A DNA stretch of 64,000 bases from Burkholderia seminalis DSM 23518. Lineage in GTDB: Bacteria; Pseudomonadota; Gammaproteobacteria; Burkholderiales; Burkholderiaceae. Under the pieces are notes generated by a model. That model worked only from the letters and a program-made list of their open reading frames with translations. It was not told the origin of the DNA and searched no databases. Positions 1-64,000 of this stretch are shown in pieces. The position numbers were made by a program, and so were the translations under genes. The first letter of the stretch is position 1. The number at the start of each line of letters is the position of its first letter. The DNA lies in NCBI RefSeq assembly GCF_902832885.1, contig NZ_CADFDK010000004.1, forward strand, positions 529,655 through 593,654. The letters are read 5' to 3'.

Positions 1-3000
1 GCTCGGGCGGCGCGGCCGTACGGGGCATCGCCGGTTCGTTCGGGCCGCGCTTGCCGGCCAGCACGATCACCGTGTCGTCGCCGGCAGCCGGGCGGGGCGA
101 TGCCGGTGGCGTTTCGTCGGCCGCGGCCGCGCCCGGCAAGCCGGTTTCGGCGGCCGTGGTTTCCGGCGCGGGATCGAAACGCAGCACGCGTGCGTCGGCG
201 CGCAGCTGGCCGTCGGCGCCGAACGCGTCGGGTGCGGCGGCGTAGACGGGCTTCTGCCAGCGGTTCGCGAGTTCGGGCGCCAGTGCCGCGTCATGTTCGC
301 CCGCGACGACGATCACCGGCTCGTCGAGATCCTGCGGGCGCAACGCGGACGGCCGTGCGCCAGGCGCGTCCTGCGCCATACGGTCGCGCACGACATAGAC
401 GGTGCGGTCGCCGACCTCCAGCGGTTCGGCGCTCGGCCCGCGCGGGACCGCGACGGCGGCCGGATCGCGCGCGGCCGGCCGAGCGGCCGGCGCTTCGTCC
501 GTCAGGTCGACGATTTTCACGTTGACGCGCGGCGGCGAGCCATCCGTCTTCGTTCGCGTGCCGCCGCCGGCGGGTTCCTCGAGGTCGGCGGGCCGCGTGC
601 GCAACGCCTGCGCGTCCTCGCTGCGCCGGTCGTTGCGCGCGGCCGACGTGCGGTCCAGTTCGGTTTCGTCGTGCTGCTGATCGACGCGCGCGCGTTCCTG
701 GCTCGCGCGCTGGGTGCTGCGGGCGTTGTTCGCCGTGCTGGCCGTTTCGCTTTCGGCGGCCGTCTGCGCGAGGCTGCGCGGCGCCTGCGCGTCGGCGCCG
801 CTTGCCTGCCGGATCGCTTCGCTCGTCTGCGCAAGGGTGTGATCGAGCAGTTCGAGCCGCGTCTTCGGGACGACGTTCGGCGTCGTGGTCATCTCGCCGT
901 CCGGGCCGAACGACAGGCGCTCGCCGGTTCCCGTCACGTCGTCGATGCGCGTGCCGTTGGTCCATTCCTTCGGCGAGGCCGACACGACGGACAGCGTGCC
1001 GTCCTCGCCGAGCACCACCGATTTGCCGGGCGGCATCTGCTTGCTCGACGTCTTGTCGAGCACGCGGATCGGTTGGTTGTCGTAGGTCAGGATCTTGTCG
1101 CCGACCATCAGCATGCCGTCGGGCGACACCTTCACGGCTTCCCCGTCGAGCGTCGCCCGGGTGCGGCCGTAGGCGAGCGACGACACGTCGCCCTTGTTCA
1201 GGATCCGGCCGAGCATCTGGCTGTCGACCGTGACGGTGTCGCCGTCGGCCCCGCGGATCGGCACCGGCCGGCCGGTGTGCGTGCGCACCGACGTCACCGC
1301 GCGTTCCTTGAGGCCACCGGCGGCCATCAGCGCGACGTTGGTGATCCCGGACTTGAGCTGCTCGCCGGCCGCCTTCGTGTCGCCCTTGACGAAATAGTCG
1401 TAGCCCGCTTCGCCGAACGCCTCGACCGCGCCGCCCACGCCCGTCACGACCGCGGTGGCGCGCGCGCCGGTGGTAAGCACCGATGCGACCTTCGGCGTGC
1501 GCGTGAGCGCCGTGACCGCGCGCGTGAACAGCTTGCTGCCGGCGAGCTTCGCGGCGCCCGCCGCGCCCATCGGCACGAGGTTGATGAAGTCGGCCCGTGC
1601 GCCCGCGTCGGTAAACGGATTGAGACTGCGCCCGTGGTCGGCACGGTTGGCCAGATCGAGGCCCGCGCTCGTCATCGTCGCGCCGATCGCCGTGTACATC
1701 ATCCCCGCGCCGAGGATGTTCAGCGGCACGCCGACGATCGCGCCGATGCCGGTGCCGTCGAGCAGCGTGCCGAGACCTTTGAGCGCCATCCCGCCGACCA
1801 TCATGCCGATGTTCAGGCCCGTGCTGGTCAGCGTGTTCAGGAAACTGTCGAAGCCGCTTTCGTGATGCGCGGCCTTCGACACGAGCTGCAGCGAGCCGTC
1901 CGCGTTGTGACCGGTCGCGATGTCGACGGTGCCGTCCTTCGACAGCTCGTTGTTGTCGATGTAGTCGTTGATGTCGTTGTAGGTGCTCGCCGTCTCGTCG
2001 ACGTATTGCGTGCCGTCCTTGCCGCTGACCTTGAACAGCGCGCTGGTGGTCATGCCGGCATCCTTGGCGGCGTAGACCATCGGCAGCACGTTGACCTGCG
2101 TCGTCGCACCGCCGCCGATCGACAGCAGCTTGTCGCGCACGCTGTTGATCGTCGACAGCTTGTCCTTGTCGGTGTAGCGCGCGACATCGTCTTTCGTCGG
2201 CGATACGGGATCCGAACCATCGCTCGACGATGCCGTGTTCGGCACGTCGGGCTGCATGCCGAGCGCGACGCCGATCAGGTTGCGCTGCTCGTTGTCGGTC
2301 AGCTTGCCGAACGCGATCGTATCGCCGTTCTGCGTGCTCGCGCTCGCCGCGTCGAGCAGCGAGTTCGACAGCTCGCCGCGGTGCGCCTCGTAGAAGTCGT
2401 GCAGCGCCTTCTTGTAGTCGTTGCCGGCGTCAGAGTCGGGCGCCGCATAGCGCAGCCGCTCGTCGAGTCCCGCGTCGAATTGATCCATCAACACCTGCTG
2501 ATGCGACGTCTCGCTCAGCAGTTGCAGACGTTGCACCGCATTGTCGGCCTGCGTGACGGCCGCCTTCGCCTTGTCGAGCGGGTCCTGGTAAAGGTTGGGC
2601 CGCGGCATCGACGGCGCCGGAATCATGTCGTCGCCCGCGACGGTGCGAAAACGCATCGGCGGCGGATTCGCGGCTGCCCAGTCGTCGTACTGCTTCTGCA
2701 CCGACGCGAGCGTGCTCTTCGCCTGCGTCTGCTGGATGCGCGCCTGCGACAGCGCGAGCTGGGTCGCGCGCTCGTTGACCGAATCCGACATGCGGCCGTC
2801 GGCCGCGCGGATCGCGCCCGCGACGGTCTGCATGCGCTTCACGTCGAGCATCGTCGGGCCGGCCTGCGCGGCGGACGGGCCCGACGACTGCGGCAGCAGG
2901 AACGGGCTGTCGAGCAGCGGCGACGCGGGCAGCGACGCTGCGCCGTTGGACCCGGGCAACGTCGGCGGGGCCAGCGGCGATGCGCTCGGCAGCGGCGGCG

Positions 3001-4555
3001 TGCCGGAGGGGGCGGCCGACGTCGCCGTCGACAACGACGATGCGGGCAGCCCCGGCAGGCCGTTCGCGGTCGACAGCGACGGCGTCAGCAGCGGCGGTTG
3101 AAGCCTCGGCTTCGTGAATATCGATTGCGCGTTCACCTGCGCCTTGATCTGCGATGCCTGATCGTCGTACTGCTGCGCGAGCGTCGCACCGTACGCGACG
3201 ACGAAACCGTCGTGCGCGATGCTTGCCTGCTGCTTCGCCTGATCGAGCTTCGCATACGCATCGCCGAGGTCCATATCGACCTGCGGATCCTTGATCATCG
3301 CGTGCGGATTGTCCTTGTGCCACGCGTTGGATGCGTCCAGCTTCTTCGTATAGTCGGCCTGCAGCGCGTCGACCTGCCGCTGCGCGGACAGCATCTGCAG
3401 ATAACCGCCGCTCGTGTTCGCGGCCGTCTGCGCGCGGGCGAGCGCGGTCTTCGCGTCCGACACCGCATTCGCGACGACCACCGTCGGTCCTTCCTTGCCG
3501 CTGGCCGAATCGTAGCGCTGCTGCGCGTTCGTGAGCGCCAGGCTGTCGTTGGCCGCGCCGTACGCGGCGTTCGCGTAGTTCGCATCCTTCGCGGCGGACG
3601 TGACCGCCTGCTGCGCGGCATCCTGCGAAGCGGGGGCGTCGGGCATCGTGACCTGCAGTTCCAGCGGCTGCAGCGCATCGTTCAGCCGCCCGACGCCCGC
3701 ATCGAGCGCGGCCTTGTAGTCCGGATCGGCGAGGTACGACTGGAACTGCGTATACGCGAGGTTGGAATTCGCGACGTCCGCGAAGTATTTCGACGCGCCC
3801 ACGGCCGCCTTCGCGCTGGCGGTCTGCCAGTCGTCGTAGAGCCGGATCTGCAGCGGATTCTTGCAGTCGCCCGGCTGCGGTACCCAGTTCGGATCGTTCG
3901 CATGATCGGGGAAGGCGGCCAGCAGCGTCTTGAACTGCTGGTCGGCCGCGTGCTGCGCGTCGCCGGCGTCCGTCACCTTGCCGGAATCGTCGATCTTCAT
4001 CCCGGCCGGCATGTCGGCGTTCGCCTGTTCGCCGTACAGGATCATGTAGCCGGCGTCGGTGGTCACGTTCAGCTCGCGCTGCGCGGTGTCGGCCGCCGTG
4101 CGCGCCTTCGCGTAGTCGGCCTGCGCGGTCTTGCGGTCGTCGGCCGTCGACTCGGGATCGCGGTTGACCAGGTGCAGCACGTTCTGCGCGCCCTGCAGCG
4201 TCTGCGATGCGTTGTCGTAGTTCGTCTGCGCGTCCTGGATCGCTTTCTGCACCGCGCGCGTCTTGTCGTTCTCGACGGTGATGTCGGGCGGCGGCGCCGT
4301 ATATTGCGCGGCCATGTTCTGGATCAGCGACGTCGCGGACTGGATCTCGGCGTTGGTCGGCTTCGACGGATCGGTGGCCAGCGATGCGGTGACGGGAATC
4401 GGCGGGGCGATGCTCGGGCTCGCGGGCCCGGCGGCCGGATCGTCCTTTTTCGGCGGCGGAGGCGGCGGGGGCGGCGGTGCGACGACCGGATTCAGCGTTT
4501 CCGACAGGAAGCGCTGCCAGTTGACACCCAGTCCCACTCCGTCGATCAACAGCAT
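1..4555 (-). CDS. Giant T3SS-associated Ala/Gln-rich protein (LWXIA/DUF4781-like), 3' end outside window
   Basis: About 1,518 codons are visible and the gene continues past the left edge. The start is the ATG at 4555, giving MLLIDGVGLGVNWQRFL. A run of nine prolines lies near residues 27-35. It is followed by a long, probably helical Ala/Gln/Asp-rich region (about 60-480), a Pro/Ser/Leu-rich linker (about 485-560), a second helical part and a hydrophobic Gly/Met/Ile stretch near 900-965 that could insert in a membrane. After about 1,250 the sequence is charged and low-complexity. It is the last gene of a minus-strand block with sctQ, sctR and a lytic transglycosylase, which suggests a secreted substrate, translocator or effector. 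The resemblance to very large Burkholderia proteins called LWXIA-domain or DUF4781 is from memory; the actual activity is unknown. Confidence 0.75.
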   Translation of the reverse strand, partial: MLLIDGVGLGVNWQRFLSETLNPVVAPPPPPPPPPKKDDPAAGPASPSIAPPIPVTASLATDPSKPTNAEIQSATSLIQNMAAQYTAPPPDITVENDKTRAVQKAIQDAQTNYDNASQTLQGAQNVLHLVNRDPESTADDRKTAQADYAKARTAADTAQRELNVTTDAGYMILYGEQANADMPAGMKIDDSGKVTDAGDAQHAADQQFKTLLAAFPDHANDPNWVPQPGDCKNPLQIRLYDDWQTASAKAAVGASKYFADVANSNLAYTQFQSYLADPDYKAALDAGVGRLNDALQPLELQVTMPDAPASQDAAQQAVTSAAKDANYANAAYGAANDSLALTNAQQRYDSASGKEGPTVVVANAVSDAKTALARAQTAANTSGGYLQMLSAQRQVDALQADYTKKLDASNAWHKDNPHAMIKDPQVDMDLGDAYAKLDQAKQQASIAHDGFVVAYGATLAQQYDDQASQIKAQVNAQSIFTKPRLQPPLLTPSLSTANGLPGLPASSLSTATSAAPSGTPPLPSASPLAPPTLPGSNGAASLPASPLLDSPFLLPQSSGPSAAQAGPTMLDVKRMQTVAGAIRAADGRMSDSVNERATQLALSQARIQQTQAKSTLASVQKQYDDWAAANPPPMRFRTVAGDDMIPAPSMPRPNLYQDPLDKAKAAVTQADNAVQRLQLLSETSHQQVLMDQFDAGLDERLRYAAPDSDAGNDYKKALHDFYEAHRGELSNSLLDAASASTQNGDTIAFGKLTDNEQRNLIGVALGMQPDVPNTASSSDGSDPVSPTKDDVARYTDKDKLSTINSVRDKLLSIGGGATTQVNVLPMVYAAKDAGMTTSALFKVSGKDGTQYVDETASTYNDINDYIDNNELSKDGTVDIATGHNADGSLQLVSKAAHHESGFDSFLNTLTSTGLNIGMMVGGMALKGLGTLLDGTGIGAIVGVPLNILGAGMMYTAIGATMTSAGLDLANRADHGRSLNPFTDAGARADFINLVPMGAAGAAKLAGSKLFTRAVTALTRTPKVASVLTTGARATAVVTGVGGAVEAFGEAGYDYFVKGDTKAAGEQLKSGITNVALMAAGGLKERAVTSVRTHTGRPVPIRGADGDTVTVDSQMLGRILNKGDVSSLAYGRTRATLDGEAVKVSPDGMLMVGDKILTYDNQPIRVLDKTSSKQMPPGKSVVLGEDGTLSVVSASPKEWTNGTRIDDVTGTGERLSFGPDGEMTTTPNVVPKTRLELLDHTLAQTSEAIRQASGADAQAPRSLAQTAAESETASTANNARSTQRASQERARVDQQHDETELDRTSAARNDRRSEDAQALRTRPADLEEPAGGGTRTKTDGSPPRVNVKIVDLTDEAPAARPAARDPAAVAVPRGPSAEPLEVGDRTVYVVRDRMAQDAPGARPSALRPQDLDEPVIVVAGEHDAALAPELANRWQKPVYAAAPDAFGADGQLRADARVLRFDPAPETTAAETGLPGAAAADETPPASPRPAAGDDTVIVLAGKRGPNEPAMPRTAAPPE

Positions 4556-4801
4556 GCTCGTCTCCGTTGAACCGCCCAATGCGCGGCACGCGCGGCGCCC
4601 TGCGCGCCGCAACGTGATCGTTCGAGTGTACGGACGCCCCCGGCGACGGGAACACCGCTGTTTCGTAGCGGCAGGAAGGGGCCGGCGCCCGGGCGCCGCG
4701 CGGGCTACGAGACGGGCGCCGCGTGCGGCAGCCGTGCCGCGCGGCGTGGTTCGGACCCCTGAAAGCGACGCGCGTGCAGGGCGCCGCGCGCGCTCATGCG
4801 G

Positions 4802-5590
4802 TCACTGATCGAGACACCGCACGCACAGCCGCTTCGTCTGGCTCGCCGACAAGCCGTGGCACATCATCACGACCGGGCGCGCATGGCACGACGGCGGGTC
4901 GGCGGAGGCAGCCGGCAACGGCAGCCTGCGCGCGCGATCGGGCGGCGTGGTCGCGGCCGCGTCCATGCGTCGCTGCCGCGCCGGCGGCGGCACGTCACGC
5001 ACCACCGGGATCGGTTCGACGCCGCCTTCGCGCGCGTTGCGCTGCGCGCTCGCGACGACGCGGCTCACGTAGCCGCTCGAGAAGCCGGTCGTGAAGTTGC
5101 CGCTGTAGTAGCACGACAGCGCCGCGCGCAGTGCGGCCTGCGTGGCGCGGCCGGTGCCCGACGAGCGCGCGAAGCATTCGGTCAGGATCGCGCCGCCGGC
5201 CTGCAGGTTGCGGCATGGCTCGAACATCGTCGTTTCGTCGAGCCCGTATTTCGCGAAGTTGCGCGCGTTCACCTGCGCGAGGCCGACGCTGTAGCTGTAA
5301 CCGCGCGACGACAGTTCGCGCGCGGTCGCGCGCGCTTCGTCGAGCGACGCGGGCTGGCGCGTCAGGTGGCCGCCGACCACGCCGATCGCATACGGATTGA
5401 AGCCCGACTCGGTGCGCACCAGCGCGGCGAGCGTGTCGGGATCGACGTTCGGCGCGCAGGCGCGCGCGAGTCGAGCGAAACCCGCGGCGGCGCCGGCCGC
5501 CCGCGCGTCACGCGGCTGCAGGCCCGCCAGCGCGAGCACGGCCAGCGCGCACAGGCACGCCGCCGCGATTCGCAGGCCGCGCGCGTTCAT
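4802..5590 (-). CDS. VirB1-like lytic transglycosylase of the T3SS locus
   Basis: 262 aa with an N-terminal signal segment (about 1-32, Ala/Leu-rich). A soluble lytic transglycosylase domain follows: catalytic Glu61 in TESGFNPYAIG, then GLAQVN near 107, and CYYSGNF near 160, the usual order in VirB1/SLT family enzymes. It would cleave the peptidoglycan glycan strand in the periplasm so that the secretion apparatus can cross the wall. The start ATG at 5590 overlaps the sctR stop as ATGA, so the two are translationally coupled. The C-terminal 60 residues are basic and Pro-rich with extra cysteines. Function in the T3SS is inferred from position; the enzyme family is clear. Confidence 0.85.
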   Translation of the reverse strand: MNARGLRIAAACLCALAVLALAGLQPRDARAAGAAAGFARLARACAPNVDPDTLAALVRTESGFNPYAIGVVGGHLTRQPASLDEARATARELSSRGYSYSVGLAQVNARNFAKYGLDETTMFEPCRNLQAGGAILTECFARSSGTGRATQAALRAALSCYYSGNFTTGFSSGYVSRVVASAQRNAREGGVEPIPVVRDVPPPARQRRMDAAATTPPDRARRLPLPAASADPPSCHARPVVMMCHGLSASQTKRLCVRCLDQ

Positions 5591-6261
5591 CCCGCACCCG
5601 CCACGCGGTACGACATCACGAGCCCGTGCACGAGCAGCGACCAGCCGTCGAGCGCGACGAACAGCAGCAGCTTGAACGGCACCGAGATCGTCGTCGGCGA
5701 GATCATCTGCATCCCGAGCGCGAGCAGGATGTTCGCGACCAGCAGGTCGACGACGATGAACACGATGTAGATCACGAAACCGATCTGGAACGCCTTCGTC
5801 AGCTCGGCGAGCGTGAAGCTCGGCACCAGCACGAGCAGGTCGTCGTCCTTGATGCCGTCGGCGCGGTGCTTCGGCCAGACCGACGTCGCGGTGCGCACGA
5901 AGAACTCGCGGTCGCGCTGCCGCGTGTGCGACACGAGGAATTCCTTGATCGGCGGCAGCGCGGCATCGGCGAGCGCGCCGACGTCGGCCGTCGACAGCTG
6001 TCCCGACGCGTCGAAGTGGCGCGCCTGCAGCGCATCGCGGATCGACATTCCGACGGGCGCCATGATGAACAGCGACAGGATCAGCGCGATGCCGTTCAGC
6101 ACGAGGTTCGGCGGCACCTGCTGGATGCCGAGCGCGGAGCGCAGCAGGCCGAGCACGACCACGAGCTTCGTGTAGCTCGTCACCATCAGCGCCGCGAACG
6201 GCGCGATGCCGAGCGCGGCGATCACCGCGATCAGCGCGACCGGGTTCGGCAGGTTGCCCAT
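5587..6261 (-). CDS. sctR: Type III secretion export-gate protein SctR (YscR/FliP family)
   Basis: 224 aa, the usual size for SctR. The N-terminus has the family block with TSYTKLVVVLGLLRSALG, then PPNLVLNGIALILSLFIM, a central hydrophilic loop, and two C-terminal membrane segments containing VVDLLVANILLALGMQMISP. SctR pentamers form the core of the inner-membrane export gate with SctS and SctT. The gene starts 3 nt after the sctQ stop and its own stop overlaps the transglycosylase start. In most T3SS loci sctR is followed by sctS and sctT; here a transglycosylase follows, so the remaining export genes must lie elsewhere. Confidence 0.95.
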   Translation of the reverse strand: MGNLPNPVALIAVIAALGIAPFAALMVTSYTKLVVVLGLLRSALGIQQVPPNLVLNGIALILSLFIMAPVGMSIRDALQARHFDASGQLSTADVGALADAALPPIKEFLVSHTRQRDREFFVRTATSVWPKHRADGIKDDDLLVLVPSFTLAELTKAFQIGFVIYIVFIVVDLLVANILLALGMQMISPTTISVPFKLLLFVALDGWSLLVHGLVMSYRVAGAG

Positions 6262-6264
6262 CGT

Positions 6265-7365
6265 TCAGCGCTCGCGCGGCGCGGGTTGCGTCAGCGTGAC
6301 GACGCGCACGCCGAGTTTCTGGCCGACCGCGATCAGGTGGCCGGTGCCGATCAGCATCCCGTTCGCGACGAGATGGATCACGCTCTGGTTGATCCCTTGC
6401 TGCAGTTCGATCACGGCGCCCGGCTGCAGCGTGCTCAGCTCGCCGAGCGGCATCGACGCGGGCGGCAGCTCGAAGCGCAGGTCGACCGCGAGGCCGTCGA
6501 GCGTGCGCGGCGCATCGGCGGATGGCGCATCGTGTGTCGTGACGGGCGCGTGGTCGGTGCGGGTCGGTTCCAAAGGCATCTCCCTGATTCGTTCGACGGT
6601 CAGCCGGTTGCCCGACGGCCGTCCGGTGATTTCCCACGCCGGCGCGGCCGCCAGCCGCGCGACGCACAGCAGGTTCTGCTCGTGCGCCTGCCAGCGTTCG
6701 ATCGCGATGATGTCGCCGCCGACGACGTCGGCCAGTTCGGCCGTCGTCAGCTCGGTGCGGCCGATCTCGAACACGAGCGGCACGGGCAGGTTCGCGTAGG
6801 CCGCGCGCGCATCGGCGAGCGCGGCCGGCGCGGTCGCGAAGAACACGGCCAGTGCATCCGGCACGTCGAACAGCAGCGCGCCATGGCAACGCCACGCGGC
6901 ATCGGCGCGCCGCAGCTCGAAGCGCAGCGCGGCCGGCGCCGCACGCCAGGCCGGCACGCTCTCGGGCGGCGGCAGCAGCTCCACGCGCTGCCGCGTCGCG
7001 GCCTGCAGCACGGCCGCGAGCGGCGCGCCAAGGTCGGCGAGCAGCGCCGCGCGGATCACGGCCGGCACGGCCGGATCGGCTGCGTCGCCGAGCCATTCCG
7101 TTTCCGCGACCGGATCGATCCACAGCGTGCCGGTGGCCGGGCCGATGACGAAGCGGTACGCGTGCGCATCGGCGGCCGGCTCCGCGTCGACGCGCCAGCG
7201 CACCTCGTACGCGTGCTCGCCGAGCGTGACCGGGACGGCGCCCGTCGCGCCGTACGCGTGCGACAGCCCGCGCGCGGCGGCGGCGGACAGGCGCGGCAGG
7301 TACGGCGACGCGTCGAGCGCGACCGCCGCCGGCGCAGCGGCGGGGGGCGCGGAAGCGGCGGGCAT
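6265..7365 (-). CDS. sctQ: Type III secretion cytoplasmic-ring protein SctQ (YscQ/FliN-type SPOA)
   Basis: 366 aa from the ATG at 7365 (MPAASAPPAAAP). A GTG at 7419 is in frame, and the frame stays open up to 7632, so the start is uncertain; no strong ribosome-binding site is visible. The C-terminus carries a SPOA/FliN-like domain (motif GAVIELQQGINQSVIHLVAN, then GTGHLIAVGQKLGVRV). The Ala-rich N-terminal part is divergent, as usual in this family. SctQ forms the cytoplasmic sorting platform that receives substrates for the export gate. It is the first gene of the block sctQ-sctR-transglycosylase-giant protein. Confidence 0.88.
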   Translation of the reverse strand: MPAASAPPAAAPAAVALDASPYLPRLSAAAARGLSHAYGATGAVPVTLGEHAYEVRWRVDAEPAADAHAYRFVIGPATGTLWIDPVAETEWLGDAADPAVPAVIRAALLADLGAPLAAVLQAATRQRVELLPPPESVPAWRAAPAALRFELRRADAAWRCHGALLFDVPDALAVFFATAPAALADARAAYANLPVPLVFEIGRTELTTAELADVVGGDIIAIERWQAHEQNLLCVARLAAAPAWEITGRPSGNRLTVERIREMPLEPTRTDHAPVTTHDAPSADAPRTLDGLAVDLRFELPPASMPLGELSTLQPGAVIELQQGINQSVIHLVANGMLIGTGHLIAVGQKLGVRVVTLTQPAPRER

Positions 7366-7620
7366 CGCCCGGCTCGCGGCGTCGCCGGCGTCGGCATTCG
7401 TCAGGAACTGCGCAGGCACGGCGGGATCGGGGCGGATTCGGCGTTGATTCGACGGGTTGTTCCGGGGCCGGCGGCGCCGTCGGGCGCGCGGCTGCTGCGT
7501 CGATTGTAGGGACGGCCATGGCCGCGTGCCGGGCCGGAATCCGTAGTCGCACGCATCGTGCGGCGATCGAGCTAGCGGGGTGCTACGAAGCGTGATGAAG
7601 CCGGGCAGGCGGCGGCCGGC

Positions 7621-7653
7621 GCCCAAAAGCAACCGCCGCCCGGAGGCGGCGGT
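7621..7653 (-). terminator. Rho-independent terminator after the winged-helix regulator
   Basis: A perfect 9-bp inverted repeat (ACCGCCGCC at 7632-7640 and GGCGGCGGT at 7645-7653) has a 4-nt loop. Read on the minus strand it is followed by TTGCTTTTGG. It would stop transcripts of the regulator gene that ends at 7792, so sctQ must have its own promoter between about 7366 and 7620. Confidence 0.75.
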
Positions 7654-7791
7654 CGGGTCGCGACTGGCTGGCGGGCCGGAGGGCGTGCAGGCCGGATCCG
7701 GCTGGCAGGCCGCGAGGCGCTGCGGCTGGGCGCAGCGCGGTGGGGGGGACGTGGCCGCTGCGCCGCGAGCAGGCGGCGCGCGGGGGCAGCG

Positions 7792-8190
7792 TCACGCGTA
7801 GTCGGCGGCCATCGCCGGTTGCGGCGCGGCACGCAGGACCGGCGCGGCATCGTGGCGCTCGACGTGCGTCATGGCCGCACCGAACAGCACCAGGCGATAG
7901 CCGACCGCGTAGATCGGGATGATCCGCAGGTTCTTGTCGTGTTCGAGCTGCAGCTTCGAACGGATCCGCGAGATATGGGTGTCGAGCGTGCGCGACGACA
8001 CGCCGAGCTCGCGGCCCCACACGGCTTCCTGGATTGCCTGCCGCGGCACGATCTTGTTCATGTTGTCGAGCAGGAATTCGACGACGTCGAATTCGCGCGG
8101 CGTCACGTCAACGACCTTGTTGTCGATTTCGATCGTGCGGCGCACGAAGTTGATTTTTATGTTGTCGATGTACAGGTATTTGCAATCCAT
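7792..8190 (-). CDS. Stand-alone winged-helix (OmpR/PhoB-type) regulator without receiver
   Basis: 132 aa from the ATG at 8190, preceded by a GAGGG ribosome-binding site. The whole protein is one OmpR/PhoB C-terminal DNA-binding domain: VTPREFDVVEFLLDN (about 33-47), recognition region SSRTLDTHISRIRSKL and the wing IYAVGYRLV. There is no phosphoacceptor domain and no membrane segment. Such short regulators are known to control secretion loci in other bacteria (HilA-like DNA-binding domains), and its position beside sctQ suggests the same here. That role is inferred. A terminator follows, and three GTTACG motifs lie upstream. Confidence 0.85.
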   Translation of the reverse strand: MDCKYLYIDNIKINFVRRTIEIDNKVVDVTPREFDVVEFLLDNMNKIVPRQAIQEAVWGRELGVSSRTLDTHISRIRSKLQLEHDKNLRIIPIYAVGYRLVLFGAAMTHVERHDAAPVLRAAPQPAMAADYA

Positions 8191-8380
8191 GGTGGCCCTC
8201 ACATGTCCATTAAGGAGTGTTTGCGGGTCCTGTGCTGCAACTTTCGGGCCAGGCAGAGGATTATCGAGCGCCGACCGGCGGCGGCACGGCTGCGCGCGGC
8301 CCGGCAGCCTTGAATTTAAAAGAATTTTTAACGGGAGAGGCGCGGCGGACACTGAAGGGGTCCGAGCATCATTGAAGGAT

Positions 8381-8439
8381 TGTTACGTAGCATCGGGTGG
8401 GGATGTTACGGGTGACGGGCGTTACGTCTGACGTAACGC
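8381..8439. promoter_or_regulatory. GTTACG repeats and 21-bp dyad upstream of the winged-helix regulator
   Basis: GTTACG occurs at 8382, 8405 and 8421, and the last copy is part of a perfect dyad, GCGTTACGT-CTG-ACGTAACGC (8419-8439). The sites lie about 190-250 bp upstream of the regulator start at 8190. They look like an operator array; the protein that binds is unknown. Confidence 0.45.
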
Positions 8440-8458
8440 GAGGGGCGGCTGGATGGAG

Positions 8459-8492
8459 ACCGGCCACGGAGGCGTTTCGCCCCGTGGCCGGT
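8459..8492 (-). terminator. Hairpin downstream of the molybdenum hydroxylase operon
   Basis: Two perfect 11-bp arms, ACCGGCCACGG (8459-8469) and CCGTGGCCGGT (8482-8492), are separated by 12 nt and begin 12 nt after the stop codon of the large subunit. No clear T-run follows on the minus strand, so this may be a transcript-stabilising hairpin and not an intrinsic terminator. Confidence 0.4.
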
Positions 8493-8503
8493 GCGCCTGC
8501 ACA

Positions 8504-10714
8504 TCAGGCCTTCGCGCCCTCCGCCGAATCGAACGGCAGCACGTAGTGCCGCTTGCCCGTCGCCGCGAAGATCGCGTTCGCCACGGCCGGGCCGACCGGC
8601 GCGACGCCCGGCTCGCCGACGCCGGTCGGCGCCTCGGCCGACGGCACGATATGCACTTCGACCTTCGGCATCTCGGCCATCCGCAGCACCTGGTAGCCGT
8701 CGAAGTTGCGCTGCTCGACCTGGCCGTCCTTCAGCGTGATCGCGCTGTGCATCGCCGCGCCGAGCCCGAAGCCGATGCCGCCCTCCATCTGCGCGGCGAC
8801 GATGTCGGGATTGATCGCGATCCCGCAATCGACCGCGCACACCACGCGCTCGACCTTCACCTTGCCGTCCGCGTCGACCGACACCTCGGCGACCTGCGCG
8901 ACATAGCTCTTGAACGCCTCGGCGACCGCGATCCCGCGCCCGCGGCCCTTCGGCAGCGGCTTGGCCGGATCCCAGCCGGCCTTCTGCGCGGCGAGATCCA
9001 GTACCGCGCGCATCCGCGGTTCCTTCTCGAGCAGGTCGCGGCGGAACGCGTACGGATCCTTGCCCGCCGTGTGCGCGGCTTCGTCGATGAACGCCTCCAC
9101 CGCGTAGGCCGTGTGCGAGCTGCCGACCACGCGCCACCACAGCACCGGCACGCCGGTCTTCGCGGTGGTGAGCTCGACCGACACGTTCGGCACCGCGTAC
9201 GGCAGGTTCGCCGCACCCTCGACCGACGTCGCGTCGACGCCGTTCTTGACCATGAACGCTTCGAACGGCGTGCCGGCGAGGATCGACTGGCCGACGATCC
9301 GGTGGCGCCAGCCGACCAGCTTGCCGTCCGCGGTCAGGCCCGCGTCGAGCTTGTGGAAGTACATCGGGCGGTACAAGCCGCCCTGGATGTCGTCCTCGCG
9401 CGTCCACTGCAGCTTGACGGGCTTGCCGTCCGCGCCGAGCGCCTTCGCGATCGACACGGCCTCGACCACGTAGTCCGACCACGCGTTCGCGCGCCGGCCG
9501 AAGCTGCCGCCCGCATACAGCGTGTGGATCTGCACCTGTTCGGGTTTCAGCCCCGCCGTCCTGGCCGCGTTGGCCTGGTCGACGGTCTGGAACTGGTCGC
9601 CGGCCCAGATTTCGCAGCTGTTCGCCGTCAGCTTGACGACCGCGTCGAGCGGCTCCATCGGCGCGTGCGCGAGATACGGGAATTCGTACGACGCGCTGAT
9701 CTTGCGCGCCGCGCCCGCGATCGCCGCGTCGGCGTCACCGTCCTTGCGCGCCGACGTGCCGGGCTTGTCGGCGAGCTGGCGGTATTCGCGCATGATCTCG
9801 CCGGACCCGCGTTTTTCCGCGTGCGCGTCGTCCCACTCGACCTTCAGCGCGTCACGGCCCTGTTTCGCGGCCCAGAAGCCGTTCGCGACGACTGCCACGC
9901 CGCCCGGCACCTGCACGACCGACACGACGCCCGGCACGGCCTTCGCGGCCGTCGCGTCGAACGATTTCACCGTGGCGCCGAAGCGCGGCGGGCGCTGCAG
10001 CAGCGCGACGCGCATGCCGGGGAAGGTCGTATCGAGCGTGAAATGCGCGGTGCCGTTCGATTTCGCCGACGCGTCGACGCGCGGGATCCGGTGCCCGATC
10101 AGCTTGAAATCGGCGGGCTGCTTCAACGTGACCTTGTCGGGCACGGGCAGCTTCGACGCATCGGCGACGAGCGTGCCGTACGGCGCCGTTTTGCCGCTCT
10201 TCGCGTGCGTGACGACGCCATTGGCGGTCGTCAGCTCGCTGGCCGGCACCTTCCAGCGGGCCGCGGCGGCCGACACCAGCATCGCGCGCGCCTTGCCGCC
10301 CGCTTCGCGCAGCTGCTGCCACGAGTTCGCCATCGCCGAACTGCCGCCGGTGCCCTGCATCGTGCCGAACGCGAGGTTCGCGTAGCGCTTCGCATCGGCC
10401 GGCGCGCTTTCGACGCGCACGTTCGACCAGTTCGCGTCGAGCTCCTCGGCGACGATCGTCGCGATGCCCGTATACGCGCCCTGGCCCATTTCGACGTGCT
10501 TCGCGATGACCGTGACGGTGCCGTCGGGCGTGATGCGCAGGAATGCGTTCGGCGCGAAACCGGCTTCGGGCGCGGTCGCGGCGAGCGCGCGGCGGCCGAA
10601 GCCGGTGAAGTCGAAGCCGATGGTCAGGCTGACCGCGGCCGCGGCCCCCGCGGTCTTCAGGAACGTGCGGCGCGACGGGCGCACGGAGCCGGTGTTGTCG
10701 AGTTCGATCGTCAT
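8504..10714 (-). CDS. iorB: Molybdenum hydroxylase large subunit, isoquinoline 1-oxidoreductase beta type
   Basis: 736 aa. The N-terminus has a twin-arginine signal ([10 protein letters not shown], Arg15-Arg16), so the folded holoenzyme is probably exported to the periplasm. The body follows the xanthine oxidase/aldehyde oxidase family, with [11 protein letters not shown], the [16 protein letters not shown] region and the C-terminal GVGEPG holding the presumed catalytic Glu. It should bind the molybdopterin cofactor and hydroxylate or oxidise an N-heterocycle or aldehyde using water as oxygen donor. The [2Fe-2S] subunit ends 2 nt upstream of its start. The real substrate cannot be told from sequence; the divergent AraC gene presumably controls it. 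Confidence 0.88.
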
Positions 10715-10716
10715 GG

Positions 10717-11178
10717 TCAGGCTCCCAGCGTCGCGGCTGCGTCGTGGATCGCGGCCCGGATGCGGGCGTAGGTCGCGCAGCGGCACAGGTTGCCGTTCAT
10801 CGCGGCATCGATGTCCGCGTCGGTCGGCTTCGGGTTCTGTTCCAGCAGCGCGGTGGCCGACATGATCTGGCCGGACTGGCAGTAGCCGCATTGCGGCACC
10901 TGCAGCTTGACCCAGGCGGCCTGCACGGCGTGCGCGGGCTTGCTCTGCAGGCCCTCGATCGTCGTGACGTGCTTGCCCGCGATGCCGGCGAGCGGCAGCA
11001 CGCACGAGCGGACGGCCTGGCCTTCGAGATGCACGGTGCACGCGCCGCACTGCGCCATGCCGCAGCCGAACTTCGTGCCGGTCAGTCCCGCGTGTTCGCG
11101 AATCGCCCAGAGGACGGGCATCGACGGATCGGCGTCGAGCGTGACGTTCTTGCCGTTCAGGACAAACGAGGTAGGCAT
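10717..11178 (-). CDS. iorA: [2Fe-2S] small subunit of the molybdenum hydroxylase
   Basis: 153 aa from the ATG at 11178, with GGAGA ten bases upstream; a longer reading from 11208 is less likely. The N-terminal ferredoxin-like domain has [16 protein letters not shown] plus a later Cys (first cluster). The C-terminal helical domain has CGYCQSGQ and CRCATY (second cluster), exactly as in IorA/CoxS/XdhC-type small subunits. It passes electrons from the molybdenum centre of the large subunit to an external acceptor, probably a cytochrome. It has no signal of its own, so it would be carried out with the Tat-exported partner. Confidence 0.9.
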
Positions 11179-11259
11179 TTTTATGTCTCCATGGGGAAAA
11201 CCCGCCATACGGGCAGGTTAGCCGGGAGTGTGCGCGAGCCGCCGCTTTTTGCGTCTACC

Positions 11260-11293
11260 CAATCCTGCAAATTTATTGAACAATCCTGCAAAT
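11260..11293. promoter_or_regulatory. AraC-type direct repeats in the ior/araC divergent promoter
   Basis: CAATCCTGCAAAT occurs twice (11260-11272 and 11281-11293), exactly 21 bp apart, which places both copies on the same face of the helix. This is typical of AraC-family half-sites. They lie 66-99 bp before the AraC start (11359) and about 80-115 bp before the small hydroxylase subunit (11178), so one regulator could control both directions. Confidence 0.7.
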
Positions 11294-11358
11294 CCCCGGC
11301 ACGCGGCGAGCCGTTTCGCTATGCTCCCGCGACACGGGAAATCATTCGAGGATGCGTC

Positions 11359-12282
11359 ATGGACATGACCGATATCGTGGCGTCGCGCGAATCCGGGCGG
11401 CGCGAGCTGGCATCGCTGATCGGCCGTTTCGCACCGGCCGACGGCTCGCATTCGACGGCCGTGCCGGGCTTGATGCTGCATCGGCACACGCGTCCGGTCG
11501 ATCTCGGCTGCGGCGTGTCGCGGGCCGCGCTGGTGATCGCCGCGCAGGGCGCGAAGCGCGTGATCGTGGCCGGTCACGCTTACGAATACGACACGCACAA
11601 TTGCCTGATTACGTCGATCGACTTGCCGATCCTCTCGCGCGTGACGCGCGCGTCGCCGGAGGCGCCGTACCTGTGCTTGTCGCTGACGCTCGATCCGCAG
11701 CGCATCGTCGAGCTGGCGGCCGAGATGCGGCTGCCCGAGCCCGATGCGGGCCCGGAAGGCGAGGGGATCGCGCTCGCCGAACTGACGCCGCCGCTGCTCG
11801 ACGCCGCGCTGCGACTGTTGCGCCTGCTCGATACGCCTGCCGACATTCCGGTCGTCGCACCGTTGATCGAAAAGGAAGTGCTGTACCGGCTGATGACGAG
11901 CGGGCAGGGCACGCGGCTGCGACACATGGCCATCGCGGGCAGCCAGACGCACCGGATCGCGCGCGCGATCGAATGGATCCGCGATCACTTCGCGGAGCCG
12001 ATGCGCGTCGAGTCGCTCGCGCAGGCGGTCAACATGAGCGTGTCGTCGCTGCACCATCATTTCAAGCACGTGACGACGCTGAGCCCGCTGCAGTACCAGA
12101 AGCAGTTGCGGCTGCACGAAGCGCGGCGGCTGTTGCTGCGGCAGGGCGGCGACGTCGGGTCGGTCGCCGCCGTCGTCGGCTACGAAAGCGCATCGCAGTT
12201 CAGCCGCGAATACAGCCGGCTGTTCGGCGCGCCGCCGATGCGCGACGTCGTGCACCTGCGGAAGAAGGAATTGCTCGGCTGA
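11359..12282 (+). CDS. AraC-family regulator (AraC_N type) of the molybdenum hydroxylase
   Basis: 307 aa from the ATG at 11359, with GAGG upstream. The N-terminal about 190 residues match the AraC_N cupin type (PGLMLHRHTRPVDLGCGVSR, AYEYDTHNCLI, IDLPILSRVTRASPEAPYL), the group that includes the aldehyde-responsive YqhC. The C-terminus has two helix-turn-helix motifs (ESLAQAVNMSVSSLHHHFK and VAAVVGYESASQFSREYSRL). It is divergent from iorAB, and two identical direct repeats lie between them. It probably senses the substrate, or an aldehyde, and activates the oxidoreductase. The ligand is not known. Confidence 0.9.
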   Translation: MDMTDIVASRESGRRELASLIGRFAPADGSHSTAVPGLMLHRHTRPVDLGCGVSRAALVIAAQGAKRVIVAGHAYEYDTHNCLITSIDLPILSRVTRASPEAPYLCLSLTLDPQRIVELAAEMRLPEPDAGPEGEGIALAELTPPLLDAALRLLRLLDTPADIPVVAPLIEKEVLYRLMTSGQGTRLRHMAIAGSQTHRIARAIEWIRDHFAEPMRVESLAQAVNMSVSSLHHHFKHVTTLSPLQYQKQLRLHEARRLLLRQGGDVGSVAAVVGYESASQFSREYSRLFGAPPMRDVVHLRKKELLG

Positions 12283-12326
12283 GGTGCCGCCGGCACCGGC
12301 CGGCACGCGTCTCGGGCGGTGCGCGG

Positions 12327-12551
12327 TCATTCATCGCCGTCTCCTTCGTCGAGCATCTCGAGGAACCACAGGTCGATCTGTCCGACGGCGTCGCGCACGC
12401 GCTCCATCCCGCTGCACGGGTGCCGTTTCGGCAAGCGCCGGTCCGCCTGTTCCGATGTCGACGAAGCGCCGCGACAGGCGCTCCGGTTTCGCTGACAACC
12501 CCGTTGATGCTTGAATGGCGCAAGCGCCGATCGATCGGTGGTGATCTTCAT
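12327..12551 (-). CDS. Small hypothetical protein or gene remnant
   Basis: A possible 74-aa reading frame from the ATG at 12551, with GGGGAAA upstream. Only the C-terminal part (GMERVRDAVGQIDLWFLEML, then DEGDGDE) has codon use like its neighbours; the N-terminal half is basic and Cys/Arg-rich and may be out of the original frame. I recognise no family. It could be the decayed end of a lost gene convergent with the AraC gene. Confidence 0.25.
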   Translation of the reverse strand: MKITTDRSALAPFKHQRGCQRNRSACRGASSTSEQADRRLPKRHPCSGMERVRDAVGQIDLWFLEMLDEGDGDE

Positions 12552-13488
12552 CGCCGTTTCCCCGACACGCAGGTTGCGAGCGGGCCGCCGCCGGTGCTCC
12601 GTGTGCCGTGGCGTGCCGCTCGGTGAGAGCCGGACATCAGGCAATCGGCATGCCACGGACGACACGCCGCCGCCGGGCGCGGGCACGGCCATGCCTTCGC
12701 CGATCGACAGGCGTGCAGGCGTTTCACGCGTGAATCGTGGGGACAGGCGAATGAGCCGGGCGAGCGCCGGATCAATGCGATTCGATACGATGAAACGCTC
12801 GATAAATCAGGCTTTTACGAGATTGTTAACGTAAGGCGCACGTTGAATCGGCATGTTTCATCGATGAGAATCGAGCGGATAAATGCTTGAAAACGTTTCT
12901 CGAATGTGTCGCATCCTCGGGGTGTATCCGGCGTGAAAGGTGGGTTGAGCCGGAATGAAAAATGGTGCTTGTGCTTTTGCCGGCATTCCATGTTTACATT
13001 TGTTTTAATTATTACGCCGGTAACGGTCGCGATGGCAACATTTTTCGTCGCGCGATCGTGTCGGTATTTTCACGAATGAATCAAATTCGTTTTGCCTAAC
13101 CGGGGATAAGCAAGCCGAAGACGCATCGAAGGCCGTTGCGTCTGGCGCCGGGGCCGTACGCAGGGTGGATCGATTCTCGTTCGTTTTCGCACGGAAGCCG
13201 GGCCGCATACGCATCGAAGCGTCGTTCGTCAGTGGAAACACGGACGCCGCCCGGCGGGCGCCGCGGCGCGCTTCTCAAGTTTGAAACACCCGTTCAACCT
13301 GCCGTCCGACAACGCGCCGCGGGCCGGATTCGTCCGTCTAATCACGGGATTGCGTCATGAAGCGCAGCGATCGTGACGTGTGCCAAACCTTTGCCGCGAT
13401 ACATTCCTGAAACAAAAAACGACGTTTCCGGCGAAAAGCCGCGGCCTGGCGGCGGTTCGGCGCGCGCAACGAACGATGGCGCAACGCG

Positions 13489-13503
13489 TGGCACGCTGCT
13501 TGC
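13489..13503 (+). promoter_or_regulatory. Consensus sigma-54 (RpoN) promoter
   Basis: TGGCACGCTGCTTGC matches the -24/-12 consensus TGGCAC-N5-TTGC, with the invariant GG and GC exactly 10 nt apart. Transcription would begin near 13515 and run towards the secreted-protein cluster, whose first gene starts at 14410. The gap of about 900 nt is unusual: either the leader is long or a short unrecognised gene is included. A sigma-54 activator is encoded downstream (18400-19758). Confidence 0.65.
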
Positions 13504-14317
13504 GGTATTGGACGCATCGGCGGGCGGTCGACACGATGCAACAAAGATGTGGGGGCGACCAACTCGTCAGTAAGCAGTCGGGGAAACGGCGATGAAGACC
13601 ATAAGCAGTAGTGTGATCCGCGCGTATTTTGCGCACCAATGGGGTAGTCGGAGAAATCGGGGTGTTGCTCACGACGCAGTGCCAGCGTCGCGGGTATTCC
13701 ATCGCTTTCCCGGCGTCCGCGCCGGCCGCGTGCCGCGGCGGTTGTCGCGCCTCGTGACGAGCGGGCGACAGGGGTGCCCCCTTTCATTCAGCTCACCCGG
13801 ATGGGTCAGGCTGTTCGTGCCGGACAGCGTGACGCCGTTTCGTCTTCAACCGTGCAGGGCGGTTTCGATCGCGCCGGGCCAGTACCGGCGCCGGCCGGAT
13901 TAGATCGAACGCACGTCGGCCGGATTGTCCGGACGCCCTTTCTTCGCCAGCTCAGGGAGCAAACATGCCATCTGTCTGCAATGCGGCACCGTCGTCGCTC
14001 GGCTGACGGGCGCCATTTGAACGGCTGTCGTATTTTGCGGTGGTATATATTCGCGCATTTTTGATTTCGAAACGAATGCCAGTGCCGGTATCCGTTTTCG
14101 ACGGGGTATCGAAAATCGTGAGCCGGAGGATGCGTGCGTCATTCCGGTTGCGCAATTGGAGGTGTTTTTTTTAAAAATATTCAATGGTCGTAAAAATAAT
14201 AGAAAACACCTACGCATAAATTTTGGACAAGCTGAAAACATAAAACTAGACTTCGGCTGTCAAAAATAGACAAAAAATTAAAATTAAGAGCCAGCACGAA
14301 TTTATTGATTTGATAGT

Positions 14318-14338
14318 AATCCTTATTTTTTAAGGATT
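14318..14338 (+). promoter_or_regulatory. AT-rich hairpin upstream of the secreted-protein cluster
   Basis: The perfect arms AATCCTTA (14318-14325) and TAAGGATT (14331-14338) are separated by five T residues, 72 nt before the first gene. It lies at the edge of the AT-rich island. It could be an operator or an mRNA leader hairpin. The following sequence has no T-run, so it is not a standard terminator. Confidence 0.4.
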
Positions 14339-14409
14339 GCTCGAGGCAGGAAGGTTGATGGCGTGCAGTCTTCCTTGCTCATTCTCTCCACGCCGTTATG
14401 GAGTCGACC

Positions 14410-14733
14410 ATGAAGAAGCTTCTGATTGCAGCAGCAGTTCTGGCGGTTTCGGGTGCAGCGTTTGCAGGCAGCGGCACGGTGTCGAGCAGCAATTCGACGA
14501 GCGGTGGCCAGACGATGGCCGGAGTTGCCGGGTTCGGCCACTTCTCCGCGACCGATTCGGGCGCAGCACTCGGTGCCGCCGGTGCACTTGCCGGTGGCCC
14601 GGGCAGCGCTTCGGTCTCGTACACGAGCCACACGCAAACGTCGACGGTCGGCGGCTTCGGCTTCGGCGGCGCACAGGCTGGCGGCAGCAGCGGTGCGAAT
14701 GCCGGCTCGACTGGCTGGACGTATCACCACTAA
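14410..14733 (+). CDS. Small secreted Gly/Ser-rich protein, first gene of the matrix/fibre-like cluster
   Basis: 107 aa from the ATG at 14410, with GGAG eight bases upstream. A clear signal peptide (MKKLLIAAAVLAVSGAAFA, cleavage near 19) precedes a mature protein of Gly, Ala, Ser, Thr and few charged residues (VSSSNSTSGGQTMAGVAGFG, then GGFGFGGAQAGGSSGANAG) with an aromatic end, GWTYHH. There are no cysteines. The composition resembles extracellular fibre or amyloid subunits, but no curlin or Fap repeat is recognisable. It is followed by four more secreted proteins on the same strand. Function unknown; a structural matrix role is my inference from composition and context. Confidence 0.8.
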   Translation: MKKLLIAAAVLAVSGAAFAGSGTVSSSNSTSGGQTMAGVAGFGHFSATDSGAALGAAGALAGGPGSASVSYTSHTQTSTVGGFGFGGAQAGGSSGANAGSTGWTYHH

Positions 14734-14844
14734 GCCGCGGCGCGTAGCGTTCGTCATTGGCTGGCGGTACGGATGCCGGGCTTCGCCCCATCAGGGCGGG
14801 CCTGGCTCCGCCACCGCCGAACTTCCTCACAGCAAGGAATTGCT

Positions 14845-15435
14845 ATGAAAGCCAAAGTCATATTAGCGACAGCGCTCACCGTCCTATCGTCGGCCGCATT
14901 GGCAGCAGGTTCGTTCACGAACAACCAGACGCAATCCGTCGCAGCGGGTGTGTCCGGTTCGGTACTGGTCGGATCCGGCAGCTATACGAGCAATTCGACA
15001 TCGACGGCTGGTGCAAGCGCCGGCAGTACCGTGACACCCGCTGGTTCCGTCGGCACGGCGTCCGCCAATCACAACTCGACTTCGACGGCCAGCGGTTCGG
15101 GCATGAACGGAGGCGCGTTCGCGGCAGGCGGCGGTATCGGTGCTGCAGGCTCGTTCGGTGGAAACAGCAAAACGAACGAGAACGCGAATGCGCTGTCGGG
15201 AGGGGTGACCGCCACGATCGTACTCGGCGCGAACCACTACACGGCCACGGGTGCGAACGACAACGGCAACGCCAACGCGGGTGCCGCCGGGCTGACGGGC
15301 AGTGGTGGGTCCGCTGCGATCACGGGTTCGACTCACTACAACTCGTCGACCGCGTGGAGTACCGGTCCGGCCGGTTCGCCGTCCGCATCGGGTGGAAGCC
15401 AGGGCAGTTCGAGCGCGACCGGGAGCAGTCATTAG
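14845..15435 (+). CDS. Secreted Ser/Gly/Thr/Asn-rich fibre-like protein
   Basis: 196 aa from the ATG at 14845, with AAGGAAT upstream. The signal peptide (MKAKVILATALTVLSSAALA, about 20 residues) is followed by a mature chain built almost only of Ser, Gly, Thr, Asn and Ala, with irregular SxTxG-type alternation (SGSVLVGSGSYTSNSTSTAG; NANAGAAGLTGSGGSAAITG). It has no cysteine and very few charges. Such chains form beta-rich surface fibres or matrix in several bacteria, though no named family is recognisable. It lies 111 nt after the first small secreted gene and shares its style, so the two may be co-assembling subunits. Confidence 0.8.
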   Translation: MKAKVILATALTVLSSAALAAGSFTNNQTQSVAAGVSGSVLVGSGSYTSNSTSTAGASAGSTVTPAGSVGTASANHNSTSTASGSGMNGGAFAAGGGIGAAGSFGGNSKTNENANALSGGVTATIVLGANHYTATGANDNGNANAGAAGLTGSGGSAAITGSTHYNSSTAWSTGPAGSPSASGGSQGSSSATGSSH

Positions 15436-15448
15436 TCAGGTGTGGGGG

Positions 15449-15482
15449 GGGACCAGTTTCCCAGCGACGCTGGTCTCTTTTC
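15449..15482 (+). terminator. Possible intra-operon terminator/attenuator
   Basis: GACCAG (15451-15456) pairs with CTGGTC (15470-15475) across a 13-nt loop, followed by TCTTTTCC. It begins 16 nt after the stop of the Ser/Gly-rich gene. It could reduce read-through so that the first two genes are made in excess, as is common for fibre subunits. The hairpin is short, so this is tentative. Confidence 0.35.
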
Positions 15483-15509
15483 CGCATTGTTGTCACGTAA
15501 GGAGTTGGC

Positions 15510-15791
15510 ATGAAGCAGAACCTGATTGCCGCCGCTCTGATGCTCGCGTCTCTGACGGCGTATGGCGCTGACCGTGCTGCCGATGGTGGGCAATCGACTA
15601 TGCAGACGTCAAACAATCCTGACCAGACAACCAAACCGTCAGAACAACAAACGCTTTCGTCGGGCAGTGCCATCGGCGGACCGGATGCCCAGCAGTGGCA
15701 GGGCGTGTCGGCCGGCTCGTGGTCCCAGCTGGGCAGCGGCTGGAAGCAGTTCGGGGAAGCAGCGAAAACTGAAGGCATTCAGGGGAATTAG
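15510..15791 (+). CDS. Small secreted protein of the matrix/fibre-like cluster
   Basis: 93 aa from the ATG at 15510, with AAGGAG upstream. A signal peptide of about 19 residues (MKQNLIAAALMLASLTAYG) is followed by a polar Gln/Ser/Asn/Thr-rich segment and a C-terminal part with three Trp residues (QQWQGVSAGSWSQLGSGWKQ) that could form an amphipathic helix. I recognise no family. Its position between the Ser/Gly-rich subunits and the large Ala/Pro-rich protein suggests a minor component or assembly factor of the same structure. Confidence 0.75.
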   Translation: MKQNLIAAALMLASLTAYGADRAADGGQSTMQTSNNPDQTTKPSEQQTLSSGSAIGGPDAQQWQGVSAGSWSQLGSGWKQFGEAAKTEGIQGN

Positions 15792-15835
15792 TACGGTTGC
15801 CTGGGTCGGAGGTCAAACCTCGTCCGGAGAGTGAA

Positions 15836-17485
15836 ATGAACAGCAACAGGATCAAGGTGGCATGCGCGGCGATGTTCGCGATGACCACGATCGGTGCCCA
15901 CGCGCAAACTGCCGACTCGACGTCGAGCGCGCAGTCCTCGACGTCGTCGACGGCCGTCAGCCAGGGTGGCGGTTCGAGCATGAACACGAACACCACGAGC
16001 TCGCGCGGCGGCAATGCCACCAGTTCCAGCGGGGTGCGCGGCAGCGGCAATTCGAGCGTGAACTTCAACGTGACGATGCCGTCCAGCACCAGCGGAGGCA
16101 CGAGCGTGACGCCGCAGTCGCTGCAGTCGTCGGGCGCGCCCGGCACCAACCCGTACAACACCCAGACTTCGGAAAACGTCAACTACTCCGGTACGCAGAC
16201 GATCAAGACCAACCCGGCGATCCAGGCGCCCGGCCTCACGACCACGCTGTCCGATACCTGCATGGGTTCGGTGAGCGTCGGTGTGTCGTTCCCGGGCTTC
16301 GGCGCGACGGGCGGCACGACGCTGGTCGACCAGGCCTGCGTCCGGCGTCTCGATGCGCGTGAATTCCGTGCGATGGGCCTGACCGACGTGGCGCTCGCGC
16401 TGCTGTGCCAGAGCGATGCGAACCGGCGCGCGGTGGAAGCGACCGGCCACCTGTGCCCGGGCACGACCGCGCCGCTCGCGCGTTCGAACGTGGCGCCGAG
16501 CGTGGAAGCGACCGTCGCGGACGACGTGAAGTATCGCGACCCGATCGTGCGCGACCGCATGGGCCTGCCGCCGCTCGGCTCGGCCGCGCCGGCATCCGCG
16601 CCGACGCGTCCGATCCAGACGACGTCGGTGCAGGCAGCGCCTGTTTCGGTGCCGGTTCCGATTCCGGTGCCGGCGGTCGCGCCGGTCGCCGCCGCCCCGG
16701 CCGTCGCCGCGCCGGCAGTCGCCGCGGCCACCCCGGCGGTCGCGTCGCCCGCTGTTGCCGCCGCGGCGCCGGCAGTGGCTGCACCGGCGGCAGCGGCGCC
16801 CGCGGTTGCTGCGGCACCTGCCGTCGCCGCCGCGCCTGCCGCCGCGGTCGTACCGGCAGCCGCGATGGCGGCCGTGCCGGCTGCGGCTGTCATCGCCGCG
16901 CCCGCGGTGGCTGACAAGGCATCGCAAGCGCCTGCCACGCCGGTCGCTGACACGAAGGCCGCCGAGCCCGCCCAGCCCGTGGCTGACACGAAGGCGCCGG
17001 AGCCCGCACAGCCCGTTGCCGACACGAAGGCCGCCGAGCCCGCCCAGCCGGTTGCCGACACGAAGGCGCCCGAACCCGTGCAGCCCGTCGCCGACAAGGC
17101 ACCGGAGCCGATGCCGGCCGCCACCGACAACGCAGCGCAGGCCGCAGGCGAACCGGTTGCCGAACCGATGCCGGCCGCTGCCGTCGTCACGGCGCCGGCA
17201 GCCGATGCAAAGGCTGCCGAGCCGGCGCCGCAAGCGACTGTCGAAGCGCCCGCTCCGCAAGCCGCGCTGCCTGAGGCAGCAGCGCCGGCCGACATGCCGA
17301 CTGCCGACGCGAAGGTGCCCGAAGCGGCCGAATCCGCTGCCGCACCGGCTGCGCCCGCCGCCGACATGCCGGCGTTGAGCGACCCGGCCCAGGCGTTGCC
17401 GCCGGCCACGGTCGACCAGCAGGCCGCACCGGCCGCACCGGTTGCGCCGGCGCCGGCCGTCATCTCGACGAGCACGTCGTCGTAA
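15836..17485 (+). CDS. Large secreted protein: Ser/Asn-rich head, four-Cys domain, Ala/Pro/Val-rich repeat tail
   Basis: 549 aa from the ATG at 15836, behind CGGAGAG. There is a signal peptide (about 1-24, ending AHA-QT) and a Ser/Thr/Gly/Asn-rich segment (25-130). A compact domain with four cysteines (about 135-215; SDTCMGSV, DQACVRRLDAREF, LLCQSD, HLCPG) probably forms two disulphides. The tail, about 330 residues of Ala/Pro/Val, includes four perfectly phased 12-aa units VADTKAxEPAQP. The layout suggests a folded anchor or tip domain on an extended stalk that spans the periplasm or cell surface. Family not recognised; the Cys motif with CxR and a later CP is conserved-looking. Confidence 0.8.
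   Translation: MNSNRIKVACAAMFAMTTIGAHAQTADSTSSAQSSTSSTAVSQGGGSSMNTNTTSSRGGNATSSSGVRGSGNSSVNFNVTMPSSTSGGTSVTPQSLQSSGAPGTNPYNTQTSENVNYSGTQTIKTNPAIQAPGLTTTLSDTCMGSVSVGVSFPGFGATGGTTLVDQACVRRLDAREFRAMGLTDVALALLCQSDANRRAVEATGHLCPGTTAPLARSNVAPSVEATVADDVKYRDPIVRDRMGLPPLGSAAPASAPTRPIQTTSVQAAPVSVPVPIPVPAVAPVAAAPAVAAPAVAAATPAVASPAVAAAAPAVAAPAAAAPAVAAAPAVAAAPAAAVVPAAAMAAVPAAAVIAAPAVADKASQAPATPVADTKAAEPAQPVADTKAPEPAQPVADTKAAEPAQPVADTKAPEPVQPVADKAPEPMPAATDNAAQAAGEPVAEPMPAAAVVTAPAADAKAAEPAPQATVEAPAPQAALPEAAAPADMPTADAKVPEAAESAAAPAAPAADMPALSDPAQALPPATVDQQAAPAAPVAPAPAVISTSTSS
16943..17107 (+). repeat. 36-bp in-frame tandem repeat in the Ala/Pro-rich tail
   Basis: Four complete units (16943-16978, 16979-17014, 17015-17050, 17051-17086) and a partial fifth encode VADTKA(A/P)EP(A/V)QP. 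The units differ at synonymous positions and alternate A and P at one residue, so the array is old enough to have diverged but could still change copy number by slippage or recombination. Confidence 0.85.
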
Positions 17486-17640
17486 GCACGCGGGGCCGTC
17501 TGCCGCGCGGCCGAATGCCGGTCGCCCGGCCGGCGCCCGGCCCCGATGCCCGATGGACGTTTCCGGTTGGACGGGTGTTGGTCCCATCCCCGAGATCAAC
17601 ACCTCTTTTTGCCTGACGAGGATGCAAGGAGGCCTCAATC

Positions 17641-18225
17641 ATGAGGATCTTTTTGGTCGCTTTGCTGCTGGTCAGCGTGCAAGCCGCTGCGCAGACGGTT
17701 TTCCAGAATCCCGCGGTGTTCGTGATCCTGAGCGAGCAGACCGCCGCGAATGCCGTGAGCGTTCAGCAGGCGCTGACGACGCTGGGCCGCGCCGACAACA
17801 CCGCATGCGCGCCGATGGTGATGATCGGCGATCCGCAGATGGTCTACATGATGCCGGAGCAAGGTCATGCGCCGTCGTGGAAGTCGCCGGTATACGGTCG
17901 CGGCGCACCGTTCGAAGCGCAGAACGGCCCGACGTCGACGGGCAAGACGGTCGGCGCGATGCAGCATGCCGAGGACATGCAGACGCAGCCGTGGAGCGAC
18001 GGCAGCGCGATCACGCAGAAGATCGCCGGCGAGTCGAGCGTGACGGCGGCGGACCGCGTGAGCGGGTGGCAGCACAGCGGGCTCGACAGGATCGAGACGG
18101 CCCGGGCCGAGGACGTGACGGTGAACGGCAAGACCTACCATGCCTATCGCGACGATCTCAACACGTCGGTGAAGCCGGCCATCGAGCCGCAGATCTACAC
18201 GCAGCGCGTCGTGTTCTGCCGATAA
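17641..18225 (+). CDS. Secreted protein closing the matrix/fibre-like cluster
   Basis: 194 aa from the ATG at 17641, with AAGGAGG upstream. A short signal peptide (MRIFLVALLLVSVQAAAQ) is followed by a soluble domain with normal residue composition (ALTTLGRADNTACAPMVMIG; GKTYHAYRDDLNTSVKPAIE) and a C-terminal VVFCR; its two cysteines may pair. Unlike the upstream genes it is not low-complexity, so it may be an assembly chaperone or a cap for the secreted structure. I recognise no family. The sigma-54 activator follows within 175 nt on the same strand. Confidence 0.75.
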   Translation: MRIFLVALLLVSVQAAAQTVFQNPAVFVILSEQTAANAVSVQQALTTLGRADNTACAPMVMIGDPQMVYMMPEQGHAPSWKSPVYGRGAPFEAQNGPTSTGKTVGAMQHAEDMQTQPWSDGSAITQKIAGESSVTAADRVSGWQHSGLDRIETARAEDVTVNGKTYHAYRDDLNTSVKPAIEPQIYTQRVVFCR

Positions 18226-18399
18226 CGAAACATCGATTCGAGGACGGGGCGGCGCCGCGCCGCGGGACCACGGGCCCCGCCGCATGCGATCCGGCAATGG
18301 CCGTTCCGACAACCAACCCTACGCGGCGAGGCCATCGTGAACTATTGCTGCCAACTGAGAGTGTCGGGCCCGCAGGATGTCGAAAGGGAGGCCGGCGCG

Positions 18400-19758
18400 A
18401 TGTCGTTCGTCGCCGCCCGGCGCAATCATGCGGTGCCGTCGCGGCCGCTCGTCTACCTGTCGCAGCGGCACGACGCCGCGCTCGCCGACTGCCTGGCGTC
18501 TCGCGGTTGGGACGTGTGGCGCGCGAAAACCGTTGCGGACGCACTGAATCTCGTCAAGGCGAACCGCCCGCATGCCGGCATCGTCGATTTCGGCAGTTTC
18601 GGGTCGCCCGACATCGCGTCGTTCGAGGCGCTGCTGCGCGACTCGCGCGTCGGCTGGGTCGCGCTCGCCGACGGCGAGCGGCTGCGCGACCTCTCGATCG
18701 CGCGCCTGATCCGTCGTTGCTGTTTCGACTACGTGCGCAACGCGACGGCCTATACGACGATCGGCTATCTGGTCGGCCATGCGTACGGGATGCTGAAGCT
18801 CGCGGACGGCGACCCGGCTGCCGATGGCGTGCCGCCCGCCGGCGCGATGATCGGCTCGTGCGACGCGATGCGCCGGCTGTTCGCGACGATCCGCAAGGTC
18901 GCGAACACGGACGCCACCGTGTTCATCGCCGGCGAATCCGGCACCGGCAAGGAGCTGACCGCGGCGGCGATCCATCAGCAGTCGCTGCGGGCCGATGCGC
19001 CGTTCGTCGCCGTGAACTGCGCGGCCATCCCGTCCACGCTGCTGCAGGCCGAACTGTTCGGCCACGAGCGCGGCGCCTTCACGGGCGCGCACCAGCGCAA
19101 GATCGGCCGTATCGAGGCCGCGCACGGCGGCACGCTGTTTCTCGACGAGATCGGCGACATGCCGTTCGAGAGCCAGGCGAGCCTGCTGCGATTCCTGCAG
19201 GAGGGCAAGATCGAGCGGCTCGGCGGGCACCAGTCGATCGCGGTCGACGTACGGATCGTATCGGCGACCCACGTCGATCTCGAGGACGCGATGCGAACAG
19301 GGCGGTTCCGCGCCGATCTGTACTACCGCTTGTGCGTGCTGCGCATCGACGAGCCGCCGTTGCGCGCACGCGGCCGCGACATCATGCTGCTTGCCGATTA
19401 CGTGCTGCGGCGTTATCGCGGCGACGGTTCGCACCGGATTCGCGGCTTCACGCCCTGCGCGGTCGAGGCGATCCACAACTATCCCTGGCCGGGCAACGTG
19501 CGCGAGCTGATCAACCGGATCCGGTTCGCGGTCGTGATGACGAACGGCCCGCTGATCTCGGCGGCCGATCTCGAACTGCATGCGTACACGTCGCGGCGGC
19601 CGCCGACGCTGGCGGAAACGCGCCGGCAGGCCGAGCGGCGCGCGATCGAGGAAACGCTGCTGCGCAACCGCCACCAGCATGCGGACGTCGCGGCCGAACT
19701 GGGCATTTCGCGCGCGACGCTGTACCGCCTGATGACCGCGCACGGGCTGCACGGCTGA
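18400..19758 (+). CDS. Sigma-54-dependent activator, VpsR/BerB-like
   Basis: 452 aa from the ATG at 18400 (GGGAGG at a good distance); a GTG at 18337 with GAGG would add 21 residues. The first about 125 residues form a receiver-like VpsR-type domain (VYLSQRHDAALADCLASRGW; GIVDFGSFGS). The AAA+ domain has Walker A GESGTGKE, the sigma-54 contact loop GAFTGA, Walker B GGTLFLDEIG and the arginine-finger region FRADLYYRL. The C-terminus is a Fis-type HTH (VAAELGISRATLYRLM). VpsR and BerB respond to c-di-GMP and activate biofilm matrix genes; whether this one binds c-di-GMP is not shown. It follows the secreted-protein cluster and is its likely activator. Confidence 0.9.
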   Translation: MSFVAARRNHAVPSRPLVYLSQRHDAALADCLASRGWDVWRAKTVADALNLVKANRPHAGIVDFGSFGSPDIASFEALLRDSRVGWVALADGERLRDLSIARLIRRCCFDYVRNATAYTTIGYLVGHAYGMLKLADGDPAADGVPPAGAMIGSCDAMRRLFATIRKVANTDATVFIAGESGTGKELTAAAIHQQSLRADAPFVAVNCAAIPSTLLQAELFGHERGAFTGAHQRKIGRIEAAHGGTLFLDEIGDMPFESQASLLRFLQEGKIERLGGHQSIAVDVRIVSATHVDLEDAMRTGRFRADLYYRLCVLRIDEPPLRARGRDIMLLADYVLRRYRGDGSHRIRGFTPCAVEAIHNYPWPGNVRELINRIRFAVVMTNGPLISAADLELHAYTSRRPPTLAETRRQAERRAIEETLLRNRHQHADVAAELGISRATLYRLMTAHGLHG

Positions 19759-19890
19759 TGGGCGCCGGTGCGCGGCGCTCAAGACTGCGCGACAGCGGCC
19801 GTTAAGACAGGAAATGACCCGTGCGGACCGCCGGCGCATCGCCGCGCTGGCGGCCGACACGCGGCGCATCACGCTTATCCGAGGGTTATC

Positions 19891-20397
19891 GTGACAGAGT
19901 GCAGTCACTGCGGCAGGACGTTCCTGGTCGGCGGCCGGTCGATCGACGGCCGCCGCTATTGCAGCCGGGTGTGCGCCCGCGCGCATCCGATCATCGTCGA
20001 GGCCGAACGGGTGCCCGACGCGAAAGTCCGGCAGTATGTCGACGACTGGCGCTACGGGCCGTGCCCGATCTGCCTGCGCGAAGGGCGGCCGGTCGACGTC
20101 CATGCGTCGCATCGCGTCGTGTCGCTCGTGTTCGTCACCCGCTGGGCGACGCGGCGCCACGTGTGTTGCCGCCGCTGCGGACGCCGGAAGCAGGTGCTCG
20201 CGCTGCTCGCGTCGGCCGCGCTCGGTTGGTGGGGGCTGCCGTGGGGCATCGTGCTGACGCCGATCCAGCTCGTGCGCAACGCGCTCGGGCTGGCCGCGCG
20301 CGATCCGGAGGTCGCGACGCAGCAGTTCGAGCAGTTCGTGCGGCGCAAGCTGGCGGCGCGCCGGCTCGCGCGTGCCGAGCAGGGCGCCGGCACCTGA
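19891..20397 (+). CDS. Zinc-ribbon membrane protein, unknown function
   Basis: 168 aa from the GTG at 19891 behind GAGGG. The N-terminus has a zinc-finger-like CSHCGRTF...YCSRVC, then a second pair CPICLREG, and a third CCRRCGRRK, so up to three metal sites are possible. Two hydrophobic segments (VLALLASAALGWWGLPWGIV; LTPIQLVRNALGLA) follow, and the C-terminus is basic. It may be a membrane-anchored zinc-ribbon protein like those found beside envelope genes. No function can be named. It lies 132 nt downstream of the sigma-54 activator on the same strand. Confidence 0.75.
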   Translation: MTECSHCGRTFLVGGRSIDGRRYCSRVCARAHPIIVEAERVPDAKVRQYVDDWRYGPCPICLREGRPVDVHASHRVVSLVFVTRWATRRHVCCRRCGRRKQVLALLASAALGWWGLPWGIVLTPIQLVRNALGLAARDPEVATQQFEQFVRRKLAARRLARAEQGAGT

Positions 20398-20424
20398 TCG
20401 CGCGCGCCGGCGTGTCGCGCCCGC

Positions 20425-20916
20425 TCAGGCCGGCCGCTCGAAGCCCGACGCGACCCAGCGTTCCGCGCTGGCCTTGTTGAGCTTGAACCCGGCCGACACC
20501 TTCGCTTCGGCCAGCAGCTCGCCATACGAATCGAATGCCTTCAGTTGCGCGTACGGCTCGAACTCGTCCGGCACGATGTCGAGCGTCACCGATACCTCCT
20601 GCCCGTCGTCGCCCTGGACCGTCACTTCCTTGTGCAGCATCGCGCGCCGCTGCTGCTCGTGCCGCATCAGCACCTCGGTCGCGGTTTTCACGAGCGTGCG
20701 GAACGCGTTCGCGTCCATCGGTTTCGGATTCTTCTTGTCGCGGCCCATCGTCCACGGCCCGACGAGCGCGGGCTCGGACTCGCCGTCCTTGATCATCTCG
20801 ACGGCCCAGCCGTCGTCGTCTTCGTTCTTGATGATGCGGGCCGTCCAGCCGTTGTCGCGCCAGAGGCCGTCTTCGTGGATGGAGGTGTCGTCGGATTGCA
20901 GATCGGAGTCGGTCAT
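20425..20916 (-). CDS. Hypothetical acidic cytoplasmic protein
   Basis: 163 aa from the ATG at 20916 (MTDSDLQSDDTSIHEDG). No signal peptide or membrane segment. Notable are a charged GWTARIIKNEDDDGWAVEMI segment and a region GPWTMGRDKKNPKPMDANAF. The even codon use and full-length frame support a real gene. I recognise no domain. It is convergent with the zinc-ribbon gene and divergent from the LuxR gene. Confidence 0.75.
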   Translation of the reverse strand: MTDSDLQSDDTSIHEDGLWRDNGWTARIIKNEDDDGWAVEMIKDGESEPALVGPWTMGRDKKNPKPMDANAFRTLVKTATEVLMRHEQQRRAMLHKEVTVQGDDGQEVSVTLDIVPDEFEPYAQLKAFDSYGELLAEAKVSAGFKLNKASAERWVASGFERPA

Positions 20917-21202
20917 GAGGAAAGGGGCGAGTGCGGGCAGCCGGCAAAAGGGCGGTGGCGCGCGGCCGGCAGCGGCGCATCGCTCGCCGCCGGCGAGCCC
21001 GGAGTGGCATGCAAAGGCCGTAATTTTACCTGCTGGCGACCGCATGGCGCGCAACCTTGGCCATCGGGCCGATGCCGCGACCGTCGCCGCTGGCCGCCGG
21101 CCGCCTGAACCCGCGCAAATATCAAACTTGTATTACCTCCCCGGCGGCCGATCCACGTGCCGTCCGATATCCCGCCCGCGCACGGCTTCCTAGAATCGGG
21201 TG

Positions 21203-21222
21203 GCAGGCTAAAAATAGCCTGC
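21203..21222. promoter_or_regulatory. Perfect dyad in the promoter of the RcsB-like regulator
   Basis: GCAGGCTA (21203-21210) and TAGCCTGC (21215-21222) flank AAAA, 72 nt before the start codon at 21294. It lies in a 377-bp intergenic region otherwise without genes. It is a probable operator, perhaps for autoregulation, since NarL/RcsB-type proteins bind short dyads. Confidence 0.5.
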
Positions 21223-21293
21223 TCATCCTTTCAACGCTTGGCCGGCCGCCCGCGTTCCGCGCCGCGCGGCCGGCGAACCACCAGGAATTGCGC

Positions 21294-21971
21294 ATGAGGA
21301 AATTCAATGTTCGCATCGTCGTCGCTTACGACTGGCCGCTGACGCTGGCCGGCATCGAGCAGGTCGCCGGCAGCGCCTGCGCGATCGAGCTCGTCGCGGT
21401 CTGCCGGAGCACGGCCGAACTGGTTGCGTCGCTCGGCACGGTCGACTGCGATGTCGTGCTGGTCGACTATGCGATCCGCGGCGACGCGCGGATGGACGGC
21501 CTCGCGCTGTTCGACTGGCTGCGCCGCACGCGGCCGAACGTCGGGATCGTCGCGCTGGTCGCGAACGAGAATCCGCTGATTTTCCGGTCGATCATCGCGA
21601 CCGGCGGCGTGAGCGTCGTCAGCAAGTTCGACGAGGTCGGCCACATCGTCACGGCGATCCATTCGAGCTACAGCGGCGGCGCGTACCTGTCGCCGGTTGT
21701 CAGGCGCGCGCTCGACACGCTCGGCGAGCGCGGCGAGGCGCCGGTGAAGCTGACGGCCCGCGAGATCGAGGTGATTCGCCTGTACCTGTCGGGCGTGCCG
21801 ATCAAGACGATCGCGCAGCGCCTGAGCAAGGGCAAGCAGACGGTCAGCGCGCAGAAGATGAGCGCGATGAAGAAGCTCGGCGCGAGCAACGACGTCGAGC
21901 TGATCCAGCGGGCGGCCGGACTGGGGCTCGGCGGCGGGGCGGGCGCGCTGCCGGCAGGCGGCGCCGCTTGA
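21294..21971 (+). CDS. LuxR/NarL-family response regulator, RcsB-like
   Basis: 225 aa from the ATG at 21294 with AGGAA upstream. The receiver domain (about 5-125) contains VVLVDYAIRGD, with the likely phosphoacceptor Asp near 59, and a conserved switch region. The C-terminal LuxR HTH (about 150-210) has LTAREIEVIRLYLSGVPIKT and KGKQTVSAQKMSAMKKLG. The sequence DWPLTLAGIEQV near the N-terminus recalls RcsB, regulator of capsule and envelope stress. No cognate sensor kinase lies beside it, so it is an orphan regulator here. A dyad in its promoter suggests autoregulation. Confidence 0.85.
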   Translation: MRKFNVRIVVAYDWPLTLAGIEQVAGSACAIELVAVCRSTAELVASLGTVDCDVVLVDYAIRGDARMDGLALFDWLRRTRPNVGIVALVANENPLIFRSIIATGGVSVVSKFDEVGHIVTAIHSSYSGGAYLSPVVRRALDTLGERGEAPVKLTAREIEVIRLYLSGVPIKTIAQRLSKGKQTVSAQKMSAMKKLGASNDVELIQRAAGLGLGGGAGALPAGGAA

Positions 21972-21996
21972 GCATGCCCGCGCCCGCCGGGCGTCT

Positions 21997-23550
21997 TCAG
22001 GCCGGCAACGCGAACCGCGTGACGGCGTCGCGCAGTGCCTCGGCCTGATCGCGCAGCGAATGCGCGGCTGCCGCCGCCTGTTCGACCAGCGCCGCGTTCT
22101 GCTGCGTGACCTGGTCCATCTCGCCCACCGCGCGATTGACCTGTTCGATCCCGGCGCTCTGCTCGCGCGACGCATGGCTGATTTCGTCGAGGATCTCGTT
22201 CACGCGCCGCACCGACTGCACGAGCTCGGACATCGTCTCGCCCGCGTTGGAAACGAGCGCCGCGCCGTGTTCGACGGTCTCGTTCGACGACACGATCAGC
22301 GACTTGATTTCCTTCGCCGCCGTCGCCGAGCGTTGCGCGAGCGAGCGCACTTCGGCCGCGACCACCGCGAAGCCGCGGCCCTGTTCGCCCGCGCGCGCCG
22401 CCTCGACGGCCGCGTTCAGCGCGAGGATGTTGGTCTGGAACGCGATGCCGTCGATCACGCCGATGATGTCGCCGATCTTGTGCGAGCGGTCGGTGATCTC
22501 GTTCATCGTCCGCACGACGTCGTCGACCACCGCGCTGCCGCGCGTCGCGACCTGCGCGGCCTGGCCGGCGAGTGCCGCGGCCTGCGCGGCGCTGTCCGCG
22601 TTCTGTTTCACGTTCGCGGTCATCTGGTCCATGCTCGACGCGGTCTGCACGAGCGCGGCCGCTTGTTCCTCGGTGCGCTGCGACAGGTCCGTGTTGCCGG
22701 ACGCGATCTCGCTCGCGCCGACGTTGATGTTCTCGGTGCCGGTCCGTACGCGCGACACCATGTCGATCAGCCCGCCCTGCATCGTATGCAGCGCATGCAG
22801 CAGGCTGCCTCGATCGTCCTGCTTCACGGTCACGCGCGCGGTCAGGTCGCCTTGCGCGATGCGCTGCGCGGCGTCGAGTGCGACTTCGAGCTCGCCGCCC
22901 AGGTTCGCGCGCACGCTCTTCAGCACCATCACCATCACGGCAGTCGCGATCGCGCCGAGCACGGCCGTCATCGCGAACCAGCGGCCGATGCTCGCGAGCA
23001 CCGCCGTGCGCACGTCGTTCATGTACATGCCCGTCACCAGATACCAGTCCCACGGCGCGAAGCGCTGCACGGCGCTGGTCTTCTCCTGCGGCTTGTCGGC
23101 GCCCGGTTTCGGCCACAGATATTCGACGAAACCCTTGCCGCCCTCGGCGTTGCCGGCCTTCACGATCTCGACGAAGAGGTGCTTGCCGTCCGGGTCGGTG
23201 AAGTTCGACACGTCCTTGCCGTTGAGATCGGTCTTGATCGGATGCATCACGATCACCGGCTTCGAATCGTTGATCGAGATGTAGCCGTCGGCGCCGTGAC
23301 GCATCGCGGCGATCGCCTCGAGCGCCTTCTGCTTCGCATCGGCTTCCGGCAGCGCGTTCTGCTGCGACAGCTTGTAGTAATGGTCGGTCACGCTCGCGGC
23401 CTGCGCGACCAGCGAGGCCAACTGGTCGCGGCGGTCCGCGATCATCGACGCGCGCGTCTGCCATGCGCCGAGCCCGGCGATCACGAGCAGGCCGAGCCAC
23501 AGGATGACGATCATCGAGGCGAGTTTCTGATTCAGCGAAAGGTTGCGCAT
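21997..23550 (-). CDS. Methyl-accepting chemotaxis protein with single Cache domain
   Basis: 517 aa. N-terminal membrane segment ([18 protein letters not shown]), a periplasmic Cache domain (about 35-180, with [19 protein letters not shown] and [13 protein letters not shown]), a second membrane segment (about 188-210), a HAMP domain and a long cytoplasmic signalling coiled coil. The signalling tip has [20 protein letters not shown], the site for CheW/CheA contact. Ligands of Cache receptors are usually small carboxylates or amino acids; here it is not known. It stands alone, with no che genes beside it, like most Burkholderia chemoreceptors. Confidence 0.92.
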
Positions 23551-23695
23551 GGTGTGTGGTCGGTCAGTCGAGGAGGCTCGCCGGGGCGGCGTGACGGGAT
23601 AAGTATCTTGACGGCGCTCGATGCGCGTTACCGTAGACGGGTTATCCCTAGGAATCGGTGCCGCCGCCCATCCCTTCGTTGCCGGTAAGGGTATC

Positions 23696-23709
23696 TATGC
23701 ATATGCATA
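23696..23709. promoter_or_regulatory. 14-bp perfect palindrome upstream of the ketopantoate reductase gene
   Basis: TATGCATATGCATA lies 96 nt before the start codon at 23805 and 146 nt before the start of the divergent chemoreceptor gene. Its AT content stands out in GC-rich DNA, and it is a reasonable operator candidate for either gene. Confidence 0.4.
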
Positions 23710-23804
23710 AAGGGTGTCGCTATACTGTCGGGCGATGGTGTACGCGCTGCGCGCCCGGGGCTGGCGCCGGCGCGGGCGCTGAACGAAACCGAAAGGAGGC
23801 AACG

Positions 23805-24752
23805 ATGCGAATTCTGGTGGTAGGGGCCGGCGCGGTCGGCGGGTACTTCGGCGGCCGGCTGGCCGCGGCAGGGCGTGACGTGACGTTCCTGGTGCGCGAC
23901 GGCCGGGCCGCGGCACTGGCACGCGACGGGTTGCTGATCCGCAGCCCGCGCGGCGACCTGACGCTGGCGAACGTGCAGACGGTGCGCGCGGCCGACGCGA
24001 ACGCGGGCATTGCGCCGTTCGACCTCGTGCTGCTGAGCTGCAAGGCATACAGCCTCGACGACGCGATTGCGTCGTTCGCGCCGTTCGTCGGGCCGCGGAC
24101 GCTGATCCTGCCGATGCTCAACGGGATGCGCCACCTCGACGTGCTGCGCGAGCGCTTCGGCGCCGCGCAGGTGCTCGGCGGGCTGTGCGTGATCGCGGCC
24201 ACGCTCGATCGCGAGCAGCGCATCGTGCACCTGAACGATACGCACGGCGTGACGTTCGGCGAGCTCGCCGGCGGCGAATCGCCGCGCGTGCGGGCGGTTG
24301 CCGACGTGCTCGGCGGCGCGGGCTTCGACGCGACGCTCAGCGACGACGTCGCCGCACGGATGTGGGAAAAATGGGTGTTCCTCGCCACGCTCGCCGCGAG
24401 CACGTCGCTGTTTCGCGGCTCGGTCGGCGACATTCTGGCCGCGCCGGATGGCCGCCGCCTGCTCGAGACGATGCTCGCCGAATGCAGCGCGATCGCCGAA
24501 CACAATGGCCACCGGCCCGATCCGGTCGCCATCGAACGGATGCAGCGGATGGTGCTGACGCCGTCGCCGCTCACCGCGTCGATGCTCCGCGACGTCGAGA
24601 ACCATGCGCGTGTCGAAGCCGATCACGTGATCGGCGACCTGCTCGCGCGGCGCGACCCGCAGGCAGCCGACGCGTTGTCGCTGCTGCGGATCGCGTACAA
24701 CCACCTGAAAGCGTACGAGGTGCGCACCGCGCGCGAGCACGCGAGCGCGTAG
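23805..24752 (+). CDS. Ketopantoate reductase family oxidoreductase
   Basis: 315 aa from the ATG at 23805 behind AAAGGAGG. The N-terminal Rossmann fold has GAGAVGGYFGGRLAAAG (about 7-23), and the C-terminal helical domain has the conserved WEKWVFLATLAAST around 190. PanE enzymes reduce 2-dehydropantoate to pantoate with NADPH in coenzyme A synthesis. Burkholderia genomes carry several paralogues of this family, and this isolated copy need not be the pantothenate enzyme, so I give no gene symbol. It has its own promoter with a 14-bp palindrome upstream. Confidence 0.88.
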   Translation: MRILVVGAGAVGGYFGGRLAAAGRDVTFLVRDGRAAALARDGLLIRSPRGDLTLANVQTVRAADANAGIAPFDLVLLSCKAYSLDDAIASFAPFVGPRTLILPMLNGMRHLDVLRERFGAAQVLGGLCVIAATLDREQRIVHLNDTHGVTFGELAGGESPRVRAVADVLGGAGFDATLSDDVAARMWEKWVFLATLAASTSLFRGSVGDILAAPDGRRLLETMLAECSAIAEHNGHRPDPVAIERMQRMVLTPSPLTASMLRDVENHARVEADHVIGDLLARRDPQAADALSLLRIAYNHLKAYEVRTAREHASA

Positions 24753-24991
24753 GCGCCGGCGCGGGCGGCCGCACGGCCGTTCCGCACTGCACAAATTTGC
24801 CGTCCGGCGCCGTTTGCGGCCGGATCGCGCAAAAAAGTATCGGAAATCAGGCGTAAAGTTGGTGGAGCCGCGTACGCGATCGACCTACATTGCTTCCCAT
24901 GCGACCGGTCGCGTCGCCGCGCGGAACGCGGCAACACGCGGCGCGCCGCCGAACAGGCCGGCCAGCGATACATGGGAATGGAGACGCCAAC

Positions 24992-25951
24992 ATGATGCAC
25001 CCCGATCTCGAAGTGGTCGACGTGCGACGCGACGAGTCGTTCAAGGTCTGGTCGCACGGCTATCCGTATCGCACGATCCGTTGGCATTTCCATCCCGAAT
25101 TCGAGCTGCACCTGATCGTCGCGACGCACGGCAAGTATTTCGTCGGCGATCACGTCGGCTCGTTCGGCCCCGGCCATCTCGTGCTGCTCGGCCCGAACCT
25201 GCCGCACAACTGGGTCAGCGACATGGCCGAAGGCGAAACCGTCGAGCGCCGCAATCTCGTGATCCAGTTCGACCCGGCGTTCGTCCGGCGCTGCATGGAC
25301 GCGTTTCCCGAATGCCGCGACGCGCAGGCGCTGCTCGACGATGCGCGCCGCGGAGTCGGTTTCGACGCCGCGACGAGTGCCGCGATCGCGCCGCTGTTCG
25401 ACGCATTGCTGGCGGCGCGCGGCATGCGCCGCATCGCGCTGTTCATGACGATCCTTGAACGCCTGTGCGGCGCGGCCGAACGCACGCTGCTCGCGAGTCC
25501 CGCGTACGACCAGACCGACGTCACGCCGACGCGGTTGAGCCACGCGCTGTCGTATATCGGCAAGAACCTCGCGTCCGAGCTACGCGAATCCGATCTCGCG
25601 CAGCTGACCGGGCAGAGCGTCAGCGCGTTCTCGCGCGCGTTCCATCGCCAGACGGGCATGCCGTTCGTCCAGTACGTGAATCGTCTGCGGATCGAATCCG
25701 CGTGCCAGATGCTGCTCGCCGACGACGCGAACATCACCGACATCTGCTTCCAGGCCGGCTTCAACAACGTGTCGAACTTCAACCGCCAGTTCCGCGCGGT
25801 GAAGGGGATGGCGCCGTCCGAATTCCGTGCGCTGCAGCGCCTGAACGCACGCAGCCGCGACCTGGCGCTGCATGCGGCGCCGATCGGCAACCCGATGCCG
25901 CCGCGCGTGCTGACGCCCGGCGCGCCCGAACTCGCCCCGCAGCCCGGATGA
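24992..25951 (+). CDS. AraC-family regulator of the adjacent polyol operon
   Basis: 319 aa from the ATG at 24992, with GGAGA upstream (a second ATG follows at 24995). The N-terminal cupin sensor (about 1-150) has [20 protein letters not shown] and GPNLPHNWV. The C-terminal AraC domain has [20 protein letters not shown] and [20 protein letters not shown]. It lies directly upstream of, and in the same direction as, the transport and catabolic operon starting at 26071, so a sugar-alcohol-responsive activator is likely. Three TTCAC motifs spaced 20-21 bp lie in the intervening gap and may be its sites. Confidence 0.9.
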
Positions 25952-25987
25952 TCGCCGGGCCGTTGCCCGCCTGAGTTTCCCCTCCGT

Positions 25988-26033
25988 TTCACCCAGCCGA
26001 TCGCGCCGTTCACGTCGCGAGGGGCGCATTCAC
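25988..26033. promoter_or_regulatory. Three TTCAC motifs at helical spacing before the polyol operon
   Basis: TTCAC starts at 25988, 26009 and 26029, so adjacent copies are 21 and 20 bp apart; the last two are within longer similar blocks, GCGCCGTTCAC and GCGCATTCAC. Two-turn spacing fits AraC-family half-sites. The motif is short, so this is tentative. Confidence 0.35.
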
Positions 26034-26070
26034 CCACGAAAAAGCCGCACACAATTCTGGAGACACCGTC

Positions 26071-27015
26071 ATGACGCACGCATCGCCCGCCTCATTCCCC
26101 CGTCGCGCCGCCCGCATGGCGGCCGTTGCCGCGCTCGCCGCCGCGGCCTGGCTGCCCGTCACGGCCGCGCAGGCCGCGCCGCTGCGGATCGGCATGACGT
26201 TCCAGGAGCTGAACAACCCGTATTTCGTGACGATGCAGAAGGCGCTGAACGACGCGGCCGCGTCGATCGGCGCGCAGGTCGTCGTCACCGATGCGCATCA
26301 CGACGTCAGCAAGCAGGTGAGCGACGTCGAGGACATGCTGCAGAAGAAGATCGACATCCTGCTCGTGAACCCGACCGACTCGACCGGCATCCAGTCGGCG
26401 ATCACGCAGGCGAAGAAGGCCGGCGCGGTGGTGGTGGCCGTCGACGCGAACGCGAACGGCCCGGTCGACTCGTTCGTCGGCTCGAAGAACTACGACGCCG
26501 GCGTGATGTCGTGCGAATACCTCGCGAAGGCGATCGGCGGCAGCGGCGAGGTCGCGATCCTCGACGGCATCCCGGTCGTGCCGATCCTCGAACGCGTGCG
26601 CGGCTGCAAGGCCGGGCTCGCGAAATTCCCGAACGTGAAGCTGGTCGACACGCAGAACGGCAAGCAGGAGCGCGCGACCGCGCTGTCGGTCACCGAAAAC
26701 ATGATCTCCGCGCATCCGAACCTGAAGGGCATCTTCAGCGTGAACGACGGCGGCTCGATGGGCGCGCTCGCGGCCATCGAAGGGTCGGGCAAGGACATCA
26801 AGCTGACGAGCGTCGACGGCGCGCCCGAGGCGATCGCCGCGATCCAGAAGCCGAACTCGAAGTTCATCGAGACGACCGCGCAGTTCCCGGCCGACCAGGT
26901 GCGCATCGCGCTCGGCATCGCGATGGCGCGCAAGTGGGGCGCGACGGTGCCGAAGGCGATCCCGGTCGACGTGAAGGTGGTCGATCGCGGCAACGCGAAG
27001 GGCTTCAGCTGGTGA
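26071..27015 (+). CDS. Periplasmic sugar/polyol-binding protein of an ABC transporter
   Basis: 314 aa, with a long signal peptide (about 1-35, ending AQA). The mature part is a type 1 periplasmic binding protein: [60 protein letters not shown] and [20 protein letters not shown], as in the RbsB/xylitol-binding group. It captures the sugar or polyol and delivers it to the permease. GGAG lies before the start. It is the first gene of an operon with ATPase, permease and three catabolic enzymes. Confidence 0.93.
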
Positions 27016-27077
27016 ACGACGTGCGACGCGACGCGAAGGGCGGCGGCACGGCCGAGGCCCTTCGCACGGAGAATCCG

Positions 27078-28598
27078 ATGGACACGATACTCAGGCTCAG
27101 CCACATCACGAAAAGCTTTCCGGGCGTGAAGGCGCTGTCCGACATTCATCTGGATATCGCGCGCGGCGAGATTCATGCACTGCTCGGCGAGAACGGCGCG
27201 GGCAAGTCGACGCTGATGAAGATCCTGTGCGGCATTCATCAGCCGGATGCCGGCACGATCGAGATCGACGGCACCGCGCGCCATTTCGCGGACTATCACG
27301 ACGCGGTCGCGGCGGGCGTCGGCATCGTGTTCCAGGAATTCAGCCTGATTCCGCACCTCGATGCCGTCGACAACCTGTTCCTCGGCCGCGAGCTGCGCAA
27401 CCGCTGGGGCGCGCGCGACCGCAAGCGGATGCGCCACGCGGCCGCCGCGATCTTCGCGCGCCTGGGCGTCGCGATCGATCTCGATGCGCCGATCCGCGCG
27501 CTGTCGGTCGCGCAGCAGCAGTTTGTCGAGATCGGCAAGGCGCTGTCGCTCGACGCGCGCATCCTGATCCTCGACGAGCCGACCGCCACGCTCACACCGG
27601 CCGAGGCCGGGCACCTGTTCGCGATCATGCGCGAGCTGAAGCGCCAGGGCGTTGCGATGATCTTCATCTCGCACCATCTCGACGAGATCTTCGCGGTGTG
27701 CGACCGCATCACGGTGCTGCGCGACGGCCAGTACGTGGCGACGACCGACGTCGCGCGCACCGACGTCGAGCAACTGGTGCGGATGATGGTCGGCCGCCGG
27801 ATCGAGAGCAGCTTTCCGCCGAAGCCCAGGTTGCCGAGCGACGCGCCGGCCGTGCTCGAAGTCGACGCGCTGCAGATCGAGCGCGACGGCCCCGTGAACC
27901 GCTTCACGCTGCGAGCCGGCGAGATTCTCGGTTTCGCCGGGCTGGTCGGCTCGGGCCGCACCGAGACCGCGCTCGCGGTGATCGGCGCGACGCGTGCGCA
28001 CCGCAAGGACGTGCGCGTGCGCGGCACGGCGGCGAAGCTCGCCGATCCGGCCGATGCGTTGCGCGCCGGTATCGGCATCCTGCCGGAGAGCCGCAAGACG
28101 GAAGGGCTCGTCACGTCGTTCTCGATCCGCGACAACATCTCGCTGAACAATCTCGGCAAGTACCGGTCGATGCGCTGGCTGATCGACCGCGGCAGCGAGG
28201 CGCGCACGACGCACGACGTGATGCGGCGCGTCGGCGTGAAGGCGCCGTCGATCCACACGGAAGTCGCGACGCTGTCCGGCGGCAACCAGCAGAAGGTCGT
28301 GATCGCGCGCTGGCTGAACCATCACACGTCGGTGCTGATCTTCGACGAGCCGACGCGCGGCATCGACGTCGGCGCGAAAGCCGAAATCTACGGGCTGATG
28401 CGCGAACTCACCGCGCGCGGCTACGCCATCATCATGATCTCGTCCGAGCTGCCGGAAATCGTCGGCATGTGCGATCGCGTCGCCGTATTCCGGCAAGGAC
28501 GCATCGAGGCGACGCTCGCCGGCGACGAGATCGATCCCGACACGGTCATGACCTATGCCACGGCCGGCACGCGAGGAGCGACCCATGAACCTGCCTGA
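27078..28598 (+). CDS. Sugar ABC transporter ATP-binding protein (two ABC domains)
   Basis: 506 aa from the ATG at 27078 with GGAG upstream; an in-frame GTG at 27012 overlaps the preceding stop but has weaker support. Two ABC domains as in RbsA: the first has Walker [10 protein letters not shown], a weak signature ([10 protein letters not shown]) and Walker B ILILDEP. The second has a degenerate P-loop ([11 protein letters not shown]), signature LSGGNQQKV and [13 protein letters not shown]. It drives import of the polyol through the adjacent permease. The last 14 nt overlap the permease start. Confidence 0.93.
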
Positions 28599-29592
28599 TT
28601 CTTCTTCCACGCCTTCCACGACGCTCGCGGCGACGGCCGGCGACGCGCCGCCGCCACGCGCGCCGTGGATGCAGCTGCGGCGCTCGACGCTGTTCTATCC
28701 GCTCGTCGGCCTGATCGTCGTATGCATCGCGATGATGATCGCGAGCCCGAGCTTCCTGTCCGCCGCGAACCTCGAGAACGTGCTGCGCCAGGTGTCGATC
28801 AACGCGATCATCGCGGTCGGCATGACCTGCGTGATCCTGACCGGCGGGATCGACCTGTCGGTCGGCTCGGTGATGGCGCTGTCGGGCACGCTCGCGGCCG
28901 GGTTGATGGTCGCGGGCGTCAATGCGGTCGCCGCGCTCGCGATCGGCATCGCGGTCGGCCTCGGCTTCGGCTTCCTGAACGGCGTGTTCGTCGCGTTCGC
29001 GGGGATGCCGCCGATCATCGTCACGCTTGCCACGATGGGCATCGCGCGCGGCCTCGCGCTGATCTATACGGGCGGCTATCCGATCGACGGCTTGCCCGAC
29101 TGGGTCGCGTTCTTCGGCAGCGGCAAGGTGCTCGGCATCCAGGCGCCCGTGCTGATCATGCTGGTGGTGTACGCGATCGCGTGGCTGCTGCTCGACCGCA
29201 TGCCGTTCGGCCGCTACGTGTATGCGATCGGCGGCAACGAGCAGGCGACGCGGCTCACCGGCGTGCGCGTCGCGCGCGTGAAGCTGATCGTCTACACGCT
29301 GGCCGGCGTCACGTCGGCGCTGGCCGCGATCGTGCTGACGGGCCGGCTGATGAGCGGGCAGCCGAACGCGGGCGTCGGCTTCGAGCTCGACGCGATCGCG
29401 GCCGTCGTGATGGGCGGCACGTCGATCTCCGGCGGGCGCGGCGCGATCCTCGGCACGCTGGTCGGCGCGCTGCTGCTCGGCGTGCTCAACAACGGGCTGA
29501 ACATGATCGGCGTGAACCCGTATGTGCAGAACGTGATCAAGGGCGGAATCATCCTGCTCGCGATCTACATCAGCCGCGAACGGTCGCGGTAA
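28585..29592 (+). CDS. Sugar ABC transporter permease (RbsC type)
   Basis: 335 aa from the ATG at 28585 (CGAGGAG upstream). After a cytoplasmic N-terminus of about 45 residues there are roughly eight to ten membrane segments. The RbsC/AraH signature [20 protein letters not shown] is present near 85-105, and [20 protein letters not shown] lies near 265-285. It forms the membrane channel of the importer with the two-domain ATPase. The start overlaps the ATPase gene by 14 nt, which indicates translational coupling. Confidence 0.93.
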
Positions 29593-29638
29593 CGATCGAT
29601 TCATCGGTCTTCCGAATCATCAACGAAAGAGACAACTC

Positions 29639-30727
29639 ATGACGACACCCGAAGCCCAGCCGCGGATGACCGCGGTCGTCTGCCACGGCCCCGAGGATTA
29701 CCGCGTCGAGCAGGTCGCGAAGCCGCGCCCCGGTGCGAACGAGCTCGTGATCCGCATCGCCGCGTGCGGGATCTGCGCGAGCGACTGCAAGTGCTATACC
29801 GGCGCGAAGATGTTCTGGGGCGGCCCGAGCCCGTGGGTGAAGGCGCCCGTGATTCCCGGCCATGAATTCTTCGGTTACGTCGAAGCGCTCGGCGAAGGCG
29901 CGGCCGAGCATTTCGGCGTGGCGCCGGGCGATCGCGTGATCGCCGAGCAGATCGTGCCGTGCGGCAAGTGCCGCTATTGCAAGTCGGGCCAGTACTGGAT
30001 GTGCGAAGTGCACAACATCTTCGGCTTCCAGCGCGAGGTCGCCGACGGCGGGATGGCCGACTACATGCGCATCCCGCCGACCGCGATCGTCCACAAGATC
30101 CCGCTCGGCGTATCGCTCGAGGATGCGGCGATCATCGAGCCGCTGTCGTGCGCGATCCACACGGTGAACCGCGGTGACGTCCAGCTCGACGACGTCGTCG
30201 TGATTGCCGGCGCGGGCCCGCTGGGGCTGATGATGACGCAGGTCGCGCACCTGAAGACGCCGAAGCGGCTCGTCGTGATCGACCTGATCGACGAACGGCT
30301 CGAACTCGCGCGGCAGTACGGCGCCGACGTGACGATCAACCCGACGCGCGACGATGCGCGCGAGATCGTCCGCGCGCTGACCGACGGCTACGGCTGCGAC
30401 GTGTACATCGAGACGACCGGTGCGCCGGTCGGCGTGAACCAGGGGCTCGACCTGATCCGCAAGCTCGGCCGCTTCGTCGAATTCAGCGTGTTCGGCGAGG
30501 ATGCGACGGTCGACTGGTCGATCATCGGCGACCGCAAGGAGCTCGACGTGCGCGGCGCGCACCTGGGGCCATACTGCTATCCGGTCGCGATCGACCTGCT
30601 CGCGCGCGGGCTCGTCACGTCGAAAGGCATCGTCACGCACGATTTCGCGCTCGAGGACTGGGACGACGCGATCCGCGTCGCGAAATCGCCCGAATCGATC
30701 AAGGTGCTGCTGAAGCCGGCCCGCTGA
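29639..30727 (+). CDS. Zinc-dependent medium-chain polyol/alcohol dehydrogenase
   Basis: 362 aa. Catalytic zinc ligands are probably Cys46 (GICASD) and His75 (VIPGHE). The structural zinc site has Cys108, Cys111, Cys114 and Cys122 (CGKCRYC...WMC). The nucleotide-binding motif is GAGPLG around 190, followed by VVIDLIDERLELA, with an Asp that favours NAD. It likely oxidises the imported polyol to a ketose before phosphorylation by the next gene. Related enzymes act on threitol, erythritol, xylitol or sorbitol; the exact substrate cannot be read from the sequence. Confidence 0.9.
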   Translation: MTTPEAQPRMTAVVCHGPEDYRVEQVAKPRPGANELVIRIAACGICASDCKCYTGAKMFWGGPSPWVKAPVIPGHEFFGYVEALGEGAAEHFGVAPGDRVIAEQIVPCGKCRYCKSGQYWMCEVHNIFGFQREVADGGMADYMRIPPTAIVHKIPLGVSLEDAAIIEPLSCAIHTVNRGDVQLDDVVVIAGAGPLGLMMTQVAHLKTPKRLVVIDLIDERLELARQYGADVTINPTRDDAREIVRALTDGYGCDVYIETTGAPVGVNQGLDLIRKLGRFVEFSVFGEDATVDWSIIGDRKELDVRGAHLGPYCYPVAIDLLARGLVTSKGIVTHDFALEDWDDAIRVAKSPESIKVLLKPAR

Positions 30728-30758
30728 TGCGGCCGGCGTGCGCGTTACCGGAGACATC

Positions 30759-32303
30759 ATGGAATACGTGATTGGCGTCGACATCGGCACGCAAAGCACC
30801 AAGGCGCTGCTGGTCGACCGGCATGGCACGATCGTCGCGCGGCACGCGGCCGGCTACCAGCCCGATACGCCGCGCCCGCTGTGGGCCGAGCAGTGGCCGC
30901 AGGTCTGGTTCGACGCGGTGCTCGAGTGCATCGCGGGCTGCGTGCGCGACGCGCGTGCGCAGGGCGTGCCGGCCGCTGCGATCCGCGCGGTGTGCGTGAG
31001 CAGCCTGTACGGCGGCTCGGGCATTCCGGTCGACATCGACATGCGGCCGCTGCATCCGTGCCTGATCTGGATGGACCGGCGCGCGACCGCGGAAGTCGAC
31101 TGGGTCAACGAACACGTGAACGTCGAGCGGCTGCGCGTGATCACGGGCAATGGCGTCGACAGCTACTACGGCTTCACGAAGATGCTGTGGTTGCGCGGCC
31201 AGCGGCCTGATGTGTGGGCGAACGTGCGCTATTTCCTGCCGCCGAACGCGTACGTGATCTACCTGCTGACCGGCGAAGTGGCGGTCGATCACAGTTCGGC
31301 CGGCAACATCGGCGGCGTGTACGACGTCGCGCGCCGCGAGTGGTCCGACGACGCGCTCGACATGCTCGGCATTCCGGCGACGATGATGCCCGAGCGGCTC
31401 GTCGATTCGACGGAGATCGTCGGCGGGCTGCTGTCGCAGTGGACGGAGCAGCTCGGCTTGCCGGCCGGCACGCCTGTCGTCGCGGGCGGTGTCGACGCGG
31501 CCGTCGCGACCTTCGCGGCCGGCGCGACGCGTACCGGGCAGCATGTCGCGATGATCGGCACCAGCATGTGCTGGGGCTACGTGAGCCGGCATGTCGATGC
31601 GCGGCACGGGCTCGTCAGCATGCCGCACGTGTTCGACGGGCAGCGCGACCTGTACGTGTTCGGCGGCGCGATCACGGCCGGCGCGTCGGTTGCGTGGTTC
31701 CGCGACCAGTTCTGCCAGGCGGAAATCGATGCGGCGCGCCTGCTGCCGCACGGCGATCCGCACGTGCTGCTCGAGGCGGCGGCCGAGCACGTGCCGGCCG
31801 GCGCCGACGGCGTGCTGTTCCTGCCGTACCTGATGGGCGAGCGCAGCCCGGTGTGGGATGCGAAGGCCAGCGGCGCATTCGTCGGGCTGAGTCTCGCGCA
31901 TACGCGCGCGCACCTGTATCGCGCGGTGCTCGAAGGCGTCGCGTTCGCGTTGCGCCACAACATCGAGGCCGGCCGGCGCGGCGCGGTCGCGCTGGACGAC
32001 CGGTTGATCGTCGTCGGCGGCGCCGCGCATTCGGCGCTGTGGATGCAGATCATCGCCGACGTGACGGGTTTTCCGGTGTGGACGATCGAGCAGGACGTCG
32101 AAGCCGCGATGGGCGCCGCGCTGCTCGCGGCTGTCGGGGCGGGGCTCGTGCCGCACGACGAGGCGCAAGGGGGCTGGGTCACGCTCGTCGAGCGTGCGCG
32201 GCCCGACGCCGGCCGCGCCGCGACGTACGACGCGCGTTTCTCGCTCTACACGGCGCTGTATCCGGCACTCAAGCCGATCATGCACAGGCTGGGCACATCA
32301 TGA
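30759..32303 (+). CDS. FGGY-family carbohydrate kinase
   Basis: 514 aa from the ATG at 30759 (GGAGA upstream). The N-terminus has the phosphate loop GVDIGTQSTKALLVD, then the sugar-binding region (SSLYGGSGIPVDIDMRPLHP, with IWMDRRA) and the C-terminal FGGY domain (DGVLFLPYLMGERSPVWD; VVGGAAHSALWMQIIAD). FGGY kinases phosphorylate ketoses such as xylulose, ribulose or erythrulose. It comes right after the dehydrogenase, so it probably takes that product. The stop overlaps the SDR start as ATGA. Confidence 0.92.
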   Translation: MEYVIGVDIGTQSTKALLVDRHGTIVARHAAGYQPDTPRPLWAEQWPQVWFDAVLECIAGCVRDARAQGVPAAAIRAVCVSSLYGGSGIPVDIDMRPLHPCLIWMDRRATAEVDWVNEHVNVERLRVITGNGVDSYYGFTKMLWLRGQRPDVWANVRYFLPPNAYVIYLLTGEVAVDHSSAGNIGGVYDVARREWSDDALDMLGIPATMMPERLVDSTEIVGGLLSQWTEQLGLPAGTPVVAGGVDAAVATFAAGATRTGQHVAMIGTSMCWGYVSRHVDARHGLVSMPHVFDGQRDLYVFGGAITAGASVAWFRDQFCQAEIDAARLLPHGDPHVLLEAAAEHVPAGADGVLFLPYLMGERSPVWDAKASGAFVGLSLAHTRAHLYRAVLEGVAFALRHNIEAGRRGAVALDDRLIVVGGAAHSALWMQIIADVTGFPVWTIEQDVEAAMGAALLAAVGAGLVPHDEAQGGWVTLVERARPDAGRAATYDARFSLYTALYPALKPIMHRLGTS

Positions 32304-33058
32304 ACTCACGATTCGATTTCAGCGGTGCGCGGGTGCTCGTCACGGGGGCATCGAGCGGGATCGGGCGCGCGTGCGCGGTCGCGCTGGCGCAGGCCGGTGC
32401 GCAGGTCGTCGCGGCGGCGCGCGACATGGCCGCGCTCGATGCGCTGGCCGGCGAGACCGCGTGCGAGACACTGCGCATCGACGTCGGCGGCGACGAGCGT
32501 GCGATCGACGCGGCGCTCGCCGCGCACGATGCGTTCGACGGCCTCGTCAATTGCGCGGGGATCGCGTCGCTCGAACCGGCGCTCGAGGTCGGCGCCGAAC
32601 AGTTCGATCGCGTGATGGCCGTCAATGCGCGCGGTGCGGCGCTCGTCGCGCGCGCCGTCGCGCGGAAGATGATCGAACGCGACGCGCGCGGCGCGGCCCG
32701 TGCACGGGGCAGCATCGTCAACGTGTCGAGCCAGGCCGCGCTGGTCGGCCTGCCCGCGCATTTGAGCTACTGCGCGTCGAAGGCGGCGATGGACGCGATC
32801 ACGCGCGTGCTGTGCATCGAACTCGGGCCGCACGGCATTCGTGTGAACAGCGTGAACCCGACCGTCACGCTCACGCCGATGGCGCAGTTCGCGTGGAGCG
32901 AGCCGGAGAAGCGCGCGCCGATGCTGGCCGCGATTCCGCTCGGGCGCTTTGCGGAACCCGACGAAGTCGTCGAGCCGATCCTGTTTTTGCTGAGCGACGC
33001 GGCGTCGATGATCAGCGGCGTGTCGCTGCCGGTCGACGGCGGGTATACGGCGCGCTAG
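32300..33058 (+). CDS. SDR oxidoreductase similar to L-xylulose reductase (DCXR)
   Basis: 252 aa. The cofactor motif TGASSGIGRA (about 15-24), Asn in NCAG, Ser-Ser in VNVSSQAAL and the catalytic YCASK are all present. The C-terminal stretch AIPLGRFAEPDEVVEPILFL closely follows mammalian and bacterial L-xylulose reductases, which interconvert xylitol and L-xylulose. Translation is coupled to the kinase by an ATGA overlap. With the dehydrogenase and kinase it suggests a route from a pentitol (or tetritol) through a ketose to the pentose phosphate pathway. Confidence 0.88.
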   Translation: MNSRFDFSGARVLVTGASSGIGRACAVALAQAGAQVVAAARDMAALDALAGETACETLRIDVGGDERAIDAALAAHDAFDGLVNCAGIASLEPALEVGAEQFDRVMAVNARGAALVARAVARKMIERDARGAARARGSIVNVSSQAALVGLPAHLSYCASKAAMDAITRVLCIELGPHGIRVNSVNPTVTLTPMAQFAWSEPEKRAPMLAAIPLGRFAEPDEVVEPILFLLSDAASMISGVSLPVDGGYTAR

Positions 33059-33126
33059 GCCGCGTCATGCGGCGATCGCGCATGACGGAAACCCGGCCAT
33101 GAAGGCGCGCGGCAGCCGATGCGCGG

Positions 33127-33267
33127 CTAAACCGGGTCCTTGCTCGGCGGTCCGTCCGGTTGTTGCGGGTTGTCGTGATGACCGGGCGGCGACGACAGCG
33201 GGTCGTCTTCCGGATCGCGGTTCGGGTCGGCCGGTGGCTCGGGCGTCGGGGTCGTGTGGTCGGTCAT
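33127..33267 (-). CDS. Small Pro/Asp-rich hypothetical protein
   Basis: 46 aa from the ATG at 33267 (MTDHTTPTPEPPADP). Composed mainly of Pro, Asp, Glu and His, with no hydrophobic core, so it is probably disordered. A GAG motif precedes the start. Short Pro/Asp-rich proteins of this kind are common in Burkholderia; no function is known to me. Confidence 0.5.
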   Translation of the reverse strand: MTDHTTPTPEPPADPNRDPEDDPLSSPPGHHDNPQQPDGPPSKDPV

Positions 33268-33445
33268 GGAGAACTCGCGCAGTGCGTGACGGCGGCGCGG
33301 CGGGTGCGCCTCGTCTCCGTTATAGCCAATCGGGCGCACGTTTGCAGCGGGATTGTTGCCGCCGGTCGGCGAGCGTCGGGGAAGTTCGCGCGTGGGCGGT
33401 TTGCGTGCGGGATCGTGCCGGGCGCGGGCTCCCGCGCGATCGCGG

Positions 33446-34030
33446 TCAGCGTAAATCCGCAGGCGTATCGACGTCGCGCAGGATGCCGGGATCGTCGACC
33501 TCGAGCAGTTTCACCGGCGCACTGGCGAACAGCGCGCGGGCGCCCGTGTCGCCGTCGAGGGCGGCGAGCGCATCGAAATGGTGCGCGGCGAAACCGACCG
33601 GATGGCCGCGTACGCCGCGATAGGCGGGCGCCACGATCGAGGCGTCGTCGGCTTCGAGCGCGCGTGTGACCGTTTCGTAGGTGGCCGCGGCGATCCACGG
33701 CATGTCGGCGAGCGCGACGAGCCAGCCGCTTGCGTCGGGCGCCGTGCGGACGCCGGCCGCGAGGCTGGCGCCCATGCCGCGCAACGCGTCGGGCGCATAG
33801 ACGACATGACAGCCGGCTTCGTTCAGCAGAATCGCGAGTTTCTCGGCGCCGGGACGGACGACCGCGATCACGTCGGCCGTGGCCACCGCGAGACGGCGGG
33901 CGGCGGCGACCGCCACCGGCGTACCGTCGGGAAGCACCGCGAGCAGCTTGCTGTGCAGGCCGCTCGGGTCGAAGCGTTGACCAAGGCCGCCCGCGAGCAG
34001 GACGCCGGTGGCAAGTGATGCATAGGACAT
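33446..34030 (-). CDS. MobA/MocA-like nucleotidyltransferase
   Basis: 194 aa. Starts with the nucleotidyltransferase signature VLLAGGLGQRFDPSG and has the metal-binding ALADMPWI near 107, plus GHPVGFAAHHF, as in MocA, which transfers CMP to molybdopterin to form the cytosine dinucleotide cofactor. That cofactor is used by xanthine-oxidase-type enzymes such as the iorAB pair in this window, a possible but unproven link. The gene is alone and not next to xdhC or other cofactor genes, so the specificity is open. Confidence 0.82.
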   Translation of the reverse strand: MSYASLATGVLLAGGLGQRFDPSGLHSKLLAVLPDGTPVAVAAARRLAVATADVIAVVRPGAEKLAILLNEAGCHVVYAPDALRGMGASLAAGVRTAPDASGWLVALADMPWIAAATYETVTRALEADDASIVAPAYRGVRGHPVGFAAHHFDALAALDGDTGARALFASAPVKLLEVDDPGILRDVDTPADLR

Positions 34031-34132
34031 CGGCGCGGGGGGAGTGAGGCAGGTGCTGCGATTGTGCGGGAGCGGGCGGGGATCGGCAAGTGAGGATGTT
34101 ACCGAGGCGCGCCCGTCAGGCCGGCAAGACTG

Positions 34133-34825
34133 TCATCGCGATGTCTCGTCGAGCATGCTTTCCTCGACAGGACCGTAAATGGCGTGCGATTCGTTCTTGA
34201 TGAGGGCCCAATAGCGATCGCCGAACGACCAGTGCCACCATTCGGACGGGTAATTCGTGAAGCCGGCGCTGGCCAGCGCGGCGCTCAATATCTGGCGGTT
34301 GCGTGCGGCCGGGCGGCTGATGAACGCGTTGTGCGTGTAGCACGCACCGGACGATTCCTGGTCGGTGGCGTTCATGATGCTGCCCATGTCGGCTTCGACG
34401 CCGTCTGCCGAAATCAGCGTGAGGTCGACGGCGGCACCGGTCGGGTGAGCGGCGACCTCGGGCGGCGCGACATAGTGGCTCGCGAGTTCGACCAGCACGT
34501 CATCGGCCGGCAGCGGATTCAGCGTCGCGCGCAGCGCCGCGAGGTGGCTGGCGAAGTATTCGCGCTGAAGGGCGAGCGGGCGATAGCCTTCCTTCACATA
34601 CAGGCGCAGGCCGGCCGGGAGCGCGTGCGCGGCGGCGGTCAGCCTTTGCGCGACACCGCGGCGAACCTTCAGGAAATGCGGACTCGTGTTCGCCACGACG
34701 CTGCGCGAGTGGTCGACGGCGATGCGTTCATCGAAGGAAGCGAGATCGACGAACCCTTCGTGCGACTCCATCAGGGGGATCGACCGGACGGCGGGATCGG
34801 AGAGCGATATCACGGTAGCGGGCAA
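34133..34825 (-). CDS. D-alanyl-D-alanine dipeptidase (VanX/DdpX type, M15)
   Basis: 230 aa. Zinc ligands and catalytic residues of family M15D are visible: His127 and Asp134 in HPTGAAVDLTL, Glu195 and His198 in EWWHWSFGD, and Arg82 in GYRP. No signal peptide, so cytoplasmic. VanX-type enzymes hydrolyse the free D-Ala-D-Ala dipeptide. In Gram-negatives without van genes this is thought to recycle peptidoglycan D-Ala or to provide it as a nutrient. No vanA/vanH homologue is nearby, so glycopeptide resistance is not implied. Confidence 0.88.
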   Translation of the reverse strand: MPATVISLSDPAVRSIPLMESHEGFVDLASFDERIAVDHSRSVVANTSPHFLKVRRGVAQRLTAAAHALPAGLRLYVKEGYRPLALQREYFASHLAALRATLNPLPADDVLVELASHYVAPPEVAAHPTGAAVDLTLISADGVEADMGSIMNATDQESSGACYTHNAFISRPAARNRQILSAALASAGFTNYPSEWWHWSFGDRYWALIKNESHAIYGPVEESMLDETSR

Positions 34826-34957
34826 GTGGCGCGACGACGGTGGCAGGCCACGAACCGATGGGGTGAGGCGGCCGTGGTCGTTCTGGTCAGACGAATCGTC
34901 AATATGCCAGAGTCCGGCCGGGGACGCGCGACGATTGGGCCCGCAGGCGGGCGATGC

Positions 34958-35353
34958 TTACCAGAGTGTCTTCACGTGCGCGTACGCGCGGATTTTTTCG
35001 TCTCGGGTGACGAGCGGCGCGCCGAGCCGCCGTGCGGTTGCAACGATCATGCGGTCGGCCGGATCCTTGTGGAACGTGCCGGGCAGGTCGGTGGATTTCG
35101 CGGCGATGTCGGCGTCGACGGGCACGAACCGCATGCCGTCGATCTGCGCGACGGTGGCGAGCCACGCGTCGACATCCATCGTCAGGGCGAGGCGATCGTT
35201 GCGCACCAGCATGGCGATCTCCCACGCGGAGATCGCCGACGCGGCGAGCCCGCCTTCGCTGCGTGCGCGATCGATCGCGCTGCGCGCTTTCTTGCTGAGC
35301 GATGCGTCGCCCGCCGCCCACCATACCAATGCATGCGTATCCAGCACGATCAC
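34958..35353 (-). CDS. PIN-domain ribonuclease toxin (VapC family)
   Basis: 131 aa from the GTG at 35353, which overlaps the antitoxin stop as GTGA and has GGGAGG upstream; an ATG at 35368 would add five residues. PIN-domain acidic residues: Asp in VLDTHAL, Glu in ISAWEIAML, and the C-terminal Asp pair in HKDPADRMIVATA, which bind Mg in VapC endoribonucleases that cut tRNA or rRNA. Paired with a Phd/YefM-type antitoxin immediately upstream, an arrangement seen in many proteobacteria. Confidence 0.88.
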   Translation of the reverse strand: MIVLDTHALVWWAAGDASLSKKARSAIDRARSEGGLAASAISAWEIAMLVRNDRLALTMDVDAWLATVAQIDGMRFVPVDADIAAKSTDLPGTFHKDPADRMIVATARRLGAPLVTRDEKIRAYAHVKTLW

Positions 35354-35589
35354 CGCGACGCCTCCCAATCATCTTCCGCAATCGGATCGAGAGGATTGTC
35401 GTAGCGCATGACCGAGCCGCGCAATATGTCCAACGGCTGAGCCTCGCGTGCGTGATACGGCCGGATTTCGAGCGTCGGCTTGCCGTGATCGGTGACGATC
35501 AGGCTTTCGCCCGACGACTCGACGAGCCGGAAGTATTCGAGTGCGCGAGCCTTGAATTCGGATTTCGATACGGGAGCGTGAGGCATCAT
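35350..35589 (-). CDS. Phd/YefM-type antitoxin partner of the PIN toxin
   Basis: 79 aa, with two adjacent ATG codons at 35589 and 35586. The sequence VSKSEFKARALEYFRLVESS and SLIVTDHGKPTLEIRPY matches the Phd/YefM fold, which binds operator DNA with its N-terminal part and neutralises the toxin with the C-terminal tail. Expected autoregulation is supported by a palindrome and direct repeats just upstream. No ribosome-binding site is visible, so the mRNA may be leaderless or the operator may include the leader. Confidence 0.87.
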   Translation of the reverse strand: MMPHAPVSKSEFKARALEYFRLVESSGESLIVTDHGKPTLEIRPYHAREAQPLDILRGSVMRYDNPLDPIAEDDWEASR

Positions 35590-35598
35590 GATATGAGC

Positions 35599-35620
35599 AT
35601 GGTCATATGACGATGGTCAT
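35599..35620. promoter_or_regulatory. Operator of the Phd/VapC pair
   Basis: ATGGTCAT occurs at 35599-35606 and 35613-35620, 14 bp apart, and the perfect palindrome GTCATATGAC lies at 35602-35611. The array begins 10 bp upstream of the antitoxin ATG, the usual location for toxin-antitoxin autorepression. Confidence 0.6.
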
Positions 35621-35709
35621 TTTAGGCCAGCATTTCGACCCGACGCAAGCGCCGGGCGTCACGCGTGCGCAACGCGTGGCGCCGGAAAGGGCGGCGTTAC
35701 CGGTTCGCG

Positions 35710-36393
35710 CTACGCATCGGCCCACTTCCTCAACAGGTTGTGATAAATCCCCGTCAACGCAATGACCATCGGATCCTTCGCGCCTTTTTCCGCGGAAAGC
35801 GCCTGAATCTGCGTATCGAGCTGGAACAGCAGCGTGCGGTCGCCGTCGTCGCGCACCATGCTCTGGATCCAGAAGAACGACGCGACGCGCTCGCCGCGCG
35901 TCACCGGCGTCACGTGATGCAGGCTCGACGCGGGATACAGCACGAGATCGCCCGCCGGCAGCTTCGCGCGATGCACGCCGTACGTATCCTCGACGCACAG
36001 CTCGCCGCCGTCGTACGCATCGGGTTCCGCGAGAAACAGCGTCGCCGACAGATCGCTGCGCACGCGGAAATCGGTGCCGCGCAGCAGCCGGATCGCGTTG
36101 TCGACGTGCGTGTCGAACGTCTCGCCGCCGGCATAGCGATTGAACAGCGGCGGGAATACCTTCAACGGCAGCGCCGCCGAAAAGAACAGCGGATGGCGCG
36201 CGAGCGCATCCTGGATCGCGTCGCCGACGGCACGCGCGACGGGCGAGCCTTCCGGCAACTGCCGGTTGCGTTTCGCGAGCGCCGACTGCGCGCCGGACGT
36301 CGCGTTGCCGTCGACCCATTCGGCGGCATCGAGCAGGTCGCGGCATTGCGCGACCTGCGCCTGGGTCAGTACACCGGGGACATGAAGCATCAT
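35710..36393 (-). CDS. piuC: Fe(II)/2-oxoglutarate-dependent PKHD-type hydroxylase (PiuC/YbiX)
   Basis: 227 aa. The double-stranded beta helix has the iron triad in THVDN (His and Asp) and [12 protein letters not shown], with the Arg binding 2-oxoglutarate. Conserved [15 protein letters not shown] lies near the end. PiuC/YbiX-type hydroxylases sit with TonB-dependent receptors in iron-uptake loci; the substrate is not well defined. The start (ATG-ATG at 36393) overlaps the Sel1 gene stop as ATGA. The order receptor - Sel1 protein - PiuC resembles the P. aeruginosa piuA region, and transcription would run from the receptor. Confidence 0.92.
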
Positions 36394-37145
36394 GATGCGG
36401 ATTCCATCGGGTGCGGCGCCAGTTGCATGGCTGCCGAGCGAAAGGCGTCGACGGGCGACGACGCGAGATACGCGCGCATCTTCGCGACGAACGCGGGCGT
36501 CGCGGTGGCCGGCACGCGCGCGAGCCAGTCGAGCGCTTCGTCGATGTGCCCGCGCTCGGCGAGCAGCCGCGCATAGTTGAACTGGCCGCGGAAGTCGCCG
36601 GCTTCGGCCGCGCGGCGATAGTGGTCGAACGCGGCACCGGTGTCGACCGGTACGACCCAGCCATCCTCGTAGAAGCCGCCGATCAGGTTGATCGACTTCG
36701 CATGGCCGAGCGCGGCCGCACGGCGGAACCAGTCGAGCGCGTCGGGGCGGTTCTCGTCGACGCCGTTGCCGAGCGCGAGCGCCGTCGCGTAGTTGTACAT
36801 GCCCCAGTCGAGCCCCGCCTGCGCGGCGAGCCGGTACCAGTACACGGCGACCGGCGCGCAGGCGGCCGTGCCCCAGCCGAACTCGTAGCAGCGGCCGAGC
36901 ATGTTCATCGCCATCGGATGGCCGGCTCGGGCCGCATACCGGAACCAGTCGAACGCGGCCGCCGGATCGCGCGCGACGCCGTGCCCGTCGAGCAGGTACT
37001 GCCCGTAGACGGCCTGCGCATCGACGATGCCGTGGCCGGCGGCCGCCGCGACCCACGCGGCGGCGCGCTCGGGCGGCCCGGCCAGGATGTCGGCGAACTC
37101 GCGCGGCGATACCGACGCGAGCGCCTTCAGCGACACGGCCTCCAT
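36390..37145 (-). CDS. Sel1-repeat protein of the iron-uptake operon
   Basis: 251 aa with no signal peptide. Several Sel1/TPR-like helical repeats of about 36 residues can be seen ([80 protein letters not shown]). Such repeats serve protein-protein contacts. It lies 3 nt downstream of the TonB receptor and overlaps the hydroxylase by ATGA, so the three are one operon. Its partner is unknown; a regulator of receptor assembly or of the hydroxylase is conceivable. Confidence 0.87.
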
Positions 37146-37148
37146 CGA

Positions 37149-39392
37149 TCAGTAGCGCGCGTTCAGCGTGACGAACGCCGAGCGGCCCGGCGCGATCGAC
37201 GCATAGTGCGCCGGATACGCCTGATCGAAGTACGTGCGGTTGAACAGGTTGTTCACGTTCAGCTGCAGATCCAGCTTCTTGTTGATCCGGTACTGCGCCA
37301 TCGCGTCGAAGCGCCAGTACGACGGCACGGCGCGCAGGTTCGCGGGATCGCCGAACACTTCCGACATGTAGAACGCGCCGCCGCCGACCGTGAACTTCGG
37401 CGTCACGTCGTAGTTCGACCACATCGTGAGGCTGTGTTTCGGCGTGTTGGGGAAGCGGTTGCCGTTGTTCGCGCGGTCCTTGCCGTTGTCGCGCAACTCG
37501 CTCTTCATGTAGGTGTAACCGCCGAACACCTGCCACTGCTTCGTGATCTGGCCGGCGAGGCCGAGTTCGAGGCCTTGCACGCGCTTGTTGCCGACCATCG
37601 CGTACTGGTTGTTCGGCAGCGTCACGCGCGCGTTCGTCGTGTCGATCTGGAACAGTGCGGCCGTCAGCGACAGCTTGTCGTTCAGCACGTTCCACTTCGT
37701 GCCGAGCTCGATGCTGCGGTTCTTTTCCGGCGACAGCTGATCGGCGTTCGCACCGACGCCGCCGCGGCCCGGCGTGAGCGACTGCGTTTCGCTGCCTTCG
37801 CCGAGCATCATGCCGGCCGGCGTCGACGACGTCGCATACGACGCATAGATGCTGCCGTTCCGTGCGGGCTTGAACACGAGGCCGGCTTGCCAGTTGAACA
37901 GCGTGTCGTCGCGGGTGGTGGTCTTGCCGCCGTTGGCCTTGGTGTCGGTGAAGCGGGTCGAGTAGTCGTCGACACGCACGCCGGCGTTCACCTGCCAGCG
38001 CGGCGTGATCTCGATCGTGTCGAAACCGTAGATCGACTTCGTCGTGGTGCGCGCATGCGTGTAGTCGTTGTTGCGCGTGATCGAACCGGCCCACGGGTCG
38101 TTCGGGTTCGGCGACCACAGGCTCGTGCAGTTGTAGCCCGACGCGGCGCCGATGCCTTTCTGGCAGATCTTGCCGGTGTCGGTCGCGACCGTGTACGAAT
38201 CGCGCTTGCCCCATTCGCGCGACAGCTCGATGCCGGTACTGAAGCTGTGCTTGAACGGGCCCGTGCGGAATTCGCCGAACAGTTCGGTCTGGTTCGCGAG
38301 GCTGTTGATCGAGCTGTTGCGGTTGTTGTTGCGGCGCCAGACCTTGCCGTTCACCACGTTGCCCTGACTGTCGTCCGGCTGCGTCCAGATGTAGTCCTGC
38401 GTCGATTCCGTGTAGCGCGTGGTGTTGCGGATCGTCAGCGACGACGTGATGTCGTGCTCGATCCTGATCGTGCTGATGTCCGACGTGGTCTTGCGGAAGT
38501 CGCGGTCGATCAGGCCGTAGAAGTTGTGGCGGTCGACGGGCGCCGGATAGATCGTGTCGACGTTCGCGGGCTTGTTCGACGTCGTGTAGAAGTACGGGAT
38601 GCCGCCGTCGGGCATGTCGTCCGTCGACAGGTGGTAGTAGCTCGCGGTCACGCGCGTCGGCGTGCCGAGGCCGAACGCGATCGACGGCGCGACGCCCCAG
38701 CGCTCGTTGTTGACGGCATCGCGGCCGGCGACGTCGTTGTTGTGGCTCATCAGGTTCAGGCGGAACGCGGCGTGATCGGCGAACTGCCAGTTGCCGTCGG
38801 CCGTGAAGCGGCGGTAGCGGTCGGTGCCGAGGCCCGCGCTCGCGGCGGCCGTCGTGCCGAGGTGCGGGGCCTTCGTGATCAGGTTGATGCTGCCGCCTGC
38901 GCCGCCGCGGCCGCCGTAGGCGCCGTCGGAACCCTTGGTGATCTCGACGCGCTCGGTGTTGAAGATCTCGCGCGTGGTCGCGCCCGTGTCGCGCATGCCG
39001 TCGACGAACAGGCTGCCCTGCGTGTCGTAGCCGCGGATGAACGGACGGTCGCCGAGCGGGTTGCCGCCTTCGCCGGCGCCGAACGTGATGCCGGGTACGG
39101 TGCGCAGCGCTTCGGTCAGCGTCGACGCGCCGCTGCTGCGGATCAGTTCCTGCGGGATCACGGTGACGGATTTCGGCGTGTCGACGAGCGGCGCGGTGAA
39201 TTTCGCGGAAGCGGAAAAGTCGGCCTTGTAGCTGGGCTCGGTCTTGCCCTGGATCTCGATCGGCGCGAGATGGCCTTCGGTGCTGGCGGGGGCGGCGGGC
39301 GGCGTGCCGTCGGCGAATGCCGGGCTCGCGGCGAGCACGCCGCAGAGGGTGGTGAATGTACCGAGCTTCAGCTCGTCGGGACGGGACTTCAT
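37149..39392 (-). CDS. TonB-dependent catecholate siderophore receptor (PiuA/Fiu type)
   Basis: 747 aa from the ATG at 39392; a start at 39449 would add 19 residues that are not signal-like. The signal peptide ends about residue 28 (SPAFA-DG). The plug domain has [12 protein letters not shown] and [20 protein letters not shown], with the TonB box region before it. The barrel ends in [17 protein letters not shown] and the C-terminal aromatic NARY. It imports ferric catecholates, and probably siderophore-drug conjugates as PiuA does, with TonB-ExbBD energy. A candidate Fur box lies 112 nt upstream. Confidence 0.93.
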
Positions 39393-39503
39393 GATGCGCT
39401 TCGACCTCGCGAGGTGGCCCCGGAGACGGTGTGGTGCAGGAATGTGCATGCCGCCGGGAATTATTACGATTTGTTTTCAGGCGGCATTCTATGTAATTTC
39501 ATG

Positions 39504-39522
39504 TTGAATGAGAAGCATTCTT
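39504..39522. promoter_or_regulatory. Candidate Fur box upstream of the siderophore receptor
   Basis: TTGAATGAGAAGCATTCTT shares about 12 of 19 positions with the Fur consensus (GATAATGATwATCATTATC) and has the inverted core GAATG-AGAAG-CATTC (39506-39520). It lies 112 nt before the receptor ATG, in a short AT-rich stretch. Confidence 0.6.
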
Positions 39523-39713
39523 GTTTGTATTTGTGACGGAATCGTTAACGAATGTGTCGGAGGGCTGCGGGCCGGCGATGCGCGGAGAGATGGCCGATCG
39601 GGCCGAGTATGGCGCGGGTATCGGGCGGGCTAGAGTGGTTGCGACTCGACTCGGTCCGTGTGACTGCAAGATGATAAATGACTGCATTGAAAGCAATCTT
39701 GGTGGAACGCGTC

Positions 39714-39953
39714 ATGCCAGTGCTCACCGTTCGAAATTTGCCCGACGAAGTGCATCGCGCACTTCGGATTCGTGCTGCCCGGCATGGTCGCAGTACCGAA
39801 GCCGAGGTGCGCGACATCCTCGAACAAGCCGTTCTGCCCGAGGGGCGGCTCAAGCTGGGAACATTGCTGGCGGAATTCGGGCCGGAGGCAGGCGATGGCG
39901 ATTTCGGCATCCAGCGCGACAAGGCGCCAGCCGCTCCGATGAGCTTCGAATGA
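39714..39953 (+). CDS. FitA-like ribbon-helix-helix antitoxin
   Basis: 79 aa from the ATG at 39714. The N-terminus VLTVRNLPDEVHRALRIRAA and STEAEVRDILEQAV is the FitA/VapB ribbon-helix-helix motif, which binds operator DNA as a dimer. The C-terminal tail (LGTLLAEFG) would wrap around the toxin. The stop overlaps the toxin start as ATGA. A short dyad, ATTG-AAAG-CAAT (39686-39697), lies just upstream and could be the operator. Confidence 0.88.
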   Translation: MPVLTVRNLPDEVHRALRIRAARHGRSTEAEVRDILEQAVLPEGRLKLGTLLAEFGPEAGDGDFGIQRDKAPAAPMSFE

Positions 39954-40369
39954 TCCTGGTCGACACGAACGTCATTTCGGAGCCGTTGCGGCGCGAGCCG
40001 AGCGCGGCAGTCGTCGAGTGGCTCGATGCGCAGCACGTCGAGACGCTGTTCCTGTCGGCGGTCAGTCTTGCGGAATTGCGGTTCGGCGTCGCCGCGTTGC
40101 CGGAGGGGCGCAGGCGGGACTGGCTGCATCAAGGCATCGAGCAGCGCGTCGTCCCGCTGTTTCGAGGTCGGATCCTGCCGTTCGACGATGCGGCGAGCAA
40201 AGCGTATGCGAGCCTTTGCGCGCGGGCTCGTGCCGCAGGCAACGCGGTCGCCGTCGCCGACGGTTACATTGCCGCCACGGCCGAGGCGAACGGGCTGATC
40301 GTGGCCGCGCGCGACGTCGCGCCGTTCAAGGCGCTCGGGCTTCGCGTCATCGACCCTTGGGCGCGATAG
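39950..40369 (+). CDS. FitB-like PIN-domain toxin
   Basis: 139 aa. Acidic PIN residues: Asp in LVDTNVISE, Glu in LAELRFGVAALP, and the Asp in VADGYIAATA, as in FitB of Neisseria. It is expected to be a Mg-dependent ribonuclease held inactive by the upstream FitA-like protein, through which the pair binds its own promoter. It ends about 35 nt before the terminator of the convergent aspartate carbamoyltransferase gene. Confidence 0.88.
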   Translation: MILVDTNVISEPLRREPSAAVVEWLDAQHVETLFLSAVSLAELRFGVAALPEGRRRDWLHQGIEQRVVPLFRGRILPFDDAASKAYASLCARARAAGNAVAVADGYIAATAEANGLIVAARDVAPFKALGLRVIDPWAR

Positions 40370-40403
40370 TTCGCGATTTTCTGCCTCTTTCCTTGCGCCG
40401 AAA

Positions 40404-40433
40404 TTGAAAACGCGCCGTGCAAGACGGCGCGTT
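40404..40433 (-). terminator. Rho-independent terminator of the aspartate carbamoyltransferase gene
   Basis: The perfect arms AACGCGCCGT (40409-40418) and ACGGCGCGTT (40424-40433), with a 5-nt loop, are followed on the minus strand by a TTTT run. It lies about 70 nt beyond the stop at 40501. Confidence 0.75.
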
Positions 40434-40500
40434 CCGCGTCAGGCCAATCCGGTGCGCTCCCGCAGCGATGGCGGGTGGGCGCTAAATGTCCGGTGCGATG

Positions 40501-41796
40501 TCAGTCCACCCCGTGAAACACCGCGTCTTCCGGCCCGAGGTAGGCAGGCGGGCGCCACGTCGCGTCGCGCATCGAATGCTGAACGAGATTCTCGACGCCG
40601 AGCAGCACCGCGAAGATCGCCATCCGCACCGGAATGCCGTTGTCGGTCTGCCGGAAGATGGCTAGACGCGGGTCGCGGTTCAGGTCGACCGACAGGTCGT
40701 TCGCGCCGGGCCGGCTGTCGCGCGGCAGCGGGTGCATGATCAGTGTGTCCGGCTTGCACGCCGAATCGACGAGCGCCTGGTTGATCTGGAAATCCGGTGT
40801 GTAGCCTTCGAACGATTCGTCGGTGAAGCGCTCCTTCTGGATCCGCGTCGCGTACACGACGTCCGCACCGCGCAATCCGGCCGCGAGGTCGGTCGTCTGC
40901 TCGATCACATGGCCGTTCGTCGCGATCTGGTCGACGATGTACGCCGGCATCTCGAGCGTCGGCGGCGACACGAGCGTGAACTTCAGCCCGCGGTACAACG
41001 CGAGCAGCTTGACGAGCGAGTGCACGGTACGGCCGTACTTCAGGTCGCCGACCAACGCGATGTGCGCGCCGTCGACGATCTTGCCGAGCCGCGAGAACTC
41101 GCGCTGGATCGTATAGAGATCGAGCAGCGCCTGGCTCGGATGTTCGCCGGGGCCGTCGCCGCCGTTGATCACGGGCAGGTTGGTGGCGCGCGCGAACTCG
41201 GCCACCGAGCCTTTCTCCGGATGGCGGATCACGAGCGCGTCGACGTAGCCGGCCATCACGCGGCTCGTGTCGTAGATCGATTCGCCCTTGGCCATCGACG
41301 AGAACGTGAAGCCCGTCGTGTCGCATACCGAGCCGCCGAGCCGGCAGAAGGCCGCGCCGAACGATACGCGGGTGCGCGTGCTGGCCTCGAAGAACAGGTT
41401 GCCGAGCACCGCGCCTTCCAGCACGCGCGAGATCTTGTGGCGGCGCGCGATCGGTTGCATCACGTCGGCCACGCGGAACAGCGCCTCGACCGAGTCCCGC
41501 GAGAACTGGTCGACCGAGATCAGCTGCGGCTTGCCTTCGAACAGGAACTGCTTCGAGAGTCCTTGCTTGTCTACGCTTTGCGTATAGTCCCCGCCATCCG
41601 GTGCCGAGCGCTCGACGATTTCCGACACGAAGCGCTCGACGATCTCGGGCATCCCGCGCGATTCCTGCGAGTCGTCGGGCAGCAGCCACGTATCGAGCGC
41701 GCGCCGGCTGACGCCGATACGATTGGCGAACGCTTCGCGGGTCATGTTGAGGCGGCGCATCGCGTCGCGGAGGAAGGCTTGCTGGGGAACGGTCAT
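40501..41796 (-). CDS. pyrB: Aspartate carbamoyltransferase with fused N-terminal helix-turn-helix domain
   Basis: 431 aa against about 310 for a normal catalytic subunit. Residues about 7-40 look like an XRE-type HTH (LNMTREAFANRIGVSRRALD). The rest is an aspartate carbamoyltransferase: carbamoyl-phosphate loop ASTRTRVSF (138-146), then GGDGPGEHPSQALLDLYTI, TRIQKERF and HPLPRD. It condenses carbamoyl phosphate with aspartate in pyrimidine synthesis. RBS AGGAG lies before the ATG at 41796. A 19-bp dyad just upstream, and a related one within the gene, suggest that the protein may control its own synthesis. No pyrI is adjacent. Confidence 0.88.
   Translation of the reverse strand: MTVPQQAFLRDAMRRLNMTREAFANRIGVSRRALDTWLLPDDSQESRGMPEIVERFVSEIVERSAPDGGDYTQSVDKQGLSKQFLFEGKPQLISVDQFSRDSVEALFRVADVMQPIARRHKISRVLEGAVLGNLFFEASTRTRVSFGAAFCRLGGSVCDTTGFTFSSMAKGESIYDTSRVMAGYVDALVIRHPEKGSVAEFARATNLPVINGGDGPGEHPSQALLDLYTIQREFSRLGKIVDGAHIALVGDLKYGRTVHSLVKLLALYRGLKFTLVSPPTLEMPAYIVDQIATNGHVIEQTTDLAAGLRGADVVYATRIQKERFTDESFEGYTPDFQINQALVDSACKPDTLIMHPLPRDSRPGANDLSVDLNRDPRLAIFRQTDNGIPVRMAIFAVLLGVENLVQHSMRDATWRPPAYLGPEDAVFHGVD
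41572..41584. promoter_or_regulatory. Second TACGC-N3-GCGTA dyad, inside the aspartate carbamoyltransferase gene
   Basis: TACGC (41572-41576) and GCGTA (41580-41584) lie within codons 71-75, in the linker between the HTH and the catalytic domain. The half-sites are the same as in the promoter dyad at 41816-41834, about 247 bp away, which would allow looping. Chance cannot be excluded for a 10-base match. Confidence 0.35.
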
Positions 41797-41815
41797 CGGC
41801 GGCTCCTGACGGAAA

Positions 41816-41834
41816 ATATACGCGATGCGTATAT
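41816..41834. promoter_or_regulatory. 19-bp dyad in the promoter of the HTH-carbamoyltransferase gene
   Basis: ATATACGC (41816-41823) and GCGTATAT (41827-41834) flank GAT and start 20 nt upstream of the ATG. The AT-rich outer parts could overlap a -10 element. It is the most probable operator for an HTH protein in this area, possibly for the fused HTH domain itself. Confidence 0.6.
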
Positions 41835-42028
41835 TAGTTCGTGACGCAATGAAGTCAAGGAAAATCTGCGCGACCGGCTGTGTGGCGCGGGTAACACGCG
41901 GCGGGTTGGTGCTGGCGCGCCGCTTCCGTCTCCGTATAATCAGGTCAGGCCCCGTGTCCGGCACCTGTCGTGCGCCGGGCCACACACGATTCGCCCGGTC
42001 GGGCTTGTTGATTCGAAGGAGAATGAGA

Positions 42029-42163
42029 ATGACGCGTACGATTGCTGCAATGCTGCTGGTGGTGACCGCCGCGCTCGCCGGATGCAATACGGTCGCCGGC
42101 GTGGGCCAGGACATTTCGAAGGGTGGTCAGGCGATCAGCGATACGGCCGAAAAGGCCAAGTAA
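42029..42163 (+). CDS. Entericidin-family small lipoprotein
   Basis: 44 aa from the ATG at 42029 behind GAAGGAGAA. The signal peptide ends with the lipobox LAGC, followed by NTVAGVGQDISKGGQAISDTAEKAK, typical of entericidin A/B (EcnAB). These are small cell-envelope lipoproteins that act in stress-linked lysis or envelope stability. A strong terminator follows 24 nt after the stop. Confidence 0.9.
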   Translation: MTRTIAAMLLVVTAALAGCNTVAGVGQDISKGGQAISDTAEKAK

Positions 42164-42186
42164 GGCGACCGGTTCCGGAATGCAGA

Positions 42187-42233
42187 AGGCGCCGGGCCGT
42201 CCCGCGATTGCGGGGCGGCCCGGCGCCTTTTTT
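42187..42233 (+). terminator. Strong terminator after the entericidin gene
   Basis: AGGCGCCGGGCC (42187-42198) pairs perfectly with GGCCCGGCGCCT (42217-42228), with a further internal stem in the loop and a run of six T at the end. It may also serve the minus-strand gene that ends at 42261. Confidence 0.9.
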
Positions 42234-42260
42234 GTGTCTGGCGTCGGCGCGGGTGCGGCG

Positions 42261-42809
42261 TCAGGCGTGTTCGACGAACGCGTAGCGGCCTTCGACCTTG
42301 CGCGGCGTGAACCAGCCGTAGTCGGGGAACATCCGGTTGCGCACGTACCACACGTAGCCCACCAGCAGAGCCGTGATCAAGAGGCTGGGCAGCGCGGTCG
42401 ACGGGTCGCGTCCGAGCTCGGCGATGGTCTTCGGCAACTGCAGCAGCGACAGCAGGATGAACGCGTGATAGGCGCCGACGCGATTCGTCGCAAAACCCCA
42501 GATGAACAGCAGCGACAGCGGCACGGTCAACGCGAGGAACACGAGCACGAGGACATTGCCGGCGCCGCTTGCGAAGAAGTAATACGCGAGCATGAGGCTG
42601 ATCGCCAGCTGGGCGATACCGAGCGCGACCAGGATCCGGATGTGCACCTTGTTCTTGCGGCAGCGCTCGGGGTCGGGGCGCGACGCGATCAGGTGCGCGA
42701 GCACGCGATCCTTGAGCCCCTGTCCTGACAGTTCGGCCAGTGCGTCGGCCTTCCTCGTTCCCGCGGAGAGCAGCACCGCGATTCTTGTTTTGGCTTCCTT
42801 CCTGTTCAT
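42261..42809 (-). CDS. Four-helix inner-membrane protein, unknown
   Basis: 182 aa from the ATG at 42809. The cytoplasmic N-terminal about 50 residues (AKTRIAVLLSAGTRKADALAE) contain a small helical motif. Four membrane segments follow (about 58-80, 83-105, 110-130, 137-158). A C-terminal hydrophilic tail ends RKVEGRYAFVEHA. I recognise no functional motif and no obvious operon partner. Its stop lies 27 nt from the convergent terminator. Confidence 0.75.
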   Translation of the reverse strand: MNRKEAKTRIAVLLSAGTRKADALAELSGQGLKDRVLAHLIASRPDPERCRKNKVHIRILVALGIAQLAISLMLAYYFFASGAGNVLVLVFLALTVPLSLLFIWGFATNRVGAYHAFILLSLLQLPKTIAELGRDPSTALPSLLITALLVGYVWYVRNRMFPDYGWFTPRKVEGRYAFVEHA

Positions 42810-42996
42810 TGCTGGGCGGATTGTCGTTCGGTGGTTGTCAAAGGTTCCGGCCAAGCGAATATTGCATCTTGCGAGGTGGCGCGCAATCGATTTGCGGCCC
42901 GCGGACACATTCCTACAGTTGCCGGAGCGTGCGGGCGATGGGCCATATGACGACGGGAAGCGGCCGCCGTTGCCGTCATCCCGCGATGGGCGCGGG

Positions 42997-43950
42997 TCAG
43001 TCGGCGGCGGCTTGCGCGGTGGTGGGCGCGGGGCTCGCGGGCTTCGCATCGCGTGTGTCTGCGCGGCGCTCGCGCCGCCGAGTCGCACCGACGAGCATGC
43101 CCGCGACGACGAGCGCGATGCCGGCGACTCGCGTGCCGGTCAGCGTTTCACCGAACAGCGCGACCGCGAACAGCACGGCCGAGACCGGCGCGACCGCCGT
43201 GAAGAGCGCGGCCTCGGTGCCGCTGGTGCGGGCCGAGCCGGCGTACCAGCACAGGTAGCCGAGCACGGTCGGTACCAGCGCGTAGTAGGCGATCGCCGAT
43301 ACCGCGCCGACGGTCCAGCCATGCGCGGCCGCGCGCCATTCGAATGCCGCCGGCACGAGCGCGAGCACGAAGCCGAGGCCCGACATCGCGGTGGACAGCG
43401 CGAGCGGCGTCAGCGGCGCGGCCAGCCGCCGGTTGAGCAGGATGAAGACGGCTTCGCACGCGACGGCGGCCAGCACCAGCGCGTCGCCGGCAAGCGTCTG
43501 GAACGACGGCATCGCGTGGCCCGGTGCGAACGTGACGAACAGCACGCCGGCCGTGGCGAGCGCGGCGGCCGCCCAGTCGCGCGGCGTCTGCCGCTCGCGC
43601 AGCACGACGGCCGCGATCAGCGTGGACATGGCCGGCAGCGTGCCGAGCATCACGCCCGCGTCGAGCGGCGACGACAACTGCGTGCCGCTGATCAGCAGCA
43701 CCGTATAGCCGACGCCGCCCGCCGCGGCCTGAATGACGAGCAGGACGGCGTCGCGCGCGGAAAGGCGCGGCCAGCGCATGCGCTGCGCGCGCATCAGCGC
43801 GAACAGCAGCGGCGTCGCGATCAGGAAACGCAGTGCCGTGGCCGCGAACGGCGGCAGGCCGCCGGCCGCGAGACGGCTCGCGATGACGGTGCTGCCGACG
43901 CCCGCCATCGCGGCGGCGAGATAGAGATAGCCGATCAGTCGTGTTTTCAT
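42997..43950 (-). CDS. EamA/DMT-family exporter
   Basis: 317 aa from the ATG at 43950 (MKTRLIGYLYLAAAM). About ten membrane helices in two homologous EamA halves (IGYLYLAAAMAGVGSTVIAS; LAGDALVLAAVACEAVFILL), with a charged, disordered C-terminus. DMT transporters export small metabolites such as amino acids or nucleosides with protons. An AraC regulator on the same strand lies 180 nt upstream and may control it. The substrate is not known. Confidence 0.88.
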   Translation of the reverse strand: MKTRLIGYLYLAAAMAGVGSTVIASRLAAGGLPPFAATALRFLIATPLLFALMRAQRMRWPRLSARDAVLLVIQAAAGGVGYTVLLISGTQLSSPLDAGVMLGTLPAMSTLIAAVVLRERQTPRDWAAAALATAGVLFVTFAPGHAMPSFQTLAGDALVLAAVACEAVFILLNRRLAAPLTPLALSTAMSGLGFVLALVPAAFEWRAAAHGWTVGAVSAIAYYALVPTVLGYLCWYAGSARTSGTEAALFTAVAPVSAVLFAVALFGETLTGTRVAGIALVVAGMLVGATRRRERRADTRDAKPASPAPTTAQAAAD

Positions 43951-44130
43951 GCGCCGCATCGTCGCGTGCGGCGGCCACGTGCGTCTTGAATGAAATTGCA
44001 GCGACGGAGGCCTGATTGCGGTGTGCTGCTTGCGTGCGCCGGCGATCCGCGGACCACCGGTGACCGTCGTGCGGGCGACTGCCTTCAAATGCGGTGCGAC
44101 TGGGCCCGGCGCATCAAGAGGGCGCTCGCG

Positions 44131-44925
44131 TCAAACCGCCTGCGCGAACCGCCCGGGCGTGATTCCGAACTGGCGCGCGAATGCGCGCGTCAGGTGGCTC
44201 TGGTCGGCAAAACCGGCTTCGGCCGCGGCATCGGCGATCGGCATTCCGCTGGCGAGCAGCGCGCGCGCCAGCCGGGCGCGCGACTGGATCAGGTAGGCAT
44301 GCGGGGTGATGCCGAGCTCGCGCGCAAAGCCGCGCAGCAGCTGGAAGCGGCTCACCCCGCTCAGGCCGGCCAGTTCGGCGAGCGAAACGGGCGCGGCCGG
44401 CGCCGCGTCGAGCCGCTCACGGGCCACGCGGACCGCCGGTGCGACGCCGGCCGCCGGCAGCGTGCGGTTCGCATGCCGGGCGAGCAGCCCGGCGACGAGC
44501 ATCACGAGCGCCTCGTCGCGGGCGATCGACTCGGATGCGCCGGCGACGATGCGAGCATGCAGCCGGCCGACGGCGGCCGCGAGCCGCGCGTCGCGCACGG
44601 CCGGATGCGCCAGCTCGACGCCGCCAAGGCCTTCTTCCGCCGCGACGCCCGCCACCAGCGCGGGTGCGAGGTACAGCATCCGCCAGCGCCGGCCCGTGCC
44701 GGCATCGATCGGCGATCCGTCGTGCATTTCGCCCGGGTTGACCATGATCGCATCGCCGGCCAGCGCGTCGACCTGCCCGCGGCCGCTCCACGACCGGTGC
44801 GCGCCGCTGACGATCACGCCGACTCCGAATTCGTCGTGCGCGTGACGCGGAAACGCGCGGTCGGATTCGAGGCTGATCGCCTCGATGCCTTCGCCGGTGC
44901 GTCGGTAGTGGGTGACACGGTGCAT
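44131..44925 (-). CDS. AraC-family regulator with cupin sensor
   Basis: 264 aa. The cupin domain (about 5-90; FPRHAHDEFGVGVIVSGAHR; VNPGEMHDGSP) is followed by two AraC HTH motifs (LAELAGLSGVSRFQLLRGFA; IADAAAEAGFADQSHLTRAF). This AraC subgroup is often found with amino acid exporters, fitting the EamA gene immediately downstream. It is divergent from the MoaF-like gene, with 170 bp between them, so that operon is a second possible target. Confidence 0.9.
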   Translation of the reverse strand: MHRVTHYRRTGEGIEAISLESDRAFPRHAHDEFGVGVIVSGAHRSWSGRGQVDALAGDAIMVNPGEMHDGSPIDAGTGRRWRMLYLAPALVAGVAAEEGLGGVELAHPAVRDARLAAAVGRLHARIVAGASESIARDEALVMLVAGLLARHANRTLPAAGVAPAVRVARERLDAAPAAPVSLAELAGLSGVSRFQLLRGFARELGITPHAYLIQSRARLARALLASGMPIADAAAEAGFADQSHLTRAFARQFGITPGRFAQAV

Positions 44926-45095
44926 GTGCGCTCCTCGCGCCGGTCGCGGCGCGGATCACGTGCACTTTAGCGCGTTCCGGCGCCGCGCGCCCTTCATCCT
45001 TTTGGCGGATACCGCGCGGCATGCGCAGCCCGCACCATGTGCATATCGGCAGCGTACACGGCCCGTCGGGCCTGAAGCTGCGCGGGAGACGGCAG

Positions 45096-45929
45096 GTGGA
45101 ACGACAGGATCCGGTATTCATTCAGGTTGGTGCGCTCGCGGACGGCTTCGCGCCGGAAGCGAACATCCTCGCGTCCGTCGACGCGCTCGCCGGGCGCACG
45201 CTCGTGCTCGGTGATGCAGCGGGCGCATGGCGCGTCTATTCGTTCGAGCCGGGCGCGCTGCAGTGGCGCGACGCGGCGACCGACACGGGCGGCCGCGAGC
45301 CGTGCCGCGTGACGCGGCTGCGCGAGGGGCTGTACTTCGTCGACTACATCGACACGGCTGCCCGCGCGACGTCGGTCAGTCTCGTGATCGATCTCGACCA
45401 GGGCGTATGGACGTCGGTCGTCGGCGTGCTGCCGACCGAAGCCGACACGCGCATCGACGCATTCACGCGCGTCGCGCGCGGGTTGCCGCTGACGGGCGTC
45501 GACGCGGCATTCCGGCACGGCACGCTCGGCGGCCACGCGCAGCCGGGGCCGCTGCATGCACCCACGCGCGAGTTGATCGGCAAGCGCACGATGTACCGTT
45601 ACAGCCCGACCGAATGCTACGAGCACATCTACCTGAACGAGAACTTCTACGCGTGGCAGTGCCTGCAGGGCGTCGAAGGCGGGCTGGCCGATGTCGACCG
45701 CTGTCACTACTTCAGGATCGCCGACGCGCTGTATCTGTTCGTGTGGCGCGAAAAGGTGGTGCCGACGCTTGGCGTCGTCCTGATCGATCTCGCGCAGCGC
45801 AAGACCGACGGCAAGATCTTCGGCTATCAGGGCGGCGATTTCGGGTCGCTGTCGAACTTCCAGATCGGCGCGTACGCGCAGGTGCTGAACGAAACCGTGC
45901 ACCCGCTCGGCGGCGAGGCGCAGCGATGA
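45096..45929 (+). CDS. MoaF-family protein
   Basis: 277 aa from the GTG at 45096 (GGGAGA at a good distance); an ATG at 45021 would add 25 basic residues that look non-coding. The sequence has the two MoaF beta-barrel halves: FIQVGALADGFAPEANIL at the start and the conserved TMYRYSPTECYEHIYLNENF near the middle of the C-terminal half, ending LGGEAQR. The name comes from the moaEF operon of the Klebsiella monoamine regulon, not from molybdenum cofactor synthesis, a common source of confusion. The stop overlaps the SDR start, so the pair is coupled as in moaEF. Confidence 0.8.
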   Translation: MERQDPVFIQVGALADGFAPEANILASVDALAGRTLVLGDAAGAWRVYSFEPGALQWRDAATDTGGREPCRVTRLREGLYFVDYIDTAARATSVSLVIDLDQGVWTSVVGVLPTEADTRIDAFTRVARGLPLTGVDAAFRHGTLGGHAQPGPLHAPTRELIGKRTMYRYSPTECYEHIYLNENFYAWQCLQGVEGGLADVDRCHYFRIADALYLFVWREKVVPTLGVVLIDLAQRKTDGKIFGYQGGDFGSLSNFQIGAYAQVLNETVHPLGGEAQR

Positions 45930-46735
45930 ATGCGGTGCCGGGCAGCGGCCGCCTGCGCGCGGATTTCAGCGGGCGCGTCGTGCTCGTCACGGGCGCCGCG
46001 CAGGGGATCGGCGCGGCGATCGCACGCCGTTTCGCGGAGTCCGATGCGTTCGTCGCCGTCGCCGACCTGAACGGCGACGCGGCTGCCGCGCAGGCCGAAG
46101 CGCTGGCCCGCGCGGGCGGCGACGCGCGGGCGTACCGGGTCGACGCAGCCAGCCGGGACGAACTGGGCGCGCTCGTCGCGGCAGTCGAGCGCGACGGCGG
46201 CCGGCTCGATGTCGTCGTTCACAACGCCGCGTATTTTCCGCTGACGCCGTTCACGCACATCGACGAGCCGACGCTCGCGCGCACGCTGTCGGTCAACCTG
46301 TCGGCGCTGTTCTGGCTCGCGCAGGCCGCGTTGCCGGCGTTCGAGCGTGCGGGGGCGGGCCGGCTGCTCGTCACGTCGTCGGTGACGGGGCCGCGCGTCG
46401 CCTATCCGGGGCTCGCGCATTACGCGGCGTCGAAGGCCGGCGTGAACGGCTTCATTCGCGCGGCGGCGCTGGAGCTTGCGCGTCGCAACGTGACGGTGAA
46501 CGGCGTCGAGCCGGGAATGATCCGTACCCCGGCGGCCGGCAATCTCGGCGACGCGTCGGTCACGGCGCAGATCGCACGCGATATCCCGCTCGCGCGGATG
46601 GGCGAGCCGGAGGACATCGCGAACGCGATGCTGTTTCTCGCATCGGCCGACGCGGCGTACATCACGGGGCAGACGATCGTCGTCGACGGCGGGGCGACCT
46701 TGCCGGAAAGCGGTGCGGTGCTGGGAGACGCCTGA
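45926..46735 (+). CDS. SDR-family oxidoreductase paired with MoaF
   Basis: 269 aa. Cofactor motif TGAAQGIGAAIARRF (about 23-37), Asp in ADLNG favouring NAD, catalytic Ser in TSSVTG, and YAASK. The C-terminal VVDGGATLPES is typical of classical SDRs. The ATG overlaps the MoaF stop as ATGA. An SDR is also the partner of MoaF in the Klebsiella monoamine regulon, so amine-derived aldehyde or alcohol metabolism is a reasonable guess. Confidence 0.9.
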   Translation: MNAVPGSGRLRADFSGRVVLVTGAAQGIGAAIARRFAESDAFVAVADLNGDAAAAQAEALARAGGDARAYRVDAASRDELGALVAAVERDGGRLDVVVHNAAYFPLTPFTHIDEPTLARTLSVNLSALFWLAQAALPAFERAGAGRLLVTSSVTGPRVAYPGLAHYAASKAGVNGFIRAAALELARRNVTVNGVEPGMIRTPAAGNLGDASVTAQIARDIPLARMGEPEDIANAMLFLASADAAYITGQTIVVDGGATLPESGAVLGDA

Positions 46736-46839
46736 CGGCGGGCGCGAACCGTCGCAAGCCGCCTCGGCGGGAAGGCCGCGGCCGGCAGGCGTGGCGGGCG
46801 TGGCGGGCGGCGTCACCGCTGGCCCGCCTGTCGCCGTGA

Positions 46840-47562
46840 CTACAGCCAGCCGTTGCGGATGAATTCGACGATCGAATACCGGCGGTTCTCGAGATCCTGT
46901 TGCAGGACGGCTTCGACGATGCGCGATACGCCGTCCGCGTAAGGGGTCGCGCCGTACACACGCGATTCGAGCCGCAGGCTGCATGCACCGTCGTCGATGT
47001 GTATCCGGTGCACCGCATGGCGGCCGAGCTGATCGTCGGGGATGCCGAATTCGCCGCGCTGCACGTCCGGGTCGCGCACGGAGCGGATGTCCTCCGCCGG
47101 CACGCCGAGCGACTGGGCGATGCCGACGGCCGTGCCGGGGACGGACGTCTTGGCGGCCTGATGCGACTCGGTCAGGCTGATCTCGCAACCGCGAAACAGG
47201 TGGCCGCTGGTTTCCAGCATGCTCATGAACTTGAGCATCAGGATGTTCGTGTTCGGACAGAGCACGACCGGAAAATCGTGCGACGCGGTTTCGAGGTCGG
47301 AGCCGGTGGACAACTCGATGAGCGGCGACACGGTGGCGCGGCAGAACGCGATCGCGGCGGGGAGTTCGCGGCCGGAACCGGCGTGCACGACGATCGATCG
47401 GGCGTCGGTACGTCGGGCGTCGCTACGTCGGACGTCGGTACCTCGGGTGTCGGTTCGCGTGCTGTCCGCCCAGGGCAGCACGCGACAGATTGCCGGGTCG
47501 AGCGTGTGCGCATCGAGCAGTTCGTGGGCCAGCTTGCCGGTTCCTACGACGATTACTTGCAT
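46840..47562 (-). CDS. Dihydrodipicolinate reductase-like protein
   Basis: 240 aa. A Rossmann start (VIVVGTGKLAHELLDAHT) is followed by a DapB-like C-terminal domain (PVVLCPNTNILMLKFMSM; SLTESHQAAKTSVPGTAVGI). The catalytic DapB motif is altered: here ESHQAAKTSVPG replaces the usual EAHHxxKxDAPSG. Residues 36-55 are encoded by a 15-bp minisatellite, giving a TDTRG-TDVRR-SDARR-TDARS insertion. The sequence suggests a divergent paralogue that may not act in lysine synthesis. It is convergent with the SDR gene. Confidence 0.8.
   Translation of the reverse strand: MQVIVVGTGKLAHELLDAHTLDPAICRVLPWADSTRTDTRGTDVRRSDARRTDARSIVVHAGSGRELPAAIAFCRATVSPLIELSTGSDLETASHDFPVVLCPNTNILMLKFMSMLETSGHLFRGCEISLTESHQAAKTSVPGTAVGIAQSLGVPAEDIRSVRDPDVQRGEFGIPDDQLGRHAVHRIHIDDGACSLRLESRVYGATPYADGVSRIVEAVLQQDLENRRYSIVEFIRNGWL
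47403..47460 (-). repeat. 15-bp minisatellite inside the DapB-like gene
   Basis: Three full units (47403-47417, 47418-47432, 47433-47447; consensus CGTCGGTACGTCGGG) and a partial fourth encode five-residue repeats of the type TD(A/V/T)R(R/G/S). Because 15 is a multiple of three, copy number can change without breaking the frame. Confidence 0.8.
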
Positions 47563-47713
47563 GGACTTGACGGGTTGGGATTCGGGATTCGGGCCGCGGT
47601 CGACGCGGGCCGGCGGGTGGCCCGGTACGGCGGCGCGGCGCGCTGGCCTCGCGCATTATGCCCGGCCGTCCGCCTCCGTGCCGGCCGGGCCGTGCGCGAG
47701 ACGTCGCGGCGCG

Positions 47714-48481
47714 TCAGCTTGCCGACGTGGTCGGCAGCCATGCATTCGCCGCATTCTGCGCGGCGAATTGCTTCGCGATCGAACGCGCGAGGCGGTCCGT
47801 ATCGGAAGCCACCGTGTCGTGCTTTGCTTCCGACGCGCCATGCAGGCCGGCGCCGACTGCCGCCGACGTCGCGAGCCGGCCGGCCACCGCGCCCACTCCG
47901 GCGGTTTCGATCATGCCGGGCAGGTGGCCGCTGTTCGCGCTGGCCGAGAACGTGCCGAGCGGCTGCGCGATGCCGTGCGCCGGCTGAAACAGCACCGTGA
48001 CCGATGCGCCCACTTCGCTCTTGCCCGCGCCGAGCCCGATCAGGATGCGGCGGCGACGGTTGCCGGCGTCGATCGTGTCGAACCGGCCTTCGATCACCAG
48101 CGCGTCGCGGCCGTCGGGTACCGGGCCGCGCAGCGCGGGCATGCCCTGCGCCCGGAGTTCACGCACGAGCGCATCGGCGAGTTGATCGCGGGTCTTCAGC
48201 GCGCGCTGCTGGCGCTGTGCGTCGGCGGACGAACCGGTGGCGAGCGTCGCGAGCGTGTGGATCATTCCTCCGTCGACCTGGACGTCGGTGGTGCCCACGT
48301 CGAACGCGGAGACGTAGACGACCTCGGCATGAACCCGCGGCAGCGTGCGGGCTGCCGGCGCGGCGGCCGTGGTCGTGGTTGCGGTCGATGCGCAACCGGT
48401 CATCGCGAGCGTGCCGGCAATCAGCGCGACGCGGGTCAGATGTTTGGCATGGGCGGCAAATGCGCGAAGGGAAGGGAACAT
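47714..48481 (-). CDS. DUF4410-like lipoprotein
   Basis: 255 aa. The N-terminus is basic and hydrophobic and ends in the lipobox MTGC (about residue 29), so the mature protein is lipid-anchored. The rest (VYVSAFDVGTTDVQVDGGMI; GPVPDGRDALVIEGRFDTID; RILIGLGAGKSEVGASVTVL) follows the DUF4410 pattern of surface or outer-membrane proteins of unknown role. It has its own promoter and no operon partner. Confidence 0.85.
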   Translation of the reverse strand: MFPSLRAFAAHAKHLTRVALIAGTLAMTGCASTATTTTAAAPAARTLPRVHAEVVYVSAFDVGTTDVQVDGGMIHTLATLATGSSADAQRQQRALKTRDQLADALVRELRAQGMPALRGPVPDGRDALVIEGRFDTIDAGNRRRRILIGLGAGKSEVGASVTVLFQPAHGIAQPLGTFSASANSGHLPGMIETAGVGAVAGRLATSAAVGAGLHGASEAKHDTVASDTDRLARSIAKQFAAQNAANAWLPTTSAS

Positions 48482-48708
48482 GTCGATCTCCGTGGTCTGG
48501 ATGAAGGTGCCGATACCATCGCGGCATTCAGGAACGCGAACGATCGGAAGCGGGGCGTGATCGCTGGCGAGGGAGAGGGTTCATGCCGCTGCGCAACACG
48601 CAGGCGCAAGTATGCTGAGGTCGGGTGTCGCGCGCCACGCAGGAATTATGTCGGCGCATGTCACGCGCCGGTGCGCGACATGCGCCGCGCAGTCGGGCTG
48701 TCAGGCCG

Positions 48709-50055
48709 TCACGCCGACAGCGGCGGCCGGGCCGGCGCAGGCGGATCGAGCGGCAGCGCGACGACGGCCTCCAGGCCGCCGCCATCGCGGTCGCGAAACG
48801 TCAGCGAACCCCCGTGCAGGCGGGCGATCCGTTCGACGATCGCAAGGCCGAGCCCCGTGCCGCCGGCATGGCCGCGCGCGTTCGCGCCGCGGCTGAACGG
48901 TGCCTTCAGCCGTTCGAGTTCGGCGGCGCCGACGCCGTTGCCGCGATCGCTGACGACCGCATACGCGATGCCGTGCTCGGTCCAGGTCCGTACGCCGAGG
49001 CCCGTGCGACCGTAGACGACCGCGTTCTGCATCAGGTTCATCAGCAGCCGCATCAGGCCGATCGGGCGGAACGCAAACGCGGGCACGTCGCCGTCGTCGA
49101 ATTCGAATGCGTGTCCGAGCCCCGCGAAATCCGCGACGAGCTGGCCGATCAGCGCATTCAGGTCGCCGGTTTGCGGGGTCTCGCGCTCGCCGCTGCCGGC
49201 GTAATCCATGAATTGCTGCAGGATCGTATCGATCTGGTCGAGGTAGTGCTCGGTCGATGCGGTGAGCGTGTCGTGCGTGCCGCGCGGCAGCGCCATCGCG
49301 ATCGCCAGGCGCAATTTCGTGAGCGGCGTGCGGATGTCGTGCGACACGCCGGCCAGCATCAGCGAGCGGGTTGCGTCCGCCTGTTGCAGCGCATCGGCCA
49401 TCCTGTTGAACGCACGGCTCACGTCGGCGATTTCGGTCGGGCCGTCGGTGGGCAGCGGCGGCGGGCGTTCGCCCGCGCTGACTCGCTGCGCCGCGCGCGC
49501 CAGCGCGTCGAGCGGCCGGTTCAGGTGGAGCTGGATCAGGTAGCCGGTCAGCGCCGCGAGCAGCGCCAGCGCGACCGACAGCACGAGGGCCGTCGTGATG
49601 CCGCTCGCCTGTGCGTCGGCGGCCATCGGCAGCGGCACCCACACCGGCGAGCCGGCGGCATGGAGCCGGATCCACAGGCGTTCGTCGTCGCCCGACTGCC
49701 AGCGCGCCGGCAGGTCGGACGGCAGGTGGCGTTCGAGCGCCTGCATGAATACGTCGCGCTGCCAGGTGCGGAAGAAGGCCGCGAGGTCCGGCGCATGCGG
49801 CGGTGCCGCAGGCGGCGGCGAGGCCCGCCCGCCGAGGTGCACGACGAGCGCGCGGCCCGCATCGGGCGGCATGCCGGCGAGTGCCCGGTCGAGCAACTGC
49901 ACGTAGTCGGAAAAGATGATCGACGCGCGCTCGATACGCGGACGCTGCACGTAGTGCAGCAGCACGCCGAGCGAACAGACGAGCGACAGCGCGACGAGCG
50001 CGACCAGCAGCGCGATGTTGCGCGCGAGCAGCGAGCGCGGCAGCGGGATGCGCAT
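48709..50055 (-). CDS. EnvZ-type sensor histidine kinase
   Basis: 448 aa from the ATG at 50055. There are two membrane segments (about 12-35 and 150-172) around a periplasmic sensor of about 110 residues rich in Pro, Ala and His. HAMP follows, then the H-box SHDIRTPLTKLRLAIAM with the phosphorylated His near 242, and the N/G boxes QNAVVYG and GGTGLGLAIVERIARLHGG. It phosphorylates the response regulator encoded just upstream, with which it overlaps by ATGA. The closest well-known type is EnvZ/RstB. The signal is unknown; genes for a secreted EF-hand-like protein and a repeat protein lie upstream. Confidence 0.92.
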   Translation of the reverse strand: MRIPLPRSLLARNIALLVALVALSLVCSLGVLLHYVQRPRIERASIIFSDYVQLLDRALAGMPPDAGRALVVHLGGRASPPPAAPPHAPDLAAFFRTWQRDVFMQALERHLPSDLPARWQSGDDERLWIRLHAAGSPVWVPLPMAADAQASGITTALVLSVALALLAALTGYLIQLHLNRPLDALARAAQRVSAGERPPPLPTDGPTEIADVSRAFNRMADALQQADATRSLMLAGVSHDIRTPLTKLRLAIAMALPRGTHDTLTASTEHYLDQIDTILQQFMDYAGSGERETPQTGDLNALIGQLVADFAGLGHAFEFDDGDVPAFAFRPIGLMRLLMNLMQNAVVYGRTGLGVRTWTEHGIAYAVVSDRGNGVGAAELERLKAPFSRGANARGHAGGTGLGLAIVERIARLHGGSLTFRDRDGGGLEAVVALPLDPPAPARPPLSA

Positions 50056-50768
50056 CACGATTCGACGCCGGCCACCAGCATGTAGCCGATGCCCCAGACC
50101 GTCTTGATGAAGCGCGGCTTGCCGGGATCGTCCTCGACGATCTGGCGCAGCCTCAGGATCTGCACGTCGACGCTGCGGTCGAGTGCGGCGTGGTCGCGGC
50201 CGCGCGCGCGGGCGAGCAGGTTTTCGCGGCTCACCGCGCGGTTCGGCGACGAACCGAGCGCATGCAACAGCAGCATCTGCGCCGAATGGATCTCGACGGG
50301 CACGCCGTCGCGCATCAGGGTTTGCTGGCCGACGTTGAACGTAAACGCGCCGAAACGCAAGCGCTGCGACGTGACCGTCGGTTCGCCGGCCGCCATTCTC
50401 TGCCGTCGCAACAGCGCACGGATGCGGGCCACGAGTTCGTCGGGGAGAAACGGCTTGGCCAGGTAATCGTCGGCACCCGTCTCCAGGCCGACGACCTTGT
50501 CCGCGGCGTCGCCTTTCGCGGTGAGCATCAGGATCGGCAGCGTCTGGCCTTCGGCGCGCAGGCGCCGGCACACGCTCAGGCCATCCTCGGGTTCCATCAT
50601 CAGGTCGAGCACGAGCAGGTCGTACGGTTCGCGCTGCAGCAGGCGGTCGAGCCGCTTGCCGTCGGCCACCGCGCGCACCTGGAAGCCGTGGCCGGTCAGG
50701 AAGCGTTGCAGCATGTTGCGCAACTCGGCTTCGTCGTCGAGCACGACGATCCTGCAAGGCTGTTCCAT
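50055..50768 (-). CDS. OmpR-family response regulator
   Basis: 237 aa. Receiver domain (about 5-120) with phosphoacceptor Asp in LLVLDLMMEPEDG, Thr in MLTAKG and Lys in LAKPF. The C-terminal winged helix has FNVGQQTLMRDGVPVEIHSA and a recognition region near DHAALDRSVDVQILRLRQIV. Together with the kinase gene it overlaps, it forms a two-component pair. It resembles OmpR itself (VWGIGYMLV end). Likely targets are the nearby secreted-protein genes, but this is only a proposal from position. Confidence 0.93.
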   Translation of the reverse strand: MEQPCRIVVLDDEAELRNMLQRFLTGHGFQVRAVADGKRLDRLLQREPYDLLVLDLMMEPEDGLSVCRRLRAEGQTLPILMLTAKGDAADKVVGLETGADDYLAKPFLPDELVARIRALLRRQRMAAGEPTVTSQRLRFGAFTFNVGQQTLMRDGVPVEIHSAQMLLLHALGSSPNRAVSRENLLARARGRDHAALDRSVDVQILRLRQIVEDDPGKPRFIKTVWGIGYMLVAGVES

Positions 50769-50813
50769 TGGCTGCCTCCCGGTGCGTACTGCGGGGCCGC
50801 ACGCGCGCCGCGA

Positions 50814-51119
50814 TCAGCGGGCCGCCATGCGCTGGCGCATGAAACCGGCGAGCTGCGAGAGCGTGACGTAGCCGTTGTGCTGCACGTCGATCTCGTCGAA
50901 ATGCTGCGCGACCATCGGCATGCCCGCGGCGGCCTGCTCGCGGGTGAGCTTGCCGTCGTGCGTCGTGTTCGCGCTGGCGAAACGGGTCTGCAACTGCATC
51001 AGCGCATGTTCGGCGCGCAGGCCGCCAGCCGCCGCACCCGGCGGCACCTGCTGGGCCGACGCTGCTGCAGAAACGATACACAAAACGACGGCGGCAATCA
51101 TCTTCTTGATGGACTTCAT
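50814..51119 (-). CDS. Small secreted EF-hand-like protein
   Basis: 101 aa from the ATG at 51119 (AAGGAG upstream). A signal peptide of about 22 residues (MKSIKKMIAAVVLCIVSAAASA) is followed by two EF-hand-like helix-loop-helix units (ANTTHDGKLTREQAA and DVQHNGYVTLSQLAGF). The loops lack several of the acidic ligands, so calcium binding would be weak or lost. It lies 45 nt upstream of the response regulator gene on the same strand and may be co-transcribed with it; it could report a periplasmic ion to the system. Confidence 0.8.
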   Translation of the reverse strand: MKSIKKMIAAVVLCIVSAAASAQQVPPGAAAGGLRAEHALMQLQTRFASANTTHDGKLTREQAAAGMPMVAQHFDEIDVQHNGYVTLSQLAGFMRQRMAAR

Positions 51120-51211
51120 GGGGTTTCTCCTTGCGTGGCTGACGGGTCTGCGCCGGCCGGGTGGGTTGATGAAACGGAATCGGGTGGAATGCGAAACGGG
51201 CTTCGGCGGAA

Positions 51212-52288
51212 TTACGCCCAGTGCGCGGGGACCCAGACGCGGCCGGCCCAGTGCGCGGGCACCCAGATGACGGCGCGCGGCGGGTGAGCGGCATAGACGG
51301 CGCGCGGGGCGGCGTACACGGCCCGGGGCAGCGGCGGCGCGAGGTACAGGACCTTCGGCGGCGGCGGTGCGACGTAGACGACGTGTGGCGCGGCGGCGAC
51401 CACGACGGCCTTCGGTGGCGCGACATGCACGACTTTCGGTGGGGGCGGCGGCGTGACGATGACGGCAGCCGGTGCGGGCGGCGGTGCCGCGGCCACGGCT
51501 GCGGCAGGTGCCGGCGCAGGCGCGGCAACGGCGACCGTGGCGGCTGCCGGTGGCGCGGCCACGATCACGGCGGCCGGCGGGGGCGGCGCGACAGGTACCG
51601 GTACCGGCGCCGTCCCGCCTGCCACGACGACCGTACCGCCTGCCGCCGTGCCGCCGTGGATCACCGTCGTGCCGCCGGTCGACACCGTGCCGCCGTGGAC
51701 GATCGTCGAGCCGCCCGACGTCGTTACGACACCCGGCGCCACGCGCGTCGCGCTGCCGGAACGGGTGACGCTCCCGCCGTCGGTGCCGGTCACGGTGCCC
51801 GAGCGCGAGCAGGTCGAACCCGCGCAGTTCGTCGATGCGGCGTGGCTGGCCGTGTTGCCGCCCGAACCCGTGATCGTGCCGCTCGACGTGTACTGCCCCG
51901 GGCCGTTGCGCGTCACGCTGCCGGACGTCGACGCGCTGCGGCCGTCCGAACCCGTCAGCGAACCGGTGTGCGAGCAGGTGCCGTCCGCGCAGCTCGTGTC
52001 GCCGCCGTGCTCGACCGAGCGCCCGTTCGGGCCGACGGCCGTGCCGCTGTTCGAGAACTGGCCGGGCGCGGTGCGCGTGACGGTGCCCGTATTGGTGGCG
52101 AGGCCGCCGCCAGGGCCGATCACGCCGCCGGCATGCGAGCAGCTGCCGCCGCCGCACGAGCCGGCATGCGCGCCGCTGTAGGTGCCGCGCGGCGTGTAGG
52201 CGGTGCCGTGGCCGGACCAGCCGGCGAAGGCCGGCGCGCTGGCGAGTGTGACGAGGGCGGCGGCGGTGACGAGGAAGCGGTTTTTCAT
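51212..52288 (-). CDS. Secreted Gly/Ser/Thr-repeat protein with Pro/Val-rich tail
   Basis: 358 aa from the ATG at 52288 (AAGGACA upstream). After a signal peptide (about 1-23) come about three degenerate 40-aa units with paired cysteines (SCGGGSCSHAGG; SCADGTCSHTG; NCAGSTCSRSG) separated by Gly/Ser/Thr stretches ending in GQFSNSG or GQYTSSG. The second half is Ala/Pro/Val-rich, and the protein ends in a doubled WVPAHW(A). The paired cysteines and aromatic end suggest a cell-surface or extracellular structural protein. Function unknown. It lies upstream of the EF-hand gene on the same strand. Confidence 0.8.
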   Translation of the reverse strand: MKNRFLVTAAALVTLASAPAFAGWSGHGTAYTPRGTYSGAHAGSCGGGSCSHAGGVIGPGGGLATNTGTVTRTAPGQFSNSGTAVGPNGRSVEHGGDTSCADGTCSHTGSLTGSDGRSASTSGSVTRNGPGQYTSSGTITGSGGNTASHAASTNCAGSTCSRSGTVTGTDGGSVTRSGSATRVAPGVVTTSGGSTIVHGGTVSTGGTTVIHGGTAAGGTVVVAGGTAPVPVPVAPPPPAAVIVAAPPAAATVAVAAPAPAPAAAVAAAPPPAPAAVIVTPPPPPKVVHVAPPKAVVVAAAPHVVYVAPPPPKVLYLAPPLPRAVYAAPRAVYAAHPPRAVIWVPAHWAGRVWVPAHWA

Positions 52289-52998
52289 CGGGTGTCCTTG
52301 CGGTTCGTTGCGGTGCACGCGGTGGCGTGGCGACGGGACGAACTTTAGGACGGCGACGCGCATCCGTCGCGTCATGAAAGATGTCGCGGTGTTACACGCG
52401 GCGCGGTGTTTTTCGGTACGACGAATGCGTGCGTCGGCCGCGTCGATCGCGGGCGTGCCGCACCAGGCAACGGATCACGGCGATGCAGTCACGAGCGGGG
52501 AGGTTTGACGGCAGGGGGCGGCACATCCAGTTCACGGCGCGCAAACGTGTCGCGGTGACATGCGGCGACATATTTGCCGACCGGTTCATGCATGCACCGC
52601 GCCGATCCACATATGTCGTCCAGTCGCTGCCGATTCCATCGAACACCTGTTGCACACGCCGCCGGCCGGCTCAACCGCGACATACCACGACATACCGCGA
52701 CATACCGCGACATACCGCGACATACCGCGACATACCGCGACATACCGCGACATACCGCGACATACCGCGACATATTTTTCGCCGGACACGCACGCGTTCG
52801 CCTTCCGCCGGCCCGATCTCCAGTCCACACGCGTCCGCGACCGCTGCCGGCCGCGCGAACCCACTTCATCGCGACATACGGCGACATATTTCCTGCGTGG
52901 CCTTTCCGTTCCTTGCCCCCTACAGTGCATTCCATTCGACGCGACAGCGGCATGTGCTGCCCATGACGCGTCCGGCTCAACCGAAGGAAAGGCCCATC
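52289..52998. other. Divergent intergenic region carrying many CGACATA sites
   Basis: About 710 bp without a convincing gene, between the secreted repeat protein (minus) and the sterol desaturase (plus). It holds 13 direct copies of CGACATA and at least one inverted copy (52612-52618). Ten of the direct copies form a tandem array; the others start at 52566, 52872 and 52882. The density suggests a multi-site operator that may serve either gene. Confidence 0.8.
52673..52774. repeat. 10-bp tandem array (CATACCGCGA) with ten CGACATA sites
   Basis: The unit CATACCGCGA is repeated without gaps from 52681 to 52770 (nine units, the first reading CATACCACGA), and flanking bases complete a tenth CGACATA. 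CGACATA starts at 52678 and then every 10 bp to 52768. A 10-bp period puts every site on nearly the same face of the helix. The array ends with CATATTTTTCG. I read it as a regulator-binding array; it lacks spacers, so it is not CRISPR, and the unit is too short for a plasmid iteron. Confidence 0.92.
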
Positions 52999-53907
52999 AT
53001 GCTCACCACCACCGGAAAGCTCGCGTACATCGTCACGCTCTTCATCGTTGCCGTCTCGCTCGTCGAGGCGGCCGTGCTCACCTGGCGCCGCAGCCGCCAG
53101 CCCGAACCGTTCGACTGGGACGAGGTGTGGCTGTCGCTTGCCGATCTCGCGGGCCGCAAGCTGCTCGCGCTCGTGCCGCTGTCGCTCGCCACGCCCGTGT
53201 TCGATCTGGCATGGGCGCACCGGCTCTTCACGATCCCGCTCCACAGCGTCGCGCTCGCGCTGCTCGTGTTCGTCGGCCAGGAATTCTGCTACTACTGGTA
53301 TCACCGCGCGTCGCACCGCGTGCGCTTCTTCTGGTCGACGCATGCGGTGCATCATTCCCCGAACCAGTTGACGCTGTCGTCCGCGTTCCGCCTCGGCTGG
53401 ACCGGCAAGATCGCCGGCGCCGCGATGTTCTTCACGCCGCTCGTGTGGCTCGGCGTGCGTCCCGAAGCGGTGCTCGCGATCCTGTCGTTCAACCTGATGT
53501 ACCAGTTCTGGCTGCACAACACGTGGATGCCGAAGCTCGGCTGGCTCGAATACGTGTTCAACACGCCGTCCGCGCATCGCGTGCACCATGCGTCGAACCT
53601 CGATTACCTCGATGCGAACTACGGCGGCGTGCTGATCGTGTTCGACCGGCTGTTCGGCACCTATGTCGCCGAGCGCGACGACGAACCGTGCCGCTACGGC
53701 CTCGTCACGCCGACGCGTTCGCGCAATCCGTTCGTCGTCGAGCTCGAGCACTGGGCGAGCCTGGCACGCGACGTCGCGACGGCCCGCGACGTGTGGACCG
53801 CGCTCCGTTTCGTGGTGCTGCCGCCGGGCTGGCGGCCGGGCAACCAGGGCGAAACGACGGAGGAGCTGCGCCGCCGCAGCCTCGTCGCCGTGCGCACGGA
53901 TGCGTGA
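52999..53907 (+). CDS. Sterol desaturase/fatty acid hydroxylase family membrane enzyme
   Basis: 302 aa from the ATG at 52999 (AAGGAAAGG upstream). Membrane segments lie near 8-28, 55-75, 85-105 and 140-165. The di-iron histidine motifs are HRASHRV, HAVHHSPN and HRVHHASN, giving the eight-His pattern of the family. Such enzymes introduce hydroxyl groups or double bonds in lipids or hopanoids. The substrate is not known. A SDR gene follows after 56 nt and could act on the product. The CGACATA array in front suggests strong regulation. Confidence 0.9.
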   Translation: MLTTTGKLAYIVTLFIVAVSLVEAAVLTWRRSRQPEPFDWDEVWLSLADLAGRKLLALVPLSLATPVFDLAWAHRLFTIPLHSVALALLVFVGQEFCYYWYHRASHRVRFFWSTHAVHHSPNQLTLSSAFRLGWTGKIAGAAMFFTPLVWLGVRPEAVLAILSFNLMYQFWLHNTWMPKLGWLEYVFNTPSAHRVHHASNLDYLDANYGGVLIVFDRLFGTYVAERDDEPCRYGLVTPTRSRNPFVVELEHWASLARDVATARDVWTALRFVVLPPGWRPGNQGETTEELRRRSLVAVRTDA

Positions 53908-53963
53908 ACGGCGCTACGCTGTCGGATCTTCGTCAATCACCCTCGATCCAGGAGAACGCATCG

Positions 53964-54677
53964 ATGGAACACGACCTGAAAGGCAAGGCAGTCGCGATCA
54001 CCGGCGGATTCGGCCATCTGGGCGTCGCGACAGCCGCATGGCTCGGCGCGCGCGGCGCACGCGTCGCGCTGATCGGCCGCGGCGCGGCCCCCGGTGCACC
54101 GGCGCTGCCCGGCGTGCCGGCCGATGCATTGCGCATCGGCGGCATCGATCTCGTCGATCCACAGGCGGCCGCGCGGGCACTCGAGTCGGTCAACCGCGAA
54201 TTCGGCCGGGTCGACGCGCTGCTGAACATCGCGGGCGCATTCGTGTGGCAGACGATCGCCGACGGCGATGCCGCCACGTGGGACCGCATGTACGAACTGA
54301 ACGTGAAGACGGCGCTGAACGCATCGAAAGCCGCGCTGCCGTACCTGCTGGCGAGCCCGGCCGGCCGTGTCGTCAACATCGGCGCGGGCGCGGCCTTCAA
54401 GGCGGGCGCGGGCATGGGTCCGTATGCGGCCGCGAAGGCCGGCGTCGCGCGCCTCACCGAGGCGCTGGCGGCCGAGCTGCTCGACCGCGGCGTGACGGTG
54501 AACGCCCTCCTGCCGAGCATCATCGATACGCCGCCGAACCGCGCGGACATGCCCGACGCGGATTTCACGCGCTGGGTGCGGCCGGAACAGATCGCGGCGA
54601 CGATCGGGTTCCTGCTGTCGGCCGACGCGCAGGCGATCACCGGCGCATCGATTCCGGTGAGCGGCCGCGTGGCGTAA
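53964..54677 (+). CDS. SDR-family protein with altered active site
   Basis: 237 aa from the ATG at 53964 behind AGGAGAA. The glycine motif is TGGFGHLG (about 13-20), in place of the usual TGxxxGIG. YAAAK is present, but the catalytic Ser position reads VNIGAGAAF: Ala or Gly stands where Ser is expected, 13 residues before the Tyr. The enzyme may therefore be inactive as a dehydrogenase, or may use a different chemistry. It is on the same strand as, and close to, the sterol desaturase-like gene. Confidence 0.88.
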   Translation: MEHDLKGKAVAITGGFGHLGVATAAWLGARGARVALIGRGAAPGAPALPGVPADALRIGGIDLVDPQAAARALESVNREFGRVDALLNIAGAFVWQTIADGDAATWDRMYELNVKTALNASKAALPYLLASPAGRVVNIGAGAAFKAGAGMGPYAAAKAGVARLTEALAAELLDRGVTVNALLPSIIDTPPNRADMPDADFTRWVRPEQIAATIGFLLSADAQAITGASIPVSGRVA

Positions 54678-54756
54678 CGCACCAGCCGGGAAGGGGCTCG
54701 CGCGGCCGGTCGTGCGTACAATGTCGCACCGGATTGCGCGACCCAGACCCGAGACC

Positions 54757-55467
54757 ATGAATCAGCCCAATATCCTGATCGTCGAAGACGAAACGGCGAT
54801 CGCGGACACGATCGTCTACGCCCTCGGCACCGACGGCATGCAGACCGTCCACTGCACGCTCGGACAGGCGGCGCTCGACCATCTGCGCGACACGCGCTTC
54901 GATCTCGTGGTGCTCGACGTCGGCCTGCCGGACCTCAGCGGCTTCGAAGTGTGCCGGCGGCTGCGCACGTTTACCGACATTCCGGTGATTTTCCTGACCG
55001 CGCGGCACGACGAGATCGACCGGATCGTCGGGCTCGAGATCGGCGCCGACGATTACGTGATCAAGCCGTTCTCGCCGCGCGAGCTGGCGGCGCGGGTACG
55101 TGTGATCCTGCGCCGCTTCCATCGGACGGCCGCGCCGGAACCGGCGCCCGGGCCCGCGGCGGCGCCGGCGGAACCGACCGCGCCGGGTTTCACGCTCGAC
55201 ACCGACGGCGCGCGCGTATCGTGGCTCGGCCACGCGCTGGACCTCACGCGTTATGAATTCGGCCTGCTGGCGCTGCTGGTCCGGCATCCGGGGCGCATCT
55301 ACTCGCGGGAACAGCTGATGGACCTCGTGTGGCACGAGGCATTCGATTCCGCCGATCGCACGGTCGACACGCACATCAAGACACTGCGCGCCAAGCTGCG
55401 CGCGATCGATCCCGAGCGCGACCCGATCCGCACGCATCGCGGCATGGGTTATTCGCTGCAACCGTAA
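54757..55467 (+). CDS. creB: Response regulator CreB
   Basis: 236 aa from the ATG at 54757. Receiver domain with Asp in LVVLDVGLPDLSGFEV, Thr in FLTARHDE and Lys in VIKPFSPREL. The C-terminal OmpR-type DNA-binding domain has HALDLTRYEFGLLALLVRHP and RTVDTHIKTLRAKLRA. CreB is the regulator of the CreBC system, which responds to growth in minimal media and, in some genera, to beta-lactam action. It is followed by creC and creD in the E. coli order. Regulated sites of the known CreB type lie before creD. Confidence 0.92.
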   Translation: MNQPNILIVEDETAIADTIVYALGTDGMQTVHCTLGQAALDHLRDTRFDLVVLDVGLPDLSGFEVCRRLRTFTDIPVIFLTARHDEIDRIVGLEIGADDYVIKPFSPRELAARVRVILRRFHRTAAPEPAPGPAAAPAEPTAPGFTLDTDGARVSWLGHALDLTRYEFGLLALLVRHPGRIYSREQLMDLVWHEAFDSADRTVDTHIKTLRAKLRAIDPERDPIRTHRGMGYSLQP

Positions 55468-55482
55468 CGACCGGCACCGCCC

Positions 55483-56934
55483 ATGCATATCGGCCTGCGC
55501 ATCTTCTTCGGTTTTTTCCTGATCGTCGGTCTCGCCGCGCTGATCACGCTGCGCGTGTTCGTGCAGGAGGTGAAGCCCGGCGTGCGCGAGGCGATGGAGG
55601 ACACGCTCGTCGATACCGCGCAGGTACTCGCGGCGCTGGCCGCCGACGACCTGGCGAACGGGCACATCGCCGACGGCGCGTTCGCGCGTCAGCTCGGCAA
55701 GCTGCACGAGCGTCCGGTCAGCGCGAACGTGTGGGGCATCCAGAAGAACGCGATCGGCTACCGCCTCTACGTCACCGACGCGCACGGCATCGTGCGCTAC
55801 GACTCGTCCGGCAGCGCGGTCGGCCAGGACTATTCGCGCTGGAACGACGTGTACCGGACGCTGCGCGGCGAATACGGCGCGCGCAGCACGCGCAGCGATC
55901 CGAACGACGACGGCAGCACCGTGATGCACGTCGCGGCGCCGATCCGGCGCGGGAACGAGATCATCGGCGTGCTGACGATCGCGAAGCCGAACCAGACGGT
56001 CGCGCCGTTCATCGCGCGCAGCCAGCGCAAGATCATGCTGTACGGCGCGTTGCTGATGGGCGGCGCGATCCTGATCGGCGCGGCGTGCACGTGGTGGCTG
56101 GTGCTCGGGCTGCGGCGCCTGCAGCGCTATGCGCGCGCGATCGCGGCCGGCGAGCGCGCGGCGATGCCGCTGCAGGGCGCGAACGAGCTGGCCGAGCTGG
56201 GGCGCGCGGTGGAAAGCATGCATCGGCGGCTGGAGGACCGACAGTACGTCGAAACCTACATCCACACACTCACGCACGAGATGAAAAGCCCGCTGGCCGC
56301 GATCAGCGGCGCGGCCGAACTGCTGCAGGAAGACATGCCGGTCGCGAACCGCCGGCGCTTCACCGAGAACATCCGCCGCCAGGCCGGCCGCCTCGAACAG
56401 ATGATCCGCAAGCTGCTCGCGCTGGCCGAGGTCGAGCAGCAGCAGCGCCTGTCGGTGCGCGAACCGGTTGCGCTGCGGCCGGTGCTCGACCAGCTCGTCG
56501 ACGATATCGAGCCGCGCGCGCGGCAGCGCGGCGTGAGCTTGCGGATCGACGCGAACGAGGCGGCCGATCCGGCGGTCGTCGAAGGCGATCCGTTCCTGCT
56601 GCGGCAGGCGCTCGGCAACCTGCTCGACAATGCACTGGATTTCGCGCCACGGGGCAGCACGATCCGGATCGCGCTCGAACGGCGGGCGGCGGGCAGGGCG
56701 CACGTCGCGGTCGTGCGCGTCGACGACGACGGCCCCGGCGTGCCCGACTACGCGCTGTCGCGCGTGTTCGAGCGCTTCTATTCGCTGCCGCGCCCCGACG
56801 GGCAGGATCGCAGCACGGGCCTCGGGCTGTGTTTCGTCCGCGAGGTCGCGATGCTGCACCGCGGCCAGGTTGCGCTCGCGAACCGCGACGAAGGCGGCGC
56901 GTGCGCGACGCTCACGCTGCCGTCGGCCGGCTGA
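55483..56934 (+). CDS. creC: Sensor histidine kinase CreC
   Basis: 483 aa. Two membrane segments (about 4-22 and 182-203) flank a periplasmic sensor with a Cache-like centre (GIQKNAIGYRLYVTDAHGIV). A HAMP region and the H-box THEMKSPLAAISGAAELLQE follow, with the phosphorylated His near 267. N and G boxes: NLLDNALDFAPRG and STGLGLCFVREV. It autophosphorylates and passes phosphate to CreB. The start lies 15 nt after creB, and the genes are clearly an operon. Its stop is followed within 6 nt by the first CreB-like half-site. Confidence 0.93.
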   Translation: MHIGLRIFFGFFLIVGLAALITLRVFVQEVKPGVREAMEDTLVDTAQVLAALAADDLANGHIADGAFARQLGKLHERPVSANVWGIQKNAIGYRLYVTDAHGIVRYDSSGSAVGQDYSRWNDVYRTLRGEYGARSTRSDPNDDGSTVMHVAAPIRRGNEIIGVLTIAKPNQTVAPFIARSQRKIMLYGALLMGGAILIGAACTWWLVLGLRRLQRYARAIAAGERAAMPLQGANELAELGRAVESMHRRLEDRQYVETYIHTLTHEMKSPLAAISGAAELLQEDMPVANRRRFTENIRRQAGRLEQMIRKLLALAEVEQQQRLSVREPVALRPVLDQLVDDIEPRARQRGVSLRIDANEAADPAVVEGDPFLLRQALGNLLDNALDFAPRGSTIRIALERRAAGRAHVAVVRVDDDGPGVPDYALSRVFERFYSLPRPDGQDRSTGLGLCFVREVAMLHRGQVALANRDEGGACATLTLPSAG

Positions 56935-56940
56935 GTGCAC

Positions 56941-56989
56941 TTCACGTTCGCCACACATTCGCTTCACACCGGCTTCAATCGCCCTTCAC
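56941..56989 (+). promoter_or_regulatory. CreB-box array (TTCAC half-sites at 11-bp spacing) before creD
   Basis: TTCAC or a close match begins every 11 bp: 56941 TTCAC, 56952 CACAC, 56963 TTCAC, 56974 TTCAA, 56985 TTCAC. The E. coli CreB box is TTCAC-N6-TTCAC; here two overlapping near-perfect boxes are found (56963-56978 and 56974-56989), with a weaker one upstream. It ends 48 nt before creD. Confidence 0.8.
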
Positions 56990-57037
56990 CGGGGCCGCTC
57001 ATGCTGACCGCATCTTCCACTACGGTGTCGGTCGGCA

Positions 57038-58423
57038 ATGAATCGAGTCCTGTTGTTCAAATCCATGATCACCGCGTTGCTCGCGCTGGCGATCCTGATC
57101 CCGCTGCAGATGGTCCAGAGCATCGTGCGGGAACGCGCCGAGTATCGCGAGAGCGCCTTGCAGAGCATCTGGGCGAGCTATGCGGGCCCGCAGACGGTGA
57201 CGGGGCCGGTGCTCGTCGTGCGTTACACGGAAGTCACGCGCGTACGCGACAGCGCGCCGCCCCGCGGCGCGCCGAAGACGAGCCTCCGAAGCGAGACGAA
57301 ACGCATGCTCGTGTTTCCGAAGACGCTGAACGTCGACGGTGCGCTCGACATCAAGGTCCGTTATCGCGGCATCCACAAGGCGCTCGTGTACGACCTGGCG
57401 AGCCGGATGACGGGCACGCTCGCGCTGCCGGACCTGAAGAAGCTGCCGCAGGCGGACGGCCACGTGAGCTTCGCGATCGACGACGCGTATGTCGCGCTCG
57501 GCATCGGGGACATTCGCGGGCTGAAGGCGCAGCCCGACCTGCGCATCGGCGGCGAGCGACTCGAGATCGAGCAGGGCACGCGGCTGGAGAGCCTGCACCA
57601 GGGCGTGCATGCGAACGTCGATCTCGCGGCGCTCGCGAAAGCGGGCGCGGTCGTGCCGTTCAGCATCGACCTGCCGCTGGTCGGCGCGGAATCGGTCGCG
57701 TTCGCGCCGGTGGCCGACCAGAACGATTTCTCGCTGAAGTCGAAGTGGCCGCATCCGAGCTTCGGCGGCGCATTCCTGCCGGGCGAGCGCACGATCGATG
57801 CAAACGGCTTCACCAGCAACTGGCACGTGACGTCGTTCAACACGAAGGCGCGCGAGCAGGTCGCGTCGGGCAACGGCAACGGCGAGGGCGCGATCGAGAT
57901 GGCGTCGGTGTCGGTGATCGAGCCCGTGAACGTCTATCTGCAGGCCGAGCGCGCGACGAAGTACGGTGCGCTGTTCGTGTTGCTCACGTTCGCGAGCTTC
58001 TTCATGTACGAGCTCGTGAAGCGGTTGCGCATTCACCCGATCCAGTACACGCTGGTCGGCTTGTCGCTCGCGCTGTTCTTCCTGCTGCTGTTGAGCCTGT
58101 CCGAGCACATCGCGTTCGGCTATGCGTATCTCGCGGCGAGCAGCGCATGCATCGGGCTGCTCGGCTTCTACCTGTCGTTCGTGCTGCACAGCGTGAAACG
58201 CGGCGCGACGTTCGCGGTGCTGCTCGCGATGCTGTACGCGGCGCTCTACGGGCTGCTGTTGTCGGAAGACAATGCGCTGATGCTCGGTTCGCTGCTGCTG
58301 TTCGCGATCCTCGCCGGCATCATGACGCTCACGCGCCGCGTCGACTGGTATTCGCTCGGTGCCGCGTGGCAGCCGCTGGCCGACAAGCCGGGGGCCGCGA
58401 AGACCGGCGGGTCGGCGAAATAA
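57038..58423 (+). CDS. creD: Inner-membrane protein CreD
   Basis: 461 aa. One N-terminal membrane segment (FKSMITALLALAILIPLQM), a large periplasmic domain (about 35-300) and five or six C-terminal membrane segments, with conserved HIAFGYAYLAASSACIGLLG. Usual CreD length and topology. CreD is the main target of CreBC and is tied to envelope stress and beta-lactam response in several Gram-negatives; its biochemical role is unclear. Here its own promoter very likely uses the CreB boxes upstream. Confidence 0.92.
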   Translation: MNRVLLFKSMITALLALAILIPLQMVQSIVRERAEYRESALQSIWASYAGPQTVTGPVLVVRYTEVTRVRDSAPPRGAPKTSLRSETKRMLVFPKTLNVDGALDIKVRYRGIHKALVYDLASRMTGTLALPDLKKLPQADGHVSFAIDDAYVALGIGDIRGLKAQPDLRIGGERLEIEQGTRLESLHQGVHANVDLAALAKAGAVVPFSIDLPLVGAESVAFAPVADQNDFSLKSKWPHPSFGGAFLPGERTIDANGFTSNWHVTSFNTKAREQVASGNGNGEGAIEMASVSVIEPVNVYLQAERATKYGALFVLLTFASFFMYELVKRLRIHPIQYTLVGLSLALFFLLLLSLSEHIAFGYAYLAASSACIGLLGFYLSFVLHSVKRGATFAVLLAMLYAALYGLLLSEDNALMLGSLLLFAILAGIMTLTRRVDWYSLGAAWQPLADKPGAAKTGGSAK

Positions 58424-58499
58424 GCGGGCGGGTGGCGAGCAGGCGCGCGCCGGGCGGGAATGCCGCGCCGGCGCGCGATCCCACGCGGGCCGATGCCCG

Positions 58500-58922
58500 T
58501 CACACGGCCGTCTCCGGGCGACGAAACCGCGCCGCCGGAATCTCGGCGATGGCCGCGATCTCGATCAGCAGGTCGGGATGGTAGAGACGCTCGACCTGGA
58601 CGGTCGTCGTCACCGGATAAGGTGCGGCGAAGTACGTGTTGCGGATGTCGCCGGCCTGCATGAATGCCTCGATGTCGGTGGCGTAATGGACGAGCGAGAT
58701 CACGTCGCGCATCTGCCCGCCCAGCGCCGCCAGCACATCGCGGACGTTGTCGAGTGTCCGGCGAATCTGGGCGCGCATGTCGCCGGCACCGACTACCTGC
58801 CCGTCGCGGTCGAGCGCGACTTGCCCTTTCAGATGCACGATCCGGCCGTCACCCTGGATCACGGCCATCGAGAACGCGCCGAACGGCGCCCAGACTTCCG
58901 GTGGATTCACGGCTTCGGCCAT
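58500..58922 (-). CDS. RidA/YjgF-family protein
   Basis: 140 aa from the ATG at 58922 (AGGAG upstream). The conserved RidA pattern is visible: GQVALDRDGQVVG, QIRRTLDNVRDVLAA and YPVTTTVQVERLYHPDLLIE. Canonical RidA enzymes use an Arg (often xPARxxV...) to deaminate reactive enamines; here the equivalent region reads TTTVQVERLY, without the typical Arg, so this may be one of the Rid subfamilies with another activity. It has no operon partner. Confidence 0.87.
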   Translation of the reverse strand: MAEAVNPPEVWAPFGAFSMAVIQGDGRIVHLKGQVALDRDGQVVGAGDMRAQIRRTLDNVRDVLAALGGQMRDVISLVHYATDIEAFMQAGDIRNTYFAAPYPVTTTVQVERLYHPDLLIEIAAIAEIPAARFRRPETAV

Positions 58923-59083
58923 CGCGCGGCTCCTGTTGGGGGAAATGGGGCGAACGCAGCGGAGTGCCGCGGTCGGCAGTCGCGCCGTGACGGATGCGTT
59001 GATCGTCGATCCGCCAGGCTTGCCGAAAGCGGCGGCGGCCCGGATCGCCCTATACTGACCGTTCCACATCACCGGAACACGCC

Positions 59084-59281
59084 GTGCCGAATCAAGCTTC
59101 AGAGGATCCGTCCGTCGACGATCCCCGTCCGACCCCGCCCATCCAGCCCGAACTGGAAGACTGTTGCAACAGCGGCTGCTCGCCGTGCGTCTTCGACCTG
59201 TATGACGAGGCGCTTGCGCAGTATCGCATCGACCTGGCCGAATGGGAGGCGCGGCAAGCGCAGCGCAAGCAACCGCATTGA
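59084..59281 (+). CDS. Small Cys-containing oxidoreductase-like domain protein
   Basis: 65 aa from the GTG at 59084. Residues 26-46 hold ELEDCCNSGCSPCVFDLYDE, the conserved Cys cluster of the short 'oxidoreductase-like' family (PF09791 as I recall), also found at the N-terminus of some larger redox enzymes. The C-terminus is helical (EALAQYRIDLAEWEARQAQR). Possibly a metal or thiol carrier; function unknown. Confidence 0.75.
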   Translation: MPNQASEDPSVDDPRPTPPIQPELEDCCNSGCSPCVFDLYDEALAQYRIDLAEWEARQAQRKQPH

Positions 59282-59349
59282 ACCGGGGGCGCCGGGGGGG
59301 GGCTGCTCCCGGCCCGGTCGGCCTGCGGGCGAGTCCGTCTCGCTCCCGT

Positions 59350-60810
59350 TCACGCGCCGGCATGCAGCCGGCGATGCAGCGGCCCGAGCGCCGTCGACAA
59401 GGCGATGCACGCCAGCAACACGACCGTCAGCGTGAACATCGACGTCCTGAATCCCTGCACGTAATCGACCGCGGCCGGATGGCTGCCGAGCCGGGCGAAG
59501 AACACGCCGCCGATCGTCGCGGCACCAACGGCCGCGCCGATCTGCAGCATCGCGCTGACCATCCCGGACGCGACGCCCGCGCGGGCCGCGTCGACTTCCG
59601 CGAGCACGATCCGTACGACCGACGGCAACACGAGCCCTTGTCCGATCCCGATCGCCGCGATGCCGGCATAGAAGCCGGGCCCCGGCGCGCCTTCGCTCGC
59701 GAGCGCGGCAGCGGTCGTGACGCCGGCCGCGAGCATCACGAAGCCGAGCGTGAGGACGCGATGGCCGCCGAACCGGCCGACGAGGCGCGGCATCAGCAGC
59801 GGACTGGCGAGGAAGCCGAGCCCGAGCGGCAGGATCGCGAACCCGGACGCGAGCGGCGACCAGTTCAGGCAGCCCTGCAGATAGATCCCGTAACTCAGGA
59901 AAAACGCGCTCAGCATGTAGAACAGGAACGCGAGCAGGAGCCCGAGCGCGACGACCGGGTTGCGGAACAGGCGCACGTCGAGCAGCGGATCGCGGCCGCC
60001 GGCGAGCCGGCGCGATTCGACGGCCAGCAGCGCGCCGAGCATCGGCAGCGCGCCGACGAGGCACGCGACCATCCACAGCGGCCAGCCGGCCTCGCGGCCG
60101 TGCGTGAGCGGGTACACGAGCATCAGCAGGAACAGCGACATCAGCACCGTGCCGGGCACGTCGATGCGCTGGCCGCGCGGCGGCCGGTTCTCCGGAATGA
60201 AGCGCCAGCTGCCGATCAGCGCAAGGATGCCGATCGGCAGATTGACGAGGAAGATCGCGCGCCAGCCGAGCCCGAACGGATGCAGGCTGATCAACGCGCC
60301 GCCGCCGAGCTGGCCGATCACGGCCGCGAGGCCGAACGCGAACCCGTAGAAGCCCATCACGCGCACCTGTTCCTGCGGGCTGAACACGCTGCGGATCGTC
60401 GCGAGCACCTGCGGCGCGAGGATCGCGGCGAACAGGCCCTGCAGCACGCGGCCGCCGACGAGCACGGTGCCGTTGCCGGCGAGCCCGCACAGCGTCGACG
60501 CGAGCACGAAGCCGGCCATGCCGGTCATGAACATGCGCTTGCGGCCGTACAGGTCGCCGAGGCGGCCGCCCGTGATCTGGACGACCGCGCTCGCGCATGC
60601 ATACGCGGACACGACGAGCTGCAGTTCGGCGGGGCGCGCGCCGATGCCGTCGCGGATGGCCGGTAACGCAAGATTCACGATGAAGTAGTCAAGCGGCGGC
60701 AGAATGGCGCCGACCAGCAGGACCACGAGCGCCCAGCCGTGATGGCTGCGCGGCGTCGCCGCGGCGGCCGCGCCGGCCGGCGCGCAAGGAGCAAGGGTGG
60801 GGTTCGTCAT
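59350..60810 (-). CDS. MFS drug exporter (EmrB/QacA, DHA2)
   Basis: 486 aa from the ATG at 60810 (a second ATG at 60825 is possible). About 14 membrane helices; motif A region GGRLGDLYGRKRMFMTG near 62-78, and motif C-like GFYGFAFGLAAVIGQLGGGA. DHA2 transporters export drugs or toxic metabolites with protons. Divergent from a LysR gene, which has an ATC-N9-GAT LysR box in the shared region, so regulation by that LysR is likely. Confidence 0.9.
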   Translation of the reverse strand: MTNPTLAPCAPAGAAAAATPRSHHGWALVVLLVGAILPPLDYFIVNLALPAIRDGIGARPAELQLVVSAYACASAVVQITGGRLGDLYGRKRMFMTGMAGFVLASTLCGLAGNGTVLVGGRVLQGLFAAILAPQVLATIRSVFSPQEQVRVMGFYGFAFGLAAVIGQLGGGALISLHPFGLGWRAIFLVNLPIGILALIGSWRFIPENRPPRGQRIDVPGTVLMSLFLLMLVYPLTHGREAGWPLWMVACLVGALPMLGALLAVESRRLAGGRDPLLDVRLFRNPVVALGLLLAFLFYMLSAFFLSYGIYLQGCLNWSPLASGFAILPLGLGFLASPLLMPRLVGRFGGHRVLTLGFVMLAAGVTTAAALASEGAPGPGFYAGIAAIGIGQGLVLPSVVRIVLAEVDAARAGVASGMVSAMLQIGAAVGAATIGGVFFARLGSHPAAVDYVQGFRTSMFTLTVVLLACIALSTALGPLHRRLHAGA

Positions 60811-60923
60811 GGCAGCAGGGTCCAAAAAATGAGGGCCGTATGTGCAGGCGACGCACGCCGGCCGTTGACCCCGTATTCTGGCGATCGCCTATGGTTCGGA
60901 AAAGCGGGAAAGAGTGGTAGCAT

Positions 60924-60942
60924 CCATCGGGTTATTCGATGG
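60924..60942. promoter_or_regulatory. LysR-type box between the MFS exporter and LysR genes
   Basis: CCATCGGGTTATTCGATGG is a perfect 6-bp inverted repeat (7-bp centre) and matches both ATC-N9-GAT and T-N11-A, the LysR recognition patterns. It lies 12 nt before the LysR start at 60955 and 114 nt before the exporter start, as expected for an autoregulated divergent pair. Confidence 0.65.
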
Positions 60943-60954
60943 ATGGAGAGGGCG

Positions 60955-61827
60955 ATGCGCGGTTTCGACCTGGATCAGTTGCGCACTTTCGCGGCGGTCG
61001 CGGACGCCGGCAGCCTGTCGGCCGCCGCGCCGCTGCTGCACCTGTCGCAGTCGACGGTCAGCGAGCAGGTGCGCAAGCTCGAATCGCGCGCCGGCGTGCC
61101 GTTGTTCGTGCGCAGCAAGCGCGGCGTCGAGCCGACGCCGGCCGGCACGCGGCTGCTGCAGCACGCCCGGCGGATCGTCGCGTTGAACGAGGCCGCGTTC
61201 GACGAGCTGCGCGGGCAGGCGATCAAGGGCGAGCTGCGCGTCGCGATCACCGACTACTACCGTACGAATGAAGTGGCGGGGATGCTGGCACGGCTGCGCG
61301 AGTGCTATCCGCAGTTGAGCCTGCACGTGAGCGCGATGAAGAGCGTGGACATCGAGGCCGCGCACGCGCGCGGGCAGATCGATCTCGGCGTCGTGATGAA
61401 CCTGTCGAGCGGGCCGTTCCGGCCGGCGTCGGCCGATGCGCGCTGGGTGTTGCGGCGCGAGCCGCTGTCGTGGGTCGCGTCGCCCGCGCTCGCCGAGCAG
61501 TTGCCCGAGCCCCTGCCGCTCGTGCTGCTGCCGGACGACTGCATGATGCATCAGGTCGCCGTGCGCTCGCTCGACGAGCAGCACACGCCGTACGTGCTGG
61601 TGCACAGCGCATCGGGGGTCGCGGGGCTGCAGTCGATGCTCGCGGCCGGGCTCGGGGTCGGCTGCCTGTGCGCGTCGGCGATCGGCGACGGCCTGATGCG
61701 GCTCGGCACGAAATTCCGCTTGCCGCCGCTGCCCGACGCGGTGTTTTCGCTGACGCCGCCGATGCCGGGCGAACGCGAGACCGTCACCCAGGCGCGCGAA
61801 GTGCTGTCGCGCCAGCTGCTGATGTAA
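60955..61827 (+). CDS. LysR-family regulator of the MFS exporter
   Basis: 290 aa from the ATG at 60955, which has GGAGAGG upstream; the ATG at 60943 lies inside the operator and is less likely. Winged HTH at the N-terminus (LRTFAAVADAGSLSAAAPLL; QSTVSEQVRKLESRAGVPLF). Effector-binding domain with IGDGLMRLGTKFRLPPLP near the end. It is divergent from the exporter, and the ATC-N9-GAT box lies in between. It probably senses a compound exported by the pump. Confidence 0.9.
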   Translation: MRGFDLDQLRTFAAVADAGSLSAAAPLLHLSQSTVSEQVRKLESRAGVPLFVRSKRGVEPTPAGTRLLQHARRIVALNEAAFDELRGQAIKGELRVAITDYYRTNEVAGMLARLRECYPQLSLHVSAMKSVDIEAAHARGQIDLGVVMNLSSGPFRPASADARWVLRREPLSWVASPALAEQLPEPLPLVLLPDDCMMHQVAVRSLDEQHTPYVLVHSASGVAGLQSMLAAGLGVGCLCASAIGDGLMRLGTKFRLPPLPDAVFSLTPPMPGERETVTQAREVLSRQLLM

Positions 61828-61887
61828 AACCTTGCCGCGCGACACGCGGCGGTGCGTATCCGGGAGGCGCGCCAGGGGACGACAGGC

Positions 61888-62208
61888 ATGAACGACGATC
61901 TGAAGAACCAGATGGCCGAAAGGCTGCAGGACGCGCTGGAGCGCGTGGTCGACGAGCGCTCGCTGATCCACTTCCTCCGCGTGCTCGGCCATGACTGGCA
62001 CAAGGAGCGGCAGCTCGAGGCCGACATGCCGCCGTCACCGTACGCGCATGCCGCGCTCGGCTGGGAAAACCGCTCGATCGGCGAGTACCTGGAGGCGATG
62101 GTCGACTGGGCCGAGGCGTCGGAGGAAGGGCTGCGGTTCTACGACGTGCCCGAGAACCCGTGGCGCCGTCTCGCGGACATCCTGTTCGCCGGAAAAAGCT
62201 ACGAATAG
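61888..62208 (+). CDS. Small acidic hypothetical protein (DUF7660-like)
   Basis: 106 aa from the ATG at 61888. Acidic, Trp/Glu-rich and mostly helical (ERVVDERSLIHFLRVLGHDW; WENRSIGEYLEAMVDWAEAS; NPWRRLADILFAGKSYE). It resembles the short DUF7660 proteins often found singly in proteobacteria. No function known; no membrane segment or signal. Confidence 0.75.
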   Translation: MNDDLKNQMAERLQDALERVVDERSLIHFLRVLGHDWHKERQLEADMPPSPYAHAALGWENRSIGEYLEAMVDWAEASEEGLRFYDVPENPWRRLADILFAGKSYE

Positions 62209-62239
62209 CGCGGCCCGCGCGATTCACGCCAGCCGCCGT

Positions 62240-63142
62240 CTACTCGGCGGTTTCGCCATCGACATAAGCACGCAACCCGTTGGCGAGCGCGTCGAACACG
62301 GCACGGCAGCGCGGGCTCGTCCGCAGGTCCTCGTGCATCACGACCCAGGTTTCCAGCCGCATCGCGAGTGCGTCCGGCAGCACGCGCACGATCCGGGCGT
62401 CGCGTTTCGCGAGCGCCGACTGGCAGAAGCCGATTCCGTAGCCGGCGCGGATCATCGCGAGTTGCGCGAGGTTGCTGTCGGTGCGCAGCGCGAACGCGTC
62501 GCGTTTCCATGACGGCATCCCGCGCCCCGCCGAACGGATGAACGGCGTGACCGTATCGAAGCCGATCAGCGCATGATGCGCGAGTGCATCGATCGTCGCG
62601 GGTGTCCCGTTGTGCGCGAGGTAGTCGTCGCGGGCATACAGCCCGACCTCGATTTCGCCGATGCGCCGCGCGACGAGCGCCTCCTGCGCGGGCGGCGCCA
62701 TCCGCACCGCGATGTCGGCCTCGCGCTTCAGCACGTCCTGGATGCGGTCGGTCGGCACCAGTTCGATCACGAGCCCCGGATGCTCGCGCCGCAACCGCGC
62801 GAGCATCGGCGGCAGCACCTCGACGGCGATCACGTCGCTGGCCGAGATCCGCACGATGCCGCGCACGCCCGCGCCGTGGCTCGCGGCCGCGCGCTCGAAC
62901 GCGGCCGCCGCGCTGCGCAGCGCTTCGGCGTGGCCGCGCAGCGCAAGCGCCGCCTCGGTCGGCAGCAGGCCCGACGGCGAGCGCGTGAACAGCGTCTGGC
63001 CGAACGCGGCTTCGAGCGCCGCGACGTGGCGGCCGGCCGTCGGCTGCGTGATGCCGAGCGCGCGCGCCGCGCCGGAAAGCGAGCCCTCCGTCAGCACGGC
63101 GAGAAAGGTCCGGTAGCGTTCCCAGTTCAGATCGATGGTCAT
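62240..63142 (-). CDS. LysR-family regulator
   Basis: 300 aa from the ATG at 63142. Winged HTH (WERYRTFLAVLTEGSLSGAA; ITQPTAGRHVAALEAAFGQT) and a substrate-binding domain (VRGIVRISASDVIAVEVLPP; VVMHEDLRTSPRCRAVFDAL). It is divergent from the NAD-dependent epimerase gene. No ribosome-binding site is visible, and an inverted repeat (63141-63154) covers the start codon, which suggests tight autorepression. Confidence 0.88.
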   Translation of the reverse strand: MTIDLNWERYRTFLAVLTEGSLSGAARALGITQPTAGRHVAALEAAFGQTLFTRSPSGLLPTEAALALRGHAEALRSAAAAFERAAASHGAGVRGIVRISASDVIAVEVLPPMLARLRREHPGLVIELVPTDRIQDVLKREADIAVRMAPPAQEALVARRIGEIEVGLYARDDYLAHNGTPATIDALAHHALIGFDTVTPFIRSAGRGMPSWKRDAFALRTDSNLAQLAMIRAGYGIGFCQSALAKRDARIVRVLPDALAMRLETWVVMHEDLRTSPRCRAVFDALANGLRAYVDGETAE

Positions 63143-63154
63143 ACATAAATGTAT
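63141..63154. promoter_or_regulatory. Inverted repeat over the LysR start codon
   Basis: ATACAT (63141-63146) and ATGTAT (63149-63154) are separated by AA. The repeat includes the first bases of the LysR start, about 90-100 bp from the divergent epimerase gene. Confidence 0.5.
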
Positions 63155-63240
63155 AGTCGATCTTCGAGGTTAGGCAATTTATTGTTAGTCGCCGGCACGC
63201 CAGAATGCGTCTCACGATGGTTCATTCAAGGAGAGCGGCG

Positions 63241-64000
63241 ATGACGACGGATACAGGCATGGCGCACCGGCAGGTACTGGTGCTCGGTGCGAGCGGCGGG
63301 ATTGGCGGGGAAGTCGCGCGGCAGTTGCGCGATGCAGGCTGGCAGGTGCGTGCGCTCAAGCGCGGGCTCGATGCCGAGGTCGTGGAGCGCGACGGCATCG
63401 TGTGGATGCGCGGCGATGCGCTGGATCGCGACGCGGTGGTCCGTGCCGCAGGCGGCTGCAGCGTGATCGTGCATGCGGTGAATCCGCCCGGATACCGGAA
63501 CTGGCCGACCCAGGTGCTGCCGATGATCGACAACACGATCGCGGCGGCGACGGGGGCGCAGGCGACCATCGTGCTGCCCGGGACCGTCTACAACTATGGC
63601 GCGGATGCGTTCCCGCTGCTGCGGGAGGATGCCCCGCAGCATCCGGCGACCCGCAAGGGCGCGATCCGCGTCGAGATGGAGCGGCGGCTGCAGGACGCGA
63701 CCGCGCGGGGCGTGCGCACGATCATCGTGCGGGCGGGCGATTTCTTCGGGGCGAGCGCCCGCAACAACTGGTTCTCGCAGGGGCTGATCAAGCCCGGACG
63801 GCCCGTCGCGACCGTCAATGTACCGGGGCGGCCGGGCGTCGGCCATCAGTGGTCGTACCTGCCGGACGCCGCCCGCGCGATGGTCGAACTGATCGAACGG
63901 CGCGATGCGCTGGAGCCGTTCGCGCGTTTTCATCTGGGCGGGCACTGGGATGCGGACGGCACGCAGATGGCGCAGGCCGTGCAGCGCGTCGCGCAACGGC
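63241..64000 (+). CDS. NAD(P)-dependent epimerase/dehydratase, 3' end outside window
   Basis: 253 codons are visible. ATG at 63241 with AAGGAGAG upstream. The Rossmann motif VLGASGGIGGEVARQL (about 14-29) and the middle part VNPPGYRNWPTQVLPMIDNT, with YNYGADAFPLL, follow the extended-SDR (NAD-dependent epimerase) family. It is divergent from the LysR gene, which is probably its regulator. The substrate cannot be named from the visible part. Confidence 0.87.
   Translation, partial: MTTDTGMAHRQVLVLGASGGIGGEVARQLRDAGWQVRALKRGLDAEVVERDGIVWMRGDALDRDAVVRAAGGCSVIVHAVNPPGYRNWPTQVLPMIDNTIAAATGAQATIVLPGTVYNYGADAFPLLREDAPQHPATRKGAIRVEMERRLQDATARGVRTIIVRAGDFFGASARNNWFSQGLIKPGRPVATVNVPGRPGVGHQWSYLPDAARAMVELIERRDALEPFARFHLGGHWDADGTQMAQAVQRVAQR

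Follow-up and report, generated by a model that had tools for sequence, protein, structure and literature searches.

BerB, a regulator with a VpsR domain and sigma-54 activator architecture that belongs with the Bep exopolysaccharide locus of Burkholderia cenocepacia, is a published c-di-GMP biofilm regulator. The curli or type VIII secretion system (CsgA, CsgB, CsgG) combines small, repetitive, polar exported proteins with a partner in one cluster, is tied to biofilm regulation, and also occurs in phages: two papers report curli-type genes carried by pelagiphages (PMC9599517; PMC9004378). We describe a gene cluster of Burkholderia seminalis DSM 23518 that resembles curli in all of these respects and shares the regulator architecture of the Bep locus. 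It lies in the window, meaning the whole stretch of 64,000 nucleotides that was analysed.

Locus Architecture and Comparison with Known Fibre Systems

The cluster comprises six plus-strand genes, two of which encode low-complexity proteins (A-type) and one a protein with a four-Cys domain (B-type), preceded by two candidate regulatory elements:

14319..14341, + strand: inverted repeat ATCCTTA..TAAGGAT with TTGCT, 5' of gene 1; putative binding site for an activator
14349..14362, + strand: GG-N10-GC element, candidate sigma-54 promoter (-24/-12)
14410..14733, + strand: P0001, A-type, export-type N-terminus, rich in Ser/Gly/Thr/Asn/Ala, 107 aa
14845..15435, + strand: P0002, A-type, export-type N-terminus, 196 aa, two diverged internal repeats
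15510..15791, + strand: P0003, polar, export-type N-terminus, 93 aa, three Trp
15836..17485, + strand: P0004, B-type, with a polar Ser/Asn/Gly-rich N-terminus, then a four-Cys domain, then an Ala/Pro/Val stalk
P0004, about residues 95-215: four-Cys domain
16939..17096, + strand: 36-bp tandem repeats in the P0004 stalk, 4.4 copies (Tandem Repeats Finder)
17641..18225, + strand: P0005, compact, export-type N-terminus, 194 aa, two Cys
18337..19758, + strand: P0006, VpsR-domain sigma-54 activator, BerB-like, likely cluster regulator

An earlier sequence-only reading of this DNA had assigned signal peptides to five plus-strand genes, which are indeed present as open reading frames at these positions; read by eye, the N-termini of P0001-P0005 run from a positively charged or polar start through a hydrophobic stretch to a small-residue cut site. 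The two proteins that it had described as almost wholly Ser, Gly, Thr, Asn and Ala are P0001 and P0002, where these residues make up 74% and 79% of the mature sequence, whereas their median share among 53 ORFs picked mechanically from the window is 33% and the highest 56% (these ORFs include P0004 and P0005 and leave out P0001-P0003). Its small polar protein with three Trp corresponds to P0003, and its four-Cys protein on a repeat-bearing stalk to P0004, whose mature form has cysteines at 142, 168, 191 and 207 and whose stalk of 287 residues is 71% Ala, Pro or Val.

As that reading had also proposed, the proteins belong to no recognizable fibre family: P0001-P0005 match no Pfam or NCBIfam model at or above cut-off, and no curlin family appears among their Pfam matches at E up to 1. 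The Fap families likewise gave no Pfam or NCBIfam match among the cluster proteins searched. We found no relative of CsgG in the genome by a search that was positive in E. coli and three others of 14 control genomes, in keeping with the earlier remark that no secretion pore is evident. The cluster thus differs from curli in the lack of both curlin and CsgG, and its B protein carries an unrelated four-Cys domain.

Chaperone-usher fimbriae find no support in the cluster proteins, the sole trace of them being a match of P0003 residues 1-27, the signal-peptide stretch, to a fimbrial subunit model far below its cut-off (E 0.036; 13.8 bits, cut-off 203), with no chaperone or usher match in any of the six proteins P0001-P0006.

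Conservation of the Gene Set

The five-gene set is kept together by evolution and is under purifying selection. The synteny that the sequence-only reading had named as support is seen in 21 of 25 loci fetched from other genomes, which contain P0001-P0006 complete and in the same order, with P0002 split between frames in one of the 21 (L051). Among individual matches, that of P0001 in L036 coincides with P0002, that of P0002 in L038 (26%) can be dismissed as spurious, a contig end truncates L041, and P0004 of L033 was missed with blastp and recovered with tblastn. Values of dN/dS range from 0.08 to 0.77 over 30 comparisons (five genes in six relatives; residues 1-262 only for P0004), with P0003 under the weakest purifying selection (0.25-0.77) and P0001, P0002, P0004 and P0005 at 0.08-0.38. 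P0005 has a match, in one case a fragment, in 26 of the 37 genomes searched within the genus and in none of 24 genomes outside it.

These data bear on the explanation that weakly constrained, low-complexity exported proteins lie together incidentally and form no shared structure. Many low-complexity proteins resemble each other by composition alone, dN/dS reaches 0.77 in P0003, and P0005 is unmatched in 11 of the 37 genomes of the genus. Synteny already makes this explanation unlikely, and the low dN/dS of the other four genes, the high conservation of the B domain and a pairing of A with B in distant taxa that far exceeds the control rate (see below) lead us to regard it as highly improbable.

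Regulator and Upstream Elements

P0006 combines the features of VpsR/BerB-type enhancer-binding proteins, with an N-terminal VpsR domain (E 4.6e-18; 65.5 bits, cut-off 23.7), a sigma-54 AAA+ domain (Sigma54_activat; E 2.8e-71, 239 bits) and a Fis-type helix-turn-helix (HTH_8; 31.8 bits), all from Pfam. The GAFTGA motif, through which such activators contact sigma-54, lies at residue 246. P0006 is 56% identical to a paralogue in its own genome with a Bep-like setting, the name BerB being given at L060 by eye from context rather than by comparison with the published sequence. Unlike the Bep exopolysaccharide locus, P0001-P0005 encode exported proteins and no polysaccharide enzymes, and P0006 is a separate gene. 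P0006 likely regulates the cluster. The five genes of the sequence-only reading stand, but that reading had overlooked this regulator at 18337-19758, as well as the relatives outside Burkholderia.

The exact inverted-repeat pattern of the window occurs once genome-wide, and of 23 upstream sequences 17 carry a relaxed form of it, the remaining six diverging in half-site or loop. GG-N10-GCGTGC is present in all 23, the rest of the sigma-54 consensus being matched poorly, and a scan with a stricter consensus gave no match.

We tentatively favor, at somewhat less than an even chance, the reading that the six genes form a regulated envelope or biofilm-matrix operon in which A acts with B as its partner or anchor. 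P0001 and P0002 would be exported to the periplasm and then onward to the cell surface or matrix, presumably by a general export route, for example type II secretion, and could polymerize there as repetitive, beta-rich subunits. The four-Cys domain of P0004 may bind, nucleate or cap the A polymer, with the Ala/Pro/Val stalk spacing the protein from the envelope, and P0003 and P0005 may be accessory parts. The cluster genes would be read as a single transcript, which P0006 would activate via sigma-54, with c-di-GMP as the probable signal.

The B Domain and Its Pairing with A beyond Burkholderia

The B domain is highly conserved in sequence and is found, besides Burkholderia, in Comamonadaceae, a Novosphingobium and phages; P0004 residues 27-247 match the phage family phrog_20531 (E 1.9e-18), which has no recorded function and to which P0004 adds a long stalk. 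In the window the B domain sits in a protein with an export-type leader (by eye), and low-complexity A proteins precede it, P0001 and P0002 lying upstream of P0004 with P0003 between. A is usually upstream of B elsewhere too, except in marine phages. In Comamonadaceae, an A-type ORF directly precedes B in 27 of 30 loci compared with 3 of 363 control ORFs, where A is defined not by homology but as an ORF of at least 100 aa with at least 58% Ser/Gly/Thr/Asn/Ala that ends near the start of B. Mechanical ORF starts conceal A in some loci (L079 is counted as lacking A, though A is present), and loci in which the script found no B reading frame were left out (3 of 33 Comamonadaceae, 1 of 16 viral and 4 of 80 marine).

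The Comamonadaceae module consists of A, B and a third protein, C. Its A resembles the Burkholderia proteins in composition, being an export-type protein rich in Ser/Gly/Thr/Asn/Ala immediately 5' of B, but we found no sequence homology between P0001 or P0002 and the Comamonas A family, and C is unrelated to P0005 (hhalign probability 0.1). In the three loci scanned, its neighbors are a divergent NarL-type response regulator and a histidine kinase, with no VpsR-type activator. The beta-rich fold anticipated by the sequence-only reading is matched by a Comamonas A-type protein, which is predicted to be all-beta (mean pLDDT 73); the model of the P0004 core is unusable (mean pLDDT 44.5, helices being the sole predicted elements), and neither this core nor P0005 has a relative that we could find in the PDB.

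The Novosphingobium B protein is fused to an OmpA domain, which would place that protein in the periplasm. This tempers the earlier idea of an undescribed matrix or fibre system, which the synteny, the absence of fibre-family matches and the biofilm-type regulator otherwise support in part. A serious alternative, to which we give less weight, is that the product is a periplasmic or peptidoglycan-bound layer and not an extracellular matrix, with B binding the cell wall and A filling or stiffening the periplasm. Consistent with such a layer are the OmpA fusion, the genome's lack of a CsgG pore, and possible cell-wall genes near the viral modules: the gene 3' of A-B-C in L131 has a weak match to YkuD (L,D-transpeptidase; E 6e-4, below the Pfam cut-off), with relatives at 5 of the 15 viral loci as well as at the Polaromonas locus, and a phage lysozyme lies near the module in L132. 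The fusion, however, is known from one B protein, few others having been scanned by Pfam, and the BerB-like regulator and the polysaccharide genes adjoining the phage module point to a matrix.

Phage Copies

Of the 10 phage records that the P0004 core finds as query within an E limit of 1, five reach 1e-3 or better (best 2e-8); three of these belong to Pelagibacter phages and two to environmental ones. With the limit set at 1e-3, a phage B protein retrieves seven records, including Achromobacter phages JWAlpha and JWDelta, and a pelagiphage B matches 93 viral contigs, 80 of which were kept. A-B-C sets occur on contigs with phage-like genes, and in two viral contigs they lie among polysaccharide genes. 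Six viral loci (L125-L130) have 80-95% of their aligned DNA in common with Comamonas loci and are not independent of them; setting these six aside leaves 9 viral loci, of which 7 have A and 8 have C.

These copies, together with the curli-type genes that PMC9599517 reports in pelagiphages, would fit a gene set born in phages that alters the host surface, for superinfection exclusion or for holding infected cells together, and was domesticated in Burkholderia and Comamonadaceae. We consider this origin improbable: across the genus the cluster retains its order and its own regulator, and the Burkholderia B domain as a literal query retrieved no viral relative.

The favored reading, an envelope or matrix operon, can be extended to a surface module that phages can carry, although we hold this wider version to be doubtful. 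A beta-rich A polymer would be joined by a four-Cys B partner or anchor and, in Comamonadaceae and some phages not of the marine type, by C; some phages would pair the module with polysaccharide-synthesis genes and so alter the coat of the cells they infect, and the Burkholderia version would have grown to five genes controlled by a sigma-54 activator of the c-di-GMP type. The Burkholderia set and the wider core pair, which recurs in other bacteria of the soil and in phages, suggest an undescribed route to build or modify the bacterial surface. If so, the B domain offers a sequence handle for an unrecognized class of envelope or matrix proteins spanning Burkholderia, Comamonadaceae, a Novosphingobium and bacteriophages, an uncharacterized BerB-like regulator gains a target, and reports of phage-borne host-surface genes extend past curli.

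Weaker matches to the P0004 core are seen in Agrobacterium phage JP1 (E 0.04) and a Roseobacter phage (E 1).

Five exported-type proteins and their conservation

The sequence-only reading had proposed that five consecutive genes for secreted proteins encode a co-assembled extracellular structure. We find five open reading frames (ORFs) in a row, all with an export-type N terminus as judged by eye, and count a sixth gene with them:

14410–18225, plus strand: P0001 to P0005, the five exported-type ORFs
16939–17096: 36-bp repeats in the P0004 stalk
18337–19758: P0006, a VpsR-domain sigma-54 activator (VpsR, 65.5 bits; Sigma54_activat, 239 bits; HTH_8 match)

With the leader removed, Ser, Gly, Thr, Asn, and Ala make up 74% of P0001 and 79% of P0002, in agreement with the low-complexity composition first noted; the median for 53 ORFs picked mechanically from the window is 33%. 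The other features described from the sequence were also found: three Trp in P0003, four Cys in mature P0004 beside a 287-residue stalk (71% Ala/Pro/Val) encoded with 36-bp repeats, and a compact P0005, which has two Cys. Scanning P0001 to P0005 with Pfam and NCBIfam returned no model at or above cut-off. Elsewhere in the window, a minus-strand ORF (5587–6261) resembles, by eye, an SctR/FliP-type export apparatus protein.

P0001 to P0006 are one unit. Conservation of gene order across Burkholderia, which the proposal had called for, was borne out by searching the six proteins with tblastn in 25 loci fetched from other genomes: all six lie in order on a single strand in 21, including one (L051) in which P0002 is split between frames. 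The divergent loci L036 and L037 hold P0002 to P0005, with P0006 not found by tblastn; P0001 is present in L037 and has no intact reading frame in L036. By the same search L038 holds just partial P0005 and P0006, and L041 ends at a contig boundary. The dN/dS ratio is below 1 in all 30 comparisons of the window with six relatives (0.08–0.38 for P0001, P0002, the P0004 core, and P0005; 0.25–0.77 for P0003). P0005 is present in 26 of 61 genomes (26/37 of the same genus, one as a fragment, and 0/24 others), and replicons of B. cenocepacia CMCC(B)23006, B. multivorans 2023CK-01339, and B. arboris MEC_B345 carry the full set. When 11 genomes lacking P0005 and genome G004 were searched for the four-Cys domain of P0004 (B), it was found in G032 only, a draft that is 82% complete.

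The regulator and upstream elements

P0006 contains a GAFTGA motif and is one of four VpsR-domain genes in its genome, sharing 56–57% identity with the other three. One of these paralogues (L060) adjoins genes that look, by eye, like exopolysaccharide and CRP/FNR genes. In B. cenocepacia this is the setting of BerB, a c-di-GMP-binding regulator that works with RpoN (PMC5552954); the likeness is one of gene context. Upstream of P0001, GG-N10-GCGTGC occurs in 23/23 sequences, compatible with a candidate sigma-54 promoter whose remaining consensus is poor, and an inverted repeat, ATCCTTA..TAAGGAT, in 17/23 under a relaxed pattern; the window's exact repeat occurs once genome-wide. Orthologues of P0006 (83–84%) are kept in G011 and G015, where P0005 was not found, and in G004, so the pairing of regulator and cluster is not invariable. 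In five genomes where the cluster was not found, two VpsR-type activators are separated by only a few kilobases (G007:C11:362868-372284 and similar places in G009, G010, G019, and G025); their identities to P0006 are 66–67% and 58–59%.

A module shared with other bacteria and phages

P0004 matches phrog_20531 (E 1.9e-18), a family with no function recorded. Searches with its four-Cys region found 10 phage records at E ≤1, half of them at ≤1e-3, and non-Burkholderia matches in two replicons of Novosphingobium humi and a single Variovorax replicon. A two-row B query retrieved 16 viral loci and 33 loci in genome_contigs (Variovorax, Comamonas, Xenophilus, Polaromonas, and Ramlibacter), three of the latter from Comamonas testosteroni ATCC 11996; a pelagiphage B query retrieved 93 viral loci, 80 of which were kept. 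The three C. testosteroni genes (L094, L095, and L096) sit on separate contigs, each preceded by an ORF of type A, the Ser/Gly/Thr/Asn/Ala-rich exported proteins to which P0001 and P0002 belong.

Calling A by composition and position, only where our script found B, places it directly 5′ of B in 27/30 Comamonadaceae, 13/15 viral (two-row query), and 5/6 other loci. As a control, the remaining ORFs of these loci were put to the same criteria, and 3/363 qualified in Comamonadaceae and 0/23 in viruses. Protein C, a small third protein downstream of B that is unrelated to P0005, occurs in 27/30, 14/15, and 1/6, respectively. Six of the 15 viral loci (L125–L130) have 80–95% of aligned DNA in common with Comamonas loci and are probably predicted proviruses; the other nine have A in 7 and C in 8. 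A phage origin of the module is possible. Among the marine phage loci (L141–L220), 76/80 carry B, and A or C accompanies it in 0/76, so that phage B may serve a separate function. In L119 (reverse complement, 5903–8151), from a genome of the same order, an A-B pair adjoins a reverse-transcriptase-like ORF by eye, in a region that also holds phage-like genes.

Matrix or cell wall

ORFs were examined in nine viral loci, and ten proteins from three of these loci were compared with Pfam. GT2 glycosyltransferase and polysaccharide deacetylase genes lie close to A-B-C in L132:94-6718 and L134:1300-6255, the former also holding GH16 and lysozyme genes, and these sets may possibly specify a phage-borne coat of polysaccharide and protein. 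Together with the regulator P0006, they lead us to favor, tentatively, a regulated surface or matrix assembly as the best-supported reading of the cluster, in which A-type proteins would form a beta-rich polymer, B would be its partner or anchor, P0003 and P0005 would be accessory parts, and P0006 would act as the switch. The cluster would fall within a known kind of system, assemblies of exported proteins under biofilm-type control; its polymerization and surface location are inferred. Other evidence points to the periplasm or cell wall instead: the Novosphingobium B carries a fused OmpA domain (E 1.5e-17), no CsgG pore was found in the genome, and a gene 3′ of the module in L131, with relatives in 5/15 viral loci and the Polaromonas locus, matches YkuD weakly, below Pfam's cut-off. 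We consider such a role less likely than the matrix, but a serious alternative.

On the N. humi plasmid (L061:7110-8789), a Ser/Gly-rich exported ORF lies directly 5′ of the B-OmpA fusion. In all three Comamonadaceae loci scanned (L074, L089, and L103), the module is flanked on one side by divergent genes for a NarL-type response regulator and a histidine kinase. We recognized no description of this module among open-licence PubMed Central papers. Curli genes are described in pelagiphages (PMC9599517 and PMC9004378); curli belong to a different family from this module, and both are carried by phages.
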